Part shown: positions 1 to 64,000 of the stretch, in pieces | How positions within the stretch are numbered: position 1 is the first letter of the stretch | Layout of the letters: each line of letters begins with the position of its first letter | Assembly: GCF_017349295.1 (NCBI RefSeq) | Contig: NZ_JAFMPK010000047.1 | Coordinates: 273,026-337,025, forward strand | Reading direction: 5' to 3' | DNA length: 64,000 nt | Source: Myceligenerans salitolerans | GTDB taxonomy: Bacteria; Actinomycetota; Actinomycetes; Actinomycetales; Cellulomonadaceae | Notes under the pieces: generated by a model | Database searches by the model: none | The model's input: the letters and a program-made list of their open reading frames with translations, nothing else | What the model was told of the DNA's origin: nothing | Position numbers and translations under genes: made by a program

Positions 1-51
1 CCGACCGCTCGACAAGAGACCGACCAACCGCTTTCGCCCGAGGAGCCCCAG

Positions 52-735
52 ATGACCACCACCCACCGCACCCGGGCCGCCTTCGTCGCGGCCGGCATCG
101 CCTTCCTCCTGTTCCCCGTCCTGCGCCCGTGGCCCGACGAGGCCACCGCCACGGCCGAGCTCGCCGTCGCCTTCGCGTCGGACCGCTGGGTCCTCTCCCA
201 TCTGAGCGGGATCCTCGGGCTCGGCCTCCTCGCCCCGGCGCTTCTCGGCCTGCGCGCCGTCCTCGCGGGGGCCGCCGGCACCGCGACGACGACCTGGGCG
301 CTCGTGTCCGCGTGGCTCGGCGCCGGGCTCTCGTCGCTCTACTTCGGCGCCGAGATCTTCGGCATCCGCACCATCGCCGAGGCGGCACTTCCCACGGCCG
401 AGTTCGAGCGCATGCTGACCGACGTCGAGACGCTACGCATGCAGCCCTGGGCCGTGGCCCTGTTCGGCGCCGGCCTGCTGCTGCTCGCGGTGGCCGGCAT
501 ACTGCTCGCCGTCGCCCTCGCCGTCGCGGAGCGCGGGCATCGAGGCTGGGCGCGCTGGGCAGGCGTCCCGCTGGCACTCGGGCTGGTGCTGCTCCTCCCC
601 CAGTTCTACGGCGGGCCGGAGGTCCGGGTCGCGCACGGTGTCCTCGTCGCGGCCGGCTGCGTCCTGCTCGCCGCCGCGACCCGGCCTGCCGAGCCCGCGG
701 CCGTTGCGTCCACCGGCGCACGCCCCCTGGCGTGA
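52..735 (+). CDS. Multi-pass membrane protein, unknown function
   Basis: A 227-residue protein with about six hydrophobic helices (roughly residues 9-25, 45-68, 80-100, 130-158, 168-185 and 195-210), so it is probably an integral membrane protein. No catalytic motif is visible. The ATG has a good ribosome site (GAGGAG, 12 nt upstream). It ends facing the NmrA-like gene, with 92 bp between the stops. It resembles small actinobacterial DUF4386-like membrane proteins in size and composition, but I do not recognise the family. Its last ~20 residues are Ala/Pro-rich and probably cytoplasmic or disordered. Confidence 0.8.
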   Translation: MTTTHRTRAAFVAAGIAFLLFPVLRPWPDEATATAELAVAFASDRWVLSHLSGILGLGLLAPALLGLRAVLAGAAGTATTTWALVSAWLGAGLSSLYFGAEIFGIRTIAEAALPTAEFERMLTDVETLRMQPWAVALFGAGLLLLAVAGILLAVALAVAERGHRGWARWAGVPLALGLVLLLPQFYGGPEVRVAHGVLVAAGCVLLAAATRPAEPAAVASTGARPLA

Positions 736-827
736 CACCCCTGTACACGGCGCTCACCGTCGCGCCCGTGACGCCGCTCGGGCTGTCGCCCGTGGCCTTC
801 CGCGCCTTCTCGTCGTTCGTGACGGGG

Positions 828-1676
828 TCAGGTCCCCCGGAGCAGGTCCGCGAGGCGCATCGGCGGCGCGCCGGTGAGGCGTTCGACGTCGTCGGTCACG
901 ACGTCCAGCTCGCCGGCGGCGATGGCCGTGTACGTCGACACCCACGCCTCGACCTGCCAGTCCGGCACGCCGTACGGCTCGCGGGAGCGGTACGCCTGCT
1001 CGAGGGTCTCCTCCTCGTACACCGTCTTGCGGCCCGTGGCCTGCGCGATGACGCCGGCGATCTCGGCCAGCGTGAGGGCCTCGGGCCCGGTGAGGTCGTA
1101 GGTGCGGCCGGCGTGCGCGGCGGCGTCCTCCAGGACGACGGCGGCGGACCGCGCGACGTCGGCCCGCGCCACGGCGCCCACCCGCCCGTCGCCGCCGGGG
1201 CCGCGGATGACGCCCTCCTGGCCCGCGAAGAGCGGGAAGACGTCGAGATAGAACGAGTCGCGCAGGATCGTCCACGCCATGCCGGACTCGCGCAGGTGCT
1301 GCTCGGTGGCCCAGTGGGTGCGGGCGAGCGTGAACGTGGCGTCCTCGGCCGCGCCCAGGAACGAGGTGTAGACCACGTGGCCCACGCCCGCGGCCACCGC
1401 GGCGTCGATGAACGTCCGGTGCTCGTCGAGCCGGTCCGCACTCTCGGCCGCCGAGACCATGAACAGCACGTCGGTCCCGCGCAGGGCCGCCGTGGCGGCC
1501 TCGCGATCACCGAAGGATGCCGCGACCACGTCGTCGGCCCCGTCCGGCGCGCGGCCGGGGTCGCGCACCACGAGGCGGAGCGGCAGCCCGGAGCGGCGCA
1601 GGCGCTGGAGGACGGCTCCGCCGACGTGGCCGGTGGCGCCGGTGATCGCGAGGCTCGGGTGCTCGTTGGTGGGCAT
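828..1676 (-). CDS. NmrA-like NAD(P)-binding SDR oxidoreductase
   Basis: A 282-residue atypical short-chain dehydrogenase of the NmrA/QOR2 type. The N-terminus carries the dinucleotide-binding motif GATGHVG (near residue 12), then a VRD segment after the second strand as in NADPH binders. The body matches the pattern of quinone/NADPH sensors (VYTSFLGA, TILRDSFYLDV). The classic YxxxK pair is not evident, as is common in NmrA-like proteins. I chose the ATG at 1676 rather than the in-frame ATG at 1688 because an AGG lies just before it and the glycine motif then sits at the usual position. The exact substrate cannot be read from sequence. Confidence 0.85.
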   Translation of the reverse strand: MPTNEHPSLAITGATGHVGGAVLQRLRRSGLPLRLVVRDPGRAPDGADDVVAASFGDREAATAALRGTDVLFMVSAAESADRLDEHRTFIDAAVAAGVGHVVYTSFLGAAEDATFTLARTHWATEQHLRESGMAWTILRDSFYLDVFPLFAGQEGVIRGPGGDGRVGAVARADVARSAAVVLEDAAAHAGRTYDLTGPEALTLAEIAGVIAQATGRKTVYEEETLEQAYRSREPYGVPDWQVEAWVSTYTAIAAGELDVVTDDVERLTGAPPMRLADLLRGT

Positions 1677-1752
1677 ACCTGATCTCATCGGGCAACGGGT
1701 CCGGGCGCAACCGCCGCCGGGGCGGGGCGGACGCCGACGTGGGCCGGCCCGG

Positions 1753-2244
1753 TCAGTACGGCAGCCAGACGACGGCGGCGCACGCCCCCACGTAGAGCGC
1801 CTGTTCCACGAGGCGGCGGCCGACGGGCGTGACGGGCTTCCCTCCGAGTTCGAGGCCGCGCCGGGCCGCGGAGATGTTGGCGGGCGTCATCGCGAGAGTG
1901 AGGAGCCCGAGGCAGACGGCGGCTGCGGATGCCGTCGCGGGTACGAGAAGACCGATCGCACCCGCCGCCTCGAGGATCCCCGTGCCGGCGACGAGCAGGT
2001 CCGGACGGGGCAGCCCGGGCGGGACCATGCGCTCCAGGGCGTGGCGCACGCGGGGAACGGCCCGCCCGGAGGCCGCCAGCAGGTAGACGGCGGCGAGGCC
2101 GATCCTGAGCGCGTCGTGCCATGAGTCGAGGGCAGGTACCACCATGCCGGCCGCACGGGCGGCGAGCGTGACGACGAGCAGGATGACGGGCAGCGGGACG
2201 GGCATGACGGATCCGATCTTGACGATGACAAGTTCGAACGGCAC
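1753..2244 (-). CDS. DoxX-like small membrane protein
   Basis: A 163-residue protein with four hydrophobic helices and the pattern of the DoxX/MauE-like family (ILEAAGAIGLLVP, LTLAMTPANI). DoxX-like proteins are small membrane proteins linked to thiol redox or quinone functions; the role here is unknown. It is divergent from the TetR gene at 2291, so that regulator probably controls it. The start is uncertain: GTG at 2244 gives 163 residues, while ATG at 2205 begins directly at the first membrane helix. A perfect TTGACA lies upstream on this strand (complement of 2267-2272) without an obvious -10. Confidence 0.75.
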   Translation of the reverse strand: MPFELVIVKIGSVMPVPLPVILLVVTLAARAAGMVVPALDSWHDALRIGLAAVYLLAASGRAVPRVRHALERMVPPGLPRPDLLVAGTGILEAAGAIGLLVPATASAAAVCLGLLTLAMTPANISAARRGLELGGKPVTPVGRRLVEQALYVGACAAVVWLPY

Positions 2245-2271
2245 TCCATCATCCGAAGTGCTATCTTGTCA
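2226..2271. promoter_or_regulatory. Candidate TetR operator region between DoxX and TetR genes
   Basis: The divergent intergenic stretch carries nested inverted repeats: TGACAAG at 2226-2232 with CTTGTCA at 2265-2271, and GCACT at 2241-2245 with AGTGC at 2257-2261. A TATCTT hexamer at 2262-2267 could be the -10 of the tetR gene. Position and symmetry fit an autoregulatory operator; the assignment is inference. Confidence 0.4.
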
Positions 2272-2290
2272 ATGGAAAGATTGGAGTCGG

Positions 2291-2821
2291 ATGAACTACC
2301 ACCACGGAGACCTGCGCCGCGCCATGATCGCGGCGGCGGCGACCGCGGTCGCGGAACGGGGGCCGGCGGGCCTGAGCCTGCGCGGCCTGGCCAGGCTCGC
2401 GGGGGTGAGCCACGCGGCGCCGGCGCATCACTTCGGGGACAAGGCGGGAGTGCTCACCGCTCTGGCGGCCGAGGGCTTCACACTGCTCGCCACCGCCCTG
2501 GACGAGGCCCGGGGCGACCTCCTGGCGTCCGGCGTCGCCTACGTGACGTTCGCCGTCGACCACCCCGGGCACTTCGCGGTGATGTTCGACCGCAGCCTCG
2601 TGCACCGGGAGGACCCCGGCCTGCTCGCCGCCGAGAGGAAGGCGTCGGCCGCCCTCGCGGATCTCACGCCCGACGCCGAAGCGGCGCGCGCGGCATGGTC
2701 CGTGGCGCACGGCTTCGCCGCGCTGTGGCTCTCGGGTGCGATCTCCGGACCCGACGTCGCCGGCGCGGCGGAGCCGGTGCTGCGGCGCGCGGTGGCGGGC
2801 CGGTCGGAGCTCAGTGGGTGA
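2291..2821 (+). CDS. TetR/AcrR family transcriptional regulator
   Basis: A 176-residue repressor-type protein. Residues 1-50 form a TetR helix-turn-helix (LSLRGLARLAGVSHAAPAHHFGDKAGVLTALAAEG). The C-terminal part resembles the WHG/TetR_C_33-like ligand domain (FAVDHPGHFAVMFDRSL). The start is fixed by GGAG 5 nt before the ATG at 2291; longer upstream frames lack homology-like content. It is divergent from the DoxX-like gene and its 3' end overlaps the convergent NTF2-like gene by 11 bp. The ligand is unknown. Confidence 0.9.
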   Translation: MNYHHGDLRRAMIAAAATAVAERGPAGLSLRGLARLAGVSHAAPAHHFGDKAGVLTALAAEGFTLLATALDEARGDLLASGVAYVTFAVDHPGHFAVMFDRSLVHREDPGLLAAERKASAALADLTPDAEAARAAWSVAHGFAALWLSGAISGPDVAGAAEPVLRRAVAGRSELSG

Positions 2822-3185
2822 TCGTCGTCTGCTGGTAGAGCGCGAGGCGGGGTACGCCGTCGACGAGCCGGTACACGCTCGACATCAGGGCGACGAACGG
2901 TTCCTCCAGGTCGTCGCGCTCGGCGCTGGCGCGGTACACGAGCGCGGCGGCGTCGTCACCGGCTTCGACGAGGCGGGTGTCGGTCAGCGTGTACGCCGTC
3001 CAGGCCGGCGCGCCGTCCAGGCCGGCGGCGATGGCGTCCCGGTCCATGACGACCCCGTTCGGCAGGACCATCACGGCGTCCGCGGTCATCAGGTCGCCGT
3101 AGAACGTCCCGCCTCGTGAGGCGCAGAGCGCGTCCCAGCCCTGGTGTTCGAGAGCGACGAGTGCATCGAGGGACATCGAGGTCAT
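2811..3185 (-). CDS. SnoaL/NTF2-like (DUF4440-type) protein
   Basis: A 124-residue protein with the cone-shaped NTF2-like pattern: a first helix (LVALEHQGWDALC), a strand with MTADAVMVLPNGVVMDRDAI, and later strands WTAYTLTDTRLVEAGDDAAALVYRASAER. Such proteins are small enzymes or ligand-binding domains; no catalytic assignment is possible. The ATG at 3185 is preceded by TACGTT and a 7-nt gap with no strong ribosome site, so the mRNA is probably leaderless. An alternative ATG lies at 3176. It overlaps the end of tetR by 11 bp in convergent orientation. Confidence 0.8.
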   Translation of the reverse strand: MTSMSLDALVALEHQGWDALCASRGGTFYGDLMTADAVMVLPNGVVMDRDAIAAGLDGAPAWTAYTLTDTRLVEAGDDAAALVYRASAERDDLEEPFVALMSSVYRLVDGVPRLALYQQTTITH

Positions 3186-3192
3186 GCCGTCC

Positions 3193-3198
3193 AACGTA
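3193..3198 (-). promoter_or_regulatory. Candidate -10 hexamer (TACGTT), leaderless
   Basis: TACGTT lies 7 nt before the ATG at 3185, the spacing expected if transcription starts at or next to the start codon. Confidence 0.45.
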
Positions 3199-3310
3199 CA
3201 ACGACCTCGCCGACCCGCACGGGCACGTCCGGTCACGCCCGGGCACGTGGTCGGGCGCGGCGCCCGCCGTGCCCGGGCGAGCCGCCGTCCGACGGCGCCG
3301 CGGGAGAGTG

Positions 3311-4036
3311 TCAGCGTTGCCGGGCCGGGCGGACGACGATCTCGTTGACATCGACGTCGGACGGCTGGTCGACGGCGAAGGCGACCGCGCCCGCGATCGC
3401 GTCCGGGGAGATGGCGTGGGCGCGGTAGGTGCGCATGGCTTCCGCCGCGCCGGGCTCGGTGATGGAGTCGGCGAGCTCGGAGGTGACCACGCCGGGTGAG
3501 ACGGTGGTGACCCGGATCGAGGAGTCGCTCTCCTGCCGCAGACCTTCGGTGATCGCCCACTGGGCGTACTTGGTGCCCGAGTAGACGGCGCTGGTCGGTA
3601 CGACCTCGTGGGCGCCCACGCTCGCGATCGTGACGAAGTGGCCCGACCCCTGCGCGGTGAAGCGTGGCAGAGCCGCGGCGATGCCGTGCAGCAGCCCACG
3701 GACGTTCACGTCGAGCATCCGGTCCCACTCGTCCACCAGCAGGGAGTCGAGCCGGGAGAGCGGCATCACGCCGGCGTTGTTGACCATGACGTCGACGCGG
3801 CCGGTGAGGTCCTCGGCGGCCGCCACGAAATCGGCCACGTCGTCACGGTCGGTGACGTCGAGCCGGAGGGGGTGAAGCTTGCCGTCGGTACGTTCGGCCA
3901 GCGAGCGGAGCCGGTCGAGGCGCCGGGCACCGGCGACGACGTGGTGGCCCGCCCGTGCCAGGTGCGTGGCGACGGCCTCACCGATCCCGCTGCTGGCTCC
4001 GGTGACGAGGATGGTCTTGGGTTGCGTGGTGTTCAT
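3311..4036 (-). CDS. Short-chain dehydrogenase/reductase (SDR)
   Basis: A 241-residue classical SDR. Visible motifs are the cofactor loop TGASSGIG (near residue 11), NNAG (near 87), the catalytic serine region TIASVGAH and YSGTKYAQW giving the YxxxK pair. The Arg after the second strand (GARRLDRL) suggests NADP preference. Length is typical. The ATG at 4036 places the glycine motif about ten residues from the N-terminus. It is divergent from the MmyB-type regulator at 4139, a common arrangement in actinobacteria in which the regulator controls the reductase. Confidence 0.92.
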   Translation of the reverse strand: MNTTQPKTILVTGASSGIGEAVATHLARAGHHVVAGARRLDRLRSLAERTDGKLHPLRLDVTDRDDVADFVAAAEDLTGRVDVMVNNAGVMPLSRLDSLLVDEWDRMLDVNVRGLLHGIAAALPRFTAQGSGHFVTIASVGAHEVVPTSAVYSGTKYAQWAITEGLRQESDSSIRVTTVSPGVVTSELADSITEPGAAEAMRTYRAHAISPDAIAGAVAFAVDQPSDVDVNEIVVRPARQR

Positions 4037-4126
4037 GCCCACCACGATGGCCGGGCGTGGCGTGCCCGCGGCAGGCCGCCGCGCTCGTGGGAGTGACGCA
4101 CCCAGGATGTTCTCGCCGACGCGACC

Positions 4127-4132
4127 TACGAT
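4127..4132 (+). promoter_or_regulatory. Candidate -10 hexamer (TACGAT), leaderless
   Basis: TACGAT ends 6 nt before the ATG at 4139, and no ribosome site is present. Confidence 0.5.
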
Positions 4133-4138
4133 GCGGGT

Positions 4139-4969
4139 ATGCCTTCCTCCGAGTTCGGCGAGTACCTCCGTGCCCGCCGCGCAGCGATCCGGCCGGACGA
4201 GGTGAACCTCCCGTCCCTGCGGCCCCGGCGGGTGCCGGGACTGCGGCGTGAGGAGGTCGCTCTGCTGGCGGGGGTGAGCGTCGACTACTACGTACGGCTC
4301 GAACAGGGCCGCGAGCGCAGTCCGTCGGCGCAGGTGGCCGACGCCCTTGCCGCGGCCCTGCGCCTGGACGATGACGGGCGCCGGCACCTGTTCCGGCTGG
4401 CCGGTCTCGGTCCCCGGGCCCGGGCGGCGGCCGCGCGTGAACGTGTCGACCCAAGCCTGCTGCAGCTGATGGACGCGTGGCCCGGGAATCCCGCCGTGGT
4501 CTACAACCGTGCCTACGACGTGCTGGCCTCCAACGTGATCGGCGACGCGTTGTTCCACGACTGGGCTCACTCGCGCAACCTGATGCATGTCGTGTTCACG
4601 GATCCCGCCGCGCGGACGTTCTACGTGGACTGGGACGACGTCGCCCGCAACTCCGTGGCGGGGTTCCGGCTCGGGTACGGCGAGGCTCCCGACGACCCCC
4701 GGGTCCAGCGGGTGCTCACCGAGCTGCTCGACCGGAGCCCCGAGTTCGCGCGCTGGTGGACGACGCACGACGTTCGCGGCAAGTCCCTGGAGAAGAAGCG
4801 GTTCGACCATCGTGCGGTCGGTCCGCTGACGCTGACGATGCAGACGTTCGACGTGCGCTCCAGCCCCGGCCAGGCGCTCGTCGTCTACCACGCCGAGCCC
4901 GGCTCTCCCAGCAGCGAGGCGCTCGCCCTGCTCGGCTCGCTCGCCGTGACGGCTCGCGAGCGGGGCTGA
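4139..4969 (+). CDS. XRE-family regulator with MmyB-like ligand domain
   Basis: A 276-residue regulator. Residues 8-80 form an XRE helix-turn-helix (EFGEYLRARRAAIRP, VPGLRREEVALLAGVSVDYY, LEQGRERSPSAQV). Residues 100-270 match the MmyB-like ligand-binding domain (NPAVVYNRAYDVLASN, SPEFARWWTTHDVR, FDHRAVGPLTL), a PAS-like fold thought to bind fatty-acid-like ligands. Actinobacterial members usually sit beside and control an SDR gene, as here. The start has a leaderless signature. Confidence 0.93.
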   Translation: MPSSEFGEYLRARRAAIRPDEVNLPSLRPRRVPGLRREEVALLAGVSVDYYVRLEQGRERSPSAQVADALAAALRLDDDGRRHLFRLAGLGPRARAAAARERVDPSLLQLMDAWPGNPAVVYNRAYDVLASNVIGDALFHDWAHSRNLMHVVFTDPAARTFYVDWDDVARNSVAGFRLGYGEAPDDPRVQRVLTELLDRSPEFARWWTTHDVRGKSLEKKRFDHRAVGPLTLTMQTFDVRSSPGQALVVYHAEPGSPSSEALALLGSLAVTARERG

Positions 4970-5017
4970 CCGGCCCCGCACCGGGGCGCCTCCACGCCAC
5001 GCGCCGCAGCGGCGCCC

Positions 5018-5686
5018 TCACCCCGAACCCGCCGCGGACCCCAGGCGGCGGCTCAGCTCCGGAACTCCGGTGCCGGCCAGTCCGTCGAGGTAGGCGCGGC
5101 GGCCGGCCATCACCATGACCAGCTCCAGCAGCGGGCCCTCCACCAGTGGCAGGCCGGGATCGTCGTTCGCCGTGAACCGCGCGTCCGTCGCCCGGAGACG
5201 GAGCCTCTTGATCTGGGAGCGACTGTTGACCGCGTAGTCGCGGCCCGCGAAGAACTCCGCCACACGGATCAGACCCTCCGGCGAGTAGACATGGTCGATG
5301 CCGAGGGGGCGACGCACGTCCTCACCGTGGACGACGATCTCCCCCAGCCACGGAACCGGATCCCGGGTCGGCATACGCACCGGTTCGCCCTCCGCCGTGC
5401 CGAGGGCGGCGAACCGGTGCACGGTGTCCTGCGGCGTCGCGCCGCGAAAGCGTTCCAGCTGCCTGCGGTTGTGCACCGCGGGACGCAGGCCCGCGCCCAG
5501 GATGCTTCGCATCCAGCCGATCGTCCCGATCGTCATCGCCGACCCGAGGTGCGCCACGACGTCCTCGACGGACCAGCCGGTGCACAGCGACTCCCGCGCC
5601 CAGTCCGTGTCCGTCAGCGACCGCAGGTCGTCCGCGAGCGCCCGGCGTTCCGCGCCGACCACCGCCTCGAGCGTTCCTCGTTCCAT
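5018..5686 (-). CDS. Maleylpyruvate isomerase-like mycothiol-dependent family protein
   Basis: A 222-residue member of the DinB/maleylpyruvate-isomerase-N superfamily (TIGR03083 type). The N-terminal four-helix bundle has TDTDWARESLCTGWSVEDVVAHLG, where the WxxxDVVAHLG histidine is a usual metal ligand. GEIVVHGEDVRRPLGI matches the second conserved block with its His. This family uses mycothiol or other thiols in related enzymes; the reaction here is unknown. ATG 5686 was chosen over an upstream GTG because TACGGT lies 7 nt before it and homologous content begins there. Confidence 0.85.
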   Translation of the reverse strand: MERGTLEAVVGAERRALADDLRSLTDTDWARESLCTGWSVEDVVAHLGSAMTIGTIGWMRSILGAGLRPAVHNRRQLERFRGATPQDTVHRFAALGTAEGEPVRMPTRDPVPWLGEIVVHGEDVRRPLGIDHVYSPEGLIRVAEFFAGRDYAVNSRSQIKRLRLRATDARFTANDDPGLPLVEGPLLELVMVMAGRRAYLDGLAGTGVPELSRRLGSAAGSG

Positions 5687-5693
5687 GGCGGTC

Positions 5694-5699
5694 ACCGTA
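5694..5699 (-). promoter_or_regulatory. Candidate -10 hexamer (TACGGT), leaderless
   Basis: TACGGT lies 7 nt before the ATG at 5686 on the minus strand. Confidence 0.45.
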
Positions 5700-5762
5700 C
5701 CGGGCCCCTCTGACACCCCGCCCGGGTCCTTCCGCACCGGGTCCGGTGTCGGCGTCCGCGCC

Positions 5763-5768
5763 TACGGT
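5763..5768 (+). promoter_or_regulatory. Candidate -10 hexamer (TACGGT) for leader ORF and DUF1684 gene
   Basis: TACGGT lies 6 nt before the ATG at 5775 that opens a 9-codon ORF. No Shine-Dalgarno sequence is present, which is consistent with a leaderless mRNA. Confidence 0.5.
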
Positions 5769-5774
5769 GGGCCC

Positions 5775-5804
5775 ATGACCTCGTACGAGAACGGCAACCG
5801 ATGA
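5775..5804 (+). CDS. Putative 9-codon leader peptide (uORF)
   Basis: The ATG at 5775 opens a nine-codon frame (MTSYENGNR) that ends in TGA at 5802-5804. That stop overlaps the ATG of the DUF1684 gene at 5801 as ATGA. A -10-like TACGGT sits 6 nt upstream. Leaderless short ORFs coupled to a downstream gene are known in actinobacteria. Here it would supply the ribosome for the DUF1684 start, which has no ribosome site of its own. Confidence 0.45.
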   Translation: MTSYENGNR

Positions 5805-6514
5805 GGCGGGACGTGGAGCGCGACGCGGCATCCTCCCCGGACGCGCCGGACACGGCGGACGCGGCGGACACGGCGGACACAGCCGACGGCGCCGGGCCCG
5901 CGCAGGCGCTGGCCGTCGCCGACTGGCGGCGCCGTGTCTTCGCCCTGTACGACGACGTCCGGGCACAGGCACGTGCCGATCCCGCCGGCGCGCACGCCTC
6001 CTGGGTCGCCCGGCGCGACGAACTGTTCGCCACGCATCCCGCGTCGCCGCTCCTGGAGGCGGATCGGGACCGGTTCACCGGGCTGCGCGTGGCGCCCTAC
6101 GACCCGGCGTGGCGGTTCGAGACCCGGATCGTTCCCGCCCGCGGGCCGCGCCGCCTCGAGGTGCCGACCGGTACCGACGGCGTCGTGCCGTTCGAGCTGC
6201 TCGGGGTCGCAGAGCTGGCGGGCGCCGGATCGCTCGACGTGTGGCGCCTCGCCTCGTACGGCGGCGGGCTGTTCGTCCCCGTGAAGGACGCGCTCGCCGG
6301 GAAACCCGGCGGGACGTACGGCGGCGGGCGTTACCTGGTGGACACCATCAAGGGCGCGTGGCTCGGCGAGGGTGACGACGGCGGCCTGGTGCTGGACCTC
6401 AACTTCGCGTACAACCCGTCCTGCGCCTACGACCCGGCGTGGGCGTGCCCGCTCGCCCGAGCCGGCAACACCCTCGCGGCGCCGGTCCCCGTGGGTGAGC
6501 GCATGCCGGTCTGA
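5801..6514 (+). CDS. DUF1684 domain-containing protein
   Basis: A 237-residue protein of the DUF1684 family, recognised from its C-terminal block FAYNPSCAYDPAWACPLARAGN followed by PVPVGERMP. The domain covers about residues 35-235; the conserved aspartate/glycine-rich segments (GGTYGGGRYLVDT, LVLDLNFAYNPSC) are complete. The reaction is unknown. The N-terminal ~30 residues are an Asp/Ala/Thr-rich repetitive tail encoded by a 9-bp tandem repeat. Translation is probably coupled to the overlapping 9-codon leader frame. It converges with the ABC transporter gene, 6 bp away. Confidence 0.88.
   Translation: MRRDVERDAASSPDAPDTADAADTADTADGAGPAQALAVADWRRRVFALYDDVRAQARADPAGAHASWVARRDELFATHPASPLLEADRDRFTGLRVAPYDPAWRFETRIVPARGPRRLEVPTGTDGVVPFELLGVAELAGAGSLDVWRLASYGGGLFVPVKDALAGKPGGTYGGGRYLVDTIKGAWLGEGDDGGLVLDLNFAYNPSCAYDPAWACPLARAGNTLAAPVPVGERMPV
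5839..5883 (+). repeat. 9-bp coding tandem repeat (about five copies)
   Basis: About five imperfect copies of GGACACGGC encode the DTADAADTADTAD segment of the DUF1684 protein. All units keep the frame. Confidence 0.7.
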
Positions 6515-6520
6515 GTGGGG

Positions 6521-8428
6521 TCAGGCCGCCCCGTCGGGCGGGGTGGCGAACTGCGTCCGGTACAGCTCCGCGTACAGCCCTCCCGCCGCCAGGAGCTGGG
6601 CGTGCGTGCCCTGCTCGGCCACGCGTCCGTCGTCGAGCACCACCACGAGGTCGGCGTCGCGGACCGTGGCGAGGCGGTGCGCGATGACCAGCGACGTCCG
6701 GCCGGCGAGCGCCTCGTCGAGCGCGGCCTGGACGGCGGCCTCCGATTCGGAGTCGAGGTGGGCGGTGGCCTCGTCGAGGATGACGACGTCGGGCGCCTTG
6801 AGCAGGAGCCGCGCGATGGCGAGGCGCTGGCGCTCGCCACCGGAGAGCCGGTAGCCGCGGTCTCCGACGACGGTGTCGGCGCCCTGGGGAAGACGCTCGA
6901 CGAGGTCCAGGATGCGGGCACGGCGCATGGCCTGTTCGAGTTCCGCGTCGGTGGCGCCGGGGCGGGCGTAACGGAGGTTCGCGGCCACGGTGTCGTGGAA
7001 CAGGTGCGCCTCCTGGGAGACGACGCCGACCGTGGCGCGCAGGGAGGCGAGCGTGACATCGCGCAGGTCCTGGCCGGCGATCGACACGCTTCCCGAGGTC
7101 GGGTCGTACATCCGCGTGACCAGGTGGCCGGTGGTCGTCTTGCCGGCGCCGGAGCGGCCGACCAGCGCGACCATGGCCCCGGCCGGGACCGTGAAGGTGA
7201 GGTCGTGCAGGGTGTCCGAGGTCGGTTCCTGGGCCGGGGCGGCGACGGCTTCGAGGGAGGCGAGCCCGACCTCGTCCGCCTTCGGGTACCGGAAGGTGAC
7301 GGTGTCCAGGGTGATGCTCGCGCCGTGCCGGGCGACGGCGTCGCGCAGGTCGGTGGCGTCGTCGGCGTCGGCGACGGTGGGTTCGAGGTCGAGGACCTCG
7401 AGGACCCGTTCGAAGCTGACGAGCGCGGTCATGATGTCCACCTGGACGTTCGCCATGGCGGTGAGGGGACCGTACAGCCTGTTCAGGTAGGCCGCCAGGG
7501 CGACGACGACGCCGACGGTGAGGGTTCCGGCGATGGCCTGGAGACCGCCGAGCCCGTAGACGACGGCGATCGCGAGGGACGCCGTCGTGGTGAGGCCGAC
7601 GCGGAACCAGGTGCTCAGGAGGGCGCGGCGGACACCGATCTCGCGCAGGGCTTCGACGGGACGGGCGTACTCGGCGGACTCGCGGGCCGGATCGCCGAAC
7701 ACCTTGGCGAGGTGGGCGCCGGCGACGTTGAAGCGCTCGTTCATCAGCTGGCCCACGTCCGCGCTGAGCTCGTAGGTGCGGTGGGTGTAGTCGGCGAGGC
7801 GGCGTCCGAACCAGCGGGCCGGCAGGACGAACAGCGGGGTGACCAGCAGGGCGAGCAGGGTGAGCTGCCACGACATGGCGAACATGGCGGCGAGCGTGAA
7901 CACGACGGTCAGCGCGTTGGACACGACGGTCTGCAGGGTGGAGGTGAACGCCTGCTGGGCGCCCAGCACGTCGCCGTTGAGTCGCTGGACCAGCGCACCG
8001 GTGCGGGTGCGCGCGAAGAAGGCGAGCGGCATGCGTTGCACGTGGTCGAAGACCGCGGTCCGCAGGTCGACGATGAGGCCCTCGCCGATGCGGGCGGAGA
8101 CCCAGCGTTGCGCGACGGCGAGCCCGGCGCTCACGAGCGCGAGCCCGGCCGCGGCCCCGGCGAGTGCCAGGACGAGACCCCTGTCACCGTCGGCGATGCC
8201 GTCGTCGATGAGGTAGCGGAACAGCAACGGGACGGCGGTGCCGGCGGCGGCGTCGAGCACGAGGAGGCCGGTGAAGACCACGAGCTGTGTGCGGTAGGGG
8301 CGGGCGAACGCCAGGATGCGCCGGACGGTGCCGCGCCCGAGCCGGTGCCGCGCCACCGACCGGTCCCGCATGAAGGCGCGCATGGTGCTGCCCTGTCCCA
8401 TGCCACGCGAGGAGTTGTTCATGGTCAC
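6521..8428 (-). CDS. ABC transporter, fused permease and ATPase (exporter type)
   Basis: A 635-residue half-transporter of the multidrug/lipid exporter class. Residues 35-335 hold six membrane helices (type I exporter fold). Residues 370-625 are the nucleotide-binding domain with Walker A GRSGAGKTT, signature LSGGERQRL, Walker B VVILDEATAHLD and the switch His in VIAHRL. A single half-transporter gene suggests a homodimer. An insert of about 20 residues (AVAAPAQEPTSDT) interrupts the domain before Walker A. Start: GTG at 8428 has TAGCGT 6 nt upstream and suggests a leaderless message; ATG 8422 is two codons downstream. Substrate unknown. Confidence 0.93.
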   Translation of the reverse strand: MTMNNSSRGMGQGSTMRAFMRDRSVARHRLGRGTVRRILAFARPYRTQLVVFTGLLVLDAAAGTAVPLLFRYLIDDGIADGDRGLVLALAGAAAGLALVSAGLAVAQRWVSARIGEGLIVDLRTAVFDHVQRMPLAFFARTRTGALVQRLNGDVLGAQQAFTSTLQTVVSNALTVVFTLAAMFAMSWQLTLLALLVTPLFVLPARWFGRRLADYTHRTYELSADVGQLMNERFNVAGAHLAKVFGDPARESAEYARPVEALREIGVRRALLSTWFRVGLTTTASLAIAVVYGLGGLQAIAGTLTVGVVVALAAYLNRLYGPLTAMANVQVDIMTALVSFERVLEVLDLEPTVADADDATDLRDAVARHGASITLDTVTFRYPKADEVGLASLEAVAAPAQEPTSDTLHDLTFTVPAGAMVALVGRSGAGKTTTGHLVTRMYDPTSGSVSIAGQDLRDVTLASLRATVGVVSQEAHLFHDTVAANLRYARPGATDAELEQAMRRARILDLVERLPQGADTVVGDRGYRLSGGERQRLAIARLLLKAPDVVILDEATAHLDSESEAAVQAALDEALAGRTSLVIAHRLATVRDADLVVVLDDGRVAEQGTHAQLLAAGGLYAELYRTQFATPPDGAA

Positions 8429-8434
8429 GCGGTA

Positions 8435-8440
8435 ACGCTA
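8435..8440 (-). promoter_or_regulatory. Candidate -10 hexamer (TAGCGT), leaderless
   Basis: TAGCGT lies 6 nt before the GTG at 8428 of the ABC transporter gene. Confidence 0.5.
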
Positions 8441-8653
8441 ACCGCGGGCACTGACATCCCCGGCCGGACGGCACCCACGGCACCTTCGGGCTCGCCGACC
8501 GCACGGCACCCCAACGGTTCCGGCGGCTCGCACGTAGGTGAGGGGTAAGGGTGCGGCGGCCCGACCCCCCCGTAGCCGCCGCACCCGCCACCCCGGTGAG
8601 TGCCGGCCGCCGCCCGGGCGGCGTGCTCCCGAGTGCGTGTCGGAGTCCCGGCG

Positions 8654-8659
8654 TAGCCT
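8654..8659 (+). promoter_or_regulatory. Candidate -10 hexamer (TAGCCT), leaderless
   Basis: TAGCCT lies 7 nt before the ATG at 8667. The rest of the 238-bp stretch from 8429 holds no gene that I can see. Confidence 0.45.
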
Positions 8660-8666
8660 TCCGGTC

Positions 8667-9776
8667 ATGTCCTCCATGGCTCTCTCCCCCGATGTCGCGC
8701 GGCGGCTCCGGTTGCGCGCGCAGGGGCTGGTGCCGCGCGGCGGCCTGTCGCCGGTCGAGGTGGTGCGGCGCATGGTCGCGCTGCAAGGGCAGGATCTCCC
8801 GTCCGTGCTGCGAGCCGTCGCGGTGCGATCCCGCACCGGCACGACGCTCGACGACGTCCGCGCCGCGTTCGACGCGGGTGAACTCGTGCGCGGCTGGACC
8901 CAGCGGGGCACGCTGTTCGCCACGACGCCGCGCGACCTCGCGGCGCTCATGTCGCTGACCGCCGAACGCGTGAGGCGCACGTCGCGCAAGCTCCGCGCGG
9001 ACGAGGGCCTGAGCGACGACGTCGTGCGCCGGGCCGCGGCGGTGGCCCGGGAGGCGCTGGCCGACGGCGCGGTGTCCCGCGCCACCTTGACCGACCTGTG
9101 GCGGCAGGAGGGGGTGCCCACGGACGGGCAGCGGGGTTACCACCTCGTCTCGCTGCTCGCGCTCGACGGCGTGCTCCACTGGGGGCCGTTCGCGGGGACG
9201 CAGCAGCTGATCGTCGCCGCGCGCGCCGACACCCCGCCGGGGGAACCCGTCGACGAGCTGCGCCGCATCGCCCGCGCCTACGTCGCGACCCGCGGGCCTG
9301 CCACCGCCGACGACCTCGCCTGGTGGCTCGGCCTGCCGAAGACACCGGTCCGGCAGGCGGTCGCGGACGTCCTCGGCGCTCGTGTCCCCGCCACGGCTCC
9401 CGTGGCCGCGCACGGCGCGGTGCTGCACGAGGTCGAGGTCGACGGCACACGGATGCTCGTGACGGGCGACGCTCTGCGCGAGGCCACGGGCGAGCAGGCG
9501 AAGGACGCAGCCGGGGTCACGCTCGTACCGGGGTTCGACGAGATCGTGCTCGGTTACCAGGATCGCGGCCTCGTGGCGTCTCCGGAGGCGATGCGGACGG
9601 TCGTCCCGTTCACGAACGGCGTCTTCCGCCCGGCGGTGCTGCTCGACGGACGTCTGATCGGTACGTGGCGCCGCGCCCCCAAGAAGGGCGAGTCACCGTT
9701 CGAGCTGATCGCCGGTGTCCGGGCCCGCGACCGCGAGGCCGTCGAGAGGGCGGTCGCCGCCTGGGAGCACGGCTGA
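8667..9776 (+). CDS. Winged-helix AlkZ/YcaQ-like (HTH_42) protein, putative DNA glycosylase
   Basis: A 369-residue member of the HTH_42 (DUF1006) family, which includes DNA glycosylases AlkZ and YcaQ that remove bulky alkylated or crosslinked bases. The diagnostic Gln pair is present as VALQGQD (Gln40 and Gln42), the QxQ type of AlkZ-like proteins. RGWTQRGTLFATTPRDL and VPGFDEIVLGYQDR match further conserved blocks. AlkZ-like genes often give self-resistance to DNA-alkylating natural products, but no biosynthetic cluster is in this window, so a general repair role is more likely. The leaderless signature supports ATG 8667. Confidence 0.85.
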   Translation: MSSMALSPDVARRLRLRAQGLVPRGGLSPVEVVRRMVALQGQDLPSVLRAVAVRSRTGTTLDDVRAAFDAGELVRGWTQRGTLFATTPRDLAALMSLTAERVRRTSRKLRADEGLSDDVVRRAAAVAREALADGAVSRATLTDLWRQEGVPTDGQRGYHLVSLLALDGVLHWGPFAGTQQLIVAARADTPPGEPVDELRRIARAYVATRGPATADDLAWWLGLPKTPVRQAVADVLGARVPATAPVAAHGAVLHEVEVDGTRMLVTGDALREATGEQAKDAAGVTLVPGFDEIVLGYQDRGLVASPEAMRTVVPFTNGVFRPAVLLDGRLIGTWRRAPKKGESPFELIAGVRARDREAVERAVAAWEHG

Positions 9777-9813
9777 CCGCACGACGGCCGGGACGAGGCC
9801 ATCGGCCGGGCCC

Positions 9814-10818
9814 TCAGCCGACCGACCGCCCCACCGCGCGGAACGCGTCCAGGACCGTGCGGACCGCCAGCCGCTCGGCGCGGTCCGGGCGTGCCATCGC
9901 CACGATGTGCCTGCCCGCGGCCATCCCCGCCACCGGCCGCAGCACGAGCCGCGGGTCCGACGTCGTGTACCGCGGCAGCACCGCCACCCGGTCGCTCGCC
10001 GCGACGAGCGCCTCGATGAGACGGTTGTCACGCAGGCGTTGCACGACCGTCAACGGCAGGCCCGCCGCCGTCTCGACCGCGAGGCGCAGGCTGTCGAACG
10101 GGTAACCCGCGGGCACGCCGTACCACTCGCACCGTGCCAGGTCGGCGGGCGTGACCTCCGGCAGCGCCGCCAACGGGTGCGCGGCCCGCATCGCGATGTC
10201 CAGGGGTTCGCGCAGCAGCGGCGTCGTGGTCAGGTGCCGGGCGCCGTCGGGCACGGGTGAGGTGAAGCTGTGCCCGATCACGACGTCGTGGTCCGTCACC
10301 AGCTCCGCGTACGTCGTCTCGGCCACATCCACGTCGGTGCACTCCAGCAGGACGTCCGTCCCGGCCAGCCGTTCGAGCGCCCCGGGCAGGAGGATGGCCG
10401 CCGCGCTCGGCAGCGTCGCCACGGTCACGGTTCCCGACGGCGCGCCCACGTACGCGTCCCAGCTCGCCTGGACCCGCGCGACCGTGCGCGCGAGATCCCG
10501 GCCTCCCTCTGCCAGAAGCCGTCCCGCCTCCGTCAGCCGCACTCCCCTGCCGTCGGCCTCGACCAGGCGCACGCCGCCGAGATCGCGCCGCGCCGTGCGC
10601 AGCTGTTGCGACACCGCCGACGGCGTACGGAACGTCGCCGCCGCGACGGCGGTCACCGAGCCGCGGTCCGCGAGTTCGCGCAGCAGTTCCAGGTGGCGGG
10701 GGTCGACCCGGCTCAGGTCGATCCGCCGCGGCCGGCCGCCCTCGCCGCCCGCACGGTCGCTCGCACGGTCGCTCGCACGGTCGCTCGCGGCACGGGGGCC
10801 GTCACTCCGGTCCTTCAT
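9814..10818 (-). CDS. LysR family transcriptional regulator
   Basis: A 334-residue LysR-type regulator. The helix-turn-helix lies at about residues 36-95 (LELLRELADRGSVTAVAAATFRTPSAVSQQLRTARRD). The rest is a periplasmic-binding-like effector domain. The first ~30 residues contain a (RASD)-type repeat encoded by a 12-bp tandem repeat, absent from typical family members. It is divergent from the EamA transporter at 10890, its likely target. TAGGCT 6 nt before the ATG indicates a leaderless mRNA, overlapping a LysR-type inverted repeat. Confidence 0.92.
   Translation of the reverse strand: MKDRSDGPRAASDRASDRASDRAGGEGGRPRRIDLSRVDPRHLELLRELADRGSVTAVAAATFRTPSAVSQQLRTARRDLGGVRLVEADGRGVRLTEAGRLLAEGGRDLARTVARVQASWDAYVGAPSGTVTVATLPSAAAILLPGALERLAGTDVLLECTDVDVAETTYAELVTDHDVVIGHSFTSPVPDGARHLTTTPLLREPLDIAMRAAHPLAALPEVTPADLARCEWYGVPAGYPFDSLRLAVETAAGLPLTVVQRLRDNRLIEALVAASDRVAVLPRYTTSDPRLVLRPVAGMAAGRHIVAMARPDRAERLAVRTVLDAFRAVGRSVG
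10751..10786 (+). repeat. 12-bp tandem repeat, three exact copies
   Basis: GCACGGTCGCTC occurs three times head to tail. On the minus strand it encodes the RASD repeats at the N-terminus of the LysR regulator. Because the unit is a multiple of three, copy changes keep the frame. Confidence 0.85.
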
Positions 10819-10824
10819 GAAGGC

Positions 10825-10830
10825 AGCCTA
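10825..10830 (-). promoter_or_regulatory. Candidate -10 hexamer (TAGGCT) of lysR, leaderless
   Basis: TAGGCT is 6 nt before the ATG at 10818 and overlaps the inverted repeat at 10828-10843, so regulator binding there would block its own promoter. Confidence 0.5.
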
Positions 10831-10843
10831 CAGAGAGATGTAG
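10828..10843. promoter_or_regulatory. LysR-type operator (inverted repeat CTACA-N6-TGTAG)
   Basis: A perfect CTACA/TGTAG inverted repeat with 6-nt spacer gives the T-N11-A pattern of LysR boxes. A further CTACA half-site lies at 10859-10863. Both sit in the divergent lysR/eamA intergenic region. Confidence 0.55.
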
Positions 10844-10889
10844 CAGCTTTCACTTGTCCTACAGACCACTGCGCGCCCAGACTCGAGCC

Positions 10890-11849
10890 ATGCCGCTCAC
10901 GCACCGCCTGCTCGCGTTCTCGGTCGCCCTGATGTGGGGGCTGAACTTCATCGCGATCAACGCCTCCCTCCAGCAGTTCCCGCCCTTCATGCTGGTCGCG
11001 CTTCGTTTCGCGGTCGTCGCGATCCCGACGCTCCTGCTGGTACCGCGCCCACAGGTTCCGGCGAGGTGGCTGATCGGCTACGGCCTCGGGTTCGGCACGC
11101 TCCAGTTCCTGTTCCTCTACTGGGGCATGGCCGCCGGCTTCCCGACCGGCCTGGCCTCCCTCGTGCTGCAGTCCTCGGCGCCGTTCACGGTCCTCCTCGG
11201 CGCCACGGTCTTCCGGGAGCGGGTGTCCGGCAGGCAGCTCGCGGGGCTGGCCGTGGCCACGGCAGGGCTCGCCGTCGTCGGCTGGCAGCAGGCGCAGGCC
11301 GCGGCGTTCGCGCCGTTCCTCCTCGTCATCGCCGGCGGGTTCGGCTGGGCGATCGGCAACGTGTCCAACGCCCGGGCGATGTCCGGGGTGTCTCAGCGTC
11401 CCGATCCCCTGCACGTGACGCTGTGGATGTCGGTGGTGCCGCCGGTACCGATGGCCCTGCTGTCGCTGGCCGTCGAAGGGCCCGCCGTGATCGCGCGCTC
11501 CTTCACCCCGGGGCCGGAACTGGTTCCCGCGCTCGTGGGACTGGCCTACACGGTGGTGATCGGGACCCTCCTCGGCTCAGGGATCTGGACGTGGCTCATG
11601 GCCCGGCACCCGGCCGGCATGGTGGCACCGTTCTCCATGCTCGTCCCGGTCGTGGGGCTCAGCGCGTCCGCACTCCTGCTGGGCGAGGAACTCGGCGTCC
11701 CGCAGCTGACCGGCGCCGCGCTCGTCATCGCCGGCGTCCTGTGGGGCTCCCGGTCGGGGCGGCGGCGGCCCGAGCCAGTAGTGCCCGCCCGGCATGCGGG
11801 TGGTCGCCGGCCGGTGCATCCGACCGCACCGGCCGCGCCCGGGTCGTGA
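10890..11849 (+). CDS. EamA family (DMT superfamily) transporter
   Basis: A 319-residue drug/metabolite-type transporter with ten hydrophobic helices in two EamA repeats (residues about 5-140 and 150-290). Signature segments include MWGLNFIAINASL, WGMAAGFPTGLASLVLQSSAPFTVLLGA and GVLWGSRSG. Such proteins usually export amino acids or other small metabolites. The C-terminal ~30 residues are a Pro/Arg-rich tail. Start ATG 10890 begins directly before the first helix; the upstream in-frame extension is short and charged. Likely controlled by the divergent LysR regulator. Confidence 0.92.
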   Translation: MPLTHRLLAFSVALMWGLNFIAINASLQQFPPFMLVALRFAVVAIPTLLLVPRPQVPARWLIGYGLGFGTLQFLFLYWGMAAGFPTGLASLVLQSSAPFTVLLGATVFRERVSGRQLAGLAVATAGLAVVGWQQAQAAAFAPFLLVIAGGFGWAIGNVSNARAMSGVSQRPDPLHVTLWMSVVPPVPMALLSLAVEGPAVIARSFTPGPELVPALVGLAYTVVIGTLLGSGIWTWLMARHPAGMVAPFSMLVPVVGLSASALLLGEELGVPQLTGAALVIAGVLWGSRSGRRRPEPVVPARHAGGRRPVHPTAPAAPGS

Positions 11850-11885
11850 CACCGGTGTGCGTCGCACCCCGCCCTGCCGCCGGGC

Positions 11886-12140
11886 TCAGGCCTTGCGCCA
11901 GACCGAGACGTGCTTGCGGCTGTCGGCGGTGAACGGCGAGCGGTCCCAGTCCGCCCAGCGCTCGACCAGCCGCATCCCGGCGATCCGGGCCATCAGGTCC
12001 AGCTCCGCCGGCCATGTCACCGATCGTGACGTGGATCCGCTCCGCACCGGGCTTGCCGGCGATGCGGCGGGCCATGGCACGGCTCAGCTCGATCCCGTGC
12101 ACCCGGGTACCGCGCGCGGCGAGAGGAACGGGGAAGGCGC
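11886..12140 (-). pseudogene. Remnant of a class I SAM-dependent methyltransferase gene
   Basis: Two fragments of a typical actinobacterial methyltransferase lie in different frames. From about 12135 down to 12016 one frame reads VPLAARGTRVHGIELS and later IHVTIGDMA (motifs after the SAM loop and motif II). From about 12020 to the TGA at 11886 another frame reads ELDLMARIAGMRLVER and then the usual C-terminus SPFTADSRKHVSVWRK. The SAM loop (motif I) and the roughly 80 residues between GDMA and ELDLM are missing, so an internal deletion joined the two ends out of frame near 12018. It lies between eamA and dinB. Confidence 0.7.
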
Positions 12141-12211
12141 CCGGACGCCCGTCCTTTTCCGGCGTGGCATCGTGGACCCCGCACGACGTCCGGCAACGAA
12201 GGGAGAGGGAC

Positions 12212-12727
12212 ATGAACGGCGCGGACCTGCTCGTGGACGCGTTCGGCCGGATCCGCCAGGAGGTGCACGCCGCGGTCGACGGGCTGACCGCGGACGAGCT
12301 GGCATGGCGGGCCGACGCCGAGGCGAACTCGGTGGCCTGGCTCGTCTGGCACCTCACGCGGGTCCAGGACGACCACGTCGCCGACGTCGCCGGCACGGAC
12401 CAGCTCTGGTCCCACCACGGCTGGGCCGAGCGTTTCGGCCTCCCGCTCGCGGTGGGCGACACCGGCTACGGGCACCGCGCGGACGAGGTGGCGTCGGTGC
12501 GGGTCGGGTCCCCCGACCTGCTCACCGGGTACCACGACGCCGTCCACGAACGCACCGCCGACTACGTGGCCACCCTCACGGACGCCGACCTCGACCGCGT
12601 CGTCGACACCTCCTGGGACCCGCCGGTCACCCTCGGGGTCCGCCTGGTCAGCGTGTTCGACGACGACGCCCAGCACGCGGGCCAGGCCCTGCTGCTGCGC
12701 GGGTTGCTGCTGCGCCGCCGAGAGTGA
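12212..12727 (+). CDS. DinB family protein (DUF664-type)
   Basis: A 171-residue four-helix-bundle protein. NSVAWLVWHLTRVQDDHVADV carries a conserved His, and FDDDAQHAGQALLLRGLL carries the C-terminal His ligand; together with a third residue these normally bind a metal in DinB/YfiT-type proteins, some of which are bacillithiol- or mycothiol-dependent transferases. Strong ribosome site GGGAGAGG before ATG 12212. It follows the methyltransferase remnant and converges with the monooxygenase gene, 15 bp away. Confidence 0.87.
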   Translation: MNGADLLVDAFGRIRQEVHAAVDGLTADELAWRADAEANSVAWLVWHLTRVQDDHVADVAGTDQLWSHHGWAERFGLPLAVGDTGYGHRADEVASVRVGSPDLLTGYHDAVHERTADYVATLTDADLDRVVDTSWDPPVTLGVRLVSVFDDDAQHAGQALLLRGLLLRRRE

Positions 12728-12742
12728 CCGGTACGCGCCGGG

Positions 12743-14230
12743 TCACCCCGTCGCGAGCCGCGTCCTCAGCCGGTCCACCGCGCCCTGGTACTCCGACGGG
12801 TCGATCGGCAGGAGCCACTGCTTGACCTTCACGCTCCGCGAGACGTTCAGGTCGATGTCGTCGAGGGTCTCGTCGACGTTGTGCATGGAGAACGGGATCA
12901 CGCAGGTACCGCGCGCGTGACGCCCCTGCGTGCGCTTCTCCGTCCAGCGCAGCCGCGTCTCCACCAGTTCCCGCCGCTCCTCCACGGGCGGCAGCGGCAC
13001 CTTGCCCGCCAGGTGGGCGCCGATCCAGAGCGCGCCGGCCTCGGCGCTCAGCGGGCTGAAGTAGGAGGAGTTGTACCCGTTGAAGGTCAGGTGCGGTACG
13101 TCGTGCGGGAGGATCTGCCGCCACAGGTGGAAGTTGCCCTCGTCGTCGTGCAGCCGCCGCTGGATCTTCTCGTCGAGGAACGGCACCCGCTGGTGCCATC
13201 CCGTCCCGCACACGACGAGGTCCGCCGGGACGACGCGCCCGTCGGAGAGCTTCGCGTAGGGCCGCCCGTCCCTGACGACGAACCGCTCGATCGACGCGTC
13301 GCGGTGCACGACGATCCTCCCGCCGGCGATCTGCTCGAAGAACTGGTCGCTGACGAGGGAGACCGTGTGCCGGGCGATGTCGGTGAACTCACCGTGCGGC
13401 AGCAGGCCGAGCTTGCGGAGCCTGAGCTGCCGGGTCGTGATCGCGGCGATCGAGCCGACCATCGCGCGGGTGACGAAGTGGCCTCGGCCGTGCAGGAAGT
13501 TCTCGATGCCGACGGGCTCGATGTAGCGGAACAGCCCTTCGCCCAGCCGCGTCAGCAACAGGTACTTGAAGTTGAGCACCCGTCCGATCTTCTTCGGCAT
13601 CTTCCACAGGAGCTGGCGGGCGATCACGCGCGTGCTCGCCGCGACGGGCCCCAGCGACGTCGCGATGTCACACGCCGACTTCCCGTAGCCGATCACCAGG
13701 ACGTGCTTGCCGGCGCCCTCGGAGATGTCGTTGAGCTGCGACGGCGCCAGCAGGCGCCCACCGTGCCGGACCAGCTCCGAGTACCCCTCGAACTGCGGCA
13801 GCACCGGGTCGGAGAAGATCCCGTTGGCGACCACGAGGTGGTCGAACCGCTCCGGGGCCTTGAGGGAACCTCCCGCGGGGCGGACGGTGACAAGCCAGCC
13901 GTCCTCGGCGTCGGTCAGCTCCGTCCGCACCACCTCCGTCGACAGCCGCAGGCCGGACGCGAGACGGAACTTGCGCACGTAGGCCTCGAGGTACGCCTGC
14001 ACCTGGGAACCCGACGGCCACTCGGGGTACTCCTTGGGCATCGGGTGGTCCGAGAACGTGTAGGTGTCCTTGTTGTTCTGCGTCGTCAGACCCGAGTAGC
14101 GGCGCGTGCGGCTCCACACGCCGCCCACGTCCGGAGCCTTCTCGAAGACGACCACCTCGTGTCCGAGCTCTCGCAGGATCTTCAGCACCGCCAACCCTGC
14201 GAACCCCGCTCCCACGACCGCAACCCGCAC
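12743..14230 (-). CDS. Flavin-containing monooxygenase-like NAD(P)/FAD oxidoreductase
   Basis: A 495-residue two-dinucleotide-binding-domain flavoprotein of the FMO/Baeyer-Villiger class. FAD motif GAGFAGL at residues 7-13 and VGGVW near 36; the NADPH motif is VIGYGKSACD near residue 185; ATG-type block VCGTGWHQRVPF near 340. The family fingerprint FxGxxxHxxxY is degenerate (HGGRLLAPSQL), so the oxygenation chemistry may differ. The GTG at 14230 is preceded by GGGGTGAG and puts the glycine motif at the N-terminus as expected. The substrate is unknown. Confidence 0.9.
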   Translation of the reverse strand: MRVAVVGAGFAGLAVLKILRELGHEVVVFEKAPDVGGVWSRTRRYSGLTTQNNKDTYTFSDHPMPKEYPEWPSGSQVQAYLEAYVRKFRLASGLRLSTEVVRTELTDAEDGWLVTVRPAGGSLKAPERFDHLVVANGIFSDPVLPQFEGYSELVRHGGRLLAPSQLNDISEGAGKHVLVIGYGKSACDIATSLGPVAASTRVIARQLLWKMPKKIGRVLNFKYLLLTRLGEGLFRYIEPVGIENFLHGRGHFVTRAMVGSIAAITTRQLRLRKLGLLPHGEFTDIARHTVSLVSDQFFEQIAGGRIVVHRDASIERFVVRDGRPYAKLSDGRVVPADLVVCGTGWHQRVPFLDEKIQRRLHDDEGNFHLWRQILPHDVPHLTFNGYNSSYFSPLSAEAGALWIGAHLAGKVPLPPVEERRELVETRLRWTEKRTQGRHARGTCVIPFSMHNVDETLDDIDLNVSRSVKVKQWLLPIDPSEYQGAVDRLRTRLATG

Positions 14231-14357
14231 GTCCGCTCACCCCATCTCGTCGACGCTTCCGGATGTAAGGCATCGAACCGTAATCATTTGCCGGAACGCC
14301 GGGGACCACGGCGGTGATTGACAGAGCAGCGATATGGGCGATATGCCCGTCAGAGCG

Positions 14358-14705
14358 TCAGGCCCGCAGCCGCAGGGTCGGCGGTGCCGGCCAGTCGAGC
14401 ACGAACCGCTCGACGGAGGCGTCGACGGCGCCGAAGTCGTCCGTCTGCACGACGACCCTGCCCGGGCGCAGGTCCACGATCCGCACCCGGAGCGGTTGGC
14501 CACCGGGACGCTCCAGCGTCCAGACCTCCGCGAGCCAGCGCAGGCCGAGGTCCTCCAGCGCCTCCTCCGCCTCGATCCAGCCGACGGCGTCCGACACGTC
14601 CCACCCGAGCAGCGACACCGCCACCCAGTCGTCGCCGGCGGGCCGGATCCAGCCGACCAGCTCGCCGTCCTCCCGCCGGTGCGCGATCCACTCCTCAGGA
14701 ACCAT
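14358..14705 (-). CDS. Hypothetical protein, 115 residues
   Basis: I do not recognise a named family. It is a small soluble acidic/Trp-rich protein (EEWIAHRREDGELVGWI, ALEDLGLRWLAEVW, VVVQTDDFGAVDAS). The alternating strand-like pattern suggests a compact alpha/beta or beta fold. TAGCGT lies 7 nt before the ATG, with no ribosome site, so it is probably leaderless. The 126-bp gap to the monooxygenase gene start (14231-14357) holds no gene; it has a short AT-rich pocket and a GATATGGGCGATATG repeat at about 14331-14345. Confidence 0.7.
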   Translation of the reverse strand: MVPEEWIAHRREDGELVGWIRPAGDDWVAVSLLGWDVSDAVGWIEAEEALEDLGLRWLAEVWTLERPGGQPLRVRIVDLRPGRVVVQTDDFGAVDASVERFVLDWPAPPTLRLRA

Positions 14706-14712
14706 GGCCGCG

Positions 14713-14718
14713 ACGCTA
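14713..14718 (-). promoter_or_regulatory. Candidate -10 hexamer (TAGCGT), leaderless
   Basis: TAGCGT lies 7 nt before the ATG at 14705. Confidence 0.45.
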
Positions 14719-14836
14719 ACCGCGACCCCCTCGTCACCACCAGCGCATTCCGCACCCACCGGGACCTCTGGCGGCGCCGCACGGCCGGCAGGGTCGTCCT
14801 CGTGACCACCCTCACCCCGAGGGGCGCGAGGTCTGC

Positions 14837-14863
14837 GGTCACATCCGGGCGAACCGCCGTGTC
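14837..14863 (+). promoter_or_regulatory. Candidate ECF41-type promoter of the sigma factor gene
   Basis: GGTCACA at 14837-14843 and TGTC at 14860-14863 are separated by exactly 16 bp. The published ECF41 promoter motif is TGTCACA in the -35 and CGTC in the -10. This matches all but one base of each element, 59 bp before the sigma factor start, and suggests autoregulation. Confidence 0.45.
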
Positions 14864-14921
14864 GCAGGGGTATGGACACGACGCGCGCCCGCACCACGGT
14901 CGTCGGCGAGAGGATGGCCTC

Positions 14922-15986
14922 ATGACCCACGACACGCCCGGGACCGGCGGGACCACGATCGACGACGACGCCCTCGACCGGCTCCGGCCGCTCTCGTTCG
15001 CGGTGGCCTACCGCATGCTGGGAAGCGTCGCCGAGGCCGAGGACGTGGTGCAGGAGGCACTGCTCAAGGTCGCACAGCAGGCCGACCGCCCGGACGGCGT
15101 CCGCAATCCCGACGCGTTCGTCACGACGGTCACCACGCGGCTGTCGATCAACGTGCTGCGCTCGGCACGCGCCCGGCGCGAGACCTACGTGGGCCCCTGG
15201 CTGCCGGAACCGCTCGTCTCCGGCACGGCGACCCGGTGGCCGGGCCACGAGAGCCCCGCCGTCGCGCACAGCGCCGCCCCACCCGACGCGGCCGCGCACG
15301 CCGAGCTCGCCGACGACCTCTCCACCGCGTTCCTCGTCGTGCTCGAGACGCTTACCCCGGCCGAGCGGGCGGCGTTCCTGCTGCACGACGTGCTCGGCTA
15401 CCCGCACGCCGAGGCCGCCGAGATCATCGGGACGAGCGCGGTCTCGGCCCGTCAGCTCGCCTCCCGGGCCCGGCGCCGGATCGAGGCGAAGCGAGCCGAG
15501 GCGCTGGGGCACACCCCCGGGCGCCGGAGCCGTGAGGAGGCGAACCGGCTCGTGAGCCGCTTCCTCGCCGCCGTCGAGGACGGCGAGGTCGAGGCGTTCA
15601 TCGGTGTCCTCTCCGACGACGTCGTCTTCACCGGCGACGGTGGCGGCAACGTCCCGCCCGGCTTCGCCATCACCAAGCCGATGGCAGGCCGGGACCGCGT
15701 CGCGAAGCTGCTGTCCGGATTCTCCCGCCGCGGCCTGTCGGGGCTGGCGCACTACGTGCCCGAGGAGATCAACGGCGCCCCCGGGCTGGTCATCGTCGCC
15801 GACGACAGCCTGGGCGGCGGCGTGCTCGGCACGTTGTCCTTCGAGATCGGCACCACGCCCGACGGCGCCCTGCGGATCGTCGCGGCCCACGGCGTGGTGA
15901 ACCCGGCCAAGCTGGGCCACCTGGGCCGGCTCGCCGATCTGGACCGCCTCGCGGCACACCTGCGGCAGGCGCGTCGCGGACACTGA
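14922..15986 (+). CDS. sigJ: ECF41-family RNA polymerase sigma factor (SigJ-like)
   Basis: A 354-residue ECF sigma factor with the long C-terminal extension of group ECF41. Region 2 is at residues 18-90 (LSFAVAYRMLGSVAEAEDVVQEALLKV), region 4 at about 130-190 (LTPAERAAFLLHDVLGYPHAEAAEIIGTS). The extension is SnoaL-like (residues 215-330) and carries the ECF41 hallmarks DGGG and NPxKL, here DGGGN and NPAKL rather than DGGGK and NPDKL. In known members this extension controls sigma activity in place of an anti-sigma factor. ATG 14922 is preceded by GAGAGG. Confidence 0.93.
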   Translation: MTHDTPGTGGTTIDDDALDRLRPLSFAVAYRMLGSVAEAEDVVQEALLKVAQQADRPDGVRNPDAFVTTVTTRLSINVLRSARARRETYVGPWLPEPLVSGTATRWPGHESPAVAHSAAPPDAAAHAELADDLSTAFLVVLETLTPAERAAFLLHDVLGYPHAEAAEIIGTSAVSARQLASRARRRIEAKRAEALGHTPGRRSREEANRLVSRFLAAVEDGEVEAFIGVLSDDVVFTGDGGGNVPPGFAITKPMAGRDRVAKLLSGFSRRGLSGLAHYVPEEINGAPGLVIVADDSLGGGVLGTLSFEIGTTPDGALRIVAAHGVVNPAKLGHLGRLADLDRLAAHLRQARRGH

Positions 15987-16125
15987 CCGCGGACACTGAC
16001 CGCGGCCGCAGGCCGCCGCGGGAGCACGGATCGAAAACCCCTTCGGGCGGGAGCGCCCCGTGTCGACTCGTGCGTCCTCACGGCGCGACGGCGATGATTG
16101 CTCCTGACATAGTGGGACATTGGGG

Positions 16126-16131
16126 TAGCGT
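16126..16131 (+). promoter_or_regulatory. Candidate -10 hexamer (TAGCGT), leaderless
   Basis: TAGCGT ends 6 nt before the GTG at 16138; no ribosome site is present. Confidence 0.5.
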
Positions 16132-16137
16132 GCCTCC

Positions 16138-17763
16138 GTGACGCGCGCCCGCCTGCCCTGGACCCGGATCGGTTTCGTCGGCCTGGTCGCCGCCTCGCTC
16201 GCCCTCGGAGGCTGGGGCCTCGCGCTCGACACGGCCGACCTACCGGGCCGCACCTGGCTCGACGTCTTCTACTACGACCTCCAGCTCTTCGTCCTGGGCT
16301 CCGATCCAGCGAGCGACGGCGGCGCCCTGTCCTGGCAGCTCCAGGCCGCCCGGTTCGTCGCCCCGGCGGCAGCGGTCTGGGCGATCGTCGAGGCCGTCCG
16401 CGCACTGTTCGCCGAGCGGCTGCGGCGGATGCGGGAGCGGCGGACGAAGGACCACGCGATCGTCGTCGGACGGACCGACGCCGCCGAGGCCGTCGCCGAC
16501 GCCCTGCGGACCGGGGGCCACACCGTCCTGCGCGCGACCGACCAGGACGACCTGGACGACGCCGGCCTGCGCGGCGCGGCCGTCCTGTACGCCTGCTCGG
16601 ACGACTCGGACAACCCGAGCGTCAACGTGCTGACCGTCACCGACGTCGCCAACACGGTGCGCGAGCGCGGCCGTGGGCCGCAGCGGCTGTACGCGCACGT
16701 CGGCGACCCGGACCTGGCCGTCGCCCTGCAGGCACGCCATCTCGCGTGCGCCACCACCGGCGTCGACTTCTTCACGCTCGACGTCCTCGCGGCGCAGAGC
16801 CTCGCCGCACGCGAGGCAGAGGCCCTCGCCGCGGCGACCGCCGTGGCGGTCATCGGGTCGGGCGACCTCGCCCGTGCCCTGGTCGTGGCGCTGGCCGCGG
16901 AGTGGGAACTCGTCTCCGGCGTGCGCAACCGCCTGAGGATCCTGCTCGTCGCCGACGACGCGCCCGAGGTCGCCACCGAACTGGCCAGGCGCTGGGGCGC
17001 CGTCACCGACGCCTGCGACCTGCGGGCCATGACCAGCCTCCCGGACTCGACCGCGCTCGACCGCGTCTACGTCTGCCCCGACGACGAGGACGCCGCGCTC
17101 CTCACGACCCTCACCAACCCGGCGCTCTGGCACGGCGCGCCCGGGTCGCTGGTGCTGGTGCTGGACCGGTTGTCCGGCCTCGCGAGCGTGTTCGACGGCG
17201 ACGGGACGCGCGTCCTGGACGACCTGGACGGCCGTCTGCGCACCGTCGTGGTGCACGACCTGCTCGCGCACACCCGCCATCCCGAGCCGCGGGTCCACGA
17301 CGACGTGTACGAGCGCCTGGCACGCGCGGTGCACCATGTCTACCTGCGCAACCAGCTCGAGCGCGGCGTGGCGTGGGCGAGCGCACCCGCGATGCGCCGG
17401 TGGGAGGACCTGAGCGACGACCTGCGCGAGTCGAACCGTCGCTGGGTCGTCGGGCTGCCGGACCGGCTGGCTCGCGTCGGCGGCACGATCGCGCCGCGCG
17501 ACGGCGGCACCGACGTCACGATCTCGGGACCGATGCTGGACCGGCTCGCCAGGGCCGAGCACGACCTGTGGGAAGCGGTACGGATCGAACTGGGCTGGCG
17601 GCACGGCCCGGTTCGCGACGACGCGAAGCGGCTGCACCCCATGATCGGGGTGTCGTGGGAGGAGCTCCCCGAACCCGAGAAGGAGAAGGACCGGGACCTG
17701 ATCCGCAACCTTCCCGAGATCCTCGCCGAGTTCGGGCTGGAGCTCGTCTTCTACGACGCCTGA
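16138..17763 (+). CDS. Membrane-anchored TrkA-N-like protein with RyR domain
   Basis: A 541-residue protein with an unusual architecture. Two hydrophobic helices (residues about 10-30 and 65-90) flank a segment like that before the pore or soluble part of ion-transport NAD-binding proteins (LQLFVLG, WQLQAARFVAPAAAV). Residues 105-350 form two Rossmann-like TrkA-N/Kef-type units (HAIVVGRTDAAEAVADAL; AVAVIGSGDLARALV), with the first glycine motif degraded. Residues 466-540 match a ryanodine-receptor (RyR) domain (HDLWEAVRIELGWRHGP, HPMIGVSWEEL, EKEKDRDLIRNLPEILAEFG). Residues 385-445 look like a second, diverged RyR unit. Prokaryotic RyR domains are predicted nucleotide-ligand sensors. The downstream GPP34 gene is 177 bp away. 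Confidence 0.8.
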   Translation: MTRARLPWTRIGFVGLVAASLALGGWGLALDTADLPGRTWLDVFYYDLQLFVLGSDPASDGGALSWQLQAARFVAPAAAVWAIVEAVRALFAERLRRMRERRTKDHAIVVGRTDAAEAVADALRTGGHTVLRATDQDDLDDAGLRGAAVLYACSDDSDNPSVNVLTVTDVANTVRERGRGPQRLYAHVGDPDLAVALQARHLACATTGVDFFTLDVLAAQSLAAREAEALAAATAVAVIGSGDLARALVVALAAEWELVSGVRNRLRILLVADDAPEVATELARRWGAVTDACDLRAMTSLPDSTALDRVYVCPDDEDAALLTTLTNPALWHGAPGSLVLVLDRLSGLASVFDGDGTRVLDDLDGRLRTVVVHDLLAHTRHPEPRVHDDVYERLARAVHHVYLRNQLERGVAWASAPAMRRWEDLSDDLRESNRRWVVGLPDRLARVGGTIAPRDGGTDVTISGPMLDRLARAEHDLWEAVRIELGWRHGPVRDDAKRLHPMIGVSWEELPEPEKEKDRDLIRNLPEILAEFGLELVFYDA

Positions 17764-17928
17764 GCACGTCCCGGGCCTGGGCGAGTCCCGGACGGAGAGC
17801 TCGCACCAGTCCTGTGCCGCGGCCGGGACGGTCGAACCGGTGGCCGACGGCGACATCGCCGCCCCGGCCGCGGCGGGCGCCCTCGGGTCGCCTGGTGCGC
17901 GAATCGCCGTTATCCCGCTTAATCGAGA

Positions 17929-17934
17929 TATGGT
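17929..17934 (+). promoter_or_regulatory. Candidate -10 hexamer (TATGGT), leaderless
   Basis: TATGGT lies 6 nt before the ATG at 17941. The AT-richer 30 bp before it (17911-17930) stands out from the GC-rich surroundings. Confidence 0.5.
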
Positions 17935-17940
17935 GCGGCC

Positions 17941-18690
17941 ATGCTGATTGCCGAAGACCTGCTGCTGCTTGCCGTCGACGACGAGTCCGGCAAGACCGCC
18001 AATGTCGACAACCTGAACGCCCGCCTCGCCGGTGCCCTGCTGGCCGACCTCGCGAACGCCAACAGGATCCTCACCCAGGGCGGGCCCGAGGCCGGCGCCA
18101 CCAAGGAGGAGCGCAAGGCGGCCGCCGAGGCCAAGATCCTCATCACCAACCCCGACCCCACGGGCAATCTCGCCCTTGACGCCGCTCTCGAGGCCGCCAA
18201 GGGCGAGGAGCGCCGCGCGCACAAGGTGGTCGAGCGGATCGCCGAGAACGCCGAGGACAACCTTCTTGCCGGGCTGGTCGAGCGTGGGATCCTGGAGAAG
18301 GAGGAGACCAAGCTCTTCCGTATGCTCCCGCAGACGCGCTGGCCCGCCGCGGACTCGACCCACGAGAACACGCTCCGCGCGACCCTCAAGAAGGTGCTCG
18401 TCGAGGGCGCCGAGCCCGACGAGCGCACCGCGACGCTGATCTCCCTGCTGCACGGCTCGGGCCTGGTCGGCAACGTGGTGGGCAAGGAGGACCGGAAGGC
18501 GGCCGAGGAGCGTGCCGAGGAGATCGCCGGCAGCGAGTGGGGCGCGGCGAGCGTCGCCGCCCAGGTCGCCATCGCCGCCTCGGTCGCCGCCGTCGCGGCC
18601 GTGGGCGCGGTCGCCGCGGCGCTGATCATCGCCGCCGCGAAGGAGAACGAGGGGTCGGCCGAGCCGGCCGAGGCCGCCTCGCAGTCCTGA
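17941..18690 (+). CDS. GPP34 family (GOLPH3-like) phosphoprotein
   Basis: A 249-residue bacterial relative of the Golgi phosphoprotein GOLPH3/Vps74, which binds phosphoinositides. The typical opening MLIAEDLLLLAVDDESGK and the central LLAGLVERGILEKEETKLFRMLPQTRWP are clear. In actinobacteria the function is unknown, with membrane-lipid binding inferred from the eukaryotic relatives. The C-terminus has a hydrophobic Ala/Val-rich helix (residues about 195-235), which could be a membrane anchor and is not part of eukaryotic GOLPH3. The gene is followed by a strong hairpin. Confidence 0.9.
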   Translation: MLIAEDLLLLAVDDESGKTANVDNLNARLAGALLADLANANRILTQGGPEAGATKEERKAAAEAKILITNPDPTGNLALDAALEAAKGEERRAHKVVERIAENAEDNLLAGLVERGILEKEETKLFRMLPQTRWPAADSTHENTLRATLKKVLVEGAEPDERTATLISLLHGSGLVGNVVGKEDRKAAEERAEEIAGSEWGAASVAAQVAIAASVAAVAAVGAVAAALIIAAAKENEGSAEPAEAASQS

Positions 18691-18694
18691 TCCA

Positions 18695-18744
18695 CGCGAA
18701 CGGGAACGGCCGGGCACCGGGATCTCCGGGCCCGGCCGTTCGCG
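18695..18744. terminator. Bidirectional hairpin between GPP34 and TetR genes
   Basis: An 11-bp perfect stem pairs 18705-18715 with 18730-18740 around a 14-nt loop. An alternative 9-bp stem pairs 18695-18703 with 18736-18744. It sits between the convergent stops at 18690 and 18772. There is no U-tract, as is usual for actinobacterial terminators. Confidence 0.65.
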
Positions 18745-18771
18745 TCGGCGCGTGCCCTGCCTCGGCGCCCG

Positions 18772-19404
18772 TTACCGCGATACCCTGCCACCCCGCCGCG
18801 CCGGGCGCCCTCCCGGGTGGAGGAACTCGCGGGCCGTCGCCACGAGCAGGTCTCTCTCACCGGCGGCCGTGAAACCCGGCTCGGCCGCGACGCGCTCCAG
18901 GAAGCCGTCCGTCAGCAGCATCAGCCACGACACGATCCGCGCGTCCGTCAGGTCCGTGCGCACCTCGCCCAGTTCCTGCCCGCGCTCCACCCAGGGCCGG
19001 AGTCTCGCGCGCTGTGCGTCCGCGTCGGCCTCCAGTGCCGCGGCGACCTCGGGCAGATGCATCACCCCCGCCGCCGCGCGGACGAACCCCGGCACCCTCG
19101 GGTCGGCGGCCTCGTCGGCGCTGCGGCCCACGATCTCCAGCAGCACCCCCACGGGGTCCTCGCGGCCCTCGTAGGCGGCGGCCGACTCCCGCACCTCGCG
19201 CGTGCCGTACTCCAGGATGCCGAGCAGGATCGCGAGCTTCGTCGGGAAGTAGTGGAAGAGCGTCCCCGAGCCGATCCGCGCCTGCCGGCAGATCGCGGCC
19301 GTCGTCGCGCCGTCGTACCCGCGGGCCGCGAAGACCGTCAGGGCCGCGTCGACGATGACGAGCCGCCTCGCCTCGTGGCGGGCCTGGTCAACGGTCCGCG
19401 CCAC
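18772..19404 (-). CDS. TetR/AcrR family transcriptional regulator
   Basis: A 210-residue TetR protein. Helix-turn-helix at residues about 12-58 (LVIVDAALTVFAARGYDGATTAAICRQARIGSGTLFHYFPTKLAIL). The ligand domain ends with an Arg/Gly-rich tail. Its start overlaps the last 17 bp of the upstream YqeB-like gene, so the two are cotranscribed and the regulator probably controls this operon. Ligand unknown. Confidence 0.92.
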   Translation of the reverse strand: MARTVDQARHEARRLVIVDAALTVFAARGYDGATTAAICRQARIGSGTLFHYFPTKLAILLGILEYGTREVRESAAAYEGREDPVGVLLEIVGRSADEAADPRVPGFVRAAAGVMHLPEVAAALEADADAQRARLRPWVERGQELGEVRTDLTDARIVSWLMLLTDGFLERVAAEPGFTAAGERDLLVATAREFLHPGGRPARRGGRVSR

Positions 19405-20119
19405 GCGCGCCCTCGGGGTTCGCGTCCCCTGACGGCCGGTGCCCGCGCACCCGCCGCACCTGCAGCCGGTCGTCCCGCTCGCGCACCACCACGCCGGCCG
19501 CCGCGAGCGCCGCGTCGGCCCTGCGCCGGGCGGCCTTGTCCTTGCGCTCCTCGCGGCGTTCGCGCAGCAGGGCGTGCTCCTCGGGGGTGAACCCGGGGCG
19601 GCCGTCGGCCCACGGCTGGAAGTCGGCGTCGTACGGGTCGGCGTCGCGGAGGGGCCAGCCGTCGCCGGTCAGGGCGGTGCGGACGGTGGACCACGGCAGA
19701 TCGGTGACGTCGAGCCGGGCGCGCAGAGCGCCGTCGGACCCGAGGAGCACGAGGTCCTTGCGGTCGCGGAAGGCGACCGCCGTCTCGGAGCGTTCCACCC
19801 ACGTCTCGCGGTCCTCCTGCCGGTGCTCCAGGTGGTCGCGGGCGACCTCCAGCCGCGGGGCCTCCCCGGCGGCGGCGACCGCGAGGAAGATCCCGCCCAG
19901 CAGGCCGGCGCCGCCGAGGACGGGCAGGGACCAGACCTGGTCGATCTGGCCGAGCTGCTCGACGAGGCCGTGCACGGGGAACGGCGTCCGTTCGATGAGG
20001 GCGGTGAGGCCGCGGGCGAGTCCCGGCCCGAACAGGCCGAGCAGCAGGCCGAGGGCGGTCCCCCCGCCGACCAGCACGGCGGGCACGGCGGGTGACTGCC
20101 GGATGCGGGTCGTGGTCAT
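19388..20119 (-). CDS. YqeB-like membrane protein
   Basis: A 243-residue protein with two hydrophobic helices near the N-terminus (residues 12-35 and 66-85), then a soluble part with repeated short strand/turn units (VAFRDRKDLVLLGSDGALRARLDV, GWPLRDADPYDADFQPWADG). This layout resembles actinobacterial YqeB-annotated proteins; the function is unknown. It overlaps the downstream tetR start by 17 bp. TAGTAT lies 6 nt before the ATG, so initiation is probably leaderless. The upstream DUF1992 gene ends 26 bp away and read-through is possible. Confidence 0.75.
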   Translation of the reverse strand: MTTTRIRQSPAVPAVLVGGGTALGLLLGLFGPGLARGLTALIERTPFPVHGLVEQLGQIDQVWSLPVLGGAGLLGGIFLAVAAAGEAPRLEVARDHLEHRQEDRETWVERSETAVAFRDRKDLVLLGSDGALRARLDVTDLPWSTVRTALTGDGWPLRDADPYDADFQPWADGRPGFTPEEHALLRERREERKDKAARRRADAALAAAGVVVRERDDRLQVRRVRGHRPSGDANPEGARGADR

Positions 20120-20125
20120 GGGCCA

Positions 20126-20131
20126 ATACTA
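20126..20131 (-). promoter_or_regulatory. Candidate -10 hexamer (TAGTAT), leaderless
   Basis: TAGTAT is 6 nt before the ATG at 20119. A TTCCAT sits 17 bp further upstream as a weak -35. The promoter would overlap the end of the DUF1992 gene. Confidence 0.5.
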
Positions 20132-20153
20132 GAGCGACTGCTCCATTAATGGA
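20132..20153. promoter_or_regulatory. Candidate operator for the downstream TetR
   Basis: Two palindromes abut: GAGC-N4-GCTC at 20132-20143 and the perfect 12-mer TCCATTAATGGA at 20142-20153. They lie just upstream of the -10 of the YqeB-tetR pair. The 12-mer also includes the last codon and stop of the DUF1992 gene, so part of the symmetry may be coincidence. Confidence 0.35.
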
Positions 20154-20787
20154 ACGGCCACCAGGTCCTCCTGCGGCGGGCAGGCGCGCCCTGCCCCGGC
20201 TCTGGCGAGCGCTCTGCCGCGCGCGGCGCCGGCCCGGCCACCCGTCGCGCCTCGCGGCGGGCACGCCACGTGGCGACCTCCGCGTCGACGTCGCGCGTGG
20301 GGGTCACGACCGGCGGGCCGCCCCTGAGCTGGCGGCGCGCGTCGATCACACGGGCGTTGAACTCCTCGACGATCTCGCGGACGCGGTCCTCGGTGACCTC
20401 GCGGTCGAGCTCGTCGGTGAGCCGGGCGTCGTCGTGGCGCAACTGCGCCGCGGGAAGCACTCCGGTGATCTTCTCGCGCTCGACCAGGTTCTTCACCCAC
20501 CAGTCGGGGTCGTGCGCGCCCTTGATCCCCGGGATGGGCTTGCCCTCCAGCGGCAGGTTGTCGAACTCGCCGCGGCGGATCGCCTGGTCGATCACGGTGT
20601 CGACGAACCGGGAGCGTTCCTCCTGGCTCATCGTGCCGATCCGCCGGTCCTCGGCGGAGTCTCCGGCGTCGTCGGCACCGTCCTCCTCGCGTTCCCTGGC
20701 GGCTTCCCGGTCCACCCGGTACTGCGCGGCCCGCCGGACCGGGTCTCCGTCGTCCTGGCCGGCCTTGTCAGCTGGTCTCGACACCAT
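20146..20787 (-). CDS. DUF1992 (DnaJ homologue subfamily C member 28-type) protein
   Basis: A 213-residue protein whose residues about 60-130 match the DUF1992 domain (FVDTVIDQAIRRGEFDNLPLEGKPIPG, HDPDWWVKNLVEREKITGVLPAAQL), also found in DNAJC28 without the J domain. The N-terminal 50 residues are acidic and probably disordered. The C-terminal part is helical (DRVREIVEEFNARVIDARRQL) with a basic tail. The function is unknown. Start ATG 20787 has TAACGT 7 nt upstream. Confidence 0.87.
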   Translation of the reverse strand: MVSRPADKAGQDDGDPVRRAAQYRVDREAAREREEDGADDAGDSAEDRRIGTMSQEERSRFVDTVIDQAIRRGEFDNLPLEGKPIPGIKGAHDPDWWVKNLVEREKITGVLPAAQLRHDDARLTDELDREVTEDRVREIVEEFNARVIDARRQLRGGPPVVTPTRDVDAEVATWRARREARRVAGPAPRAAERSPEPGQGAPARRRRTWWPFH

Positions 20788-20794
20788 GACCGGC

Positions 20795-20800
20795 ACGTTA
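20795..20800 (-). promoter_or_regulatory. Candidate -10 hexamer (TAACGT), leaderless
   Basis: TAACGT lies 7 nt before the ATG at 20787. Confidence 0.45.
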
Positions 20801-20856
20801 CCCGTTCGCGCCGACCGCCGGTGGCGGTGTCGGCCTCCGGTGGCACGATCGGAGGC

Positions 20857-21534
20857 ATGAGCACTCTCACCGGACAGCAGATCGCCGGCTCCGGCCTGAC
20901 CGGCTGGGTCTTCCTCGGGGACGCCCTCTACACGCGCGCCGCCACCGGCAGCTTCGCCACGGGCCTGACGCTGGTCGCCGCCGTCGGCGCGGCCGCCGAG
21001 GCCGCGAACCATCATCCCGACGTGGACCTGCGCTACCCGCATGTCGACCTGCGCCTGACGAGTCACGACGCGGGCGGTGTCACCGAGCGCGACGTGTCGC
21101 TGGCGCGCACCATCACCGACCTGGCCCGCGACGCGGGCGTGACCCTGGACGGCGCGGGCCTGTCACGGCTGGAGCTCGCCCTCGACACGCCGGCCCGGGA
21201 CGGCGTGAGGCCGTTCTGGCGCGAGTTCCTCGCCTACGAGGGCGAGGCGGCGGACGGCGACCGCCCCTGGGCGGCGGACGAGCTCGGCGACCCGACGGGC
21301 CGTCTGCCCGTGGTGTGGTTCCAGGCGTCCGGCCGCGAGGAGCCGCGGCAGCGCTGGCACCTGGACGTGTGGGTCGACCCGTCGCAGGTGCAGGGCAGGA
21401 TCGAACGAGCGGTCGCCGCCGGCGGCCGCGTCGTCGACGACAGCGAGGCGCCCGCCTTCTGGGTCCTGTCCGACGCCGAGGGCAACCGCTCCTGCCTGTG
21501 CACCTGGCAGGACCGGGACGACGAGACCGTGTGA
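20857..21534 (+). CDS. Pterin-4a-carbinolamine dehydratase fused to glyoxalase-like domain
   Basis: A 225-residue fusion. Residues 1-95 are a pterin carbinolamine dehydratase (GWVFLGDALYTRAATGSF, then NHHPDVDLRYPHVDLRLTSH and GGVTERDVSLARTI with the catalytic histidines), which recycles oxidised tetrahydropterin. Residues 105-220 are a glyoxalase-like (VOC) half (LSRLELALDTPARDGVRPFW, RWHLDVWVDPSQVQGRIERAVAAGG). The reading is helped by the strong ribosome site GGAGG before ATG 20857. No aromatic amino acid hydroxylase is nearby, so the physiological substrate is open. Fusions of this type occur in actinobacteria. Confidence 0.9.
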   Translation: MSTLTGQQIAGSGLTGWVFLGDALYTRAATGSFATGLTLVAAVGAAAEAANHHPDVDLRYPHVDLRLTSHDAGGVTERDVSLARTITDLARDAGVTLDGAGLSRLELALDTPARDGVRPFWREFLAYEGEAADGDRPWAADELGDPTGRLPVVWFQASGREEPRQRWHLDVWVDPSQVQGRIERAVAAGGRVVDDSEAPAFWVLSDAEGNRSCLCTWQDRDDETV

Positions 21535-21580
21535 CCGGCCCGCGCGGGGCGACCGACCGGGAAGAGCGGCTCGCGCCGGT

Positions 21581-22099
21581 TCAGGCGCGGCGCGGGAGCG
21601 GCTTCAGCACACCGTCCTCCGTGCGGGCCTGCACCATCGACTCCGGTGCGGGCGCCGGCGGCGCTGCCAGCTCGGACGCGTCCGCCGTGGCCCGGCAGTA
21701 GACGCCGCCCCGGCCTTCCCGGCACAGCGCGTGCAGGTCCGCGGCGAAGGTGTACAGGTCCTCGCCGGGCGCCCCGCGACGGAACCGGCGGGACATCGAC
21801 CACTGGTCCACCAGGAGCTTGACCGTGTCGGGCTGCACCCGTCCGTAGAGCGACAGGATGTGGGCGGAGAGCCGGATCACGAGTCGCGCACCGTCCTCGC
21901 TCTCGGCGATCATCTGCGCGCTCAGGAGGCCGTCGTCGTCGCGGCGGGCACCGAGCAACCGCTCGAGCTGGCCGAGCACCGACGCGGGGTCGACGACGCG
22001 CGACTGCACCGTGCTGCCGAGCGGCCGTCCGTCGATGGTGCCGGCAGCGGACTCGTCGTCTGGGCTCGCGAAGTACTCGAACAACATGCGGAGCATCAT
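21581..22099 (-). CDS. Hypothetical protein, 172 residues
   Basis: No family recognised. The protein is soluble and mixed alpha/beta, with a central block (RLVIRLSAHILSLYGRVQPDTVKLLVDQWSMSRRFRRG) and a Pro/Ala-rich C-terminal tail. Start is uncertain among ATG 22099, 22096 and 22087; AGGGG abuts the first two. It is a single gene downstream of the GH95 operon on the same strand (gap 47 bp), so it may be its last member. Confidence 0.6.
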   Translation of the reverse strand: MMLRMLFEYFASPDDESAAGTIDGRPLGSTVQSRVVDPASVLGQLERLLGARRDDDGLLSAQMIAESEDGARLVIRLSAHILSLYGRVQPDTVKLLVDQWSMSRRFRRGAPGEDLYTFAADLHALCREGRGGVYCRATADASELAAPPAPAPESMVQARTEDGVLKPLPRRA

Positions 22100-22146
22100 C
22101 CCCTATGTCCGAGCCCTCTCCCAAACCCGTGCCCGGCCGAGCACCG

Positions 22147-24618
22147 CTACGAGGCGGCCGGGCGAAGCAGGCCGGTGGCCTCGACCGCGCGTCCGGCCGC
22201 GAGCTCGACGGTCGCCGTCCGGGTCCCCCAGCGCAACCGGTGCGCTCCCGCCGCGCGGGCGTGCCGGGCTCGGAGGGTGACGGCCAGGAGACGCGGCGCA
22301 CCGTTCCCGTCGCGGTCCCATCCGAGGTCCACCTCGATGCCGGGCCTGGCCACGAGCCCTCTCACGCGACCGGAGGGCAGGGCCGCGGGGAGCGCGGGCA
22401 GCAGTTCGATCTCGCCGCGGTGGGACTGCAGGAGCGCCTCGGCCAGCCCCGCGGTGAAGCCGAGGTTGCCGTCGATCTGGAACGGCGGGTGCGCCGCGAA
22501 CAGGTTCGGGTACAGCCCGCCGCTCTGTCCTCCGCGGTCGGTCTCCATGTCACGGAACATCAGCCGCAGCAGCCGGTCCACGGCCGGCGCCTGCCGGAGC
22601 CGGGCGCGCAGGCCGATCTTCCATGCCAGCGACCAGCCGGTCGACTCGTCCCCGCGCTCGTCGAGGAGCCGCACCGCGGCGTCGAGCCACTCCGGGGCGG
22701 GTGCGCTCGTGGCCGGCTCGCCCGGCGCCGGCCACCACCGGCCGGGGTAGAGGCGCACGAGCGGCGAGAGGTGCCGGTGGTGCGGGTCGTGCTGCTCGAA
22801 GTCGTCCTCCCACTCCGCGAGGGCTCCGCCGCGCCCCACGCGGGGGCGCCGGAGGCGCGGGAGCACGGCGCGGGCGCGGTCCACGACGGGGTCCTCGATC
22901 CCCTGCCGCTCCGCCTCGGCGACGACCAGGGCGAGGTGGTCCCGCACCAGGTCGAGGTCGCAGGCCGACGACGACGCGACGCTCGCCACCCGGCCGTCCG
23001 CGGTCCGGAAGTCGTTCTCCGGCGAGGTCGACGGGGACGTGCCCCACCACCCGTCCGCGTCCCGCACCAGCCAGTCCAGGGTGAAGGCGGCCGCGTCGCG
23101 CAGCACGTCCCACAGGGAGGTCAGGAGCGTGTCGTCGGCCTCGAACGCGGCGTGCTCGGCGACGTGCCGGGTGAGCCAGAGACCCGCCATCGGCCAGAAC
23201 GCCCACTTGGGGTCGTGGCCGCCGTGACCGACCGGCAGGCTGTACGCCCACGCGTCGGTGTTGTGGTGCGCCACCCACCCGTCGGCGTCGTACAGCCGCC
23301 GGGCGGTCCGCCGGCCCGTCACCGCGAGCGCCCGGATCAGGTCGAACAGGGGTTCCTCGGTCTCGGCGAGGTTGGTGGTGCTCGCCGGCCAGTAGTTCAT
23401 CTGGAGGTTGATGTTGGTGGTGAAGTTCGAGCTCCAGGGCGGCTGCAGCTCGCGGTTCCAGATGCCCTGGAGATTGGCCGGGAGCGTGCCGGGCCGTGAG
23501 GAGCAGATGAGCAGGTAGCGGCCGTAGTGGAACAGGGTCGCGAGGAGATGTGGGTCCCGCTCGGGTCGCGCGACGGCGCCGTCGTTGACCGCGAGCAGGC
23601 GCCGCGCCGTGTCGCCGGGAGGCTCCGCGGAACCGGGGACGAGTTCGGCCCGGTCGTACAGGCCGCGGTGGTCCGCGACCTGCTCGCGGCGCACCGTCTC
23701 CGGCCCTGCCTCCACCGCGTCCTCGACCCGCGCCCGCGCGTCCAGGGCGGCGTCCCACTCGTCGCCGCGCGGCGCGTCGACGGGGCCGCGGTAGGTGGTG
23801 GCGGTCGCCACGACGAGCGTGAGCCGTGTCGCTCCGGTCACGACGAGCCGGCCGTTCCCTGCCACGGGGTCGTCCACCACCGGGTCCGGAGCCGCCGGGT
23901 CCGCCGGCGTGGTCCACGCCCGCGCGCTCCCGTCGTGCAGCACGCGCGCCACCAGTGCGCCGCGCAACGACGCGCCCGGCCGGTCGTCGTAGCGCACGGG
24001 CGGATCCACGGGGTCGTGGGCGGGAGCGACGTCGGCCGGCATCAGCAGGTGCAGGACGACGTCGTCCCCGCTCTTCCCGGCGTACGAGCGGTGCAGCAGG
24101 CGCAGGCGGCTCCCGGCGCGGATGCTCAGGTCGCGGGGACGGCCCGTCACCACCTCGTGCACGAGCACGCCGTGCGGCCGGCTGACCCAGGTGGTCCGGG
24201 AGACCGCGTCCGCGCCGTGGCCGCCGTGGGTGGTCTGCGTCGCGGTCCGGAAGTCCAGCGTCCGGCGCACGTCCGCCGGGCCGGCGCCGGTCACCGTGAT
24301 CTCCAGCTCCGCGAACGGGAGGTAGGACTGGCCGTGCCGGTGCTGGAGCCCGCGCAGCAGCCGCCCGGCTCCGACGTGGTTGCCGGTGGCGATCAGCGCC
24401 CTGGCCCGGGCGAGCAGTTCGCGGGCACGCCCGGGGTCGGGCAGGCCGGGCTCGTCCGCCGACGCCGGACTGCCCGACCAGGCGGTGTCGTCGTTGACGA
24501 CCAGGCGGGCCGTGCGCGCGTCGCCGAGCACCATCGCGCCGAGGCCGCCGTTGCCCAGGGGCATTCCCTCCTCCCACCGCTCGGCGGGCGCCGTGGAGAC
24601 CAGGCCGTGCGCGCTCAC
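22147..24618 (-). CDS. GH95 family glycosidase (alpha-L-fucosidase / alpha-L-galactosidase type)
   Basis: An 823-residue GH95 enzyme covering the whole domain set: N-terminal beta-sandwich (residues 1-260), linker, (alpha/alpha)6 barrel (330-720) and C-terminal beta domain. Catalytic residues by comparison with the family prototype AfcA: Asn402 and Asn404 (TNINLQMNYW), Glu534 (TSPEND) and Asp716 (QIDGNLG). No signal peptide, so it acts inside the cell on imported oligosaccharides. The residue two before the first Asn is Thr400, whereas the fucosidase AfcA has His there. Translation starts at GTG 24618, overlapping the upstream stop as GTGA, so it is translationally coupled to the vWA protein. 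Confidence 0.93.
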   Translation of the reverse strand: MSAHGLVSTAPAERWEEGMPLGNGGLGAMVLGDARTARLVVNDDTAWSGSPASADEPGLPDPGRARELLARARALIATGNHVGAGRLLRGLQHRHGQSYLPFAELEITVTGAGPADVRRTLDFRTATQTTHGGHGADAVSRTTWVSRPHGVLVHEVVTGRPRDLSIRAGSRLRLLHRSYAGKSGDDVVLHLLMPADVAPAHDPVDPPVRYDDRPGASLRGALVARVLHDGSARAWTTPADPAAPDPVVDDPVAGNGRLVVTGATRLTLVVATATTYRGPVDAPRGDEWDAALDARARVEDAVEAGPETVRREQVADHRGLYDRAELVPGSAEPPGDTARRLLAVNDGAVARPERDPHLLATLFHYGRYLLICSSRPGTLPANLQGIWNRELQPPWSSNFTTNINLQMNYWPASTTNLAETEEPLFDLIRALAVTGRRTARRLYDADGWVAHHNTDAWAYSLPVGHGGHDPKWAFWPMAGLWLTRHVAEHAAFEADDTLLTSLWDVLRDAAAFTLDWLVRDADGWWGTSPSTSPENDFRTADGRVASVASSSACDLDLVRDHLALVVAEAERQGIEDPVVDRARAVLPRLRRPRVGRGGALAEWEDDFEQHDPHHRHLSPLVRLYPGRWWPAPGEPATSAPAPEWLDAAVRLLDERGDESTGWSLAWKIGLRARLRQAPAVDRLLRLMFRDMETDRGGQSGGLYPNLFAAHPPFQIDGNLGFTAGLAEALLQSHRGEIELLPALPAALPSGRVRGLVARPGIEVDLGWDRDGNGAPRLLAVTLRARHARAAGAHRLRWGTRTATVELAAGRAVEATGLLRPAAS

Positions 24619-27329
24619 TGCTTCCCGACGAGCCCGCTGAAGACGTCGACGAGCACCGTGTCCAGGTCGCCGACTCCCTCCGGCGAGCGCAGGTCCCGCA
24701 CGGCGCCACCGGTGGCGTCGCCGATCCGGACGAGTTCGTCGACCGGGGCCTCGGCGCCGATCGCGACGGAGATGACCGGCTCCGCCGTCTCCCCGTCGAT
24801 CCCGTCCAGGAGCGCCCCGAGGTCCCCGGCGGGGAACTGGGCGCCGTCGGACAGCACGACGACGGCGGTCGAGCTCGGCGGACCTGGCTTGCTCGCCTCC
24901 TCGCCCATCAGCCGCTGCGCGTCCGCGATGGTGTCGTACAGGGGCGTGCTGCCTCCGTTGCCGTCCAGCGCGCACACCGCCGCACGAAGGTCGCGACGCA
25001 GGTCCTCGTCGAGGGTGCGCATCGTGGTCGGCGTCCAGCCGCGCGGGCGCGGGAAGGCGTCGACGCTCACCGAGTCCCGCCCGTCGTCCAGCCGCTCCAG
25101 CGCGTCCAGCGTCGCCTTCTTGGCGAGCTGGAGGTAGTCCGGGTGGTTCGTCGGGGCACCGGTGCACGGGTCCTGGAACCCGGGCACCTCGGCCCGGCTG
25201 CCCGCCTTCGTCATGGAGTTGGAGTTGTCGATGGTCAGGTGCACACGCACCGGCAGGCGTACGGACTGCCACTGCTCCTGGTAGCGGCGGATCGTCGCCG
25301 CGTCCGGCCATTCGTCGATGCCCGCGGCCGGCGCCGCGTCCACGATGCGCTCCAGTTCGTCGGTGGTCGTCACGGGATCGCCCGGCGGCCGGAAACCCCA
25401 GGCGCGGAACTCGGCCTGGGCGTGGGAGTCGGTGGCGAGGTACGTCGCGAACGCCTCGGCCACCGCCCGTCGAGCGGCGTCGTCGTCGGTCGGGGCCAGG
25501 GGGACCACGGGGTGGTCGAACGCATAGGTCCCGTCGGCCGGCTGGACGGCGACGAGTCGTTCGGCGGGGTTCGCCGGCACGTCGTCGCAGTCCAGCGGTG
25601 GCACGCCGAGCGGCGAACCGCAGTCGAACAGAACCGCGGTCTGCTCCTGCGCGACGACGGCGTCCATCTGCGCGAGGGCGGCCGGGTCGTCGTGGAGCGC
25701 GCTCATCAGCTTGGTGATCTCCTGCCCGGCGAGCTCGTCCGGTACCGATGCGATCGCGTTGCGCAGGCGGTAGACGGTGGCGTCCTCCCCCATGTCGGCG
25801 AGTGCCTGGTTGAGCGCGACCGAGGTCGCCATCCCGGAGGTCGAGCGGACGGGGTCGTCGAGCGCGAGCGTCAGTTGTCCGTCGGCGGCGCGCTCGACGA
25901 GCTCGGCCCAGGTCACGGTGCCGCCTCCGAGGAGGGTGTCCCGTTTCTCCTCGGTCATGAGGACGGCGAGCACGGACGAGGCCACGGTGGTCATGTCCGC
26001 CTGCCAGTCGCCGGCCAGCTGGATTCCGCCGGGAGTCGCGGCGAGCTGCCGTGGCCAGACCGACGACGTCGGCATCCAGACGTCCGGGCGGGGCGCCGTG
26101 GTGCCGGGGGCGAGCTGGTTCTCCGGTGGCGAGATCCACGCGTCCTCGAGGGCGTCCGCGGCCACTCCGGAGCTCACGCCGCTCACGTCGATGTCGGCGC
26201 AGCGTGTCTCCTGGTAGCGGTACCGCTCGGCGAAGTCGGCGGCGAGCTCCCGCACCAGGCCGTCCTTCTCGGTGCCGACGACGACGTTCAGCGGCACCTC
26301 CTCGCCCGCGCAGGCCGGCGGGCTCCCGACCGCGCCGGGCCACCGCACGACGGCGACGACCAGCACCGCCGCGAGGACCGCGACCGCGGCCGGCGCCCAC
26401 CAGGCGGTGAGCAGTCGTCGCGGTCCGGGGCCGGCGGAGGCGGCCGTGGCGACGGCACCGGCGCCCACGGCCGCGAGCGCGTCCACGGCGTCCTGGATCG
26501 CGGGTCGCTTGACCGGCACGAACGACACGGCACCGCCCGACCCGTCCGCGTCCACGCGCCCGTTCACCATGCCGACGACGTTCATGTCGTACGTCCGCAG
26601 AACCGGCGCACCGCCGAGCTCCGGCGCGCCGGCGCCGGTTCCCCGCACGACGGTCCACAGGTCGCTCGTGCGCCGGTGCGCCGCACCGGACGCCTGGAGG
26701 GGTGCGTCCTCGCCCCACGCCTCGACCTCGACCCGTACGGACTCCTCGGGCGACTTGAGCGCGACGGGGAGCACGTGCCCCGGCAGGGTCTCGTCGTCGT
26801 CCAGGACGAGGACGGCGAACCCGGCGCGGGTCGGTGCGACCGTGTCCGGGAGGTCGAACGCGCCCGGGTGCCACGCACGTACCCGGGCCTCCAGCCGGCA
26901 GTCGGGATCCGCCTCCCACGTGCAGCGAAGCCAGCCGTCGGGTTCGCTCGTCTCCTCCGGCGCACGGTCGAGCGCGGCGTTGACGACCTCGGGCAGGGTG
27001 AGGACGCAGCGGTCGGCCACCAGGAACCCGTATCCGGCGATCCGTCCGCTCTCGGACCAGATGGTCGCCGTCGCGTGGCGGGCGGCCGACAGGTCGGGCC
27101 GGGTGAGCGCGGTGTGCTCGGCACGTGACCGGATACGCAGGGCGACGGCCGTCGTCCCGGCGCTCACGAGAGCCAGCACCACGACGACGGGGATCACCCA
27201 CGGCTGCACTCCTTCGAGCAGCGCCTGCTGGACCACGCCGACCACGGCACCCAGCACGGCGACCGCCGCCGCACCACGGCCGGCACGCTGCAGGCCGGTG
27301 CTGCCCGGCCCTTCCTGTGACTGCGACAT
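24615..27329 (-). CDS. Membrane protein with pseudo-trypsin, solute-binding and vWA domains
   Basis: A 904-residue multidomain protein. Two membrane helices (about 20-36 and 45-64), then a trypsin-like domain (85-290) reading GYGFLVADRCVLTLPEVVNAAL and ELGGAPVLRTYDMNVVGMV. At the sites where active proteases have AH and GDSGGP it has PE and LGGAP, so catalytic His and Ser are gone. A third helix (311-330) leads to a solute-binding-like domain (345-650; LNVVVGTEKDGLVRELAADF, RPDVWMPTSSVW, ALFDCGSPLG-like). Residues 694-895 are a vWA domain with MIDAS Asp701, Ser703, Ser705, Thr795 and Asp828. GGAGA precedes the ATG. It leads the GH95 operon. Confidence 0.75.
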   Translation of the reverse strand: MSQSQEGPGSTGLQRAGRGAAAVAVLGAVVGVVQQALLEGVQPWVIPVVVVLALVSAGTTAVALRIRSRAEHTALTRPDLSAARHATATIWSESGRIAGYGFLVADRCVLTLPEVVNAALDRAPEETSEPDGWLRCTWEADPDCRLEARVRAWHPGAFDLPDTVAPTRAGFAVLVLDDDETLPGHVLPVALKSPEESVRVEVEAWGEDAPLQASGAAHRRTSDLWTVVRGTGAGAPELGGAPVLRTYDMNVVGMVNGRVDADGSGGAVSFVPVKRPAIQDAVDALAAVGAGAVATAASAGPGPRRLLTAWWAPAAVAVLAAVLVVAVVRWPGAVGSPPACAGEEVPLNVVVGTEKDGLVRELAADFAERYRYQETRCADIDVSGVSSGVAADALEDAWISPPENQLAPGTTAPRPDVWMPTSSVWPRQLAATPGGIQLAGDWQADMTTVASSVLAVLMTEEKRDTLLGGGTVTWAELVERAADGQLTLALDDPVRSTSGMATSVALNQALADMGEDATVYRLRNAIASVPDELAGQEITKLMSALHDDPAALAQMDAVVAQEQTAVLFDCGSPLGVPPLDCDDVPANPAERLVAVQPADGTYAFDHPVVPLAPTDDDAARRAVAEAFATYLATDSHAQAEFRAWGFRPPGDPVTTTDELERIVDAAPAAGIDEWPDAATIRRYQEQWQSVRLPVRVHLTIDNSNSMTKAGSRAEVPGFQDPCTGAPTNHPDYLQLAKKATLDALERLDDGRDSVSVDAFPRPRGWTPTTMRTLDEDLRRDLRAAVCALDGNGGSTPLYDTIADAQRLMGEEASKPGPPSSTAVVVLSDGAQFPAGDLGALLDGIDGETAEPVISVAIGAEAPVDELVRIGDATGGAVRDLRSPEGVGDLDTVLVDVFSGLVGKQ

Positions 27330-27453
27330 CCGATGCGTCTCCGGCGACTCGTGGGACAGTTCCGCGGCAGTCTACCGATTTGCCCCGGGATGTCTCTCAA
27401 GATCACCGTGGACGACGACGCGGCCGCTCCTGGTCACCGGCCATGATGGAGGG

Positions 27454-27993
27454 ATGGACACCGAAACCCCCCACGCGCGGGCGATCGTCGTGATGGGCAC
27501 CGCAGGCTCGGGCAAGACGACCGTCGCCGCCCTCCTCGCGGGCCGCCTCGGCGCGTCCTTCGCCGAGGGCGACGACTTCCACTCCCCGGAGAACGTCGCC
27601 AAGATGGCGGCGGGCCGGCCGCTGGACGACGACGACCGCCGGCCGTGGCTGCGCAAGATCCGTGACTGGCTGGCGAGCGAGCTGGACGCCGGCCGCACCG
27701 CGGTCGTCCCGTGCAGCGCCCTGCGTCGCGAGTACCGCGACATCCTCCGCACGGCGGCACGTGACGGGTCCGGGCACGACGTGCGGTTCGTCCATCTCAC
27801 CGGCTCCTACGAGCTGCTTCGCGAGCGCATCCAGGGGCGAGCCGGCCACTTCATGAAGCCGGCCATGCTCGACAGCCAGCTCGCCACCCTGGAGCCCCTG
27901 CAAGACGACGAGCCCGGGTTCGGCGTCGACGTGACGCCCCGCCCCGCCGTGATCGTCGACGAGATCCAGCGCCGTCTCGGGCCCGCCGCCTGA
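27454..27993 (+). CDS. gntK: Gluconokinase
   Basis: A 179-residue P-loop kinase that phosphorylates D-gluconate to 6-phosphogluconate, feeding the pentose phosphate pathway. Walker A GTAGSGKTT near residue 15, FAEGDDFHSPENVAKMAAGRPLDDDDRRPWL and CSALRREYRDIL are hallmark GntK segments. Length is normal. The GGAGGG ribosome site is only 2-3 nt before ATG 27454. It is divergent from the vWA gene (124 bp, no other gene). No gluconate transporter is beside it. Confidence 0.93.
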   Translation: MDTETPHARAIVVMGTAGSGKTTVAALLAGRLGASFAEGDDFHSPENVAKMAAGRPLDDDDRRPWLRKIRDWLASELDAGRTAVVPCSALRREYRDILRTAARDGSGHDVRFVHLTGSYELLRERIQGRAGHFMKPAMLDSQLATLEPLQDDEPGFGVDVTPRPAVIVDEIQRRLGPAA

Positions 27994-28007
27994 CATCCGG
28001 CGCGCTC

Positions 28008-28754
28008 TCAGACCTTCCTGCGGTACGTGCGCAGGGCGAGCACGTAGCAGAGCCCGCCGACGCCGGCGATCCAGGCCAGGGCGACCCAGATCTCGTCGCC
28101 GGCCGGCCGGCCCTCGAACAGGGCCCGCAGCGTCTCGACCACCGAGGTGACCGGCTGGTTCTCGGCGAACCAGCGCACCGGGCCGGGCATCGACTCCGTG
28201 GGGGCGAACGCCGAGCTGAGGAACGGCAGGAAGATCAGCGGGTAGGAGAACGCCCCGGCGCCCTCCATGGTGGTCGCGGTCAGGCCCGGGATGACCGACA
28301 TCCAGGTCAGGGCCAGTGTGAACAGCGTCAGCACCCCGAGGGCGGCCAGCCAGTCGAGGACGCTCGCCTCCGGGCGGAAGCCCATCGCGAACGCGATGCC
28401 GACGACGAGCACCGCGGTGACCGCGTTCGAGACCAGCGAGGTCAGCACGTGCGACCACAGCACCGCCGAGCGGGAGATCGGCATCGTGCCGAGCCGTGCC
28501 GTGATGCCCTTGCTGGTGTCGTTGAAGATCCGCAGGGCCGTGTAGGCGACGCTGGACGCGATCGTGATGAGCAGGATGCCCGGCAGGAGGTAGTTGGTGT
28601 AGTTGGCGCCGCCGGTCTCGATCGCACCGCCGAACACGTAGCGGAACAGCAGGAAGATCGCGATCGGGGTGATGGCGACGGTGATGATCGTGTCCGGGCT
28701 GCGCAGGATCTGCTTCATCAGGCGCCCGGTGAGGGTCGAGGTGTCGCGAAGCAT
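28008..28754 (-). CDS. ABC-2 type transporter permease
   Basis: A 248-residue permease of the daunorubicin-exporter type (DrrB class) with six membrane helices (residues about 25-45, 60-80, 108-130, 143-165, 173-190, 225-243). It opens with LTGRLMKQILRSPDTIITVAITPIAIFLLF. Its start overlaps the ATPase stop as TGATG (1 bp), a coupled pair. It is the last gene of the RHH-DUF4097-ATPase-permease run. Confidence 0.92.
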   Translation of the reverse strand: MLRDTSTLTGRLMKQILRSPDTIITVAITPIAIFLLFRYVFGGAIETGGANYTNYLLPGILLITIASSVAYTALRIFNDTSKGITARLGTMPISRSAVLWSHVLTSLVSNAVTAVLVVGIAFAMGFRPEASVLDWLAALGVLTLFTLALTWMSVIPGLTATTMEGAGAFSYPLIFLPFLSSAFAPTESMPGPVRWFAENQPVTSVVETLRALFEGRPAGDEIWVALAWIAGVGGLCYVLALRTYRRKV

Positions 28755-29527
28755 CAGTTCGCCTCCTTGGTTCCGATGATGGCGAGGAAGATCTCCTCGA
28801 GGGTGGGCTGCTTCTCGACGTACTCGACCTTGGCCGGCGGGAACATCGTCTTGAGCTCGCTGAGCGTGCCGTTCGCGATGATCGTGCCGCCGTGCAGGAT
28901 CGCGATGCGGTCCGCGAGCTGCTCGGCCTCCTCCAGGTACTGGGTCGTGAGCAGGATGGTGGTGCCGCTCGACGCCAGGCCCTTGACGGTGCGCCAGACC
29001 TCGATCCGCGCCTCGGGGTCGAGGCCGGTGGTGGGCTCGTCGAGGAAGATGATCTCCGGCGAGCCGACCAGGCTCATGGCGATGTCGAGGCGGCGCTTCA
29101 TGCCGCCGGAGTAGGTGGCGGCGCGACGGTCCGCGGCGTCGGTCAGGCCGAACTGCGCGAGCAGGCCCGTGGCGACCGTCCTCGGGCCCGGGACCCGGCG
29201 CAGCCGGGCGATGAGCTCGAGGTTCTCCCGCCCGGTGAGCACCTCGTCGACGGCCGCGAACTGGCCCGTCAGCGAGATGGCGCGACGGACCTCCTCGGGC
29301 CGCGCGACCACGTCGTGGCCGGACAGCGACGCCGTGCCGGCGTCGGGGCGCAGGAGCGTGGAGCAGATGTTCACCGTCGTGGTCTTGCCGGCGCCGTTCG
29401 AGCCGAGCAGGGCGAAGATCTCGCCTCTCCCGACGTCGAAGGTGACGCCCTTGAGGACCTCGTTGTCGCCGAACGACTTTCTCAGGCCGACGACGTCGAT
29501 CGCCGGGGCGGACGCAGGACTGGGCAT
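28754..29527 (-). CDS. ABC transporter ATP-binding protein (daunorubicin-exporter type)
   Basis: A 257-residue ATPase with Walker A GSNGAGKTT near residue 40, signature YSGGMKRRLDIA and Walker B IIFLDEPTTGLD. The C-terminal helix extension (AKVEYVEKQPTLEEIFLAIIG) is typical of DrrA-like proteins. It pairs with the permease just downstream to form an exporter. GGAGGAATC precedes ATG 29527. The 144-bp gap to the DUF4097 gene (29528-29671) holds no ORF I can support. Confidence 0.93.
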   Translation of the reverse strand: MPSPASAPAIDVVGLRKSFGDNEVLKGVTFDVGRGEIFALLGSNGAGKTTTVNICSTLLRPDAGTASLSGHDVVARPEEVRRAISLTGQFAAVDEVLTGRENLELIARLRRVPGPRTVATGLLAQFGLTDAADRRAATYSGGMKRRLDIAMSLVGSPEIIFLDEPTTGLDPEARIEVWRTVKGLASSGTTILLTTQYLEEAEQLADRIAILHGGTIIANGTLSELKTMFPPAKVEYVEKQPTLEEIFLAIIGTKEAN

Positions 29528-29671
29528 GATTCCTCCAGATGGGTGGGGGCTGTTTCCGGGCGCGCTCGGGCCAGGGGCGGGCGCGTGGCGGCCTTCCGGC
29601 CGGGCAAGGCGGTGTGTGTCAGGAGCAGGCGTGGCGGGCCGGCACCGGCGGGCCGTCCGCCGGGGCACGGC

Positions 29672-30514
29672 TCACGGGCGGCGGATGATGATCTCCCCGT
29701 ACCCGGTACGGGCGTGGACCTCGGCGGTGCCCTCTCCCTCGACGGGAGCGGCGGCCGGTGTGAGCTGGTTGCGGACGGCTCCGTGCTCGGAGGCGACGTC
29801 GAGGAACGCGGCCGTTCCTTCGGGGACGCCCACCTCGATCGAGCCGTAGGACGTGGTGAGGCTGACGCTCCCCGAGACGACGTTGTTGACACGGATCCCG
29901 GAGTGGGCCGACTTCGCGGTGAGCGAGCCGCGTACGCGGCTCACCGCGATCTCGGCGTGCGCCCCGGTCACGTCCAGCGACCCGGTGACGTCGCCGATGG
30001 TGACGGTGCCGTTCGTCGCCCGGAGCGAGCCGTCGCCCGTGAACTCCTCGATGCGCGCCGAACCAGCGCTGACCTTGACGTTCGCGGTGCCGCCGGTCCG
30101 CCCGACGACGAGGTTGCCGGCGGAGACCTTGGCGTCGAGCCGGTCCACGGCGTCCATCCGGGCGTCACCCGCGGAGACGGTGAGATCGACGACGCCGAGG
30201 TGCCCTTCGGCGAAGAACGAGCCGACCTTGCCCCGGACGTCGGAGCCCTCGGGCAGTTCGACCGTGATGTCCGCGGTGCCCGCGGAGAACGGCAGCACCC
30301 ACTGCTTCCAGGAGCCGGGGTAGGTGATCTCGACGGCCTCGCCCTCGCGCTCGACGCGGACCTCCTCGGCGGCGCGGACGCTGCCGGACTTGGCGGGATC
30401 GGTGGGCAGGACCGTGACCACGACGTCGTCACGCTCGCCCGCGACGACGCGCAGGTTGACGAAGGGGACGTCGACGCGGACGGGGACGGGGCTGGGGGCG
30501 GGGAAAACGGGCAT
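29672..30514 (-). CDS. DUF4097 family beta-repeat protein
   Basis: A 280-residue protein of the DUF4097/adhesin-like beta-helix type. Short strand repeats run through residues 75-270 (DLTVSAGDARMDAVD, AKVSAGNLVVGRTGG, VKVSAGSARIEEFTG, VTGAHAEIAVSRV), with regular Gly/Asp turns. No signal peptide, so it is probably cytoplasmic. In other bacteria such proteins accompany small regulators or ABC exporters, and the role is unknown. GGAGG precedes ATG 30514. Three TGGTGTC sites lie between it and the RHH gene. Confidence 0.87.
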   Translation of the reverse strand: MPVFPAPSPVPVRVDVPFVNLRVVAGERDDVVVTVLPTDPAKSGSVRAAEEVRVEREGEAVEITYPGSWKQWVLPFSAGTADITVELPEGSDVRGKVGSFFAEGHLGVVDLTVSAGDARMDAVDRLDAKVSAGNLVVGRTGGTANVKVSAGSARIEEFTGDGSLRATNGTVTIGDVTGSLDVTGAHAEIAVSRVRGSLTAKSAHSGIRVNNVVSGSVSLTTSYGSIEVGVPEGTAAFLDVASEHGAVRNQLTPAAAPVEGEGTAEVHARTGYGEIIIRRP

Positions 30515-30530
30515 GGGAGACCTCCGGGTG

Positions 30531-30568
30531 TGGTGTCAGTGTGGTGTCAGGCGGGTCTAGGTGGTGTC
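30531..30568. promoter_or_regulatory. Three TGGTGTC operator half-sites upstream of DUF4097 gene
   Basis: TGGTGTC occurs at 30531-30537, 30542-30548 and 30562-30568, spaced 11 and 20 bp apart. They fill the 65-bp gap between the RHH gene stop and the DUF4097 start. The same heptamer builds the palindrome upstream of the RHH gene, so this is the likely second binding region of that regulator. Confidence 0.6.
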
Positions 30569-30579
30569 GGGTCGGGCGG

Positions 30580-31125
30580 TCAGCGCACCCAGCCGGTGTG
30601 GCGGTTGCGCCCACGCGCCTCGGGCCCGGCGTCGGGGGCGGAGCGGGCGGCGGACGGCTCGAGCGCGGCGGCGACCGCGCGCACGAGCCACGTGTTCACC
30701 GAGACGCCGTCGCGGGCGGCGGCGACCTCGACCTGCGCCTTGAGACGGTCGGGCAGGCGCAGGGTGGTCCGGGTGGTCGCGGCGCCGTCGGCGTCGGCGA
30801 TCGGCGCGCCGGACGACGCGGCCGGCGCCTGCGCCGGGCGCGTCATGGCGGGCGCGGCCGGGTCCTGGTGGGCCTCGGCCGTCACGGGCGGCACGACGAC
30901 GAACTCCGGGTCGCCGCCGCGCAGCCGCACGTCGACGGAGCCGGGCGCGAGCTCGGCGGAGATCTCACCGGCCGCCTCGGACAGTGCGTCCAGCAGGACG
31001 AGACGCACGGCGGCGTCGAGCGGCGCGGTCAGGCGTTGCGCGAGCTGCCGGGCGTCGTCGCCCGAGGCGTCGGCCGCGACGGCGAGCCGCTGCTGGAGGT
31101 CCTCGACGTGGTGCGTGATATCCAT
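30580..31125 (-). CDS. Ribbon-helix-helix (HicB/Arc-type) regulator
   Basis: A 181-residue protein with a C-terminal RHH DNA-binding domain at residues about 115-155 (TRTTLRLPDRLKAQVEVAAARDGVSVNTWLVRAVAAAL). The N-terminal 90 residues form a helical part plus strands (VDVRLRGGDPEFVVVPP). HicB-family names are used for similar proteins, but no HicA toxin is present. The gene is followed by the DUF4097-ABC operon it probably controls. No ribosome site precedes ATG 31125. The adjacent palindrome embeds a TTGACA (complement of 31151-31156) that may be its -35. Confidence 0.85.
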   Translation of the reverse strand: MDITHHVEDLQQRLAVAADASGDDARQLAQRLTAPLDAAVRLVLLDALSEAAGEISAELAPGSVDVRLRGGDPEFVVVPPVTAEAHQDPAAPAMTRPAQAPAASSGAPIADADGAATTRTTLRLPDRLKAQVEVAAARDGVSVNTWLVRAVAAALEPSAARSAPDAGPEARGRNRHTGWVR

Positions 31126-31135
31126 GGCACCACTA

Positions 31136-31155
31136 TGACACCATCTATGGTGTCA
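31136..31155. promoter_or_regulatory. RHH operator palindrome, 9-bp arms of TGACACCAT
   Basis: Arms TGACACCAT (31136-31144) and ATGGTGTCA (31147-31155) are perfect inverted repeats around CT. The site is 10 bp upstream of the RHH start and overlaps a TTGACA, so binding would repress the gene itself. A further TGGTGTC lies at 31169-31175, 21 bp from its neighbour. Confidence 0.7.
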
Positions 31156-31260
31156 ACGCAAGCCCCAGTGGTGTCGCGACAGCCGGTTCCAGGGAACCCG
31201 CTCTCCCCCACGGGCCCGTCGTCGGCCACCTCGCCCCCGCGGGTTCCCGGGCCGGCCCGC

Positions 31261-32955
31261 TCAGACGGTCGCGCCGTACTCCTGCTCCCGCAACCACGCC
31301 AGGTGCGCGTGGACCAGCGGCAGCACGGACGCCCCCTCACCGCTGGCCGAGGCGACCCGCTTCATCGATCCCGCGCGGACGTCGCCGACGGCGAACACGC
31401 CCCGCATCGTCGTCTCCAGGCTCGCCGGCGGCCGACCGCCGGTCCAGGACTCCCGCGGGGTGTCACGACCGGTGAGCACGAACCCTCGCTCGTCGAGCGC
31501 GAGTTCCCCGGGCAGCCAGGCGCAGTCCGGCTCGGCACCGAGGAGGCAGAACAGACCGTCGGCCAGACGCAGCACCGAGGTACCCGCGCCCAGGTCGTCG
31601 AACCGTAGCCACTGGAGCCGCCCCTCACCCCCGCCGTCGGCCACGACCGTGCGGGTCATCACCGAGATGTTCGGAGTCGCCGCGATCTCGCGCACCAGAT
31701 AGTCCGACATCGACTCGGCCAGGCCCGCGCGCCGCACGACCATCGTCACCGACCCCGCGAACTTCGCCAGGTGCACGGCGGCCTGCCCGGCCGAGTTGCC
31801 GCCACCCACGACGTACACGTCCCGGTCCGCCATCTCCCGGGCCATCGAGGTCGCCGCTCCGTAGTACACCCCCGCGCCGACCAGGGCGTCGATCCCCGCG
31901 ACGCCGAGCCGGCGATAGGCGACTCCCGTCGCCAGCACGACGGTGCGCGCACACAGCCGCGCCCCGTCGACGTGCACGTGGTGGTGCTCGGGTTCGTCCG
32001 CCGGGCCGGGCGTGACACGTATCGCGGCGCGGCCCGTGTAGAAGCGCGCGCCGAAGCGGCCCGCCTGCACCCGCGACCGCTGCGCCAGCCGCATCCCGGA
32101 GATGCCGCGGGGAAATCCGAGATAGTTGCGGATCATCGAACTGGAGCCGGCCTGACCGCCGATCGCGTCGCGCTCCAGCACGATCGTCGCCAGGCCCTCC
32201 GACGCCGCGTAGACGGCCGCGGCGAGGCCCGCCGGCCCCGCCCCGACCACCAGGACGTCGGCGATGGACCCGTCCGGGATGGAGTCGAATCCGCCGTACA
32301 TCGCCTCGGCCACCGCCGCCGGGGTCGCCCCGGTGAGAATCCGGCCGTTGTACGCGCGCACCACCGGCAGCTCCGCACCCGGGCCGGCCTCCTCGAGGAC
32401 GGCCCGGGCGTCGTCGTCGCCCGGGCCGAGCCGACGGTTCGGGATGCCCAGGCGTTCGAGCAGGTCGTGCACCGCCGCGGCCTGCCGGTCGCCGTCGGCC
32501 GCGACGACGTCCGTCGCCGACACGGTCGGCCGGGACACCGACCACCCCCACTCCGAGAGCAGTTCGACCAGCGCGATGTGGAACTCCTCGTCCCTCGCCC
32601 CGCGCGGAAGGGCGACGAACGTGTCCATGTCCCGGCGCAGCGCGGCCGCCCGCAGTCCGTCGAGCGCCTCGACGTACTCGCTCGTCGGTACGAGCGCGAC
32701 CCGGCGGGCAGTCGCGACCACGGCCGGGACCTGGTGGAGCAGCTCGACGCCGCCCCCGTCAGGGAGCCGGTACTCGGCCGCGACCATGGCGACCGGGACA
32801 CCACCCGCGACGAGATCACGCAACACGTCCAGCGCGGCGGCCGCGGACGCGGCGCACTCGATCCGGTAGTCGCGGTCGTACCGCGCCCGGAACTCGGCCT
32901 CGATGTCGTCGGCGTGCCGGCCACCGACGAGCAGGATCACGGGCAGGTCGTCCAT
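31261..32955 (-). CDS. Receiver-like/TrxR-like FAD oxidoreductase fusion, no redox cysteines
   Basis: A 564-residue protein annotated in relatives as fused response regulator/thioredoxin reductase. Residues 1-125 resemble a receiver domain (VILLVGGRHADDIEAEF; AEYRLPDGGGVELL); the phospho-Asp position is occupied by AEY, so phosphorylation is doubtful. Residues 140-210 look like a glutaredoxin-type linker. Residues 230-560 are a thioredoxin-reductase fold: FAD motif GAGPAG 238-243, NADPH motif GGGNSAG 384-390, and FAVGDVRAGSMKRVA. Where TrxR has CATC it has GAAT (366-369). TACGCT lies 6 nt before ATG 32955, with no ribosome site. Confidence 0.88.
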   Translation of the reverse strand: MDDLPVILLVGGRHADDIEAEFRARYDRDYRIECAASAAAALDVLRDLVAGGVPVAMVAAEYRLPDGGGVELLHQVPAVVATARRVALVPTSEYVEALDGLRAAALRRDMDTFVALPRGARDEEFHIALVELLSEWGWSVSRPTVSATDVVAADGDRQAAAVHDLLERLGIPNRRLGPGDDDARAVLEEAGPGAELPVVRAYNGRILTGATPAAVAEAMYGGFDSIPDGSIADVLVVGAGPAGLAAAVYAASEGLATIVLERDAIGGQAGSSSMIRNYLGFPRGISGMRLAQRSRVQAGRFGARFYTGRAAIRVTPGPADEPEHHHVHVDGARLCARTVVLATGVAYRRLGVAGIDALVGAGVYYGAATSMAREMADRDVYVVGGGNSAGQAAVHLAKFAGSVTMVVRRAGLAESMSDYLVREIAATPNISVMTRTVVADGGGEGRLQWLRFDDLGAGTSVLRLADGLFCLLGAEPDCAWLPGELALDERGFVLTGRDTPRESWTGGRPPASLETTMRGVFAVGDVRAGSMKRVASASGEGASVLPLVHAHLAWLREQEYGATV

Positions 32956-32961
32956 GCGGTC

Positions 32962-32967
32962 AGCGTA
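32962..32967 (-). promoter_or_regulatory. Candidate -10 hexamer (TACGCT), leaderless
   Basis: TACGCT is 6 nt before the ATG at 32955. Confidence 0.5.
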
Positions 32968-32991
32968 GAGCGCACGCGAGCCGCGGGTCCC

Positions 32992-33924
32992 TCACGGCAC
33001 GAGGTGCCCCGCCGCCCGGAACAACTCGTACCACTCGGCACGCGTCAGCGGCACGTCGGACCCCTGGGCGGCACCCGCCACCCGCTCCGGCGTCGTCGTC
33101 CCGAGCACCACCTGCATCGCCGCCGGATGACGTGTGATCCACGCCGTCGCGATCGCGATCGCCGGCACGTCGTACCGGGCGGCGAGCCGGTCGATGACGG
33201 CGTTCAGCTCCGCGAAGTCCGGCGACCCGAGGAACGTGCCCGTGAAGAACCCCGCCTGGAACGGGGACCACGCCTGGATCGTGATGTCGTTCAGACGACA
33301 GTAGTCGAGTACACCGACATCCCGGCTCGCCGCCTGCTCCACCCCCACCATGTTCGCCGCCACACCCTGCGCGACGACCGCGGCGTGCGGCAGCGACAGC
33401 TGCAGCTGGTTCGCCACGATCGGCTGGTCCACGTGCCGGCGCAGCAGCTCGATCTGCCCGGGCGTGTGGTTCGAGACGCCGAACGCACGCACCTTGCCGG
33501 CCGCCGACAGGTCGTCGAACGCCCGCGCCACCTCCTCCGGCTCCATGAGGGCGTCGGGGCGGTGCAGCAGCAGGATGTCGAGGTAGTCGGTGTCGAGCGC
33601 CGTCAACGAACCCTCGACCGACTCCACGATGTGCTCGTAGGAGAAGTCGAAGTACGGACCCTCGCGCACGATGCCGCACTTCGTCTGGATGACCAGCCGC
33701 TCGCGCTCCGACGGGGACAGCCGCATCGCCTCGGCGAAACGGCGCTCGCAGCCGTGCACCTCGGATCCGTAGATGTCGGCGTGGTCGACGAAGGTGATCC
33801 CCGCGTCGGTGGCGGTGCGGACGAGGGCGCGCACCTCGTCGTCGGACTTCTCCTGGATCCGCATGAGGCCCAGCACGACGTTCGGCGCGACGATGTCCGT
33901 CCCGGGCAGGGTGAAGGTCTTCAT
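32992..33924 (-). CDS. Aldo/keto reductase (YdhF-like)
   Basis: A 310-residue NADPH-dependent aldo/keto reductase with the TIM-barrel motifs: GITFVDHADIYGSEVHGCE (catalytic Asp and Tyr), VIQTKCGI (Lys), DYLDILLLHRPDALM (His) and GVSNHTPGQ. The pattern and the IRHP-free DILLLHRPD region resemble the E. coli YdhF subgroup. GGGGAGGA precedes ATG 33924. It follows the other aldo/keto reductase by 22 bp and is cotranscribed with it. Substrate unknown. Confidence 0.92.
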   Translation of the reverse strand: MKTFTLPGTDIVAPNVVLGLMRIQEKSDDEVRALVRTATDAGITFVDHADIYGSEVHGCERRFAEAMRLSPSERERLVIQTKCGIVREGPYFDFSYEHIVESVEGSLTALDTDYLDILLLHRPDALMEPEEVARAFDDLSAAGKVRAFGVSNHTPGQIELLRRHVDQPIVANQLQLSLPHAAVVAQGVAANMVGVEQAASRDVGVLDYCRLNDITIQAWSPFQAGFFTGTFLGSPDFAELNAVIDRLAARYDVPAIAIATAWITRHPAAMQVVLGTTTPERVAGAAQGSDVPLTRAEWYELFRAAGHLVP

Positions 33925-33946
33925 CCGTCGGTTCCTCCCCTCGTGG

Positions 33947-34819
33947 TCAGGCGCCGGCCGCGCCGAGGCGCGCGATCTCGTCGTCGGACAGGACGAGTTC
34001 CGCGGCCGCGGCGGAGTCGGTGACGGACTCGGGCCGGGAGGCTCCCGGGATCGGGACGACGACGGGCGCCAGGGCCAGCTCCCAGGCCAGCGCCACCCGG
34101 AACGGGCTCACCTCGCGCTCCCGGGCCACGTCGAGGAACGCGGCGAAGTCCGCGCCCAGCTCGCCGGAGCGCGCCAGCGCGATACCGCCCAGCGGGCTCC
34201 ACGGGAGGAACGCGATGCCGAGTTCGGCGCACAGCTCCAGCTCCGGCAGCGACGAACGGAACCGCGGGGAGAACTGGTTCTGCACCGAGACCAGGCGCCC
34301 GCCCAGGACCTCGTTCGCCTCCCGGATCTGGTCCGGGTCGGCGTTCGAGATGCCGGCCATCTGGATGACGCCGTCGTCCAGCAGGTCGGCGAGCGCACCG
34401 ACCGAGTCGGCGTAGGGAACGGCGGGGTCCGGCCGGTGGAACTGGTAGAGACCGATGGCGTCCACGCCGAGCCGCCGGGCGGATGCCTTGGCAGCCTGCT
34501 TGAGGTAGGCGGGGTCACCGTTGCGCGTCCAGGAGCCGTCACCGGGGCGCAGGTGGCCGCCCTTGGTGGCGACGAGGACGTCGTCGGCCGCCGATCCTGC
34601 CGAGCGCAGCGCGGTCGCGATGAGCTCCTCGTTGTGGCCCACCTCGTCCGCGCCGACATGGTAGGCGTCGGCCGTGTCGATCAGGGTGACGCCGGCGTCG
34701 AGCGCGGCGTGGATGGTGGCGATCGACCGGGCGGTGTCCGGGCGGCCCTCGATCGACATCGGCATGCCGCCGAGGCCGATCGCGCCCACCTGCCGGCCGC
34801 CGATGCTGCGGGTCTGCAT
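33947..34819 (-). CDS. Aldo/keto reductase
   Basis: A 290-residue aldo/keto reductase. Catalytic tetrad regions: VTLIDTADAYHVGADEVGHNEELI (Asp, Tyr), LVATKGGH (Lys), IGLYQFHRPDP (His). C-terminal VVPIPGASRPESVTDSAAA matches the cofactor-binding loop. Subgroup close to oxidoreductases of the IolS/YajO type. AAGGAG precedes ATG 34819. First gene of a two-gene operon that is divergent from the LysR regulator. Confidence 0.92.
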   Translation of the reverse strand: MQTRSIGGRQVGAIGLGGMPMSIEGRPDTARSIATIHAALDAGVTLIDTADAYHVGADEVGHNEELIATALRSAGSAADDVLVATKGGHLRPGDGSWTRNGDPAYLKQAAKASARRLGVDAIGLYQFHRPDPAVPYADSVGALADLLDDGVIQMAGISNADPDQIREANEVLGGRLVSVQNQFSPRFRSSLPELELCAELGIAFLPWSPLGGIALARSGELGADFAAFLDVAREREVSPFRVALAWELALAPVVVPIPGASRPESVTDSAAAAELVLSDDEIARLGAAGA

Positions 34820-34919
34820 CGTGGTACGTCTCCTTCGTCGTGGAATGTCGAGTGCGGGTCACGGCCGCGGCACGAACGGCGCGCGGGTGCCCGGATCGAC
34901 ACTAGAGAGCGATAACCTA

Positions 34920-34935
34920 GAAGTCCAACAACTTC
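34920..34935. promoter_or_regulatory. LysR-type operator (GAAGT-N6-ACTTC)
   Basis: A perfect inverted repeat with 6-nt spacer lies in the 147-bp divergent region between the aldo/keto reductase operon and lysR, in an AT-richer patch. Spacing and place fit a LysR regulatory site. Confidence 0.55.
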
Positions 34936-34966
34936 AATTCATGACACCCAGAAGAAAGACTGGTCA

Positions 34967-35851
34967 ATGGAGCTACGCCAGCTCGAGTATCTCGTCGCGC
35001 TCGCCGAGGAACGCCAGTTCACGCGCGCCGCCGACCTGACCGGAGTCTCGCAGTCAGGACTGTCCGCCGCCATCCGCAGCCTCGAGGACGAACTGGGCAC
35101 CAAGCTGTTCGACCGCACCACCCGGAAGGTCGAGCCCACCGAGGCCGGACAGGCACTCCTGCCGTTCGCCCGCTCGATGCTCGGCCAGGCCGCCGAGGCG
35201 CGGGACGCCGTCGTCCACCTCTCGCGCGAGGTGTCGGGGCAGCTCCGGGTGGGCGCGGAACAATGCCTCGGCCTGGTGGACGTGCCCACGATGCTGGAGC
35301 GGTTCCACCGGCGGCACCCGCGCGTCGAGGTCGAGTTCACCCAGGCCGGTTCCGAGGACCTGCTCGGCGCGATCCGCGAGCGGCGGATCGACGTCGCGTT
35401 CGTGGCCGGGACGGAGCACCTGGGTTCGCTGTCCGGCACGCGGATCGGGCACGAGCCACTGGTCGCGATCCTGCCTCCGGGACATCCGCTCGGTGCCCGC
35501 ACCTCGGTCGAGCGCGGCGATCTCGCCCCGGAGAGTTTCATCGACTTCCACGGGTCGTGGGGTGTGCGGCGCCTCAACGACGCGGCGTTCGAGGCGCTGC
35601 GCGTGCACCGGCGGGTGCGCTTCGCGGTGAACGACGTGCACACCCTGCTCGACCTGGTGGGACGCGGTCTGGGCGTCGCCGTCGTGCCCCGGCACGTCGC
35701 GGCGAAGCCGCAGGCGGCGACGCTCACGACGGTGCCGTTGCGAGGCGATGTCGGGCCCGACTGGGTGGTCTCGCTGGTCACTGCCCCGTCGGCGGCGGAC
35801 TCCCCGGCGCCGCACCTCGTGGAACTGGTCGGCGACCTGCCGGGATCCTGA
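34967..35851 (+). CDS. LysR family transcriptional regulator
   Basis: A 294-residue LysR regulator of normal length. Helix-turn-helix at residues 1-60 (MELRQLEYLVALAEERQFTRAADLTGVSQSGLSAAIRSLEDELG). Effector domain residues 90-290. It opens away from the aldo/keto reductase operon, its likely target; the inducer is unknown. Ribosome site is weak (AAGAAAG). Confidence 0.93.
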   Translation: MELRQLEYLVALAEERQFTRAADLTGVSQSGLSAAIRSLEDELGTKLFDRTTRKVEPTEAGQALLPFARSMLGQAAEARDAVVHLSREVSGQLRVGAEQCLGLVDVPTMLERFHRRHPRVEVEFTQAGSEDLLGAIRERRIDVAFVAGTEHLGSLSGTRIGHEPLVAILPPGHPLGARTSVERGDLAPESFIDFHGSWGVRRLNDAAFEALRVHRRVRFAVNDVHTLLDLVGRGLGVAVVPRHVAAKPQAATLTTVPLRGDVGPDWVVSLVTAPSAADSPAPHLVELVGDLPGS

Positions 35852-35885
35852 CCGCGCAGCCCGGTCAGCCGCCGACCTGACACCT

Positions 35886-35915
35886 CGGCGAGCGGGGTGG
35901 GTCTGCGTCTCGCCG
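35886..35915. terminator. Possible bidirectional hairpin
   Basis: CGGCGAG at 35886-35892 pairs with CTCGCCG at 35909-35915 around 16 nt, between the convergent stops at 35851 and 35943. Moderate stem and no U-tract. Confidence 0.35.
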
Positions 35916-35942
35916 GCACCCTCGGCGGGACGGGGTGGGGAT

Positions 35943-36944
35943 CTAGGTGTCGTGGGGGCCGTTCCTGCGCCGCGCGATCCAGAGGGCGGCGGCCACCAGG
36001 ACCACCCCGGCCGCGAGCAGCGCGACCAGGGCGGCGAACGTGCCACCGAACCACGCCGAGAAGGACCACGGCAGGGTGATGAGCAGCCCCGCGGCTCCGA
36101 TCCCCAGCAGCACCAGATCCGTCGTCACGACGGCCATCACGGCGATCGCCACCGCCGTGGCCAGCGCCACCACGAGTCCGGCGTCGTCGGTCGTGAACGA
36201 CAGCAGCAGCGCGCCGAAGACCGCCGACGACGCCCCGAGTCCGAGCGCGAACCGTCGGGGACGGAGCACGCCGAAATAGGCGAGCAGGAACCACACCACG
36301 CCGAGGGCCCACACGCCGCTCCCGGTCGGGTAGCCGCCGTCGCCGAACCACGCGACCGTCGCACCGACCGCGGTCGCCAGGGCGACCAGAGCCACGAAAT
36401 GCTGCAGGACGGTCGGCCGCAACCACCACAACGCGACCGCCACGACGGCCGTCGTACCGCTGGCCGTGAGGACCCCCTCGTCGCCGTGAATCCCGAGGAC
36501 CTCCGAGGTGAGCAGGCCCATGAACCCGGCGAACGCGCCCGTGGCCCCCGCCCAGAGCACCGCCCGCAGACGGCTGCCCTGGTCGCCCGCCTGCCGGGGC
36601 ACGGCGACGCCGGCGAGGAGCAGTACCGCGGCGGCCCCGCCGAGCACCCCGACGCGGCCGGCCACGCCGAGGTCGTCCCAGAGCTCGGTGGCCAGCAGCA
36701 CGGCCGCCGCCAGGATGATCACGCCGCCGACGTAGCCGAGCGCCTCGACGAGCAGTGATCGGGTCGCTGCGGGCGTCCGCCCCGCCCGCTCCGTCCGGGC
36801 GTGCTCGTGCGCGGCGATGCGGTCGGCCTGTTCCTGCGTGATGATGCCCGCACCGACCCAGTCGGCGAGCCGGGATGCCGGTACCGGTTCGGTGGCAGGA
36901 GGACCGGCTGACGTGCGGGCAGAATCTCGCATGCGCGCGATCAT
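35943..36944 (-). CDS. DUF2157-like multi-pass membrane protein
   Basis: A 333-residue protein. Residues 20-45 form a short soluble helix pair (RLADWVGAGIITQEQADRIAAHE), typical of DUF2157-like proteins, followed by about ten hydrophobic helices from residue 66 to 322. No transport or catalytic motif is visible. ATG 36944 and ATG 36932 are both possible. It lies 52 bp after arcA on the same strand and might be cotranscribed. Confidence 0.75.
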   Translation of the reverse strand: MIARMRDSARTSAGPPATEPVPASRLADWVGAGIITQEQADRIAAHEHARTERAGRTPAATRSLLVEALGYVGGVIILAAAVLLATELWDDLGVAGRVGVLGGAAAVLLLAGVAVPRQAGDQGSRLRAVLWAGATGAFAGFMGLLTSEVLGIHGDEGVLTASGTTAVVAVALWWLRPTVLQHFVALVALATAVGATVAWFGDGGYPTGSGVWALGVVWFLLAYFGVLRPRRFALGLGASSAVFGALLLSFTTDDAGLVVALATAVAIAVMAVVTTDLVLLGIGAAGLLITLPWSFSAWFGGTFAALVALLAAGVVLVAAALWIARRRNGPHDT

Positions 36945-36996
36945 GGCAGACGGGCCCCGCCACGACCACCCGGTTCGGCGCCGCGACGCGGGCGGT

Positions 36997-38250
36997 TCAG
37001 TCGATCCGGTCGCGGGCGATGGGGCAGGTCATGCAGTGCCCGCCGCCCCGCCCGCGGCCGAGCTCGGCACCGACGATCGTGATGACCTCGACGCCCGCCC
37101 GGCGCAGGGCGGCGTTCGTCATCGTGTTCCGGTCGTAGGTGAACACCACACCGGGCTCGAGGGCGACGGCGTTGTTGCCGGAGTCCCACTGCTGCCGCTC
37201 CGAGGCGTACACGTCGCCCGCCGTCTCCACCACCCGCAGTTCCGGCAGCCCCATCGCGCGTGCCACGACGTCGACGAAGGGGGTACCGCCGGCGTCGGTC
37301 ACCTCGACGCCGGGAGCGGTGTCGCTCGGCCGCAGCACGTAGGGATGGATGCCGTCGACGATCGTGGGGTGGACGGTGGCCAGGTCCACGTCGGCGAAGG
37401 TGAACACGGTGTCCAGGTGCATGGCGGCCCGGAGCTTGGGCATCCCCGCGACGACGACCCGCTCGGCGGCCCCGGCGTCGAACAGCGATCTGGCGAGCTG
37501 GGTGATGGCCTGCCGCGACGTACGTTCGCTCATGCCGACGAGCACGGTTCCCCGGCCGACGGGCATCACGTCGCCCCCTTCCAGGGACGCCTGGCCCCAG
37601 TCCCGTTCCGGGTCGCCCCACCAGACGGTCGAGGCCCGGTACTCCGGGTGGAAGGCGTAGATCGCCTTCATGAGCAGGGTCTCCTGCTTGCGCGCCGGCC
37701 AGTACAGCGGGTTCAGGGTGAGGCCGCCGTAGATCCAGCAGGTGGTGTCGCGGGTGTACAGGGTGTTCGGCAGCGGGGGCAGGAGGTACTCACGGGCGTC
37801 GGGCGAGTCCTGGGCCAGGGACACGTAGCCGGTGCGGTAGTCGGCCGGCAGGTCCGCGGTCGACAGGCCCCCGATGAGGAACCGGGCGAGGTCGTGTGGC
37901 GCCAGGGTGTCCAGGTAGGCCCGTGTACCCTCCACCAGCCCGAGGCCCACCAGGTTCGGCACGACCTTGCGGTCGAGAAGCCAGGAGCGTGCCTCGGGGA
38001 TCGCCATCGTCTCGGCGAGCAGGTCGTGCAGCTCGACGACCTCCACGCCCCGGTTCGCCAGCTTGTTGACGAAGTCCAGATGGTCACGCTGCGCGGACTC
38101 CACCCACATGACGTCGTCGAACAGCAGGCTGTCGGAGTTCGTCGGGGTGAGCCGCTCGTGCGCGAGGCCGGGGGCGCACACCAGCACCTTGCTCAGCCGG
38201 CCCACCTCCGAATGGACGCCGTGGACGGGGGCGGACGGTGTGGTGGTCAT
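36997..38250 (-). CDS. arcA: Arginine deiminase
   Basis: A 417-residue arginine deiminase that converts L-arginine to citrulline and ammonia, the first step of the ADI pathway. The catalytic nucleophile is Cys406 in [10 protein letters not shown]; other active-site blocks are LEGGDVMP (Asp/Glu), MHLDTVFTF (His) and [12 protein letters not shown]. Length equals the family standard. GAGGAAAGG precedes ATG 38250. It follows the antiporter by 42 bp. Ornithine carbamoyltransferase (arcB) and carbamate kinase (arcC) are absent from the window, so complete ATP-yielding ADI metabolism needs genes elsewhere. Confidence 0.95.
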
Positions 38251-38292
38251 GAGACGGACCTTTCCTCGGCGAACGGGAACGGGGTCGGCGGG

Positions 38293-39744
38293 TCAGATCG
38301 AGATCCATCCCGCGGCGAGCCCGGCCGCGGCGGTCACGGCGATGGCCACCACCACCACGAAGAGGGCGAGCTCCACGGGTGCGAAGACCTTGCGGCCCTG
38401 CTCTCGCCGGGTCATCAGGAACAGGATCGTCGCCGGGGCGTAGAAGAGGAACGAGATCAGCACCAGCCCGATGCCGGCGGCGAACACCAGGAACGCCGTG
38501 TACAGGGTGGCGAGCACCCCGACCGCCAGGTCACCGCGCAGGGTGGAGGCCGGTGCGCCGTCGTACGTCTCGCGGGTCACGCGGAGTTTGACGGCGTACA
38601 GCGTCGCGAGCAGGAACGGGATCAGCGTCATGACGGCGGTCATGTCGAGGGCGAAGTCGAACGCGTCCTCGGAGAAGTACGTGAGCACGAGCACGACCGT
38701 GGACAGTGCCGTGCTCAGCAGCAGCGCGTTGACCGGCACGTCGCGGTCCGTCAGGCGGGAGAGGAAGCGCGGCATGTCACGGTCCCTCGCGGCGACGAAC
38801 AGTACCTCGGCCGCCATGAGCGTCCACGCCAGATAGGCGCCGAGGACCGAGACGATGAGCCCGACCGAGACGAACACGGTGCCCCACTCGCCCACCGCGG
38901 CCTCCAGGACTCCCGCCATCGACGGCTGGTGCAGCTCGGCGATCTCGGCCATCGGCAGGATGCCGTAGGACACGATCGTCACGGACGCGAAGACCGCGAG
39001 CACGCTCACGAAGCCGAGGATCGTGGCCCGCCCCACGTCCTCCCGGCGGCGGGCGTGCCGGGAGTAGACGCTGGCCCCCTCGACGCCCAGGAACACGAAG
39101 ACGGTCACCAGCATCGTGCCGCGCACCTGGTCGAACAGGGAACCCGCGTAGTCGGCGCCCTGCCAGTTCCCGGCGAACGCCGCCGGGTCGAGGACGAACA
39201 GCGCCAGCAGGACGAAGACGATGATCGGGATGACCTTGGCGACCGTCACGATCCGGTTGATCGCCGTCGCCTCCTTCACGCCGCGGCGCACCAGCAGGAA
39301 GAACAGCCACAGCCCCACGGTGGACAGCGCGAGCGCCGGCACGGTGTCCCCCGCGCCGAGCGCCGGGAACCACTGGCCCAGCGTCGACATGATGAGCACC
39401 CAGTAGGTGACGTTGCCGACGCACGCGCTCGCCCAGTAGCCCGCGGCGGAGAAGAAGCCGGTGTACTCGCCGAATCCGGCCTTGGCGTAGGCGTAGACGC
39501 CGGCGTCGAGCTCGGGCTTGCGGACCGCGAGGCGCTGGAACACGAACGCCAGCATCAGCATGCCCGTACCCGCGACCGCCCAGGCGATGAGAGCGCCCGC
39601 GACCCCCGTCTCCTGGGCGAACCGGCCCGGCAGCGAGAACACGCCGGCGCCGACCATCGACCCGACGACCATCGCGGTGAGGGTCGGCAGTGAGACCTTC
39701 GTCGTCGTCCCACCTGCCGGCGCCGCGGTCTCACGCTGCGTCAT
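38293..39744 (-). CDS. arcD: Arginine/ornithine antiporter-type APC transporter
   Basis: A 483-residue amino acid-polyamine-organocation transporter with twelve hydrophobic helices. The first helix (MVVGSMVGAGVFSLPGRFAQETG) shows the GAG/substrate-binding pattern of the basic amino acid antiporter group. Its pairing with arcA gives the arginine/ornithine (or arginine/citrulline) exchange assignment. GGAGG precedes ATG 39744. It is first in the operon. The 117-bp gap to the SOD stop (39745-39861) holds no gene. Confidence 0.88.
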   Translation of the reverse strand: MTQRETAAPAGGTTTKVSLPTLTAMVVGSMVGAGVFSLPGRFAQETGVAGALIAWAVAGTGMLMLAFVFQRLAVRKPELDAGVYAYAKAGFGEYTGFFSAAGYWASACVGNVTYWVLIMSTLGQWFPALGAGDTVPALALSTVGLWLFFLLVRRGVKEATAINRIVTVAKVIPIIVFVLLALFVLDPAAFAGNWQGADYAGSLFDQVRGTMLVTVFVFLGVEGASVYSRHARRREDVGRATILGFVSVLAVFASVTIVSYGILPMAEIAELHQPSMAGVLEAAVGEWGTVFVSVGLIVSVLGAYLAWTLMAAEVLFVAARDRDMPRFLSRLTDRDVPVNALLLSTALSTVVLVLTYFSEDAFDFALDMTAVMTLIPFLLATLYAVKLRVTRETYDGAPASTLRGDLAVGVLATLYTAFLVFAAGIGLVLISFLFYAPATILFLMTRREQGRKVFAPVELALFVVVVAIAVTAAAGLAAGWISI

Positions 39745-39861
39745 GCGTCCTCCAGCGGCGAATCAGCACCGGAACCTGCGCGGTGGAACGTTCACCTGCT
39801 GGGGACGATACAACTCACGCGCCGGGCCCGCCCGCGCAGCGGCCGCGCCACGGCCGGTCTC

Positions 39862-40491
39862 TCACACGGCGGGCGTCAGGAGTCCCTGCGTCGCGGTGCG
39901 GGCGCGCTCCAGACGGGCGGCGACGTCCTGCCAGTTCGCGATGTTCCAGAACGCCTTGACGTAGTCCGCCTTCACGTTCAGGTAGTCGAGGTAGAAGGCG
40001 TGCTCCCACATGTCGAGCATCAGCAGCGGTACCGTGCCGGCCGGCAGGTTGGCCTGCTGGTCGAACAGCTGGAACACCGAGAGACGCTGCCCCACCACGT
40101 CCCACGCCAGTACCGACCAGCCCGACCCCTGGATGCCGGTCGCGACCGCCGCGAAGTGCGCCTGGAACGCCGCGAACGAACCGAAGTACTCCGTGATCGC
40201 CGCCGCCAGCTCGCCCTCGGGCTCGCCGCCGCCGTCCGGGGACAGGTTGTTCCAGAAGATCGTGTGGTTGACGTGGCCGCCGAGATTGAACGCCAGGTTC
40301 TTCTCGTACAGGTTGACGGCCGCGAGGTCGCCGGCCGACCGGGCCTCGGCCAGGGCGTCGAGGGCGGCGTTCGCTCCTGACACGTACGTGGCGTGGTGCT
40401 TGTCGTGGTGCAGCTCCATGATGCGGCCACTGATGTGCGGCTCCAGGGCGGAGTAGTCGTAGGGCAGGTCCGGCAGGGTGTAGGTAGGCAT
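39862..40491 (-). CDS. sodA: Superoxide dismutase, Fe/Mn family
   Basis: A 209-residue cytoplasmic superoxide dismutase. Metal ligands are visible as [10 protein letters not shown] (first His), HVNHTIFW (second), and the [11 protein letters not shown] block (Asp and His). [25 protein letters not shown] and the NWQDVAARL end are complete. Sequence alone does not separate Mn from Fe use, although GPNGGG-like residues in the third block (QGSGWSVLA) fit Mn or cambialistic enzymes. GAGAGGAACGG precedes ATG 40491. It is divergent from an iron-box-controlled importer. Confidence 0.95.
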
Positions 40492-40643
40492 CTTCCGTTC
40501 CTCTCGTCCGGTTTCGTGGACGTTCGCCACGCTAGGACCTCAACCAGCATTCAGGTCAACGGTGACACTCGCCACCGCACGCGCACGCCGCCGACCCTGC
40601 GCCCCCCCACGCCCATGGGTGCCGCCGGCACACGCCGGTGGTC

Positions 40644-40662
40644 TAAGGTAAGGCTCGCCTCA
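40644..40662. promoter_or_regulatory. DtxR/IdeR-like iron box
   Basis: This 19-bp site matches 14 of 19 positions of the classic DtxR/IdeR box (inverted repeat with TTAGG at one end and CCTAA at the other, centre GGC). It overlaps TAAGGT, a TAnnnT hexamer, 28 bp before the ECF S-component ATG. The layout predicts iron-dependent repression of the importer operon; sodA is divergent and might be affected too. Confidence 0.65.
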
Positions 40663-40689
40663 CACACGATCGACCGTTCCGGAGTCGCC

Positions 40690-41313
40690 ATGGCCCTCAC
40701 CTCGCGCTTCTCGACCCGCCTCCTGCTCAGCACCGCCGCCATCGGCGCGGCGGGCGGGTTGCTCGTCGTCGGCCTGAACTACGCCCTCGTCGGCCTGCCG
40801 CCGAGCAGCCTGACCTATGCGATCTACGCGGCGACGACGCCGGCATGGTCGCTCGGGTCGTTCGTCGCCATGGCCCTCTTCCGGCGGCCGGGGGTCGCAC
40901 TGCTCACCTCCGTGTTCTCCGGACTGGTGAACCTGGCCTCACCGTTCGGCGTCGCGCAGCTCGTGAACTTCCTCGTCATCGGCCTGCTGCTGGAGCTTCC
41001 GTTCGCCGTGGCCCTGTACCGGAGATGGAGCGACCGGTACTTCTGGGTCGCGTTCCCCGCGGGCGCCCTGCTGCTCAGCGTGGGCTACCTCGTCCCGACG
41101 CTCGCCGCCGGCGCCATCGTCCCGTCCGAGATCGCGCCCTGGCCGGCGGCGCTCCTGGTCGTGGCGACCGTCGCCCTCGCGCTCGGCCTCACCGCGCTCT
41201 CCCTGCGCACGGCGGCAAGCCTGCGCCGGGCGGGGATCGGCGGCGGGCGCGCGGTCGGCGCCACGCCACCGTCCGCGCGCGGCGACGACGCACCCGCGAC
41301 GGCCGCCGAGTAG
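40690..41313 (+). CDS. ECF-type ABC transporter substrate-binding (S) component
   Basis: A 207-residue membrane protein with six hydrophobic helices (about 12-32, 43-62, 72-100, 108-125, 130-150, 155-178), like YkoE-type S components that bind the substrate. Substrate is not decided by sequence: YkoE relatives are linked to thiamine precursors, but the iron box upstream points to an iron-related compound. GGAG precedes ATG 40690. The operon S-A-T order matches ykoEDC. Confidence 0.8.
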   Translation: MALTSRFSTRLLLSTAAIGAAGGLLVVGLNYALVGLPPSSLTYAIYAATTPAWSLGSFVAMALFRRPGVALLTSVFSGLVNLASPFGVAQLVNFLVIGLLLELPFAVALYRRWSDRYFWVAFPAGALLLSVGYLVPTLAAGAIVPSEIAPWPAALLVVATVALALGLTALSLRTAASLRRAGIGGGRAVGATPPSARGDDAPATAAE

Positions 41314-41316
41314 CCC

Positions 41317-43083
41317 ATGACCGCTCCCCTGCTCCGGGCCGACGACGTCGCCGTACGGTACGACGGCGCGGCCGTCGCAGCCCCCGGTGGCGCCACCCTC
41401 ACCGTCGGGCGGGGCGAGGTCGTCCTGCTGCTCGGACCGAGCGGCTGCGGCAAGTCGACGCTCGCCCTCGCGACCAACGGGCTGGTTCCGCAGTCGGTGC
41501 CCGCGACGGTGAGCGGCCGGCTGACCGTCACGGGCACGATCGATCCCGCCGCCACGCCGACTCCGCGGGTCGCCGCACGGGTCGGGATGGTGTTCCAGGA
41601 CCCCGACGTCGGACTGGTCGCCGGAACGGTCCTGGACGAGGTGTGCTTCGGCCCGGAGAACCAGCGTCTGCCCCGCGACGAGGTGCTGGCCCGCGGGCAG
41701 GACGCGCTACGGCGCACCGGTCTGTGGGACCGTCGCCACGAGAACCCGGACGCCCTGTCCGGCGGGGGCCGCCAGCGGCTGGCGATCGCCTGCGCCCTCG
41801 CGCTGGGCGCCCCGCTCCTGGTCCTCGACGAGCCGACGGCGAACCTCGACCCCGTGGGTACCGAGGAGGTGTACGCGACGCTGCGGGAGCTCGTCGCCGA
41901 CGGCGACCACGGTGTGCTGCTCGTGGAACACGACCTGGACGCCTGCGCCGGCCTCGTCGACCGCGTCGTCGTCCTCGACCGCGGCGGGCGCACCGTCATG
42001 ACCGGGACCGCGCGCGAGGTCCTGGCCGAGCGCGCCGGTGAGCTCCTCGACCTCGGCGTCTGGCTGCCGGTGGCCACGCTTGCGGCCTGGCACCTGCGCG
42101 AGGCCGGGGTGCCGCTCGGCGGGCTCCCGCTCACGCCGGCCGAGCTGACCGTGGCCCTGGACTCGGCCCTCGACGACGTCCCGCGGCTGCCGGCGCCGGC
42201 CGGGACGACACCGCCCCGGCCGGCGGGCTCCCCCTCCGCCGCCTCGCCGGCCGGCGACGCCGTCGTCGAGGTCTCCCGGCTGACCGTCACCCGCCCCACC
42301 TCCGCCCGCACCCGCGGGCAGCGCCGCGTGACCGTGCTCGACGACGTGTCGCTGACCGTGCGCCGGGGCGATTTCGTCGCCGTCGTGGGCACGAACGGGG
42401 CGGGGAAGACCACTCTGCTGCGCGCCGTCGCGGGCGTGACTCCCCCGCCGCGAGGCACCGTGAAGGTCGCGGGGCTCGACCCGGCGCGTGCCGACGTGCG
42501 CGAGCTGGCCCGGCGGATCGGGTTCGTCTTCCAGAACCCCGAGCACCAGTTCGTGCGGTACACCGTGGCCGAGGAGCTCGCCCATGCCCTGGAGGTCCAG
42601 CGGACCCCCGCCGGGCGGATCGCCGAACGCGTGGAGGAGATGCTCGCGCGGTTCGGGCTCACCGAGCACCGCGACCGCCACCCGTTCCTGCTCTCCGGCG
42701 GGCAGAAGCGCCGCCTGTCGGTCGGAACCGCGCTCGTCGCGGGCGCGGAGGTGCTCGCACTCGACGAACCGACGTTCGGGCAGGACCGCGAGCGCGCCGC
42801 CGAGCTCCTGGACATCCTTGCCGCGCTCAACGCGGCCGGGACGACGGTGCTCGTCGTCACCCATGACCTGCAGCTCGTCGCCGACCACGCGAGCCATGTG
42901 GTGGTGCTGCGAGACGGCCGGCTGGTCGCGCACGACCGTACCGAGCGTGTCCTGGCCGGCGACGCCCTGATCGAGGCGGGTCTGCGCCTACCTCCCCTGG
43001 CCGAGGCCACCCGAGGGCTGACCCGGCATCCGGAGTGGCGGGCCGTCACCCGCGTCGCGGACCTGACGGCGGTGCGCGCATGA
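41317..43083 (+). CDS. ECF transporter double ATP-binding protein (fused A subunits)
   Basis: A 588-residue protein with two ABC ATPase domains in tandem. First: Walker A GPSGCGKST near residue 45, signature SGGGRQRLAIA, Walker B LLVLDEPTANLD. Second: Walker A GTNGAGKTT near 359, SGGQKRRLSVG, VLALDEPTFGQD. The first signature has SGGGR in place of SGGQ. Such fusions replace the separate EcfA1/EcfA2 (YkoD type). It starts 3 bp after the S-component stop and overlaps the T-component start as ATGA. Confidence 0.93.
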   Translation: MTAPLLRADDVAVRYDGAAVAAPGGATLTVGRGEVVLLLGPSGCGKSTLALATNGLVPQSVPATVSGRLTVTGTIDPAATPTPRVAARVGMVFQDPDVGLVAGTVLDEVCFGPENQRLPRDEVLARGQDALRRTGLWDRRHENPDALSGGGRQRLAIACALALGAPLLVLDEPTANLDPVGTEEVYATLRELVADGDHGVLLVEHDLDACAGLVDRVVVLDRGGRTVMTGTAREVLAERAGELLDLGVWLPVATLAAWHLREAGVPLGGLPLTPAELTVALDSALDDVPRLPAPAGTTPPRPAGSPSAASPAGDAVVEVSRLTVTRPTSARTRGQRRVTVLDDVSLTVRRGDFVAVVGTNGAGKTTLLRAVAGVTPPPRGTVKVAGLDPARADVRELARRIGFVFQNPEHQFVRYTVAEELAHALEVQRTPAGRIAERVEEMLARFGLTEHRDRHPFLLSGGQKRRLSVGTALVAGAEVLALDEPTFGQDRERAAELLDILAALNAAGTTVLVVTHDLQLVADHASHVVVLRDGRLVAHDRTERVLAGDALIEAGLRLPPLAEATRGLTRHPEWRAVTRVADLTAVRA

Positions 43084-43898
43084 CCGACCCGTACGCCCCC
43101 GTGGCGAGCCGGCGCTTCCTCCACCGGCTCAACCCGCTCGCCGTCGTGGCGGCCGTTGCCCCGGCCGTGATCGTCCTCGTCGCCGTACGCGACCTGGCGA
43201 CGCCGCTGGTCCTGTTCGCCCTCGCCACCACGCTGCTGCTGGCCGGAGCGCATGTCCCCGCGCGGTACGCCGCACTGGCCTTCGGGCTGCCGCTCGCCTT
43301 CACCGTGGTGGCAGCCGTGTCGTTCGGGCTGTGGGCCGACCCCGACGCCGTCCCGGGCACGCCGACCCTGTTCGAGGCCGGCTCCTACCGGTTCACCGTC
43401 GGGTCGTGGCTCGCCGGACTGGCCATCTCCCTGCGGCTCGGCGCGCTCCTCGCCGTCGTCCTCGTGCCGGGGTTCGCCACGACCGGGCCCGACCTCGTAC
43501 GCGCCGCGGTGCAGAACCTGCGCGTGCCGTACCGGATCGGGTACACCGCGTTCGCGGCGTTCCGGTTCGTGCCGCGCTTCGGGTACGAGCTCGCCGTCAT
43601 CCGGGCCGCCCACCGGGTACGCGGCGTGGCCGGGGGCCGGGGCCCGCTCGGCGGGGTCCGCCGCTGGGCGGGCTACATCGTGCCCCTGCTCGCGGGCGCG
43701 ATCCGGCATGCCGAGCGCGTGGCGCTGGCCATGGACGCCCGCGCGTTCGGCGCGTACCCCACCCGGACGGAGCGCTACCTCGTCCCGTTCCGGGCCGGCG
43801 ATGCCGCGTTCGTCGGAGTGTGCTGGGCGGTCACGGCGGTGGTGGTGGCGTTCGCGCAGCCGGTCCTGGGGCTGCCGTCTCCGACGCCGGTCGTCTGA
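43080..43898 (+). CDS. ECF transporter transmembrane (T) component
   Basis: A 272-residue EcfT/CbiQ-type protein with about five hydrophobic helices and a cytosolic coupling region. MDARAFGAYPTRT near residue 225 carries the ARx coupling motif that contacts the ATPase. It couples S and A subunits. The start ATGA overlap indicates translational coupling with the ATPase gene. Confidence 0.9.
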   Translation: MTDPYAPVASRRFLHRLNPLAVVAAVAPAVIVLVAVRDLATPLVLFALATTLLLAGAHVPARYAALAFGLPLAFTVVAAVSFGLWADPDAVPGTPTLFEAGSYRFTVGSWLAGLAISLRLGALLAVVLVPGFATTGPDLVRAAVQNLRVPYRIGYTAFAAFRFVPRFGYELAVIRAAHRVRGVAGGRGPLGGVRRWAGYIVPLLAGAIRHAERVALAMDARAFGAYPTRTERYLVPFRAGDAAFVGVCWAVTAVVVAFAQPVLGLPSPTPVV

Positions 43899-43900
43899 GA

Positions 43901-43915
43901 CCGCCGCGTCGGCGG
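43901..43915. terminator. Short bidirectional hairpin
   Basis: CCGCCG at 43901-43906 pairs with CGGCGG at 43910-43915 around CGT. It fills the 23-bp gap between the convergent stops at 43898 and 43922. Confidence 0.45.
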
Positions 43916-43921
43916 CACCGG

Positions 43922-44179
43922 TCAGCGGCGCAGCTCGATGGTGCTCATCCCGGAGAGGCTGAGGAAGACACGGTCACCGGCGTCGACGATCGTGGCCAGC
44001 ACCTGGTCGCACGACGCGCAGCGGGCCACGAGGCCCGGTGCGTCGGGGTAGACCACGGCTCCCCCGATCGGTGACACCCCACCGCAGCCGATGCACCGCG
44101 CACGCGCGGCGGTCACGTCCTCCCGGAACACTTCCGAGAGGGCACCGGCGAGCGCGTTGCCGTCGAGACGAGTAGCCAT
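43922..44179 (-). CDS. DUF6510 family small zinc-ribbon protein
   Basis: An 85-residue protein with two CxxC pairs (Cys29/Cys32 and Cys54/Cys57), the pattern of a zinc ribbon or a rubredoxin-like site. Actinobacterial members lie next to a ferredoxin-reductase-like protein and a sulfite-oxidase-like protein, as here, so it probably takes part in that electron-transfer unit. It is the last gene of the three-gene operon, 1 bp after the reductase. GGAGG precedes ATG 44179. Confidence 0.85.
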   Translation of the reverse strand: MATRLDGNALAGALSEVFREDVTAARARCIGCGGVSPIGGAVVYPDAPGLVARCASCDQVLATIVDAGDRVFLSLSGMSTIELRR

Positions 44180-44180
44180 G

Positions 44181-44938
44181 TCAGAGACCTCCGAAGCGTT
44201 CGGTACGGATGTCCGTCGGGGAATGCCCGAGCTCCTGCAACCAGCCCGCGATCGTCTCGACGAAGCGCGTCGAGCCACAGACGTAGACGCGCGGCCGCTG
44301 GGAAGCCGGGATCGTCGAGGCCGCGAGCGCCGCCTTGTCGAGACGGCCCACCGGCGCGGTCCAGCCGTCCGGCGCCTGGCGCGTGTAGACGACGTCGAGC
44401 GCGAACGCCGGGCCGTCGAGAGCGGCGAGCTCGTCCGCGAAGAAGACGTCGTCGGGCCGCCGGACGGAGTACAGCAGCCGAAGGGGTGCGGTGTCGCCGC
44501 TCGCGCCGTGCGCTGCCGCGATCGCGTAGAGCGGGACCACGCCGGACCCCCCGGCGACGAGCTGGACCGGACGGTCGCTCTCACCCGGCCGCCAGACGAA
44601 GAACGAGCCCAGCGGGCCGTGCACCTCGAGCTGATCCCCGCTGCGCACCTCGTGCACGAGGAACGGCGACACCTCGCCGTCCGGCAGTTCGTCGACGGCG
44701 AGCACCACGTCCCCCTCGGGTGTCGAGGACGCGATCGAGTAGGACCGGCTGGCCTGGTAGCCGTCCGGAGCGGTGAGCCGGAGGTCGAGGTGGGCGCCCG
44801 CCTCGCTGCCGGGCCAGCCGGGCACCTCGAGGGTGAGGCGGACGGCGGTGGGCGTCTCGGGACGGACGTCGGCCACCGTGGCGAGATGCCACGCGGCCCG
44901 CGGGCGGGAACGGCCGAGCCGCGTCCCGGATGGCGTGC

Positions 44939-44942
<4 letters not shown>
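44181..44942 (-). CDS. Ferredoxin-NADP reductase-like FAD oxidoreductase
   Basis: A 253-residue FNR-like protein that would transfer electrons from NAD(P)H via FAD. FAD-binding RSYSIASS near residue 66, pyridine nucleotide site GGSGVVPLYAIAAAH near 131, and VYVCGSTRFVE near 222. There is no 2Fe-2S domain, so it needs a separate carrier. GTG 44942 overlaps the sulfite oxidase stop as GTGA and has GGAGGAG upstream. It is presumed to reduce the molybdoenzyme or the DUF6510 protein. Confidence 0.9.
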
Positions 44943-45532
<590 letters not shown>

Positions 45533-45610
45533 GCTGACTCCGATCTGCGCGAAGCTGCCGACCGACCCGGCCGTGTTCGATTGTAGGAGCATCGGGCCGC
45601 CGCGGGCCGG

Positions 45611-46456
45611 TCAGACCTCGCGCAGACGTCGCGCACGCCTCTCGTCGATCCCGCCGCGCCATCCCGCGAGGGGCACGGTGATGTCCGAGCGAGGACCGCC
45701 ACGAGCCTTCCGGCCGGCCGCCCACCGTTCGCTCACGGGGACGAACCCGTCCCACGAGGGCGCGAGGACCGTGCTCGGCAGGACGCCGAGCTCGGCGAGG
45801 CCGACGAGGATGCCGTACCGCTGGTACTTGTCGGTGCCGGGAAGGATCTTCTCGCGCGCGATCACCCGCTCCAGTTCGCCGGGACGTGTCCCGGCCGGCT
45901 GGGCCCCGATGACGTCCAGCAGCGCGCCGAGCCGCTCCCGGTCCCCGTTCCCGGGCCGGGGGAGCCCCTCGGCGGCAGCGGCCTCCAGGTCGGGCAGGTA
46001 CCGCTCGGGTTGTTCGTTCCACGACCAGCCCAGTGCGAGCCGCAGCAGCACCTCGGTGACGTCGACCTCGTGGTCCCCTCCGCCCGACCTCGCCAGGCCG
46101 CAGTCGGGAAGACCCCCCTCGGCCTTCGGCGCCGCGTCGAGGAACCGTGCCCAGCCGTACGAGACGGCCGTCTGGCGCCCGCGGGGCGCGCTGCCCAGCC
46201 CGGCGACGAAGGCGGCGAGGACGGCGTCCTCGTCGAGGACCCGTGCCGCGACGACCGACCGCTCCAGGACCTCCGACGGCGTCCACCGCTCGGTCGTGCG
46301 GACCGGCCAGCCGAGGCGCTCCACCGCGGCCACGTCCTCCGGGTCACGCGACTGCGCGGCACCCGTCACCGTGCCGGTGCGCGTGAACCGGTATCCGTAG
46401 CACCTCATCAGAGGTGCGAGCTCGGGCTCCGCGGGAACACGTCGAGGCGCTGTCAC
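45611..46456 (-). CDS. Hypothetical protein, 281 residues
   Basis: No family recognised. It is soluble, with a helical centre (EVLLRLALGWSWNEQPERYLPDLEAAAAEG, LERVIAREKILPGTDKYQRYGILVGLAELG) and a final basic tail. TAGCGT sits 6 nt before the second of two adjacent GTG codons (46456), so I place the start there rather than at 46459. It lies 78 bp before the sulfite-oxidase-like gene. Confidence 0.65.
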   Translation of the reverse strand: MTAPRRVPAEPELAPLMRCYGYRFTRTGTVTGAAQSRDPEDVAAVERLGWPVRTTERWTPSEVLERSVVAARVLDEDAVLAAFVAGLGSAPRGRQTAVSYGWARFLDAAPKAEGGLPDCGLARSGGGDHEVDVTEVLLRLALGWSWNEQPERYLPDLEAAAAEGLPRPGNGDRERLGALLDVIGAQPAGTRPGELERVIAREKILPGTDKYQRYGILVGLAELGVLPSTVLAPSWDGFVPVSERWAAGRKARGGPRSDITVPLAGWRGGIDERRARRLREV

Positions 46457-46462
46457 CACCGC

Positions 46463-46468
46463 ACGCTA
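46463..46468 (-). promoter_or_regulatory. Candidate -10 hexamer (TAGCGT), leaderless
   Basis: TAGCGT is 6 nt before the GTG at 46456. Confidence 0.5.
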
Positions 46469-46480
46469 CCGCGCGGACGC

Positions 46481-46846
46481 CTATCGGAGCAGTTGGTCGC
46501 CGTCCACCGACAGCCGCACCTCGTCTCCTGCGACGGAGGCGATCTGGCCCGGTTCGACGTAGCAGTGGCCCGAGAACAGGCCCTTGCCGTCGACCCGGAC
46601 GAACCCCAGACGCGCGAGACGCTCCCGCGCCTCCTGGCTCATGCCGCTGTCCGTGCTGAACGCCTCGGCGACCCACGCGATCGGGTTGCTCGGCTCCTTC
46701 GACGCCGGGTCGGTGCCTTCGACCGCTCCGGAGTCGGCCATCCGCACGTCCTCGACCGTCCCCACCGTCTCACCGGCGGCGTCGACCACCGACATTCCCG
46801 GCACGACATCGCGGATCGGTCCCTCTGGTCCTGCGAACTCGGTCAC
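46481..46846 (-). CDS. PRC-barrel / DUF2171-like small protein
   Basis: A 121-residue protein whose first 40 residues (IRDVVPGMSVVDAAGETVGTVEDVRMADS) and last 40 (GFVRVDGKGLFSGHCYVEPGQIASVAGDEVRLSVD) are typical of PRC-barrel-like or DUF2171 stress-type proteins. GTG 46846 has AGGAGGAGAG upstream. Its function is unknown. It follows the P19-like gene on the same strand by 47 bp. Confidence 0.8.
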   Translation of the reverse strand: MTEFAGPEGPIRDVVPGMSVVDAAGETVGTVEDVRMADSGAVEGTDPASKEPSNPIAWVAEAFSTDSGMSQEARERLARLGFVRVDGKGLFSGHCYVEPGQIASVAGDEVRLSVDGDQLLR

Positions 46847-46893
46847 GTCAACTCTCCTCCTCGGTGCTCGTCCGTCGCCCGCGCCGCCGGTCG

Positions 46894-47469
46894 TCAGACC
46901 GGCGGGTCGACGGGCTCGGAGCCACGTTCGATGGTCACCTTGTCGAACTCCGCGTCCGCGGGTTCGGCGAGCCGGCGTCCGTTGATCTCGTCGTGTCGCA
47001 TGAACGCCGGCGGGTCCACGTGCACGCGCAGCGTGTACTCGCCGTCCTGCGGCAGCTCCCAGTTGCGCGCGTAGTGGTAGAGCATGGGATGCCACACCAG
47101 CTCCTGCGGGAACGGCCCCAGTTCCTGCCCGTCAGGTGTCACGAGAGCCGCGCTCACGCTCAGGCCGGGGATGAAGCGCCCGTCGGCCGCGTCGCACACC
47201 ACGACCTCCACGTGCGCGTTGGCGCTCCCCGGGTTCCGCCACTGCAGCTTCCCGTTCTCCAGGTGGTACATGCCCTCGGCGTCCTCGATGGCGTAGCCGA
47301 TCAGGTAGTCCCCGACCTGCTGCGTGCCGCCGGCCTTGGCGACGTCCTGGGCCATGTGGTCCAGGGCCTGCCGGTAGGCGTCCCCCTGAGCCGCGGCGAG
47401 CTCCAGCTGGCGCTCGGTCGCCTCCGACGAGCCCGGGTCCCCGGGCAGTGTGCCGCGTGTGCTCGTCAT
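46894..47469 (-). CDS. P19/Tp34-like metal-binding family protein without signal peptide
   Basis: A 191-residue protein. Residues 55-170 show the immunoglobulin-like pattern of P19/Tp34 iron-uptake proteins (EGMYHLENGKLQWRNP, VWHPMLYHYARNWELPQDGEYTLRVHVDPP) with Met, His and His residues that could bind a metal. Canonical members are exported; this one has no signal peptide and starts with a soluble helix. I chose ATG 47469 over 47484 because GGAGGAGG lies 7 nt before it. The iron role is inference from family membership. Confidence 0.6.
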   Translation of the reverse strand: MTSTRGTLPGDPGSSEATERQLELAAAQGDAYRQALDHMAQDVAKAGGTQQVGDYLIGYAIEDAEGMYHLENGKLQWRNPGSANAHVEVVVCDAADGRFIPGLSVSAALVTPDGQELGPFPQELVWHPMLYHYARNWELPQDGEYTLRVHVDPPAFMRHDEINGRRLAEPADAEFDKVTIERGSEPVDPPV

Positions 47470-47663
47470 CCGTGCCTCCTCCATCGGGTGGTGGGTGCTC
47501 TTCGATGCTGCCCCGGAGTGCGCGCCCTCGCATCCGCGTGCCCGGGGCCCGCCTCACCGGCCGTGACGGTGCCGCACCGCCCTGCCCCCCCGGTGGCGAC
47601 CGCGCCCGGCCCGGAGCACCGTGGGACCACGTCTCGACAGCATCCGACAGCGAGGAGAACGCC

Positions 47664-48608
47664 GTGCCGCAGGAGGACGGCCTGGGCTCCGGCCCTGGTT
47701 CCCGCTCCGGCCCCGGCGGTCCACGCCGGCGCCGGCACAGCGCCGCACGGGTCCTGAGGACGGTCGCGTCGGCGCTCGCCGTCGGCGCGGCGGCCCTCGT
47801 CGTCTACGGCGTGGCGATCGAACCGCGTCTGGTCCTCGCCACCCCGCGGCACCAGGTCACCATCCCGGGGCTGCACGACTCGTGGGACGGCGCGACGGTC
47901 GCCGTCGTCGCCGACCTGCAGACGGGGATGTGGTGGGCGAACACGCGGATGGTGGACCGTGCCGTGCGGGAGGTCGTCGACGAGGACCCCGACCTGGTCC
48001 TCCTGCCGGGCGACTTCCTCTACGGCGAGGACTCGTCGGTCACCCGGCAGGCACGGCAGGTCGTCGACCACCTGCGGCCGCTCACCGACACCACGACCCC
48101 CGTGGTCGCCGTGCTGGGCAACCACGACCATGCCACCGGAGGTGCGCGGGAGATCACGCGAGCCCTGGAGGACGCCGGCGTCCGCGTCCTGCACAACGAC
48201 GCGTTCACGGTCACCCGCGAGGGCGAGCCGCTGCACGTGGTCGGGCTCGCCGCCACCCGTCCCGGCCTCACCGACGTCCGCGCCGCTCTGTCCGACGTCC
48301 CGCCGAAGGCTCCGCGGCTGGTCATGATGCACAACCCGACGGCGTTCCCGCGGCTGCCCGCCAGATCGGCGCCCCTGGCCGTCGCCGGCCACACCCACTG
48401 CGGCCAGGTCGTGCTCCCGGGGCCCTCGGGGTGGTCGCACGTGGCGCTCAGCGGTGAGGAGAAGACCGTCGCCGAGCACTGGGCCCCGCCCTCGTACGGT
48501 GCCGAGGGCAACCGCCTCTACGTCACCTGCGGCCTCGGATTCAGCCTCGTCCCCGTGCGTATCAACGCACCGCCCGAGGTCGCCCTCTTCATGCTCCGCG
48601 CACCATGA
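47664..48608 (+). CDS. Membrane-anchored metallophosphoesterase
   Basis: A 314-residue phosphoesterase. One N-terminal membrane helix (about residues 31-50) precedes the calcineurin-like fold: VVADLQTGMW (first metal Asp), PGDFLYG, VAVLGNHDHATGG, MMHNPTAFP, and AGHTHCGQ. The usual DxH at the first metal site is DLQ here. Such YkuE-like proteins face outward and may cleave lipid-linked phosphates. GTG 47664 has GAGGAG upstream. Substrate unknown. Gap to the upstream P19-like gene holds no gene (194 bp). Confidence 0.88.
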   Translation: MPQEDGLGSGPGSRSGPGGPRRRRHSAARVLRTVASALAVGAAALVVYGVAIEPRLVLATPRHQVTIPGLHDSWDGATVAVVADLQTGMWWANTRMVDRAVREVVDEDPDLVLLPGDFLYGEDSSVTRQARQVVDHLRPLTDTTTPVVAVLGNHDHATGGAREITRALEDAGVRVLHNDAFTVTREGEPLHVVGLAATRPGLTDVRAALSDVPPKAPRLVMMHNPTAFPRLPARSAPLAVAGHTHCGQVVLPGPSGWSHVALSGEEKTVAEHWAPPSYGAEGNRLYVTCGLGFSLVPVRINAPPEVALFMLRAP

Positions 48609-48633
48609 GACCCGGGCGGTCTCCTGACCCGGC

Positions 48634-49677
48634 TCAGCGCCGGTCCCGCTCGCCGGGTCCCGGCTCCCCGTCGCCGGCCTCCACGACTCGCTCCTCCCGC
48701 TGGAAGAGCACGTACAGCCACACGAGTGACGGCACGAGCAGAGCGGCACCCACGGCGAGGCTGGCCAGGACCGCTGCCAGCACCGCCTCCCCGGCGGCGG
48801 CCTCGGCGATCGTGACCCCCGGCTGCAGGATGTACGGGTACTGGGCGGCGGCCCACGCGGCCAGGAGCAGCGCCACGGCGCCTGCCGCCGTCAGGCGTGC
48901 GGCCGTGTACCGGCGCGCGTGCAGCAGGGCGAGCCCCGCGACACCGCTGAGCACCGACCCCGCGGCCACGGGCAGCGCGACACCGGTGAGACCGATGAAC
49001 AACGCCTCCGCGTCCTGGGCGATCACGACGAGCCCGACGACGGCGAGCGCGCCGGTGAGCCATCCGACGAACAGCGCCCGGCCCCGGAAGTACTCCGCCA
49101 GGTCGTCACGTCCCGTACGGGTGGCGTCGCGGGTGAGGTAGGTGGCGGCGAGATACGCGCAGACCAGGACGGCCATCAGGCCGCTGAACAGGCTCGTGGT
49201 GTTCGTCCAGCTCGTCCGGGGATCGCCGTAGCCGTCGTAGGGAATCCGGCCCGAGGCGACGGCGCCGGCGACGGTGCCGAGGAAGAACGGCGTCAGCAGT
49301 GACGACGTGGCGAAGAGGATGCCGAACAAGCCCTCGAACCGCTCGCCGTGGAGCGACTTGCGGAAGGCGAAGGAGGACCCCCGGAAGATGATCCCTGCCG
49401 CCGCGAGGGTCAACGGCACGACCAGGGTTCCCGCGACGGAGGCGAACGCGCGCGGGAACGCCGTCCACCCGATCACCACGGCGAAGATCAGCCAGACGTG
49501 GTTGGTCTCCCACACCGGCCCGATCACGTGCTCGAGGAGCTCACGCCGGCGCCTGCCCGGTTCCCCGCGGCCGGCGAGCAGGTCCCAGATCCCGGCGCCG
49601 AAGTCGGCACCGCCGAACAGCACGTAGGCGACGATGCCGAGCCACAGGAGCGCGAGGCAGACGTCCGCGGCGCTCAT
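48634..49677 (-). CDS. cydB: Cytochrome bd ubiquinol oxidase subunit II
   Basis: A 347-residue subunit II of cytochrome bd oxidase, a high-affinity terminal oxidase. About eight membrane helices are visible and the opening LALLWLGIVAYVLFGGADFGAGIWDLL plus GPVWETNHVWLIFAVVIGWTAFP are diagnostic. ATG 49677 overlaps the cydA stop as ATGA. The C-terminus is Glu/Arg-rich. The cydCD genes for assembly are not in the window. Confidence 0.96.
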   Translation of the reverse strand: MSAADVCLALLWLGIVAYVLFGGADFGAGIWDLLAGRGEPGRRRRELLEHVIGPVWETNHVWLIFAVVIGWTAFPRAFASVAGTLVVPLTLAAAGIIFRGSSFAFRKSLHGERFEGLFGILFATSSLLTPFFLGTVAGAVASGRIPYDGYGDPRTSWTNTTSLFSGLMAVLVCAYLAATYLTRDATRTGRDDLAEYFRGRALFVGWLTGALAVVGLVVIAQDAEALFIGLTGVALPVAAGSVLSGVAGLALLHARRYTAARLTAAGAVALLLAAWAAAQYPYILQPGVTIAEAAAGEAVLAAVLASLAVGAALLVPSLVWLYVLFQREERVVEAGDGEPGPGERDRR

Positions 49678-51026
49678 CTCGGGTCCTCGCCGTCCGGGAC
49701 GACGCGGTAGTCGGAGACCCTCCTGGCGGCGCCGTCGTCGAAGGGCGCCCGGGCCAGCCGGCGCAGGACGTAGATCAACGCGACGGTGAGCAGGACGTAG
49801 ACGGGTAGCAGCGCATAGAACCCGTAGCGGAGCCCGGACATCGGGTTCACGGCGTCGGCGGTCAGCATCTGGCCGTAGACGATCCACGGCTGCCGGCCGA
49901 CCTCGGTGACCACCCAGCCCGCCTCCAGCGCCACCACCGCGGCGGGCCCGGCGACCACGGCGGCACGGTAGAACCACGACGAGTCGGGGAGGCGTCTTCG
50001 CCGCCATGCGACGACGGCGAACCACGCGGACAGGGCCAGCAGCGCGAGGCCGACCGCGACCATGATGTCGAACGCCCAGTGCACGATGCCGACCGGTGGG
50101 CGCAGGTCGGGTGGCACCTCCTCCAGTCCGGCGACCGTGGCGTCCGGGTCCCAGTACGCCAGCAGTGACAGCGCGTTCGGGATCTCGACGGCGTACCGGA
50201 GCTCGTCGTCGACCACGATGCCCCCGAGGCGCAACGCAGCCCCCTGTTCGGTGCGGAAGAGCGCCTCCATCGCCGCCAGTTTGACCGGCTGGTGCTCGGC
50301 GACGCTGTGGGCCGCCCAGTCACCGACGGCGACCTGGGCCGGCGCGGCGACCGCGCCGAGCGAGAACGCCAGGGCGAAAGCCCGGCGATGGTACGCGTCC
50401 CCCTTGCCCCGCAGGATCGCGACGGCGTAGACGGAGGCCACCAGGAATCCCGTCACCATGAGCGCCGCGAGAAGCATGTGCACCGTCTGGTGCGGTGTGG
50501 CCCTGTTGAACATCGCCTCCCACGGGGAGACGTCGACCACGCGCCCGTCGACGAGGCGGAAGCCCTCGGGCTGTTGCATCCACGCGTTGGCGGTCACCAC
50601 GAAGAACGCCGACGCGAGTCCCGCCAGCACGATCGGGATGCCGGACAGGAGGTGCGCGCGTGGCGGTAGCCGTCCCCACGCGAAGAGATAGATCCCCAGG
50701 AAGATCGCCTCGATGAAGAAGGCGATGCCCTCGATGGCGAACGGCAGCCCGATGACCTCTCCGTACGTGCCCATCAGGCCGGGCCAGAGCAGGCCCATCT
50801 CGAACGAGAGGATCGTGCCCGACACGGCTCCGACGGCGAAGACCACCGCCAGCGCCTTGGCCCACCGGCGTGCCAGCAGGGTCCAGCCGCGGTCCCCCGT
50901 GCGGATGCCCCGCCACTCCGCCAGCAGCACCAGGGCGGGGAACCCCACGCCGAGGCAGGCCACGACGATGTGCCAGCCGAGCGAGAGCGCCATCTGCATA
51001 CGGGCGGCGACGAGGTCTTCGATCAC
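49674..51026 (-). CDS. cydA: Cytochrome bd ubiquinol oxidase subunit I
   Basis: A 450-residue subunit I with about nine membrane helices. Haem-ligand regions are recognisable: GWHIVVACLGVGFPALVL (haem b595 His), MGLLWPGLMGTYGEVIGLPFAIEGIAFFIEAIFLGIYLF, and FNRATPHQTVHMLLAALMVTGF. The Q-loop is of the short type. It heads the cydAB operon; no leader gene or signal is visible upstream in 51027-51150. Confidence 0.96.
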   Translation of the reverse strand: MIEDLVAARMQMALSLGWHIVVACLGVGFPALVLLAEWRGIRTGDRGWTLLARRWAKALAVVFAVGAVSGTILSFEMGLLWPGLMGTYGEVIGLPFAIEGIAFFIEAIFLGIYLFAWGRLPPRAHLLSGIPIVLAGLASAFFVVTANAWMQQPEGFRLVDGRVVDVSPWEAMFNRATPHQTVHMLLAALMVTGFLVASVYAVAILRGKGDAYHRRAFALAFSLGAVAAPAQVAVGDWAAHSVAEHQPVKLAAMEALFRTEQGAALRLGGIVVDDELRYAVEIPNALSLLAYWDPDATVAGLEEVPPDLRPPVGIVHWAFDIMVAVGLALLALSAWFAVVAWRRRRLPDSSWFYRAAVVAGPAAVVALEAGWVVTEVGRQPWIVYGQMLTADAVNPMSGLRYGFYALLPVYVLLTVALIYVLRRLARAPFDDGAARRVSDYRVVPDGEDPR

Positions 51027-51211
51027 CCGCTTCTCTCCCCTCCCTGAGAGTTCGGCCGGGATGTCGGACGGGCCGCGTGCCGTCCGAGCGGCAGGTTCCG
51101 CGTCAGGCTAGGCCGGTGGCCGAGCACTCGCCACAGCGGCGACGCGTGAGCGAGAAGCCGGGAACCGCCGCCGGGGCGGACCTTCACCGCCAGTCCGTCG
51201 GCGACCTTTTG

Positions 51212-51231
51212 TGATCGTTCTTGATCGTTCT
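51212..51231 (+). repeat. Tandem 10-bp direct repeat upstream of the cellulase
   Basis: TGATCGTTCT occurs twice without a gap. The repeat period is close to one DNA turn, so it may be a tandem activator site. Region 51027-51336 holds no gene; besides this it has the inverted repeat at 51264-51285 and a TACATT (51250-51255 approximately) that could be a -10. Confidence 0.45.
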
Positions 51232-51263
51232 CCGCACTGGTTCTTTCTGATACATTCACTCCT

Positions 51264-51285
51264 GCACTACTCTGACGGGTAGTGC
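51264..51285. promoter_or_regulatory. Inverted repeat GCACTAC-N8-GTAGTGC upstream of cellulase
   Basis: Perfect 7-bp arms with an 8-nt loop, 52 bp before the cellulase ATG. The site may be an operator or an mRNA hairpin. It is unlike the CebR operator known from cellulolytic actinobacteria. Confidence 0.5.
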
Positions 51286-51336
51286 TCGACACTGTGAACC
51301 CATCCCCTGCAACGACGCACAGGAGGTTCTTCGAAC

Positions 51337-52809
51337 ATGAACGCATCCCGGATCCGGCCGCTGCGCCGGCTCTTGGCGGGTCTGGCCACGCTGGTCCTGC
51401 TGCCGGTCACCGCCGCCGCTCTGTCAGCGGCTCCCGCATCGGCTGCCACCAGCCAGTTCCGTGGCATGAACTGGGCCGTGCTGGGTGACAACTTCAGCAC
51501 CGGCAACCTCGTCCTGGACGGGCTGTCCAGCTCCGACAGCTACTCGACCGTCAAGGCGAAGGCGAACGCCCTGTACGACGACATGGAGTCGAGCCTCGGG
51601 GTCAACACGGTCCGCCTGCCCGTCAACACGCACACGGTCGGCTCCTCCTGGTGGGCGAGCTACCGGGGCACGATCGACGCCGCGACCGAGCGCGGCTGGA
51701 AGGTCGTCCTGGCGTACTGGGAGGACGGGGCCGCCTCCGGCGGGCGCGTCACCGACTACGCCGCGTGGAACTCCATGTGGTCGGAGGTGACGAGTCGGTA
51801 CGGCGGCAACGACCTGGTGTACTTCGAGCCGATGAACGAGCCGCACGGCTACAGCTCGTCCGAGTGGCGCGACGTCGCCGCCGACTGGCTCGACCACCAC
51901 TACTCCGCGGTGCCGGGCCGCGTGCTGATCGGCGGCACCGGGTACAGCCAGGACCTCCGCGACCTGTGCACCGACAGCCGCTTCTCCGACACGCTGTTCT
52001 CGTTCCACCACTACGCCTTCTTCTACGGCGAGAACACCTACGACGGCTGGCTCGACCACATCAGGACCCGTCTGGGGAACTGCGCCTCGCGTGCGGTCGT
52101 GACGGAGTTCGGTGCCCCCATGAACGACGGCCGCGACTACGCCGACGGCGGGAGCACGGACAACTTCGTGCGGCACGTCCGTGCCGTGACGCAGGTCATG
52201 CGGGACAACGGCATGGGTGCGACGTACTGGCCCGCCCTGGGCGGCAAGCCGGGCGACATCGGCTACGACTGGTACTCGATGTACGCCAAGAGCGGCGGCG
52301 GCACCGATCTGAACCTCTCGATCCGCAACTCCTCCGGGGCGGAGCGCCTGAGGTACGGCTGGGGCGACGACGTCTCCGGCGGCACCCCCAGCGGAACCGT
52401 GACCCAGATCGTCAACGAGTCGTCCGGCAAGTGCGTGGACGTGGTGCAGGCGTCCACGGCCAACGCCGCGGAGATCATCCAGTACACGTGCTCCGGTGCG
52501 TCGAACCAGCGGTTCGAGCTACGGGATCTCGGCAACGGGTACCACAACCTCGTCGCACAGCACTCCGGCAAGTGCCTGGACGTGAGCAACGCGTCCACGG
52601 CCGACAACGCCGCCGTCATCCAGTACACCTGCGGCAGCGGCACCAACCAGCAGTGGCAGCTGCGGCCGGTGTCCGGCTCGAGCCGTGTCGAGATCGTGGC
52701 CCGCCACTCGGGCAAGTGCCTCGACGTGGTCGGCCAGTCGTCCGCGAACGGCGCCAGGCTGCAGCAGTACTCCTGCTGGGGCGGCGCCAACCAGCGCTGG
52801 GACCTCTGA
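51337..52809 (+). CDS. Secreted GH5 endoglucanase/mannanase with ricin-B (CBM13) module
   Basis: A 490-residue exported glycoside hydrolase. Signal peptide residues 1-37 with cleavage near ASA-AT. GH5 catalytic domain about residues 38-345, acid/base Glu168 in FEPMNEPHG and nucleophile Glu257 in VVTEFGAP. A short Gly/Ser linker leads to a CBM13 ricin-type lectin domain (about 355-490) with three repeats, each with CxDV and QxW-like endings (NQRF, NQQW, NQRW). It acts outside the cell on beta-linked polysaccharide; whether cellulose or mannan is not settled. Good ribosome site AGGAGG before ATG 51337. Confidence 0.94.
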   Translation: MNASRIRPLRRLLAGLATLVLLPVTAAALSAAPASAATSQFRGMNWAVLGDNFSTGNLVLDGLSSSDSYSTVKAKANALYDDMESSLGVNTVRLPVNTHTVGSSWWASYRGTIDAATERGWKVVLAYWEDGAASGGRVTDYAAWNSMWSEVTSRYGGNDLVYFEPMNEPHGYSSSEWRDVAADWLDHHYSAVPGRVLIGGTGYSQDLRDLCTDSRFSDTLFSFHHYAFFYGENTYDGWLDHIRTRLGNCASRAVVTEFGAPMNDGRDYADGGSTDNFVRHVRAVTQVMRDNGMGATYWPALGGKPGDIGYDWYSMYAKSGGGTDLNLSIRNSSGAERLRYGWGDDVSGGTPSGTVTQIVNESSGKCVDVVQASTANAAEIIQYTCSGASNQRFELRDLGNGYHNLVAQHSGKCLDVSNASTADNAAVIQYTCGSGTNQQWQLRPVSGSSRVEIVARHSGKCLDVVGQSSANGARLQQYSCWGGANQRWDL

Positions 52810-52825
52810 CCGGCACGGAAGGTGA

Positions 52826-52863
52826 GAGCCGCCGCCCCCGGGTGACCTCGGGGGCGGCGGCTC
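52826..52863. terminator. Strong GC-rich hairpin terminator after the cellulase
   Basis: Perfect 15-bp arms at 52826-52840 and 52849-52863 with an 8-nt loop, 17 bp after the cellulase stop. No U-tract, as in other actinobacterial terminators. Confidence 0.8.
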
Positions 52864-52901
52864 ACGCCGCGGACGGCGGCGGCTCTCCGCGGGCAGGGAC
52901 G

Positions 52902-52907
52902 TAGGGT
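52902..52907 (+). promoter_or_regulatory. Candidate -10 hexamer (TAGGGT), leaderless
   Basis: TAGGGT is 6 nt before the ATG at 52914. Confidence 0.5.
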
Positions 52908-52913
52908 GGACGG

Positions 52914-53375
52914 ATGACCTCGCCGGCGTCCGTGGAACGCGCCCTGGCCGACGCCGCGACTCGTGGGCTCGACGTGGCGCTGCGCCCCCGGGGACGCGGC
53001 TCCGAGGACGTCCGCCCGGACGGGACCGTGCCGGTGAAGACCATCGTGCTGCATCAGCGGGACGGATTCGTGTTCGTCCTGGTGCCGTTGGAGGAGCGGT
53101 TCTCCTGGCCGAAGCTGCGTGCCGCCCTCGGGATGAACCGGGTGCGGCTGCCCGACGAGGAGGAGGCGTACCTGGCGACCGGGTACCGCCGGGGAACCAT
53201 CACCCCGCTCGGGGCCACGACGGCCTTCCCCGTGGTCGCGGACCGGCGCATCATCGGGCACGACATCACACTCGGGTCGGGTAGTCCCGACCACGCCGTG
53301 AAGGTAAGCGCCGACGAGCTCGTCCGGGCCTACGACGCGACCGTCGTCGACCTCACCCCCGCCCGGACGGCCTGA
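52914..53375 (+). CDS. YbaK/EbsC family aminoacyl-tRNA deacylase
   Basis: A 153-residue YbaK/ProX-like editing-domain protein. The family pattern is clear: VKTIVLHQRDGFVFVLVPLEERFSWPKLRAALG, then MNRVRLPDEEEAYLATGYRRGTITPLG, AFPVVADRRIIGHDITLGSGSPDHAVKVSADEL. Such proteins hydrolyse misacylated tRNA (for example Cys-tRNAPro); the catalytic Lys region is consistent (LHQRD in place of some family variants). Leaderless start at ATG 52914, after the cellulase terminator, so transcription is independent. Confidence 0.92.
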   Translation: MTSPASVERALADAATRGLDVALRPRGRGSEDVRPDGTVPVKTIVLHQRDGFVFVLVPLEERFSWPKLRAALGMNRVRLPDEEEAYLATGYRRGTITPLGATTAFPVVADRRIIGHDITLGSGSPDHAVKVSADELVRAYDATVVDLTPARTA

Positions 53376-53428
53376 GCCCGCACGGGCGGCGGCCCGGCCG
53401 TGGCCGGCGGAGGCGTCCGACCGCCGCG

Positions 53429-54313
53429 TCATCCACCGCACTGGGCGCGCTCGTAGGCGGCCAGAACCGAACTCGTCGAGCCTCCGGTGTGCAGGTGTCT
53501 GGAGTCGAGCGCCTCGGCGAGCCCGCCCAGGGCGACGTCGAGGACAGCACCGGCGTGCCGCAGGCTCGCCGCACCGGACTCCCGCGCCGCTGCGGACAGC
53601 TCCAGCGCGTACGGGGCCAGCGTGGCCAGGGAGGAACTGGGCTCCGGATCCGCGAAGTAGTACGTGACCTCGTACTGCAGGAGGTCGACGCGTACCTGGT
53701 CGAGCTCTGCCGCCAGCCCACGCAGGATCGGTGCCCCCGCCCCCGCTCCGATCCCCTCCGGTTCCTCCTGCCGCAGGAGCTGCGCCGTACGGGTTCTGCG
53801 CAGCCCGTCGAGCTGCAGCGCGGCGGCGCGTCGTCGCCCCAGGGCGGGATAGACCTGGAGGATCCACGAGACCCCCGCGGTGAGGAGCCCGAAACCGATC
53901 ATGCCCTCGACCGGGGCCGCCAGCCGCAGCCACCCGGCCGTGGGTACCACGTCGCCGAAGCCGAGCGTCGTCAGGGTGACGGTCGAGACGTAGAACGCGT
54001 CGACGAGGTCGTCGCGGCGCGCCGGTTCGAGACCGATGCCGTAGGAGAACCCGCTGTCGAGGTGCGGCCAGTACACCAGGGCCCAGCCGGTGACGACCAG
54101 ACCCAGCCAGACCACCGCCACGGCGACCATGACGGCCGGACCGCCCAGTCCGGTCGCGCGCCCCCCGAGACGCCGGCAGGCGCGCCACACGAGACCGCTC
54201 ACCACCGGGCTGATACGGCCTCGCCCGCTGGGATGCAGCAACGCGTGGAACACGTCGCGCAGGGCCAGCAGAACAAGGACCGCCCCGGCACCCGTCGCCA
54301 GGGCCGTCACCAT
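53429..54313 (-). CDS. Ion channel family (K+ channel-type) membrane protein
   Basis: A 294-residue membrane protein. Four hydrophobic helices in the first 165 residues bracket the pore element YVSTVTLTTLGFGDVVPTAGW, whose TxGFGD is the potassium selectivity filter. The C-terminal 120 residues are a soluble helical domain (ELDQVRVDLLQYEVTYYFADPEPSSS, LELSAAARESGAASL) unlike RCK or cyclic-nucleotide domains. No ribosome site precedes ATG 54313. Confidence 0.85.
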   Translation of the reverse strand: MVTALATGAGAVLVLLALRDVFHALLHPSGRGRISPVVSGLVWRACRRLGGRATGLGGPAVMVAVAVVWLGLVVTGWALVYWPHLDSGFSYGIGLEPARRDDLVDAFYVSTVTLTTLGFGDVVPTAGWLRLAAPVEGMIGFGLLTAGVSWILQVYPALGRRRAAALQLDGLRRTRTAQLLRQEEPEGIGAGAGAPILRGLAAELDQVRVDLLQYEVTYYFADPEPSSSLATLAPYALELSAAARESGAASLRHAGAVLDVALGGLAEALDSRHLHTGGSTSSVLAAYERAQCGG

Positions 54314-54428
54314 GTCGATCCGGCCCGGGAGCTCCGCCCGGGCCTCACTCCCGTCACCGATCCCGTCATGACAGTCACGCTACGCACAGCACACCCGCGC
54401 AGCACATCAGCCGACCCGCTGCGCCGGC

Positions 54429-55379
54429 TCACGCCCCACCGTCGAGCCGCCCCGCCCTGCTCCAGGCCGGCACCGCGACGTGCAGCGCGTTGCGGTCCAC
54501 CCGGAACGCGGCCGGGGTCGTCGCCGCGAGCTCGCCGTCCAGGTTGAGCGGCATCGGCACGGTCGTGACCACGTCCACGGCCCTCGTCACGACGTGCCGC
54601 ACCTGGTCGTGCTCGATCAGGCTGCCGTCCCGGAGCAGCCGTGCGATGGACACGTGGTCACGCAGCCGCCCCTTGACGATGGCGTACACGTCCAGCAGTC
54701 CGTCGTCGGGCGACGCCGTCGGGGACACGGTGTTACCGCCGCCGTAGTGCCTCCCGCTGCCGACGGCGACCTGCAGCAGCTCGTCGAGGTCCAGCGGCTC
54801 CTGGTCCCCGGCGGGGAACTCCAGCCGGGCCGCGAACGGCCGGTGGTGCCGGAACGCGCGCAGCGTCGCCACCACGTAGGCCGCCGGCCCGAGGAACCGC
54901 TTGAGGCGGGGCGTCAGCCGGCGTGTGACCTCCACCGACAGCCCGAACGAGGCGACGTTCAGGTAGGCGCTCCCGTTCACCCGCCCGACGTCGAGGTCCA
55001 CGATCTTGCCACCGAGCATCTCGCGAGCAGCCACGACCGGATCCGGCGAGAGCTCCAGCGTCCGCGCGAAATCGTTGGCGGTACCCAACGGAAGCACACC
55101 CAGCACCGTCGTCGTCCCCGCGACGCGGGTCGCTGCCGCGCCGACCGTACCGTCGCCGCCGCCCACGACCAGCAGCCGCGGTGGTTCCGTCATGACCCGG
55201 TCCAAGGCCTCGGCGAGTCCGCCACCCGAGGTCACCTCGTGGGTCCGCAGGTCACCGACACCACCGGTGAGGAGCACCTCACGAACGGCCGCCAGCGCGT
55301 CCGCACCGCTGCGGGCGCCCGCGTTGACCACGAGATCCACGCGCGCGCCCGGCTCCGACAGCAGGCTGATCGTCTCCAC
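54429..55379 (-). CDS. Diacylglycerol/lipid kinase (YegS/DgkB-type)
   Basis: A 316-residue lipid kinase of the DAGK catalytic family. Hallmarks: VVNAGARSG near the N-terminus, the nucleotide-binding VVGGGDGTVGAAA, GVLPLGTANDFAR, and the C-terminal LNLDGELA. It would phosphorylate diacylglycerol or a related lipid. Start uncertain: GTG 55379 has TACGGT 8 nt upstream; GTG 55340 has GGAG upstream but would cut the fold closer to the first strand. It follows the GT2 gene by 83 bp on the same strand. Confidence 0.9.
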   Translation of the reverse strand: METISLLSEPGARVDLVVNAGARSGADALAAVREVLLTGGVGDLRTHEVTSGGGLAEALDRVMTEPPRLLVVGGGDGTVGAAATRVAGTTTVLGVLPLGTANDFARTLELSPDPVVAAREMLGGKIVDLDVGRVNGSAYLNVASFGLSVEVTRRLTPRLKRFLGPAAYVVATLRAFRHHRPFAARLEFPAGDQEPLDLDELLQVAVGSGRHYGGGNTVSPTASPDDGLLDVYAIVKGRLRDHVSIARLLRDGSLIEHDQVRHVVTRAVDVVTTVPMPLNLDGELAATTPAAFRVDRNALHVAVPAWSRAGRLDGGA

Positions 55380-55387
55380 GAACGTCG

Positions 55388-55393
55388 ACCGTA
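55388..55393 (-). promoter_or_regulatory. Candidate -10 hexamer (TACGGT) of the lipid kinase gene
   Basis: TACGGT ends 8 nt before GTG 55379, one base longer than the other leaderless candidates here. Confidence 0.35.
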
Positions 55394-55462
55394 CCCCCGC
55401 ATCCTGGCCGCCTACTGGATGCGCTCGGCCCCGCTCCCCCCTTCCCGGGTCCGCGAGACGGT

Positions 55463-57436
55463 TCAGGAGACGTAGTTCCGGGTTCCCGTGCCGAGCTGCA
55501 TGTCTTCGAGGAGGCGGTAGCCGGCCTCCACGTCTCGAGGCACGGGCCGGCGCTCCGCCACCACCCAGGGCAGCCCGCGCACCGCCTCGGCGATCCCCAG
55601 CGCGGTGATGCGGTCCCTGGGCAGCCGTGCCAGAAGCCGGCCCGTGCGTCGCACCGCGCTGAACAGTGGTCGCCGCAGCCAGGTGAACCACAGCGTGTTG
55701 CGGATCCCGTGCCGGCGTCGCAGGTGAGGGTCCCGGAGCGTGGAGGCGCGGTGATGCGCCACGATCTCGGGCACGTAGGCCATCCGCCATCCGGCTCTGG
55801 CCAGGTCCGACGCCAGGAGCTCCTCCTCTCCGCCGAGCCAGATCCGGTCGTGGAAGCCGCCGACCTGCTCGAAGGCGGACCGGCGCACCACCGAGACGCC
55901 GGCGAGGAAGCTCAGCAGCGGATGACCGGGCAGCCCGGGCGGTCGCGGCAGCGGGCTGCGGGCCATCTCCTCGCAGATGGCATCCAGCCGGCCCTTCGGT
56001 TCCACGACGATGCTCGCGGTGACCACGGCCAGGGCCGGATGGGCGTCGAGAAGGTCCGCCGCGGCGGAGAGGGCACCCGGCTCGTACCAGGTGTCGTCGT
56101 CGCAGAAGGCGACGTAAGGCGTCTCCGAGACCGCGGTTCCGAGATTGCGGCCGACCGCGCCGAGGTTCCCCTCCGGACGGAGCAGGACGACGTCCGGGTG
56201 CCGGGTCCGCACCATCTGCGCGGTTCCGTCCGTGCAGCCGTTGTCGACGACGACGACCGTGGGCCGCTCCGGCAGTGCTCGGAGACGCTGCAGCGCCACG
56301 TCGGCCTCCGCGCGGCGCTCGTGAGTGATCATGACGACGGAGACGCGCCCGTCCCGCGTCTCGTTCCGGCCGTGCCAGGACGACCGCGCCCCGGGCCCAC
56401 CCTGCTCGCTCGCGGTGCTCTGTTCGGCGGTGCTCTGTTCGGCGGTGCCCCGGTCGTTCGGGGTGCCCCGGTCGTTCGGGGTGCCCTGGTCGTTCGGGGT
56501 GCCCTGTTCCTGGTGACGACTCCCTTCCTCGCTCTGGTCGTCGAGCAGCCGGCGAGCACGCTCGACGTGCTCGGGCACCGTCTGCCGTCGCGCCAGAGCA
56601 CGTGGAAGCTCCGGCAGCGCGGCGGCGACGGCTCGGGGGCCGACATCCCGGTCGCGCATGCCGGCGGCCACGGTTCGCGCCACGACCGGCCAGGGGCGAC
56701 GCATCGACGCGGTCAGGATCCTGTCTCGCTCCTCGCGGACCCGGCTCCTCGACGCGGCGCGCGTCCCCGAGCGTCGACGGTGCGCGACGACACCGTCGAC
56801 ATAGGCCAGACCCCAGCCGGCCGCCGTGAGATCGAGAGCCAGCTTCTCCTCGGCGATGCAGGCCAACCGTTCGTCGAACCCGCCGCACAGCACGTAGGCC
56901 GAGCGGCGCACCACGGCCCCGCAGGCGAGGAACCCGAGCACCGACGGACCGGGCAGGTCCGCCTCGGTTCCCAGTGGCGAGGCGGCCATCAGCGCACAGA
57001 GGGGATCGGGATCACCGGCCGGTCCGGTCGACACGCGCGCGGCGAGCACCGCCAGTCGTGGGTGGGCGTCGAGCACCCGCGCGGCCTCGTCGAGAGCCCC
57101 CGGTTCCCACCACGAGTCATCATCGGCGAAGGCGACGTAAGCGGTCCGCGCCCGCCGCGCGCCGATGTCGCGCGCGACGGCCAGGCCGCGGTCCTCACCC
57201 AGTTCCACGACGTCGACGTCCGGACGCCACCGGCGCACCAGGTCGGGCGTACCGTCGGTCGAGCCGTTGTCCACCAGGACCACCGGCCCTCCTCCCTCGG
57301 GCAGGGAGCGGCGCACGTCCGGCCGGCGGTTCCGGGTGACGACCACGGTCGTCACCCGTTCCGGCCGCCGGCGCCGCGGTGCGGACGACCGGTCGGCGCC
57401 GGTGGCGAGGTCCGTCTCCGACAGCGACCTACCCAT
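55463..57436 (-). CDS. Internally duplicated GT2 glycosyltransferase (two GT-A domains)
   Basis: A 657-residue protein with two complete family 2 glycosyltransferase units. First unit: ERVTTVVVTRNRRPD, VLVDNGSTDGTP, metal-site VAFADDDSWW (about residues 103-110). Second: VSVVMITHERRA, VVVDNGCTDGTA, VAFCDDDTWY (about 442-450). Each unit continues into an equivalent C-terminal helical tail ending RRLLDDQ and YRLLEDMQ. A 50-residue linker holds repeated QGTPND and TAEQS units. It probably makes a surface or nucleotide-sugar-derived polymer; acceptor unknown. ATG 57436 overlaps the upstream stop by 8 bp; GTG 57466 is possible. Confidence 0.88.
   Translation of the reverse strand: MGRSLSETDLATGADRSSAPRRRRPERVTTVVVTRNRRPDVRRSLPEGGGPVVLVDNGSTDGTPDLVRRWRPDVDVVELGEDRGLAVARDIGARRARTAYVAFADDDSWWEPGALDEAARVLDAHPRLAVLAARVSTGPAGDPDPLCALMAASPLGTEADLPGPSVLGFLACGAVVRRSAYVLCGGFDERLACIAEEKLALDLTAAGWGLAYVDGVVAHRRRSGTRAASRSRVREERDRILTASMRRPWPVVARTVAAGMRDRDVGPRAVAAALPELPRALARRQTVPEHVERARRLLDDQSEEGSRHQEQGTPNDQGTPNDRGTPNDRGTAEQSTAEQSTASEQGGPGARSSWHGRNETRDGRVSVVMITHERRAEADVALQRLRALPERPTVVVVDNGCTDGTAQMVRTRHPDVVLLRPEGNLGAVGRNLGTAVSETPYVAFCDDDTWYEPGALSAAADLLDAHPALAVVTASIVVEPKGRLDAICEEMARSPLPRPPGLPGHPLLSFLAGVSVVRRSAFEQVGGFHDRIWLGGEEELLASDLARAGWRMAYVPEIVAHHRASTLRDPHLRRRHGIRNTLWFTWLRRPLFSAVRRTGRLLARLPRDRITALGIAEAVRGLPWVVAERRPVPRDVEAGYRLLEDMQLGTGTRNYVS
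56413..56497. repeat. Coding tandem repeats in the GT2 linker (2 x 15 bp, 3 x 18 bp)
   Basis: Two exact 15-bp units (56413-56442) and three 18-bp units (56444-56497; the third with one base change) encode the TAEQS and QGTPND linker repeats of the double glycosyltransferase. All are multiples of three. Confidence 0.8.
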
Positions 57437-58145
57437 CCGCGGACCGCCCGCGAGGAGCCCGGTCACCGTCCCCCGGCTCCCGGGTGGCAGGTGAGCGATG
57501 GTCGGATCGCCGCGCCGGCGGCGCCAGGGCGGCGACCACGTCCGTCATCGTCCCGTGCTGGTTGGTGGCCATCTCGACGATGTGCCGCGCGACGTCGCGC
57601 ACGGCGACGTTCGTGTCGTTGGAGGCGCTGCGCAGACGCTCGAACGCTTCCTCGGGATCGATCCGCAACGAGATGGCGATGATGCCCTTGGCCTGCTCGA
57701 TCGGAGCACGCGTGGCGGCCGCCGCGCGGATCGACGCGCTCGCCGCCTCGCTCGCCCGGGCCTTCACCGAGGACGTCACGTCGATGAAGTAGCCGACCAG
57801 CTCCTGGACCTCACGGGTAGCGACGTCCCGGCGGCCCTGCCCGACGACGGCCAGCGTCCGCTCGCGCCCGTGGGCGTCCATGATGCGGTGAACACTGCTG
57901 AACGGATCGCCGGTCGCCGCGGCCTCATCCAGCGCGCGGGACGCACGCTCCCGGTCCTGCGGATGCTTGTGCGCCAGGACGAGCGCCGTGGTCGGCACCA
58001 CTTCTCCGGGTTCGAAGCCGTGGATGTGGAACGTCTCGTCCGACCACCACCACCGCTGCGTGGCGATCTCGTACCGGTACCGCCCGACGACGTGATGGGT
58101 GCCGTGCGCGAGGGCACGTTCGATCTGCATCGGTTCCGCGGTCAT
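57429..58145 (-). CDS. PAS-ANTAR regulator
   Basis: A 238-residue protein with an N-terminal PAS fold (residues about 20-115; YRYEIATQRWWWSDETFHIHGFEPGE, then DPFSSVHRIMDAHGRERTLAVVGQG) and a C-terminal ANTAR RNA-binding domain (about 150-215; ATRAPIEQAKGIIAISLRIDPEEAFERLRSASNDTNVAVRDVARHIVE). ANTAR proteins prevent transcription termination by binding paired hairpins in target leaders. AGGAGG precedes ATG 58145. The 3' end overlaps the start of the double GT2 gene by 8 bp, so the two are coupled. The PAS ligand is unknown. Confidence 0.9.
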   Translation of the reverse strand: MTAEPMQIERALAHGTHHVVGRYRYEIATQRWWWSDETFHIHGFEPGEVVPTTALVLAHKHPQDRERASRALDEAAATGDPFSSVHRIMDAHGRERTLAVVGQGRRDVATREVQELVGYFIDVTSSVKARASEAASASIRAAAATRAPIEQAKGIIAISLRIDPEEAFERLRSASNDTNVAVRDVARHIVEMATNQHGTMTDVVAALAPPARRSDHRSPATREPGDGDRAPRGRSADG

Positions 58146-58222
58146 ACGTACAGCCTCCTCGTCGCTCCATGCGCCGATGAGCCGCGTCTTGACTCCTGTC
58201 AACCGTAACCGAGAAGTGGCTC

Positions 58223-58483
58223 TCAGGCCGTTCCCTTGCGGCGGCCCGCGATTCCTTCCGCCACACCGATCAGCAGGACGGCCGCGATCACCGCCACGAT
58301 GAAGCCCAGGACGTTCAGCTCGAAGATGTCCCCGGTGCCGAGCAGGTTGGCGACGACGCCACCGATCACCGACCCGGCCAGCCCGAGCAGCAGCGTGGTG
58401 AACAGTCCCAGGTTCTGCTTGCCCGGCTTGATGAGCCGCGCCAGGGCGCCGATGACAAGACCCGCGATGATGAACCCGATCAT
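58223..58483 (-). CDS. GlsB/YeaQ/YmgE family stress-response membrane protein
   Basis: An 86-residue membrane protein with the family opening MIGFIIAGLVIGALARLIKPGKQ and two further glycine-rich helices (residues 25-47 and 57-80). These small proteins are induced in general stress; the biochemical role is not known. GGAGG precedes ATG 58483. Confidence 0.93.
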   Translation of the reverse strand: MIGFIIAGLVIGALARLIKPGKQNLGLFTTLLLGLAGSVIGGVVANLLGTGDIFELNVLGFIVAVIAAVLLIGVAEGIAGRRKGTA

Positions 58484-58568
58484 GAGTATCAGTCCTCCAT
58501 TCGTCAGCCGTGCTGACAGGCACGTTTCCAGAACCAGCCGTCACTCACCACCCGGGCTGCGCCGGGCG

Positions 58569-59018
58569 TCAGGCAGGGCTCTTCGGCACGATGCTGATGC
58601 CGCCGGAGCTCTCCAGGACGGCCCACTTGATCTGGTCCATCCGCTCCAGGCCCTGCGACCCCCGCGCCGCGCTGAGCACGTCGTCGGTCGTGATCTGCTC
58701 CTTGGTCATGACGTCCTCGAGCGGCCGGCCGTCCTCCACGATGACCACGGGGAGGCCCTCCGTGATCCGCTTGAACCGCGGCAGGCGCCACGAGGCGTAG
58801 TCGAACGCCCGCTCGAGCAGGATGAGGGTGGCGATGACAAGTGCGGCCTGCGTGACGGAGAAGTCCTCGCCGAGGAGCGCCTGCTGGGTCGCCTCGCCGA
58901 CGATGAGCAGGATGATGAAGTCGAACGTGGTCACCTGGGCCATCGACCTCTTGCCGGTCATGCGGAAGATGACCAGCAGGACGACATAGATCGCCACGGC
59001 GCGCAGGACTGCATCCAT
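58569..59018 (-). CDS. DUF421 (YetF-like) membrane protein
   Basis: A 149-residue protein: two hydrophobic helices (residues 3-22 and 60-78) and the DUF421 cytosolic domain (residues about 80-145; LPVVIVEDGRPLEDVMTKEQITTDDVLSAARGSQG). YetF proteins are linked to spore or membrane stress functions in Bacillus. TGAGGAGG precedes ATG 59018. It follows the single-helix protein by 10 bp and is cotranscribed with it. Confidence 0.9.
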   Translation of the reverse strand: MDAVLRAVAIYVVLLVIFRMTGKRSMAQVTTFDFIILLIVGEATQQALLGEDFSVTQAALVIATLILLERAFDYASWRLPRFKRITEGLPVVIVEDGRPLEDVMTKEQITTDDVLSAARGSQGLERMDQIKWAVLESSGGISIVPKSPA

Positions 59019-59028
59019 CGAGGCCTCC

Positions 59029-59541
59029 TCAGGGCAGGACGAACTGCGAGAACGAGACGGATCGTCCGGCGACGGTGACCTCGCCGCGGAGCGGGCCGTA
59101 CTCCTGGGCGCGGAAGCCCACGGTCACCTCGACGCGGTCGACACGGTCGACGTCGTCCACGGCGACCACCAGCACGAGCCCGCCCGGCACGGCCCGCTGC
59201 TCCACCGGCTGCGGCGAGATGCCCTGGATGTCGACACCACCGGGCCAGGTGCCGGTGAGCTCGACGGTCACGGTGCCGTCCGAGACCGCTTCGGGCCCGA
59301 AGGCCAGCGTCATGGTGTCGTCGGCCTCGTGGTGCGTGAGGCGGTCGAACGCGGCCGTCACGACACCGTCGGGACTGTCTCGCTCGGTCCAGCTCAGCGG
59401 CCCCGTACCCAGAAGTCCCGCCAGGGCCGCCACGACGACCACCACGAGCAGGATCGTGCCACCGCGCTGCCACTTCCACTCACGACGCTGAAAACGCTCG
59501 TCCCGCTCGACGTCCAGACCCACCGGCTCACCTCGGTTCAC
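59029..59541 (-). CDS. Hypothetical single-helix membrane protein
   Basis: A 170-residue protein. A short basic N-terminus (ERFQRREWKWQRGG) leads to one membrane helix (about residues 29-45), then an extracellular-type beta-rich domain (TAAFDRLTHHEADDTMTLAFGPEAVSDG, TVTVELTGTWPGGVDIQ). Family not recognised. GTG 59541 starts the longest frame, but GTG 59523 has GAGGTGAG just upstream. Located directly before the DUF421 gene; probably works with it. Confidence 0.75.
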   Translation of the reverse strand: MNRGEPVGLDVERDERFQRREWKWQRGGTILLVVVVVAALAGLLGTGPLSWTERDSPDGVVTAAFDRLTHHEADDTMTLAFGPEAVSDGTVTVELTGTWPGGVDIQGISPQPVEQRAVPGGLVLVVAVDDVDRVDRVEVTVGFRAQEYGPLRGEVTVAGRSVSFSQFVLP

Positions 59542-59623
59542 GTGCCGTCCGTGCTCTCAATGTGGCCCAGACCAGGCCTGTTCGCACGCCGAGGGAGCGG
59601 GCTCCGAGTTCGTGCTCCGCGGA

Positions 59624-60508
59624 TCAGCGCCAGCCGGTGAGCTTGTCAGGATTGCGCACGAGCCACACGTCCGACACCCGGTCCGAGCGGACACCGAGCA
59701 CCATGACGGTGTCGACCACGCCGTCCTCGCTGATGACGAACCCCATCCCGTCCGCGGTGTCGACCGCGTCGACCCGAGCGTCCGGACGCTGTGCGAGAGC
59801 GCCCAGGACGAAGCGGGCGACGTTGACGGCGCCCAGAACCGGCCGGCGCGCCGCGCTGACCTTGCCGCCACCGTCCGAGGTCAAGGTCACGGCGGGGTCG
59901 AGGATCTCCACGAGGGCGCCGAAGTCGCCGGCGCGGGTGGCCGCGGCGAACGCCGCTGCCACCGCGTCGTGCCTGTCGCGGGGTGCGACGTCGTCCGTAC
60001 GGGACCGCACCTTGCGACGGGCGGACGACGCCAGCTGCCGAGTCGCCTCCACCGAGCGGCCGACCGTCTCGGCGATCTGGGCGAAGGGCAGCTCGAACAC
60101 GTCGTGGAGCACGAACGCCACGCGCTCGGCCGGGGTGAGGGTGTGGAGCACCACCTGCAGCGCCATGCTCACCGAGTCGTCGAGGGCGACGCGGTCGAGG
60201 GGGTCACCCGCGTGGCCGTGATCCGCGCTCGCGGGCACCGGCTCGGGAAGCCACGGCCCCACATAGGTCTCCCGTCGAGCACGGGCGGACCCGAGCATGT
60301 CGAGGCAGATCCGCGACGTCACCCGCATCATCCACGCCCCGGGGTTGTCGATCCCGGCACGCTGCTCGTCGCTGAGCCGCACCCAGCGCACGAACGCGTC
60401 CTGCACCGCGTCCTCGGCATCGCTGAGGCTGCCCAGCATGCGGTACGCCAGACCGCGCAGCGCGGGCCGCTCCGCCTCGAGCACCGCGGTCACCCCGTCA
60501 TCCGGCAT
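59624..60508 (-). CDS. ECF41-family RNA polymerase sigma factor (SigJ-like)
   Basis: A 294-residue ECF sigma factor of group ECF41. Region 2 (LRGLAYRMLGSLSDAEDAVQDAFVRWV), region 4 (LTPAERVAFVLHDVFELPFAQIAETVGRSVEATRQLA) and the SnoaL-like regulatory extension with canonical DGGGK (SDGGGKVS) and NPDKL are intact. GGAGA lies 8 nt before ATG 60508; the in-frame ATG at 60541 is less likely. It is divergent from the NmrA-like reductase at 60700. ECF41 genes are often paired with an oxidoreductase or epimerase gene they control. Confidence 0.94.
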   Translation of the reverse strand: MPDDGVTAVLEAERPALRGLAYRMLGSLSDAEDAVQDAFVRWVRLSDEQRAGIDNPGAWMMRVTSRICLDMLGSARARRETYVGPWLPEPVPASADHGHAGDPLDRVALDDSVSMALQVVLHTLTPAERVAFVLHDVFELPFAQIAETVGRSVEATRQLASSARRKVRSRTDDVAPRDRHDAVAAAFAAATRAGDFGALVEILDPAVTLTSDGGGKVSAARRPVLGAVNVARFVLGALAQRPDARVDAVDTADGMGFVISEDGVVDTVMVLGVRSDRVSDVWLVRNPDKLTGWR

Positions 60509-60627
60509 CCGGTGTCTCCGTTCTCGTGATGTGCCGGTCAAAGCTTCGCGAACTTCGGCGTCGGGCGCGATGTCGACGGCGGTCTCCTTCTCGCGGTCGT
60601 GCGGGACGGCGGACCGCCCAGTGTGAG

Positions 60628-60654
60628 CCTCACGTTTCCGGCCGCCGCGTCGTC
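60628..60654 (+). promoter_or_regulatory. Candidate ECF41-type promoter for the NmrA-like gene
   Basis: CCTCACG at 60628-60634 and CGTC at 60651-60654 are 16 bp apart, the published ECF41 spacing. The -35 matches TGTCACA only at TCAC; the -10 is exact. Position is 45 bp before the reductase ATG. Confidence 0.35.
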
Positions 60655-60699
60655 GACCCCTCAGATGCTCGATCGGGCATCCGAACCGAAAGGACGAAC

Positions 60700-61482
60700 A
60701 TGAGAGTCGCGATCGCAGGAGGCACGGGCCTCGTGGGCAGGGCCGTCGCCGACGAAGCCGTCACGAGGGGTCACGAGACCGTCGTTCTCGCGCGCTCACG
60801 TGGCATCGAGCTGACCACGGGGACCGGGCTGGACCACGCGCTGCGCGGATGCACCGCCGTGATCGACGTCACCAACGTGGCCACGATGAAGGCCGGCGCC
60901 TCGACCCGCTTCTTCGAGGACGTCACCCGCACTCTGCTCACCGCGGAGCGGCGCGCAGGCGTCGAGCGCCACGTCGCGCTGTCCATCGTCGGTGTCGATC
61001 GTGCGCCGTTCGACTACTACGCGGGCAAGCGGGCGCAGGAGCTCGCCGTCGAGGCGGGCCCCGTGCCGTGGACCGTCCTGCGGGCGACCCAGTTCCACGA
61101 GTTCGCCGAGCAGATCCACGCGACCGCGAAAGCCGGCCCGCTGCACCTCGCGCCGAAGATGCGCACCCAGCCGATCGCGGTTCGCGAGGTCGCATCGCGC
61201 CTCGTCGACCTCGCCGAAGCGTCCGCCGTGGGCGGGTACGTCGAACTCGCCGGCCCCGAGGAGGAGTCGCTCGTCGACATGGTGCGCCGATGGGCCCGCG
61301 CCACCGGGCGCCGGGGCTGGATCCCCGCCGTCGCGCTGCCCGGCGGTCTCGGCAGGGCACAGCGCGACGGCACGCTCCTCCCGGGCGCCGGCGCCGAGAT
61401 CGGCGTCGAGACCTTCACCGCCTGGCTCGAGCGCACCACCGGCCGCCGGAGCAGCGGGCGTCGGGAGCCGCAGGGCACGTAG
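60700..61482 (+). CDS. NmrA-like NAD(P)-binding oxidoreductase
   Basis: A 260-residue atypical SDR. Cofactor motif GGTGLVG (residues 7-13), segment LARSRGIELTTG after the second strand, and YAGKRAQELAVEAG near residue 108 matching the YxxxK-like position. Its best guess is a sugar-nucleotide-epimerase or quinone-reductase relative. AGGACGAAC precedes ATG 60700. It is divergent from the ECF41 sigma factor gene and probably its target. Confidence 0.9.
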   Translation: MRVAIAGGTGLVGRAVADEAVTRGHETVVLARSRGIELTTGTGLDHALRGCTAVIDVTNVATMKAGASTRFFEDVTRTLLTAERRAGVERHVALSIVGVDRAPFDYYAGKRAQELAVEAGPVPWTVLRATQFHEFAEQIHATAKAGPLHLAPKMRTQPIAVREVASRLVDLAEASAVGGYVELAGPEEESLVDMVRRWARATGRRGWIPAVALPGGLGRAQRDGTLLPGAGAEIGVETFTAWLERTTGRRSSGRREPQGT

Positions 61483-61500
61483 GAGACCTACCGGGATGCC

Positions 61501-62103
61501 TCACAGCCAGCCGTGCTCGCGGGCGTAGCGGGCGGCTTCGTGGCGTGTGCGGGTCTGGGTCTTCCGCATGGCGTTGGACAGGTAGTTGCGGACGGTACCG
61601 GGGGCGAGGTGGAGGCGGGCGGCGATCTCGGCGACGGAGTAGCCGTCGCCGGTGACGCGCAGCACGTCCGCCTCGCGCTCGGTGAGCGGGTTGTCGTCGA
61701 CGATCGCGGCCGCGGAGACGTCCTGGTCGATCCATCTGCGGCCCGCGTGGAGCGTGGCGATCACCGTGGCGATGTGGGCCGGTTCGGCGGACTTGCTGGC
61801 GAAGCCCTGGACGCCGAGCTTCAGCGCCTTGCGCAGGATGCCGGGCCGGGCGTGCCGGGTGAGCAGGAGCACGACCTGGCCGGGGAGTTCCCGGCGGATC
61901 TCGGTGACGGCGTCCAGTCCGTCCATGGTGGGCATCTCGAGGTCGATCACCAGGACGTCGGGCCGGTGGGCCAGGGTGGCGCGCACGGCGCCGGCGCCGT
62001 CGACGGCCTCCGCGAGGACCGTGATGTCGCCCTCCAGGGGCAGCAGCGCGGCAAGTGCGGAACGGAGCAGCACCTCGTCGTCGGCCAGTACGACGGTCGT
62101 CAT
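61501..62103 (-). CDS. desR: NarL/LuxR-type response regulator (DesR-like)
   Basis: A 200-residue response regulator. Receiver domain residues 1-118 with phospho-acceptor Asp54 in VLVIDLEMPTMDGL (Lys near 104); LuxR helix-turn-helix at residues about 138-195 (LTEREADVLRVTGDGYSVAEIAARLHLAPGTVRNYLSNAMRKTQTRTR). DesR-like proteins respond to membrane state in Bacillus, but in actinobacteria they often control an adjacent ABC transporter, as here. It follows the kinase by 11 bp. Confidence 0.93.
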   Translation of the reverse strand: MTTVVLADDEVLLRSALAALLPLEGDITVLAEAVDGAGAVRATLAHRPDVLVIDLEMPTMDGLDAVTEIRRELPGQVVLLLTRHARPGILRKALKLGVQGFASKSAEPAHIATVIATLHAGRRWIDQDVSAAAIVDDNPLTEREADVLRVTGDGYSVAEIAARLHLAPGTVRNYLSNAMRKTQTRTRHEAARYAREHGWL

Positions 62104-62114
62104 GGGCGCGCCTT

Positions 62115-63302
62115 TCAGGTGGCGGGGAGCCTGGCGGGAGGTGACGCCGCGGGAACGACCGCGGCGGTCAGGAACCGCCCGCCCTCGAGCCGGGTGGTGA
62201 GCTCGCCACCGGCGTCCGAGACCCGGTCCGCGAGGGTGGCCAGGCCACGCAGTTTCGGCGGCGCGCCGTCCTCGACCCCGTCGTTGACCACCGAGATGCC
62301 GTGCCGGGACAGCTCGATCCGCGCCAGGGTGGCGCGCGAGTGCCGCAGGATGTTCGTCGTCGTCTCCCGCAGCACCTGCGCCAGGAGGTCGATGGCCGGG
62401 GTGTCGATCTCGGCCCGGCGTTCGACGCGGACGCGGATGCCGGCCGCCTCGAGAAGATTTCTGGCGTTCTCCAGTTCCGCGGTGAGGTTGAGCTTGCGCT
62501 GCCCGTAGGCCAGTTCCTTGGTCTGGGTGATGGTGTCGCCCACGAGGGCGTAGATCTCCCGCAGTTCCTGCTCCACGCGGGCGGTGTCCGTGTGGAGCAG
62601 CTTGCGCGCGAGGGCGGTCTTCAGCTTGACCACGTGCAGGGTGTGGCCCTGGATGTCGTGCAGGTCGCCGGCGAAGCGCATCCGCTCGCGCATCACCGCC
62701 AGCTCCGCCTCCCGCTCGCGGGTCTCCTCCAGCTCCGCCGCGAGGTCGTAGAAGCCCTTGTTGGGGAACATCAGGCCGATCAGGACCGCGGTGATCCCGG
62801 TCGGAAGGATGACGCCGACGATCAGGCCGGTCGCGTTCACCTCGCCGCTCACGACCGGTCCGAGCGTGCCGACCACGGCGACGTAGGCCGTCACCGCGAT
62901 CGCGGCCGCGGCCCGGTGGCGCGGCAGCTGGGGAACGGTCAGACAGCCCACGACGGCGAGGGCGTAGTACGCACCCTGGGCGTCGCCGTCGGTCAGGAAG
63001 ACCCCGTAGGGCCAGACGGCGGCCGCGACGGCCAGGCAGGGCGCTGCGACGCGCAGGATCTCGCCGACCGTCCAGCGCTCGAACGCGACGACCACGACCA
63101 CCACGCCGAGTCCCAGCACGACGACGTCCTGCCAGGTCTGCGCCTGGCGTGCCACGACGATCGCGCCGACCACCACGAACAGCGGCATCACCGCCGAGAG
63201 GTTGAGCACGCGGAATCGCCGTCGTGACCGGCGGGCGGCCGCTGTCGACCACGGCGCCGCCGGAAGCGGTCTCGCCTCTCGTGGCACCGGTCCGCTGGTC
63301 AT
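62115..63302 (-). CDS. desK: Sensor histidine kinase (DesK-like)
   Basis: A 395-residue HisKA_3 kinase. Five to six hydrophobic helices (residues about 35-55, 60-75, 85-105, 108-125, 132-155, 160-180), then the dimerisation/phospho-acceptor block ERMRFAGDLHDIQGHTLHVVKLK with the catalytic His, and an ATPase domain ending with GVEDGAPPKLRGLATLADRVSDAGGEL. It phosphorylates the adjacent response regulator. It is divergent from the ABC transporter ATPase, which is likely the regulated target. ATG 63302 has only a distant GGAAG. Confidence 0.93.
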   Translation of the reverse strand: MTSGPVPREARPLPAAPWSTAAARRSRRRFRVLNLSAVMPLFVVVGAIVVARQAQTWQDVVVLGLGVVVVVVAFERWTVGEILRVAAPCLAVAAAVWPYGVFLTDGDAQGAYYALAVVGCLTVPQLPRHRAAAAIAVTAYVAVVGTLGPVVSGEVNATGLIVGVILPTGITAVLIGLMFPNKGFYDLAAELEETREREAELAVMRERMRFAGDLHDIQGHTLHVVKLKTALARKLLHTDTARVEQELREIYALVGDTITQTKELAYGQRKLNLTAELENARNLLEAAGIRVRVERRAEIDTPAIDLLAQVLRETTTNILRHSRATLARIELSRHGISVVNDGVEDGAPPKLRGLATLADRVSDAGGELTTRLEGGRFLTAAVVPAASPPARLPAT

Positions 63303-63462
63303 GTGTCGTGCTTCCGATCGGGGACGTTGACGGTCTCCAGTATCGTCGCCGCGCTCCGGTTCGGCAGTGACGCCACGTCACCAGTGGCTCGCTCGGATGT
63401 CATGGCCAGGAGGTGACGTCGCCGCACTGGGCGGCGCCGAGCCCGCCGGGTCTGATGGAGGC

Positions 63463-64000
63463 ATGAGCACAGCACCTGTCATCGACGTCGACGCACTGCA
63501 CGTCACCTACGGCGACTTCCACGCCGTGACGGACCTCTCGTTCCAGGTGGAGCGGGGAGAGTTGTACGCGCTCCTGGGCACGAACGGAGCAGGAAAGACC
63601 TCGACCCTGGAGGTGGTCGAGGGCCACCGGGCCGCGTCGTCGGGCACCGTTCGCGTCTTCGGGGAGAGCCCGTCGGACCGGCGTACGGTACGACCGCGGA
63701 TGGGGATCATGCTCCAGGAGAGCGGCTTCTCCCCCGACCTCACGGTCGCGGAGTCGATCCGGCTGATCGGCCGGCTCACCGGACGTACGGACACCGTCGA
63801 CCGGGTCCTGGGCATCGTGGACCTCACGAGAAAGGCCGAGACCCGCGTGGCTCAGCTCTCCGGCGGTGAGAAGCGGCGCCTCGACTTCGCCACCGCCGTG
63901 TACGGGCGGCCCGAGCTGATCTTCCTGGACGAGCCCACCACAGGGCTGGACATCCAGTCCCGCGACGCCCTCTGGGACGCCGTCGAGGAACTGCGCGCGG
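63463..64000 (+). CDS. ABC transporter ATP-binding protein, cut by window end
   Basis: The first 179 residues of an ATPase; the rest lies beyond 64000. Walker A GTNGAGKTS near residue 40, Q-loop GIMLQESGFSPDLTVAESI, signature LSGGEKRRLDFA and Walker B LIFLDEPTTGLD. It resembles the exporter class paired with DesKR-type two-component systems. TGGAGG precedes ATG 63463. A permease gene would be expected downstream, outside the window. The divergent 160 bp (63303-63462) hold the promoter region. Confidence 0.9.
   Translation, partial: MSTAPVIDVDALHVTYGDFHAVTDLSFQVERGELYALLGTNGAGKTSTLEVVEGHRAASSGTVRVFGESPSDRRTVRPRMGIMLQESGFSPDLTVAESIRLIGRLTGRTDTVDRVLGIVDLTRKAETRVAQLSGGEKRRLDFATAVYGRPELIFLDEPTTGLDIQSRDALWDAVEELRA

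Follow-up and report, generated by a model that had tools for sequence, protein, structure and literature searches.

The window, i.e., the whole stretch of 64,000 nucleotides analyzed here, carries on its minus strand a gene for a large membrane protein (Table 1). The open reading frame runs from position 27329 to 24615, starts with ATG, encodes 904 amino acids with zero internal stops and displays strong coding periodicity (GC of 0.77/0.53/0.92 by codon position). A scan of the gene region for promoters and terminators found none. On its 5′ side lies a divergent gene for a P-loop kinase, and its stop codon overlaps the start of a glycoside hydrolase family 95 (GH95) gene within the letters GTGA, as a previous inspection of the letters alone (hereafter the sequence-only reading) had pointed out. 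That reading took the GH95 enzyme to be intracellular, in line with our results: Pfam identified a full-length family member, no signal peptide was seen by eye, and a cytosolic location is predicted.

Table 1. Features of the locus (positions in the window; aa, amino acids; TM, transmembrane; SBP, solute-binding protein; AF2, AlphaFold2).
Feature	Positions	Strand	Evidence
GH95 glycoside hydrolase, predicted cytosolic, mere neighbor	22147..24618	−	Pfam PF22124, E 5.3e-138; conserved in congeners
904-aa membrane protein, TM-TM / pseudo-trypsin / TM / SBP / vWA	24615..27329	−	ORF, translation, homologues, AF2 model
vWA domain, residues 692-904, intact MIDAS	24618..25256	−	Alignment; VIA; Pfam VWA_2
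Segment of about 2.74 kb absent from the same place in congener G165	24619..27361	−	Empty-site comparison
Type-II SBP domain, residues 341-693, nearest to sulfate-binding proteins, predicted outside	25251..26309	−	VIA; Pfam in relatives
Third TM helix, residues 310-328	26346..26402	−	Hydropathy
Catalytically dead chymotrypsin-fold domain, residues 85-275, predicted cytosolic	26505..27077	−	AF2 with Foldseek/VIA; triad alignment
Catalytic Ser position, here Gly239	26613..26615	−	Alignment
Catalytic Asp position, here Gly170	26820..26822	−	Alignment
Catalytic His position, here Glu114	26988..26990	−	Alignment
N-terminal TM hairpin, residues 20-63	27141..27272	−	Hydropathy; model helices 12-38 and 45-76
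25-nt block GGGGCAAATCGGTAGACTGCCGCGG common to the window and G165, left edge of the presence/absence segment	27362..27386	−	Empty-site comparison

Searches with the window protein by itself were poorly informative: Pfam returned a sub-threshold VWA_2 match and nothing else, while NCBIfam, a single-sequence PDB search and PADLOC (weak matches for relatives only) gave zero matches. The remaining domains were thus assigned from homologues and from structural models, including a full-length AF2 model (pLDDT 79). Hydropathy, this model and fold matches bore out the order proposed in the sequence-only reading, namely two TM segments, a trypsin-like domain, a third TM segment, a solute-binding domain and a vWA domain, as well as its view of the product as a membrane protein. 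The TM segments span residues 20-38, 45-63, and 310-328, and the second and third are bordered by basic residues on the side that faces the trypsin domain. Because these positive charges flank the trypsin side, residues 65-309 are predicted to lie inside the cell and residues 329-904 outside.

The trypsin-like domain was modeled by AF2 on residues 80-300, with an input alignment of 11 locus-derived sequences (pLDDT 80.8, pTM 0.82). Foldseek matched this model to 1102 PDB chains at E ≤ 0.001, and the best VIA-align match was HtrA1 (6z0x, Z 18.6, rmsd 2.4, 168 aligned residues), with DegS (Z 18.4) and MamO (Z 18.3) just behind. As modeled, residues 80-300 adopt the chymotrypsin-like double beta-barrel fold (PA clan, S1), in accordance with the trypsin-like fold first suspected. 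DegS is a membrane-linked signaling protease and MamO a degenerate one; the window protein shares their fold but has no PDZ domain, is predicted to be cytosolic rather than periplasmic on its protease side, and is fused to an SBP-vWA module. The His-Asp-Ser triad of active S1 serine proteases is absent: alignment places Glu114, Gly170, and Gly239 at the three positions, so that the loss of His and Ser noticed from the letters is confirmed and the Asp is additionally gone.

The outer half of the protein is a two-domain module. The predicted structure of the solute-binding domain is closest to sulfate-binding-type proteins (5um2, Z 26.8, 296 aligned residues; 1sbp, Z 26.2; SubI, Z 23.7), which agrees with the solute-binding character previously assigned to it. 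Binders of sulfate, thiamine, pyridoxal-type compounds and phospho-sugars rank at the top, which suggests a ligand class, the resemblance to sulfate-binding proteins being one of modeled fold only. The vWA domain (about residues 692-904) matches 4fx5 with a Z of 23.1 over 179 aligned residues. Its MIDAS was described as intact, and indeed D701/S703/S705, T795, and D828 are invariant across the fusion family defined below, in which Pfam detects VWA_2 in all six members (sub-threshold in the window protein) and SBP_bac_11 in five of the six. With an SBP_bac_11-type domain followed by a vWA domain with MIDAS, the window protein carries the actinobacterial SBP-vWA module. Profile matches were found in 72 of 396 genomes of its order and 135 of 394 genomes of its class, mostly to the SBP-vWA part. 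Because this half is common on its own, and in one case joined to a nucleoside-phosphorylase domain, it is an exchangeable module. In the latter case (locus L085, 5978-9073), PNP_UDP_1 precedes SBP_bac_11 and vWA, so that the outer module also pairs with another signaling-type domain.

A contig scan with the window protein alone found no relative of the whole protein, while an alignment-based one did. Homologues occur in 6 of the 221 genomes of its taxonomic family, its own included: Promicromonospora soli, P. thailandica, Antribacter soli, A. gilvus, Myceligenerans pegani, and the window genome. One additional fusion was found outside that family, in Nocardioides turkmenicus. The window protein aligns with these relatives over its full length, at 33-34% identity to the family-genome homologues within matched stretches, and shares their domain order; it thus belongs to a rare actinobacterial family of trypsin-TM-SBP-vWA fusions, defined here. 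In the tree, the trypsin fusions group together as a single clade nested among the SBP-vWA proteins, with a support of 100/99 that falls to 93/78 once the Nocardioides protein is added and leaves their internal order open. The longest branch, of 2.4-2.9 substitutions per site, is that of the window protein, for which the searched genomes yielded no close orthologue.

The sequence-only reading had coupled the membrane protein functionally to GH95, as a sensor whose ligand would control the cytosolic enzyme. In the window strain, co-transcription is indeed likely, given the same strand and the 4-bp overlap, and two further members of the fusion family adjoin glycosidase genes (GH127 in A. soli, in the same orientation; GH43 in M. 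pegani, in convergent orientation). Those are nevertheless three different GH families, one of them on the opposite strand, and no glycosidase adjoins the gene in A. gilvus, the two Promicromonospora, or Nocardioides. No GH95 gene was found beside a homologue of the 904-aa protein in the neighborhoods of all members found, and at the applied threshold GH95 was not matched at all in two homologue-carrying genomes (G164 and G194). The relatives showed no conserved neighbor relation with GH95, an outcome that the sequence-only reading had itself named as contrary to its proposal; the conserved neighbor of the fusion family is Trypco1, in its catalytically intact branch only. As for the overlap, 3 of the 34 same-strand gene pairs within the window have one of 4 bp.

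The closest GH95 orthologues are the called proteins of the congeners G163 (77% identical) and G165 (80%). Their genes keep the gene order of the window, flanked by the P-loop kinase gene and a 172-aa gene, but without the 904-aa gene, of whose product no homologue was found anywhere in either genome. In G165, nothing separates the 25-nt block GGGGCAAATCGGTAGACTGCCGCGG from a GTGAG start that is in frame with GH95, whereas in the window this block and the same GTGAG are 2.74 kb apart, with the 904-aa gene in between. In G163, the slot between the kinase and GH95 genes (L135, 6916-7596) holds an FCD/GntR regulator, which also overlaps GH95 by 4 bp, so that each of the three congeners compared has a different content there. 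Judging from these sequences, the 904-aa gene most likely entered between the upstream region of GH95 and its start codon. Insertion is the simpler reading of the empty site in G165, the alternative being a precise loss in that genome; no target duplication or mobile-element signature was seen at the edges of the segment. A conserved GH95 sensor operon is therefore rejected on presence/absence, neighborhoods, and the empty site, and control of GH95 through ligand sensing is very improbable. In the same window, positions 28008-31125 hold an ABC-2 transporter pair beside a Toastrack (DUF4097) protein and a HicB-type protein, an arrangement that is syntenic in G165.

A presence/absence pattern between congeners, together with the longest branch in the tree and the loss of all three catalytic residues, could also indicate a horizontally acquired copy that is decaying and without function. 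This is quite improbable, as the 904-aa frame is intact with strong coding periodicity, the MIDAS and SBP motifs are conserved, and purifying selection acts on the dead sister genes of Antribacter (see below).

The state of the triad varied with the architecture of the N-terminus. Both Promicromonospora proteins keep it (the catalytic positions read TCHH, LD/AD, and PGFSG), begin directly with the protease domain, without a TM hairpin, and are the only triad-intact fusion members seen. A Trypco1 gene lies directly upstream of both, abutting or overlapping (PF19493, E 2.5e-23 and 7.4e-23). By contrast, the five members with a TM hairpin (window, M. pegani, both Antribacter, and Nocardioides) have all lost the Ser together with one or both of the remaining triad residues, and none of the five has a Trypco1 neighbor. 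The loss of His and Ser, for which a family-wide check had been proposed, is thus restricted to one type of member. Since the substitutions at the triad positions differ between dead members, the triad may have been lost several times; the tree neither favors nor rejects a single clade of dead TM-hairpin members (AU test, p = 0.417).

Selection was compared within one species pair for each state, using simple Nei-Gojobori estimates on GC-rich genes, so that the contrast carries more weight than the values. In the Antribacter pair, the dN/dS of the dead domain was 0.16 (bootstrap 0.09-0.25) vs. 0.22 for SBP and vWA, while in the Promicromonospora pair it reached 0.69 (0.48-0.96) for the intact protease, 0.33 for SBP and vWA, and 0.16 for Trypco1. 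Because it is under strong purifying selection, the dead domain of Antribacter is a maintained pseudoprotease. A constrained dead domain and a fast-evolving intact one would fit a substrate arms race that gave way to a fixed binding role, on the basis of one pair each.

This constraint bears on the possibility that the outer SBP-vWA module is the working part, in envelope stress or adhesion, and that the cytosolic pseudo-trypsin is mainly an anchor or a scaffold remnant. Trypsin-less SBP-vWA proteins are far more common, as the above profile matches in the class indicate, and in several genomes they stand beside a membrane protein and PspA/IM30. This alternative is unlikely, as a mere remnant would not show the constraint seen in the dead domain of Antribacter, which is no weaker than that on SBP and vWA. 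The stand-alone proteins have the same SBP_bac_11 and vWA domains and a single TM helix, and the fusion family branches among them; they differ in having no cytosolic trypsin, and often occur with a small membrane protein and sometimes with PspA. At L078 (5460-7007), L079 (3523-5224), and L083 (5889-7568), a stand-alone SBP-vWA gene is followed by a small membrane protein, with no clear Pfam match, and then by a PspA/IM30-type gene; these neighbors suggest a link to envelope stress for the stand-alone genes.

Several known systems share parts of this architecture. Kaur et al. (2020; PMC7159879) describe Trypco1 as a companion of trypsins in predicted conflict systems, and report that almost every trypsin in the effector position is inactive. 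The kinship with trypsin-type conflict modules that had been proposed is supported by the Trypco1 partner of the Promicromonospora relatives. Like those modules, the fusion proteins combine an N-terminal Trypsin_2-type domain with exchangeable C-terminal domains, and in Promicromonospora Trypco1 lies directly upstream; unlike them, the window protein has no Trypco1 next to it (the adjacent genes being those of the P-loop kinase and GH95), bears a TM hairpin in its place, and lacks the catalytic triad. In related genomes, Trypco1-trypsin genes with CHAT, WD40, or STING tails kept His-Asp-Ser in all those sampled. The two-gene EACC1 system includes instances with TM helices and a periplasmic-binding domain, and MoxR-independent vWA domains (Kaur et al., 2020). 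It resembles the window protein in being membrane-associated with a protease-superfamily N-terminus, but has a caspase-like constant domain and an EACC1 partner gene, where the window protein has a chymotrypsin-like N-terminal domain and a divergent P-loop kinase gene as its 5′ neighbor. In the VMAP/MoxR-vWA ternary conflict system, the MoxR ATPase gene is adjacent to the vWA gene; no MoxR partner was found near the window gene, the nearest MoxR-type AAA_3 match on the contig lying about 100 kb away. In A. gilvus, a gene pair (L009, 3070-5429) for a MoxR-like AAA protein and a vWA/metallopeptidase-type partner-like protein follows the homologue on its strand, at a distance of about 2.6 kb, and was not seen in A. 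soli. The fusion loci lie outside recognized defense islands.

We propose, with a probability of about 0.5, that the window protein is a receptor which relays outside sensing to a cytosolic domain, an active protease in some relatives and a pseudoprotease serving as a binding platform here, with GH95 as an unrelated neighbor. Outside, the SBP domain, of an anion- or phosphoester-type fold, and the metal-binding vWA domain would recognize a ligand or partner, and the signal would cross the membrane inward, via one TM helix, to the chymotrypsin-fold domain. Where the protease is intact and served by Trypco1, as in the Promicromonospora branch, sensing would probably unlock or direct its activity. 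In the TM-hairpin members, including the window protein, where catalysis and Trypco1 are absent, the domain would most likely be a non-catalytic binding or relay platform. We infer recognition outside, relay, and proteolysis or non-catalytic binding inside from the module architecture and from the systems described by Kaur et al. (2020; PMC7159879), and a role in immunity or stress may be envisaged.

In a more general and more tentative form, the family may represent a class of single-pass receptors in which SBP-vWA controls a cytosolic trypsin-Trypco1 protease, and whose sisters possibly exchanged activity and Trypco1 for a hairpin, the dead protease transducing the signal. Receptor pseudokinases follow a comparable logic, a dead enzyme being kept as a signal-transducing domain. 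Trypsin-Trypco1 conflict modules are predicted systems whose input is undescribed in the literature found, and in the fusion family such a module would be linked through the membrane to a sensor on the outside. It also offers natural pairs of active and dead proteins, which makes both the SBP-vWA input and the role of a maintained pseudoprotease testable.

From a different point of view, the pseudoprotease could act without any relay, as a dominant-negative or decoy that titrates peptides, inhibitors, or partners of the active trypsin-like proteases of the cell. A candidate for such an active protease exists, as the window genome has, elsewhere, a triad-intact trypsin linked to Trypco1 and fused to STING, and the conflict systems of Kaur et al. 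(2020; PMC7159879) can be cited in support. A decoy nevertheless seems doubtful, since a soluble decoy would have no need to be joined, by way of a TM helix, to a conserved module that resembles a sensor. The sole Trypco1 match of the window genome, on another contig, precedes this 560-aa protein (L143, contig C1, 5092-7136), which combines an intact Trypsin_2 with a STING domain of the prokaryotic type (PF20300, E 1.9e-15). A search of the window genome for a CD-NTase of the SMODS type (PF18144), as a companion of this trypsin-STING gene, found none; the same succession of Trypco1 and a 560-aa protein is present in two congeners (L145, 5612-7636; L146, 5941-7965).
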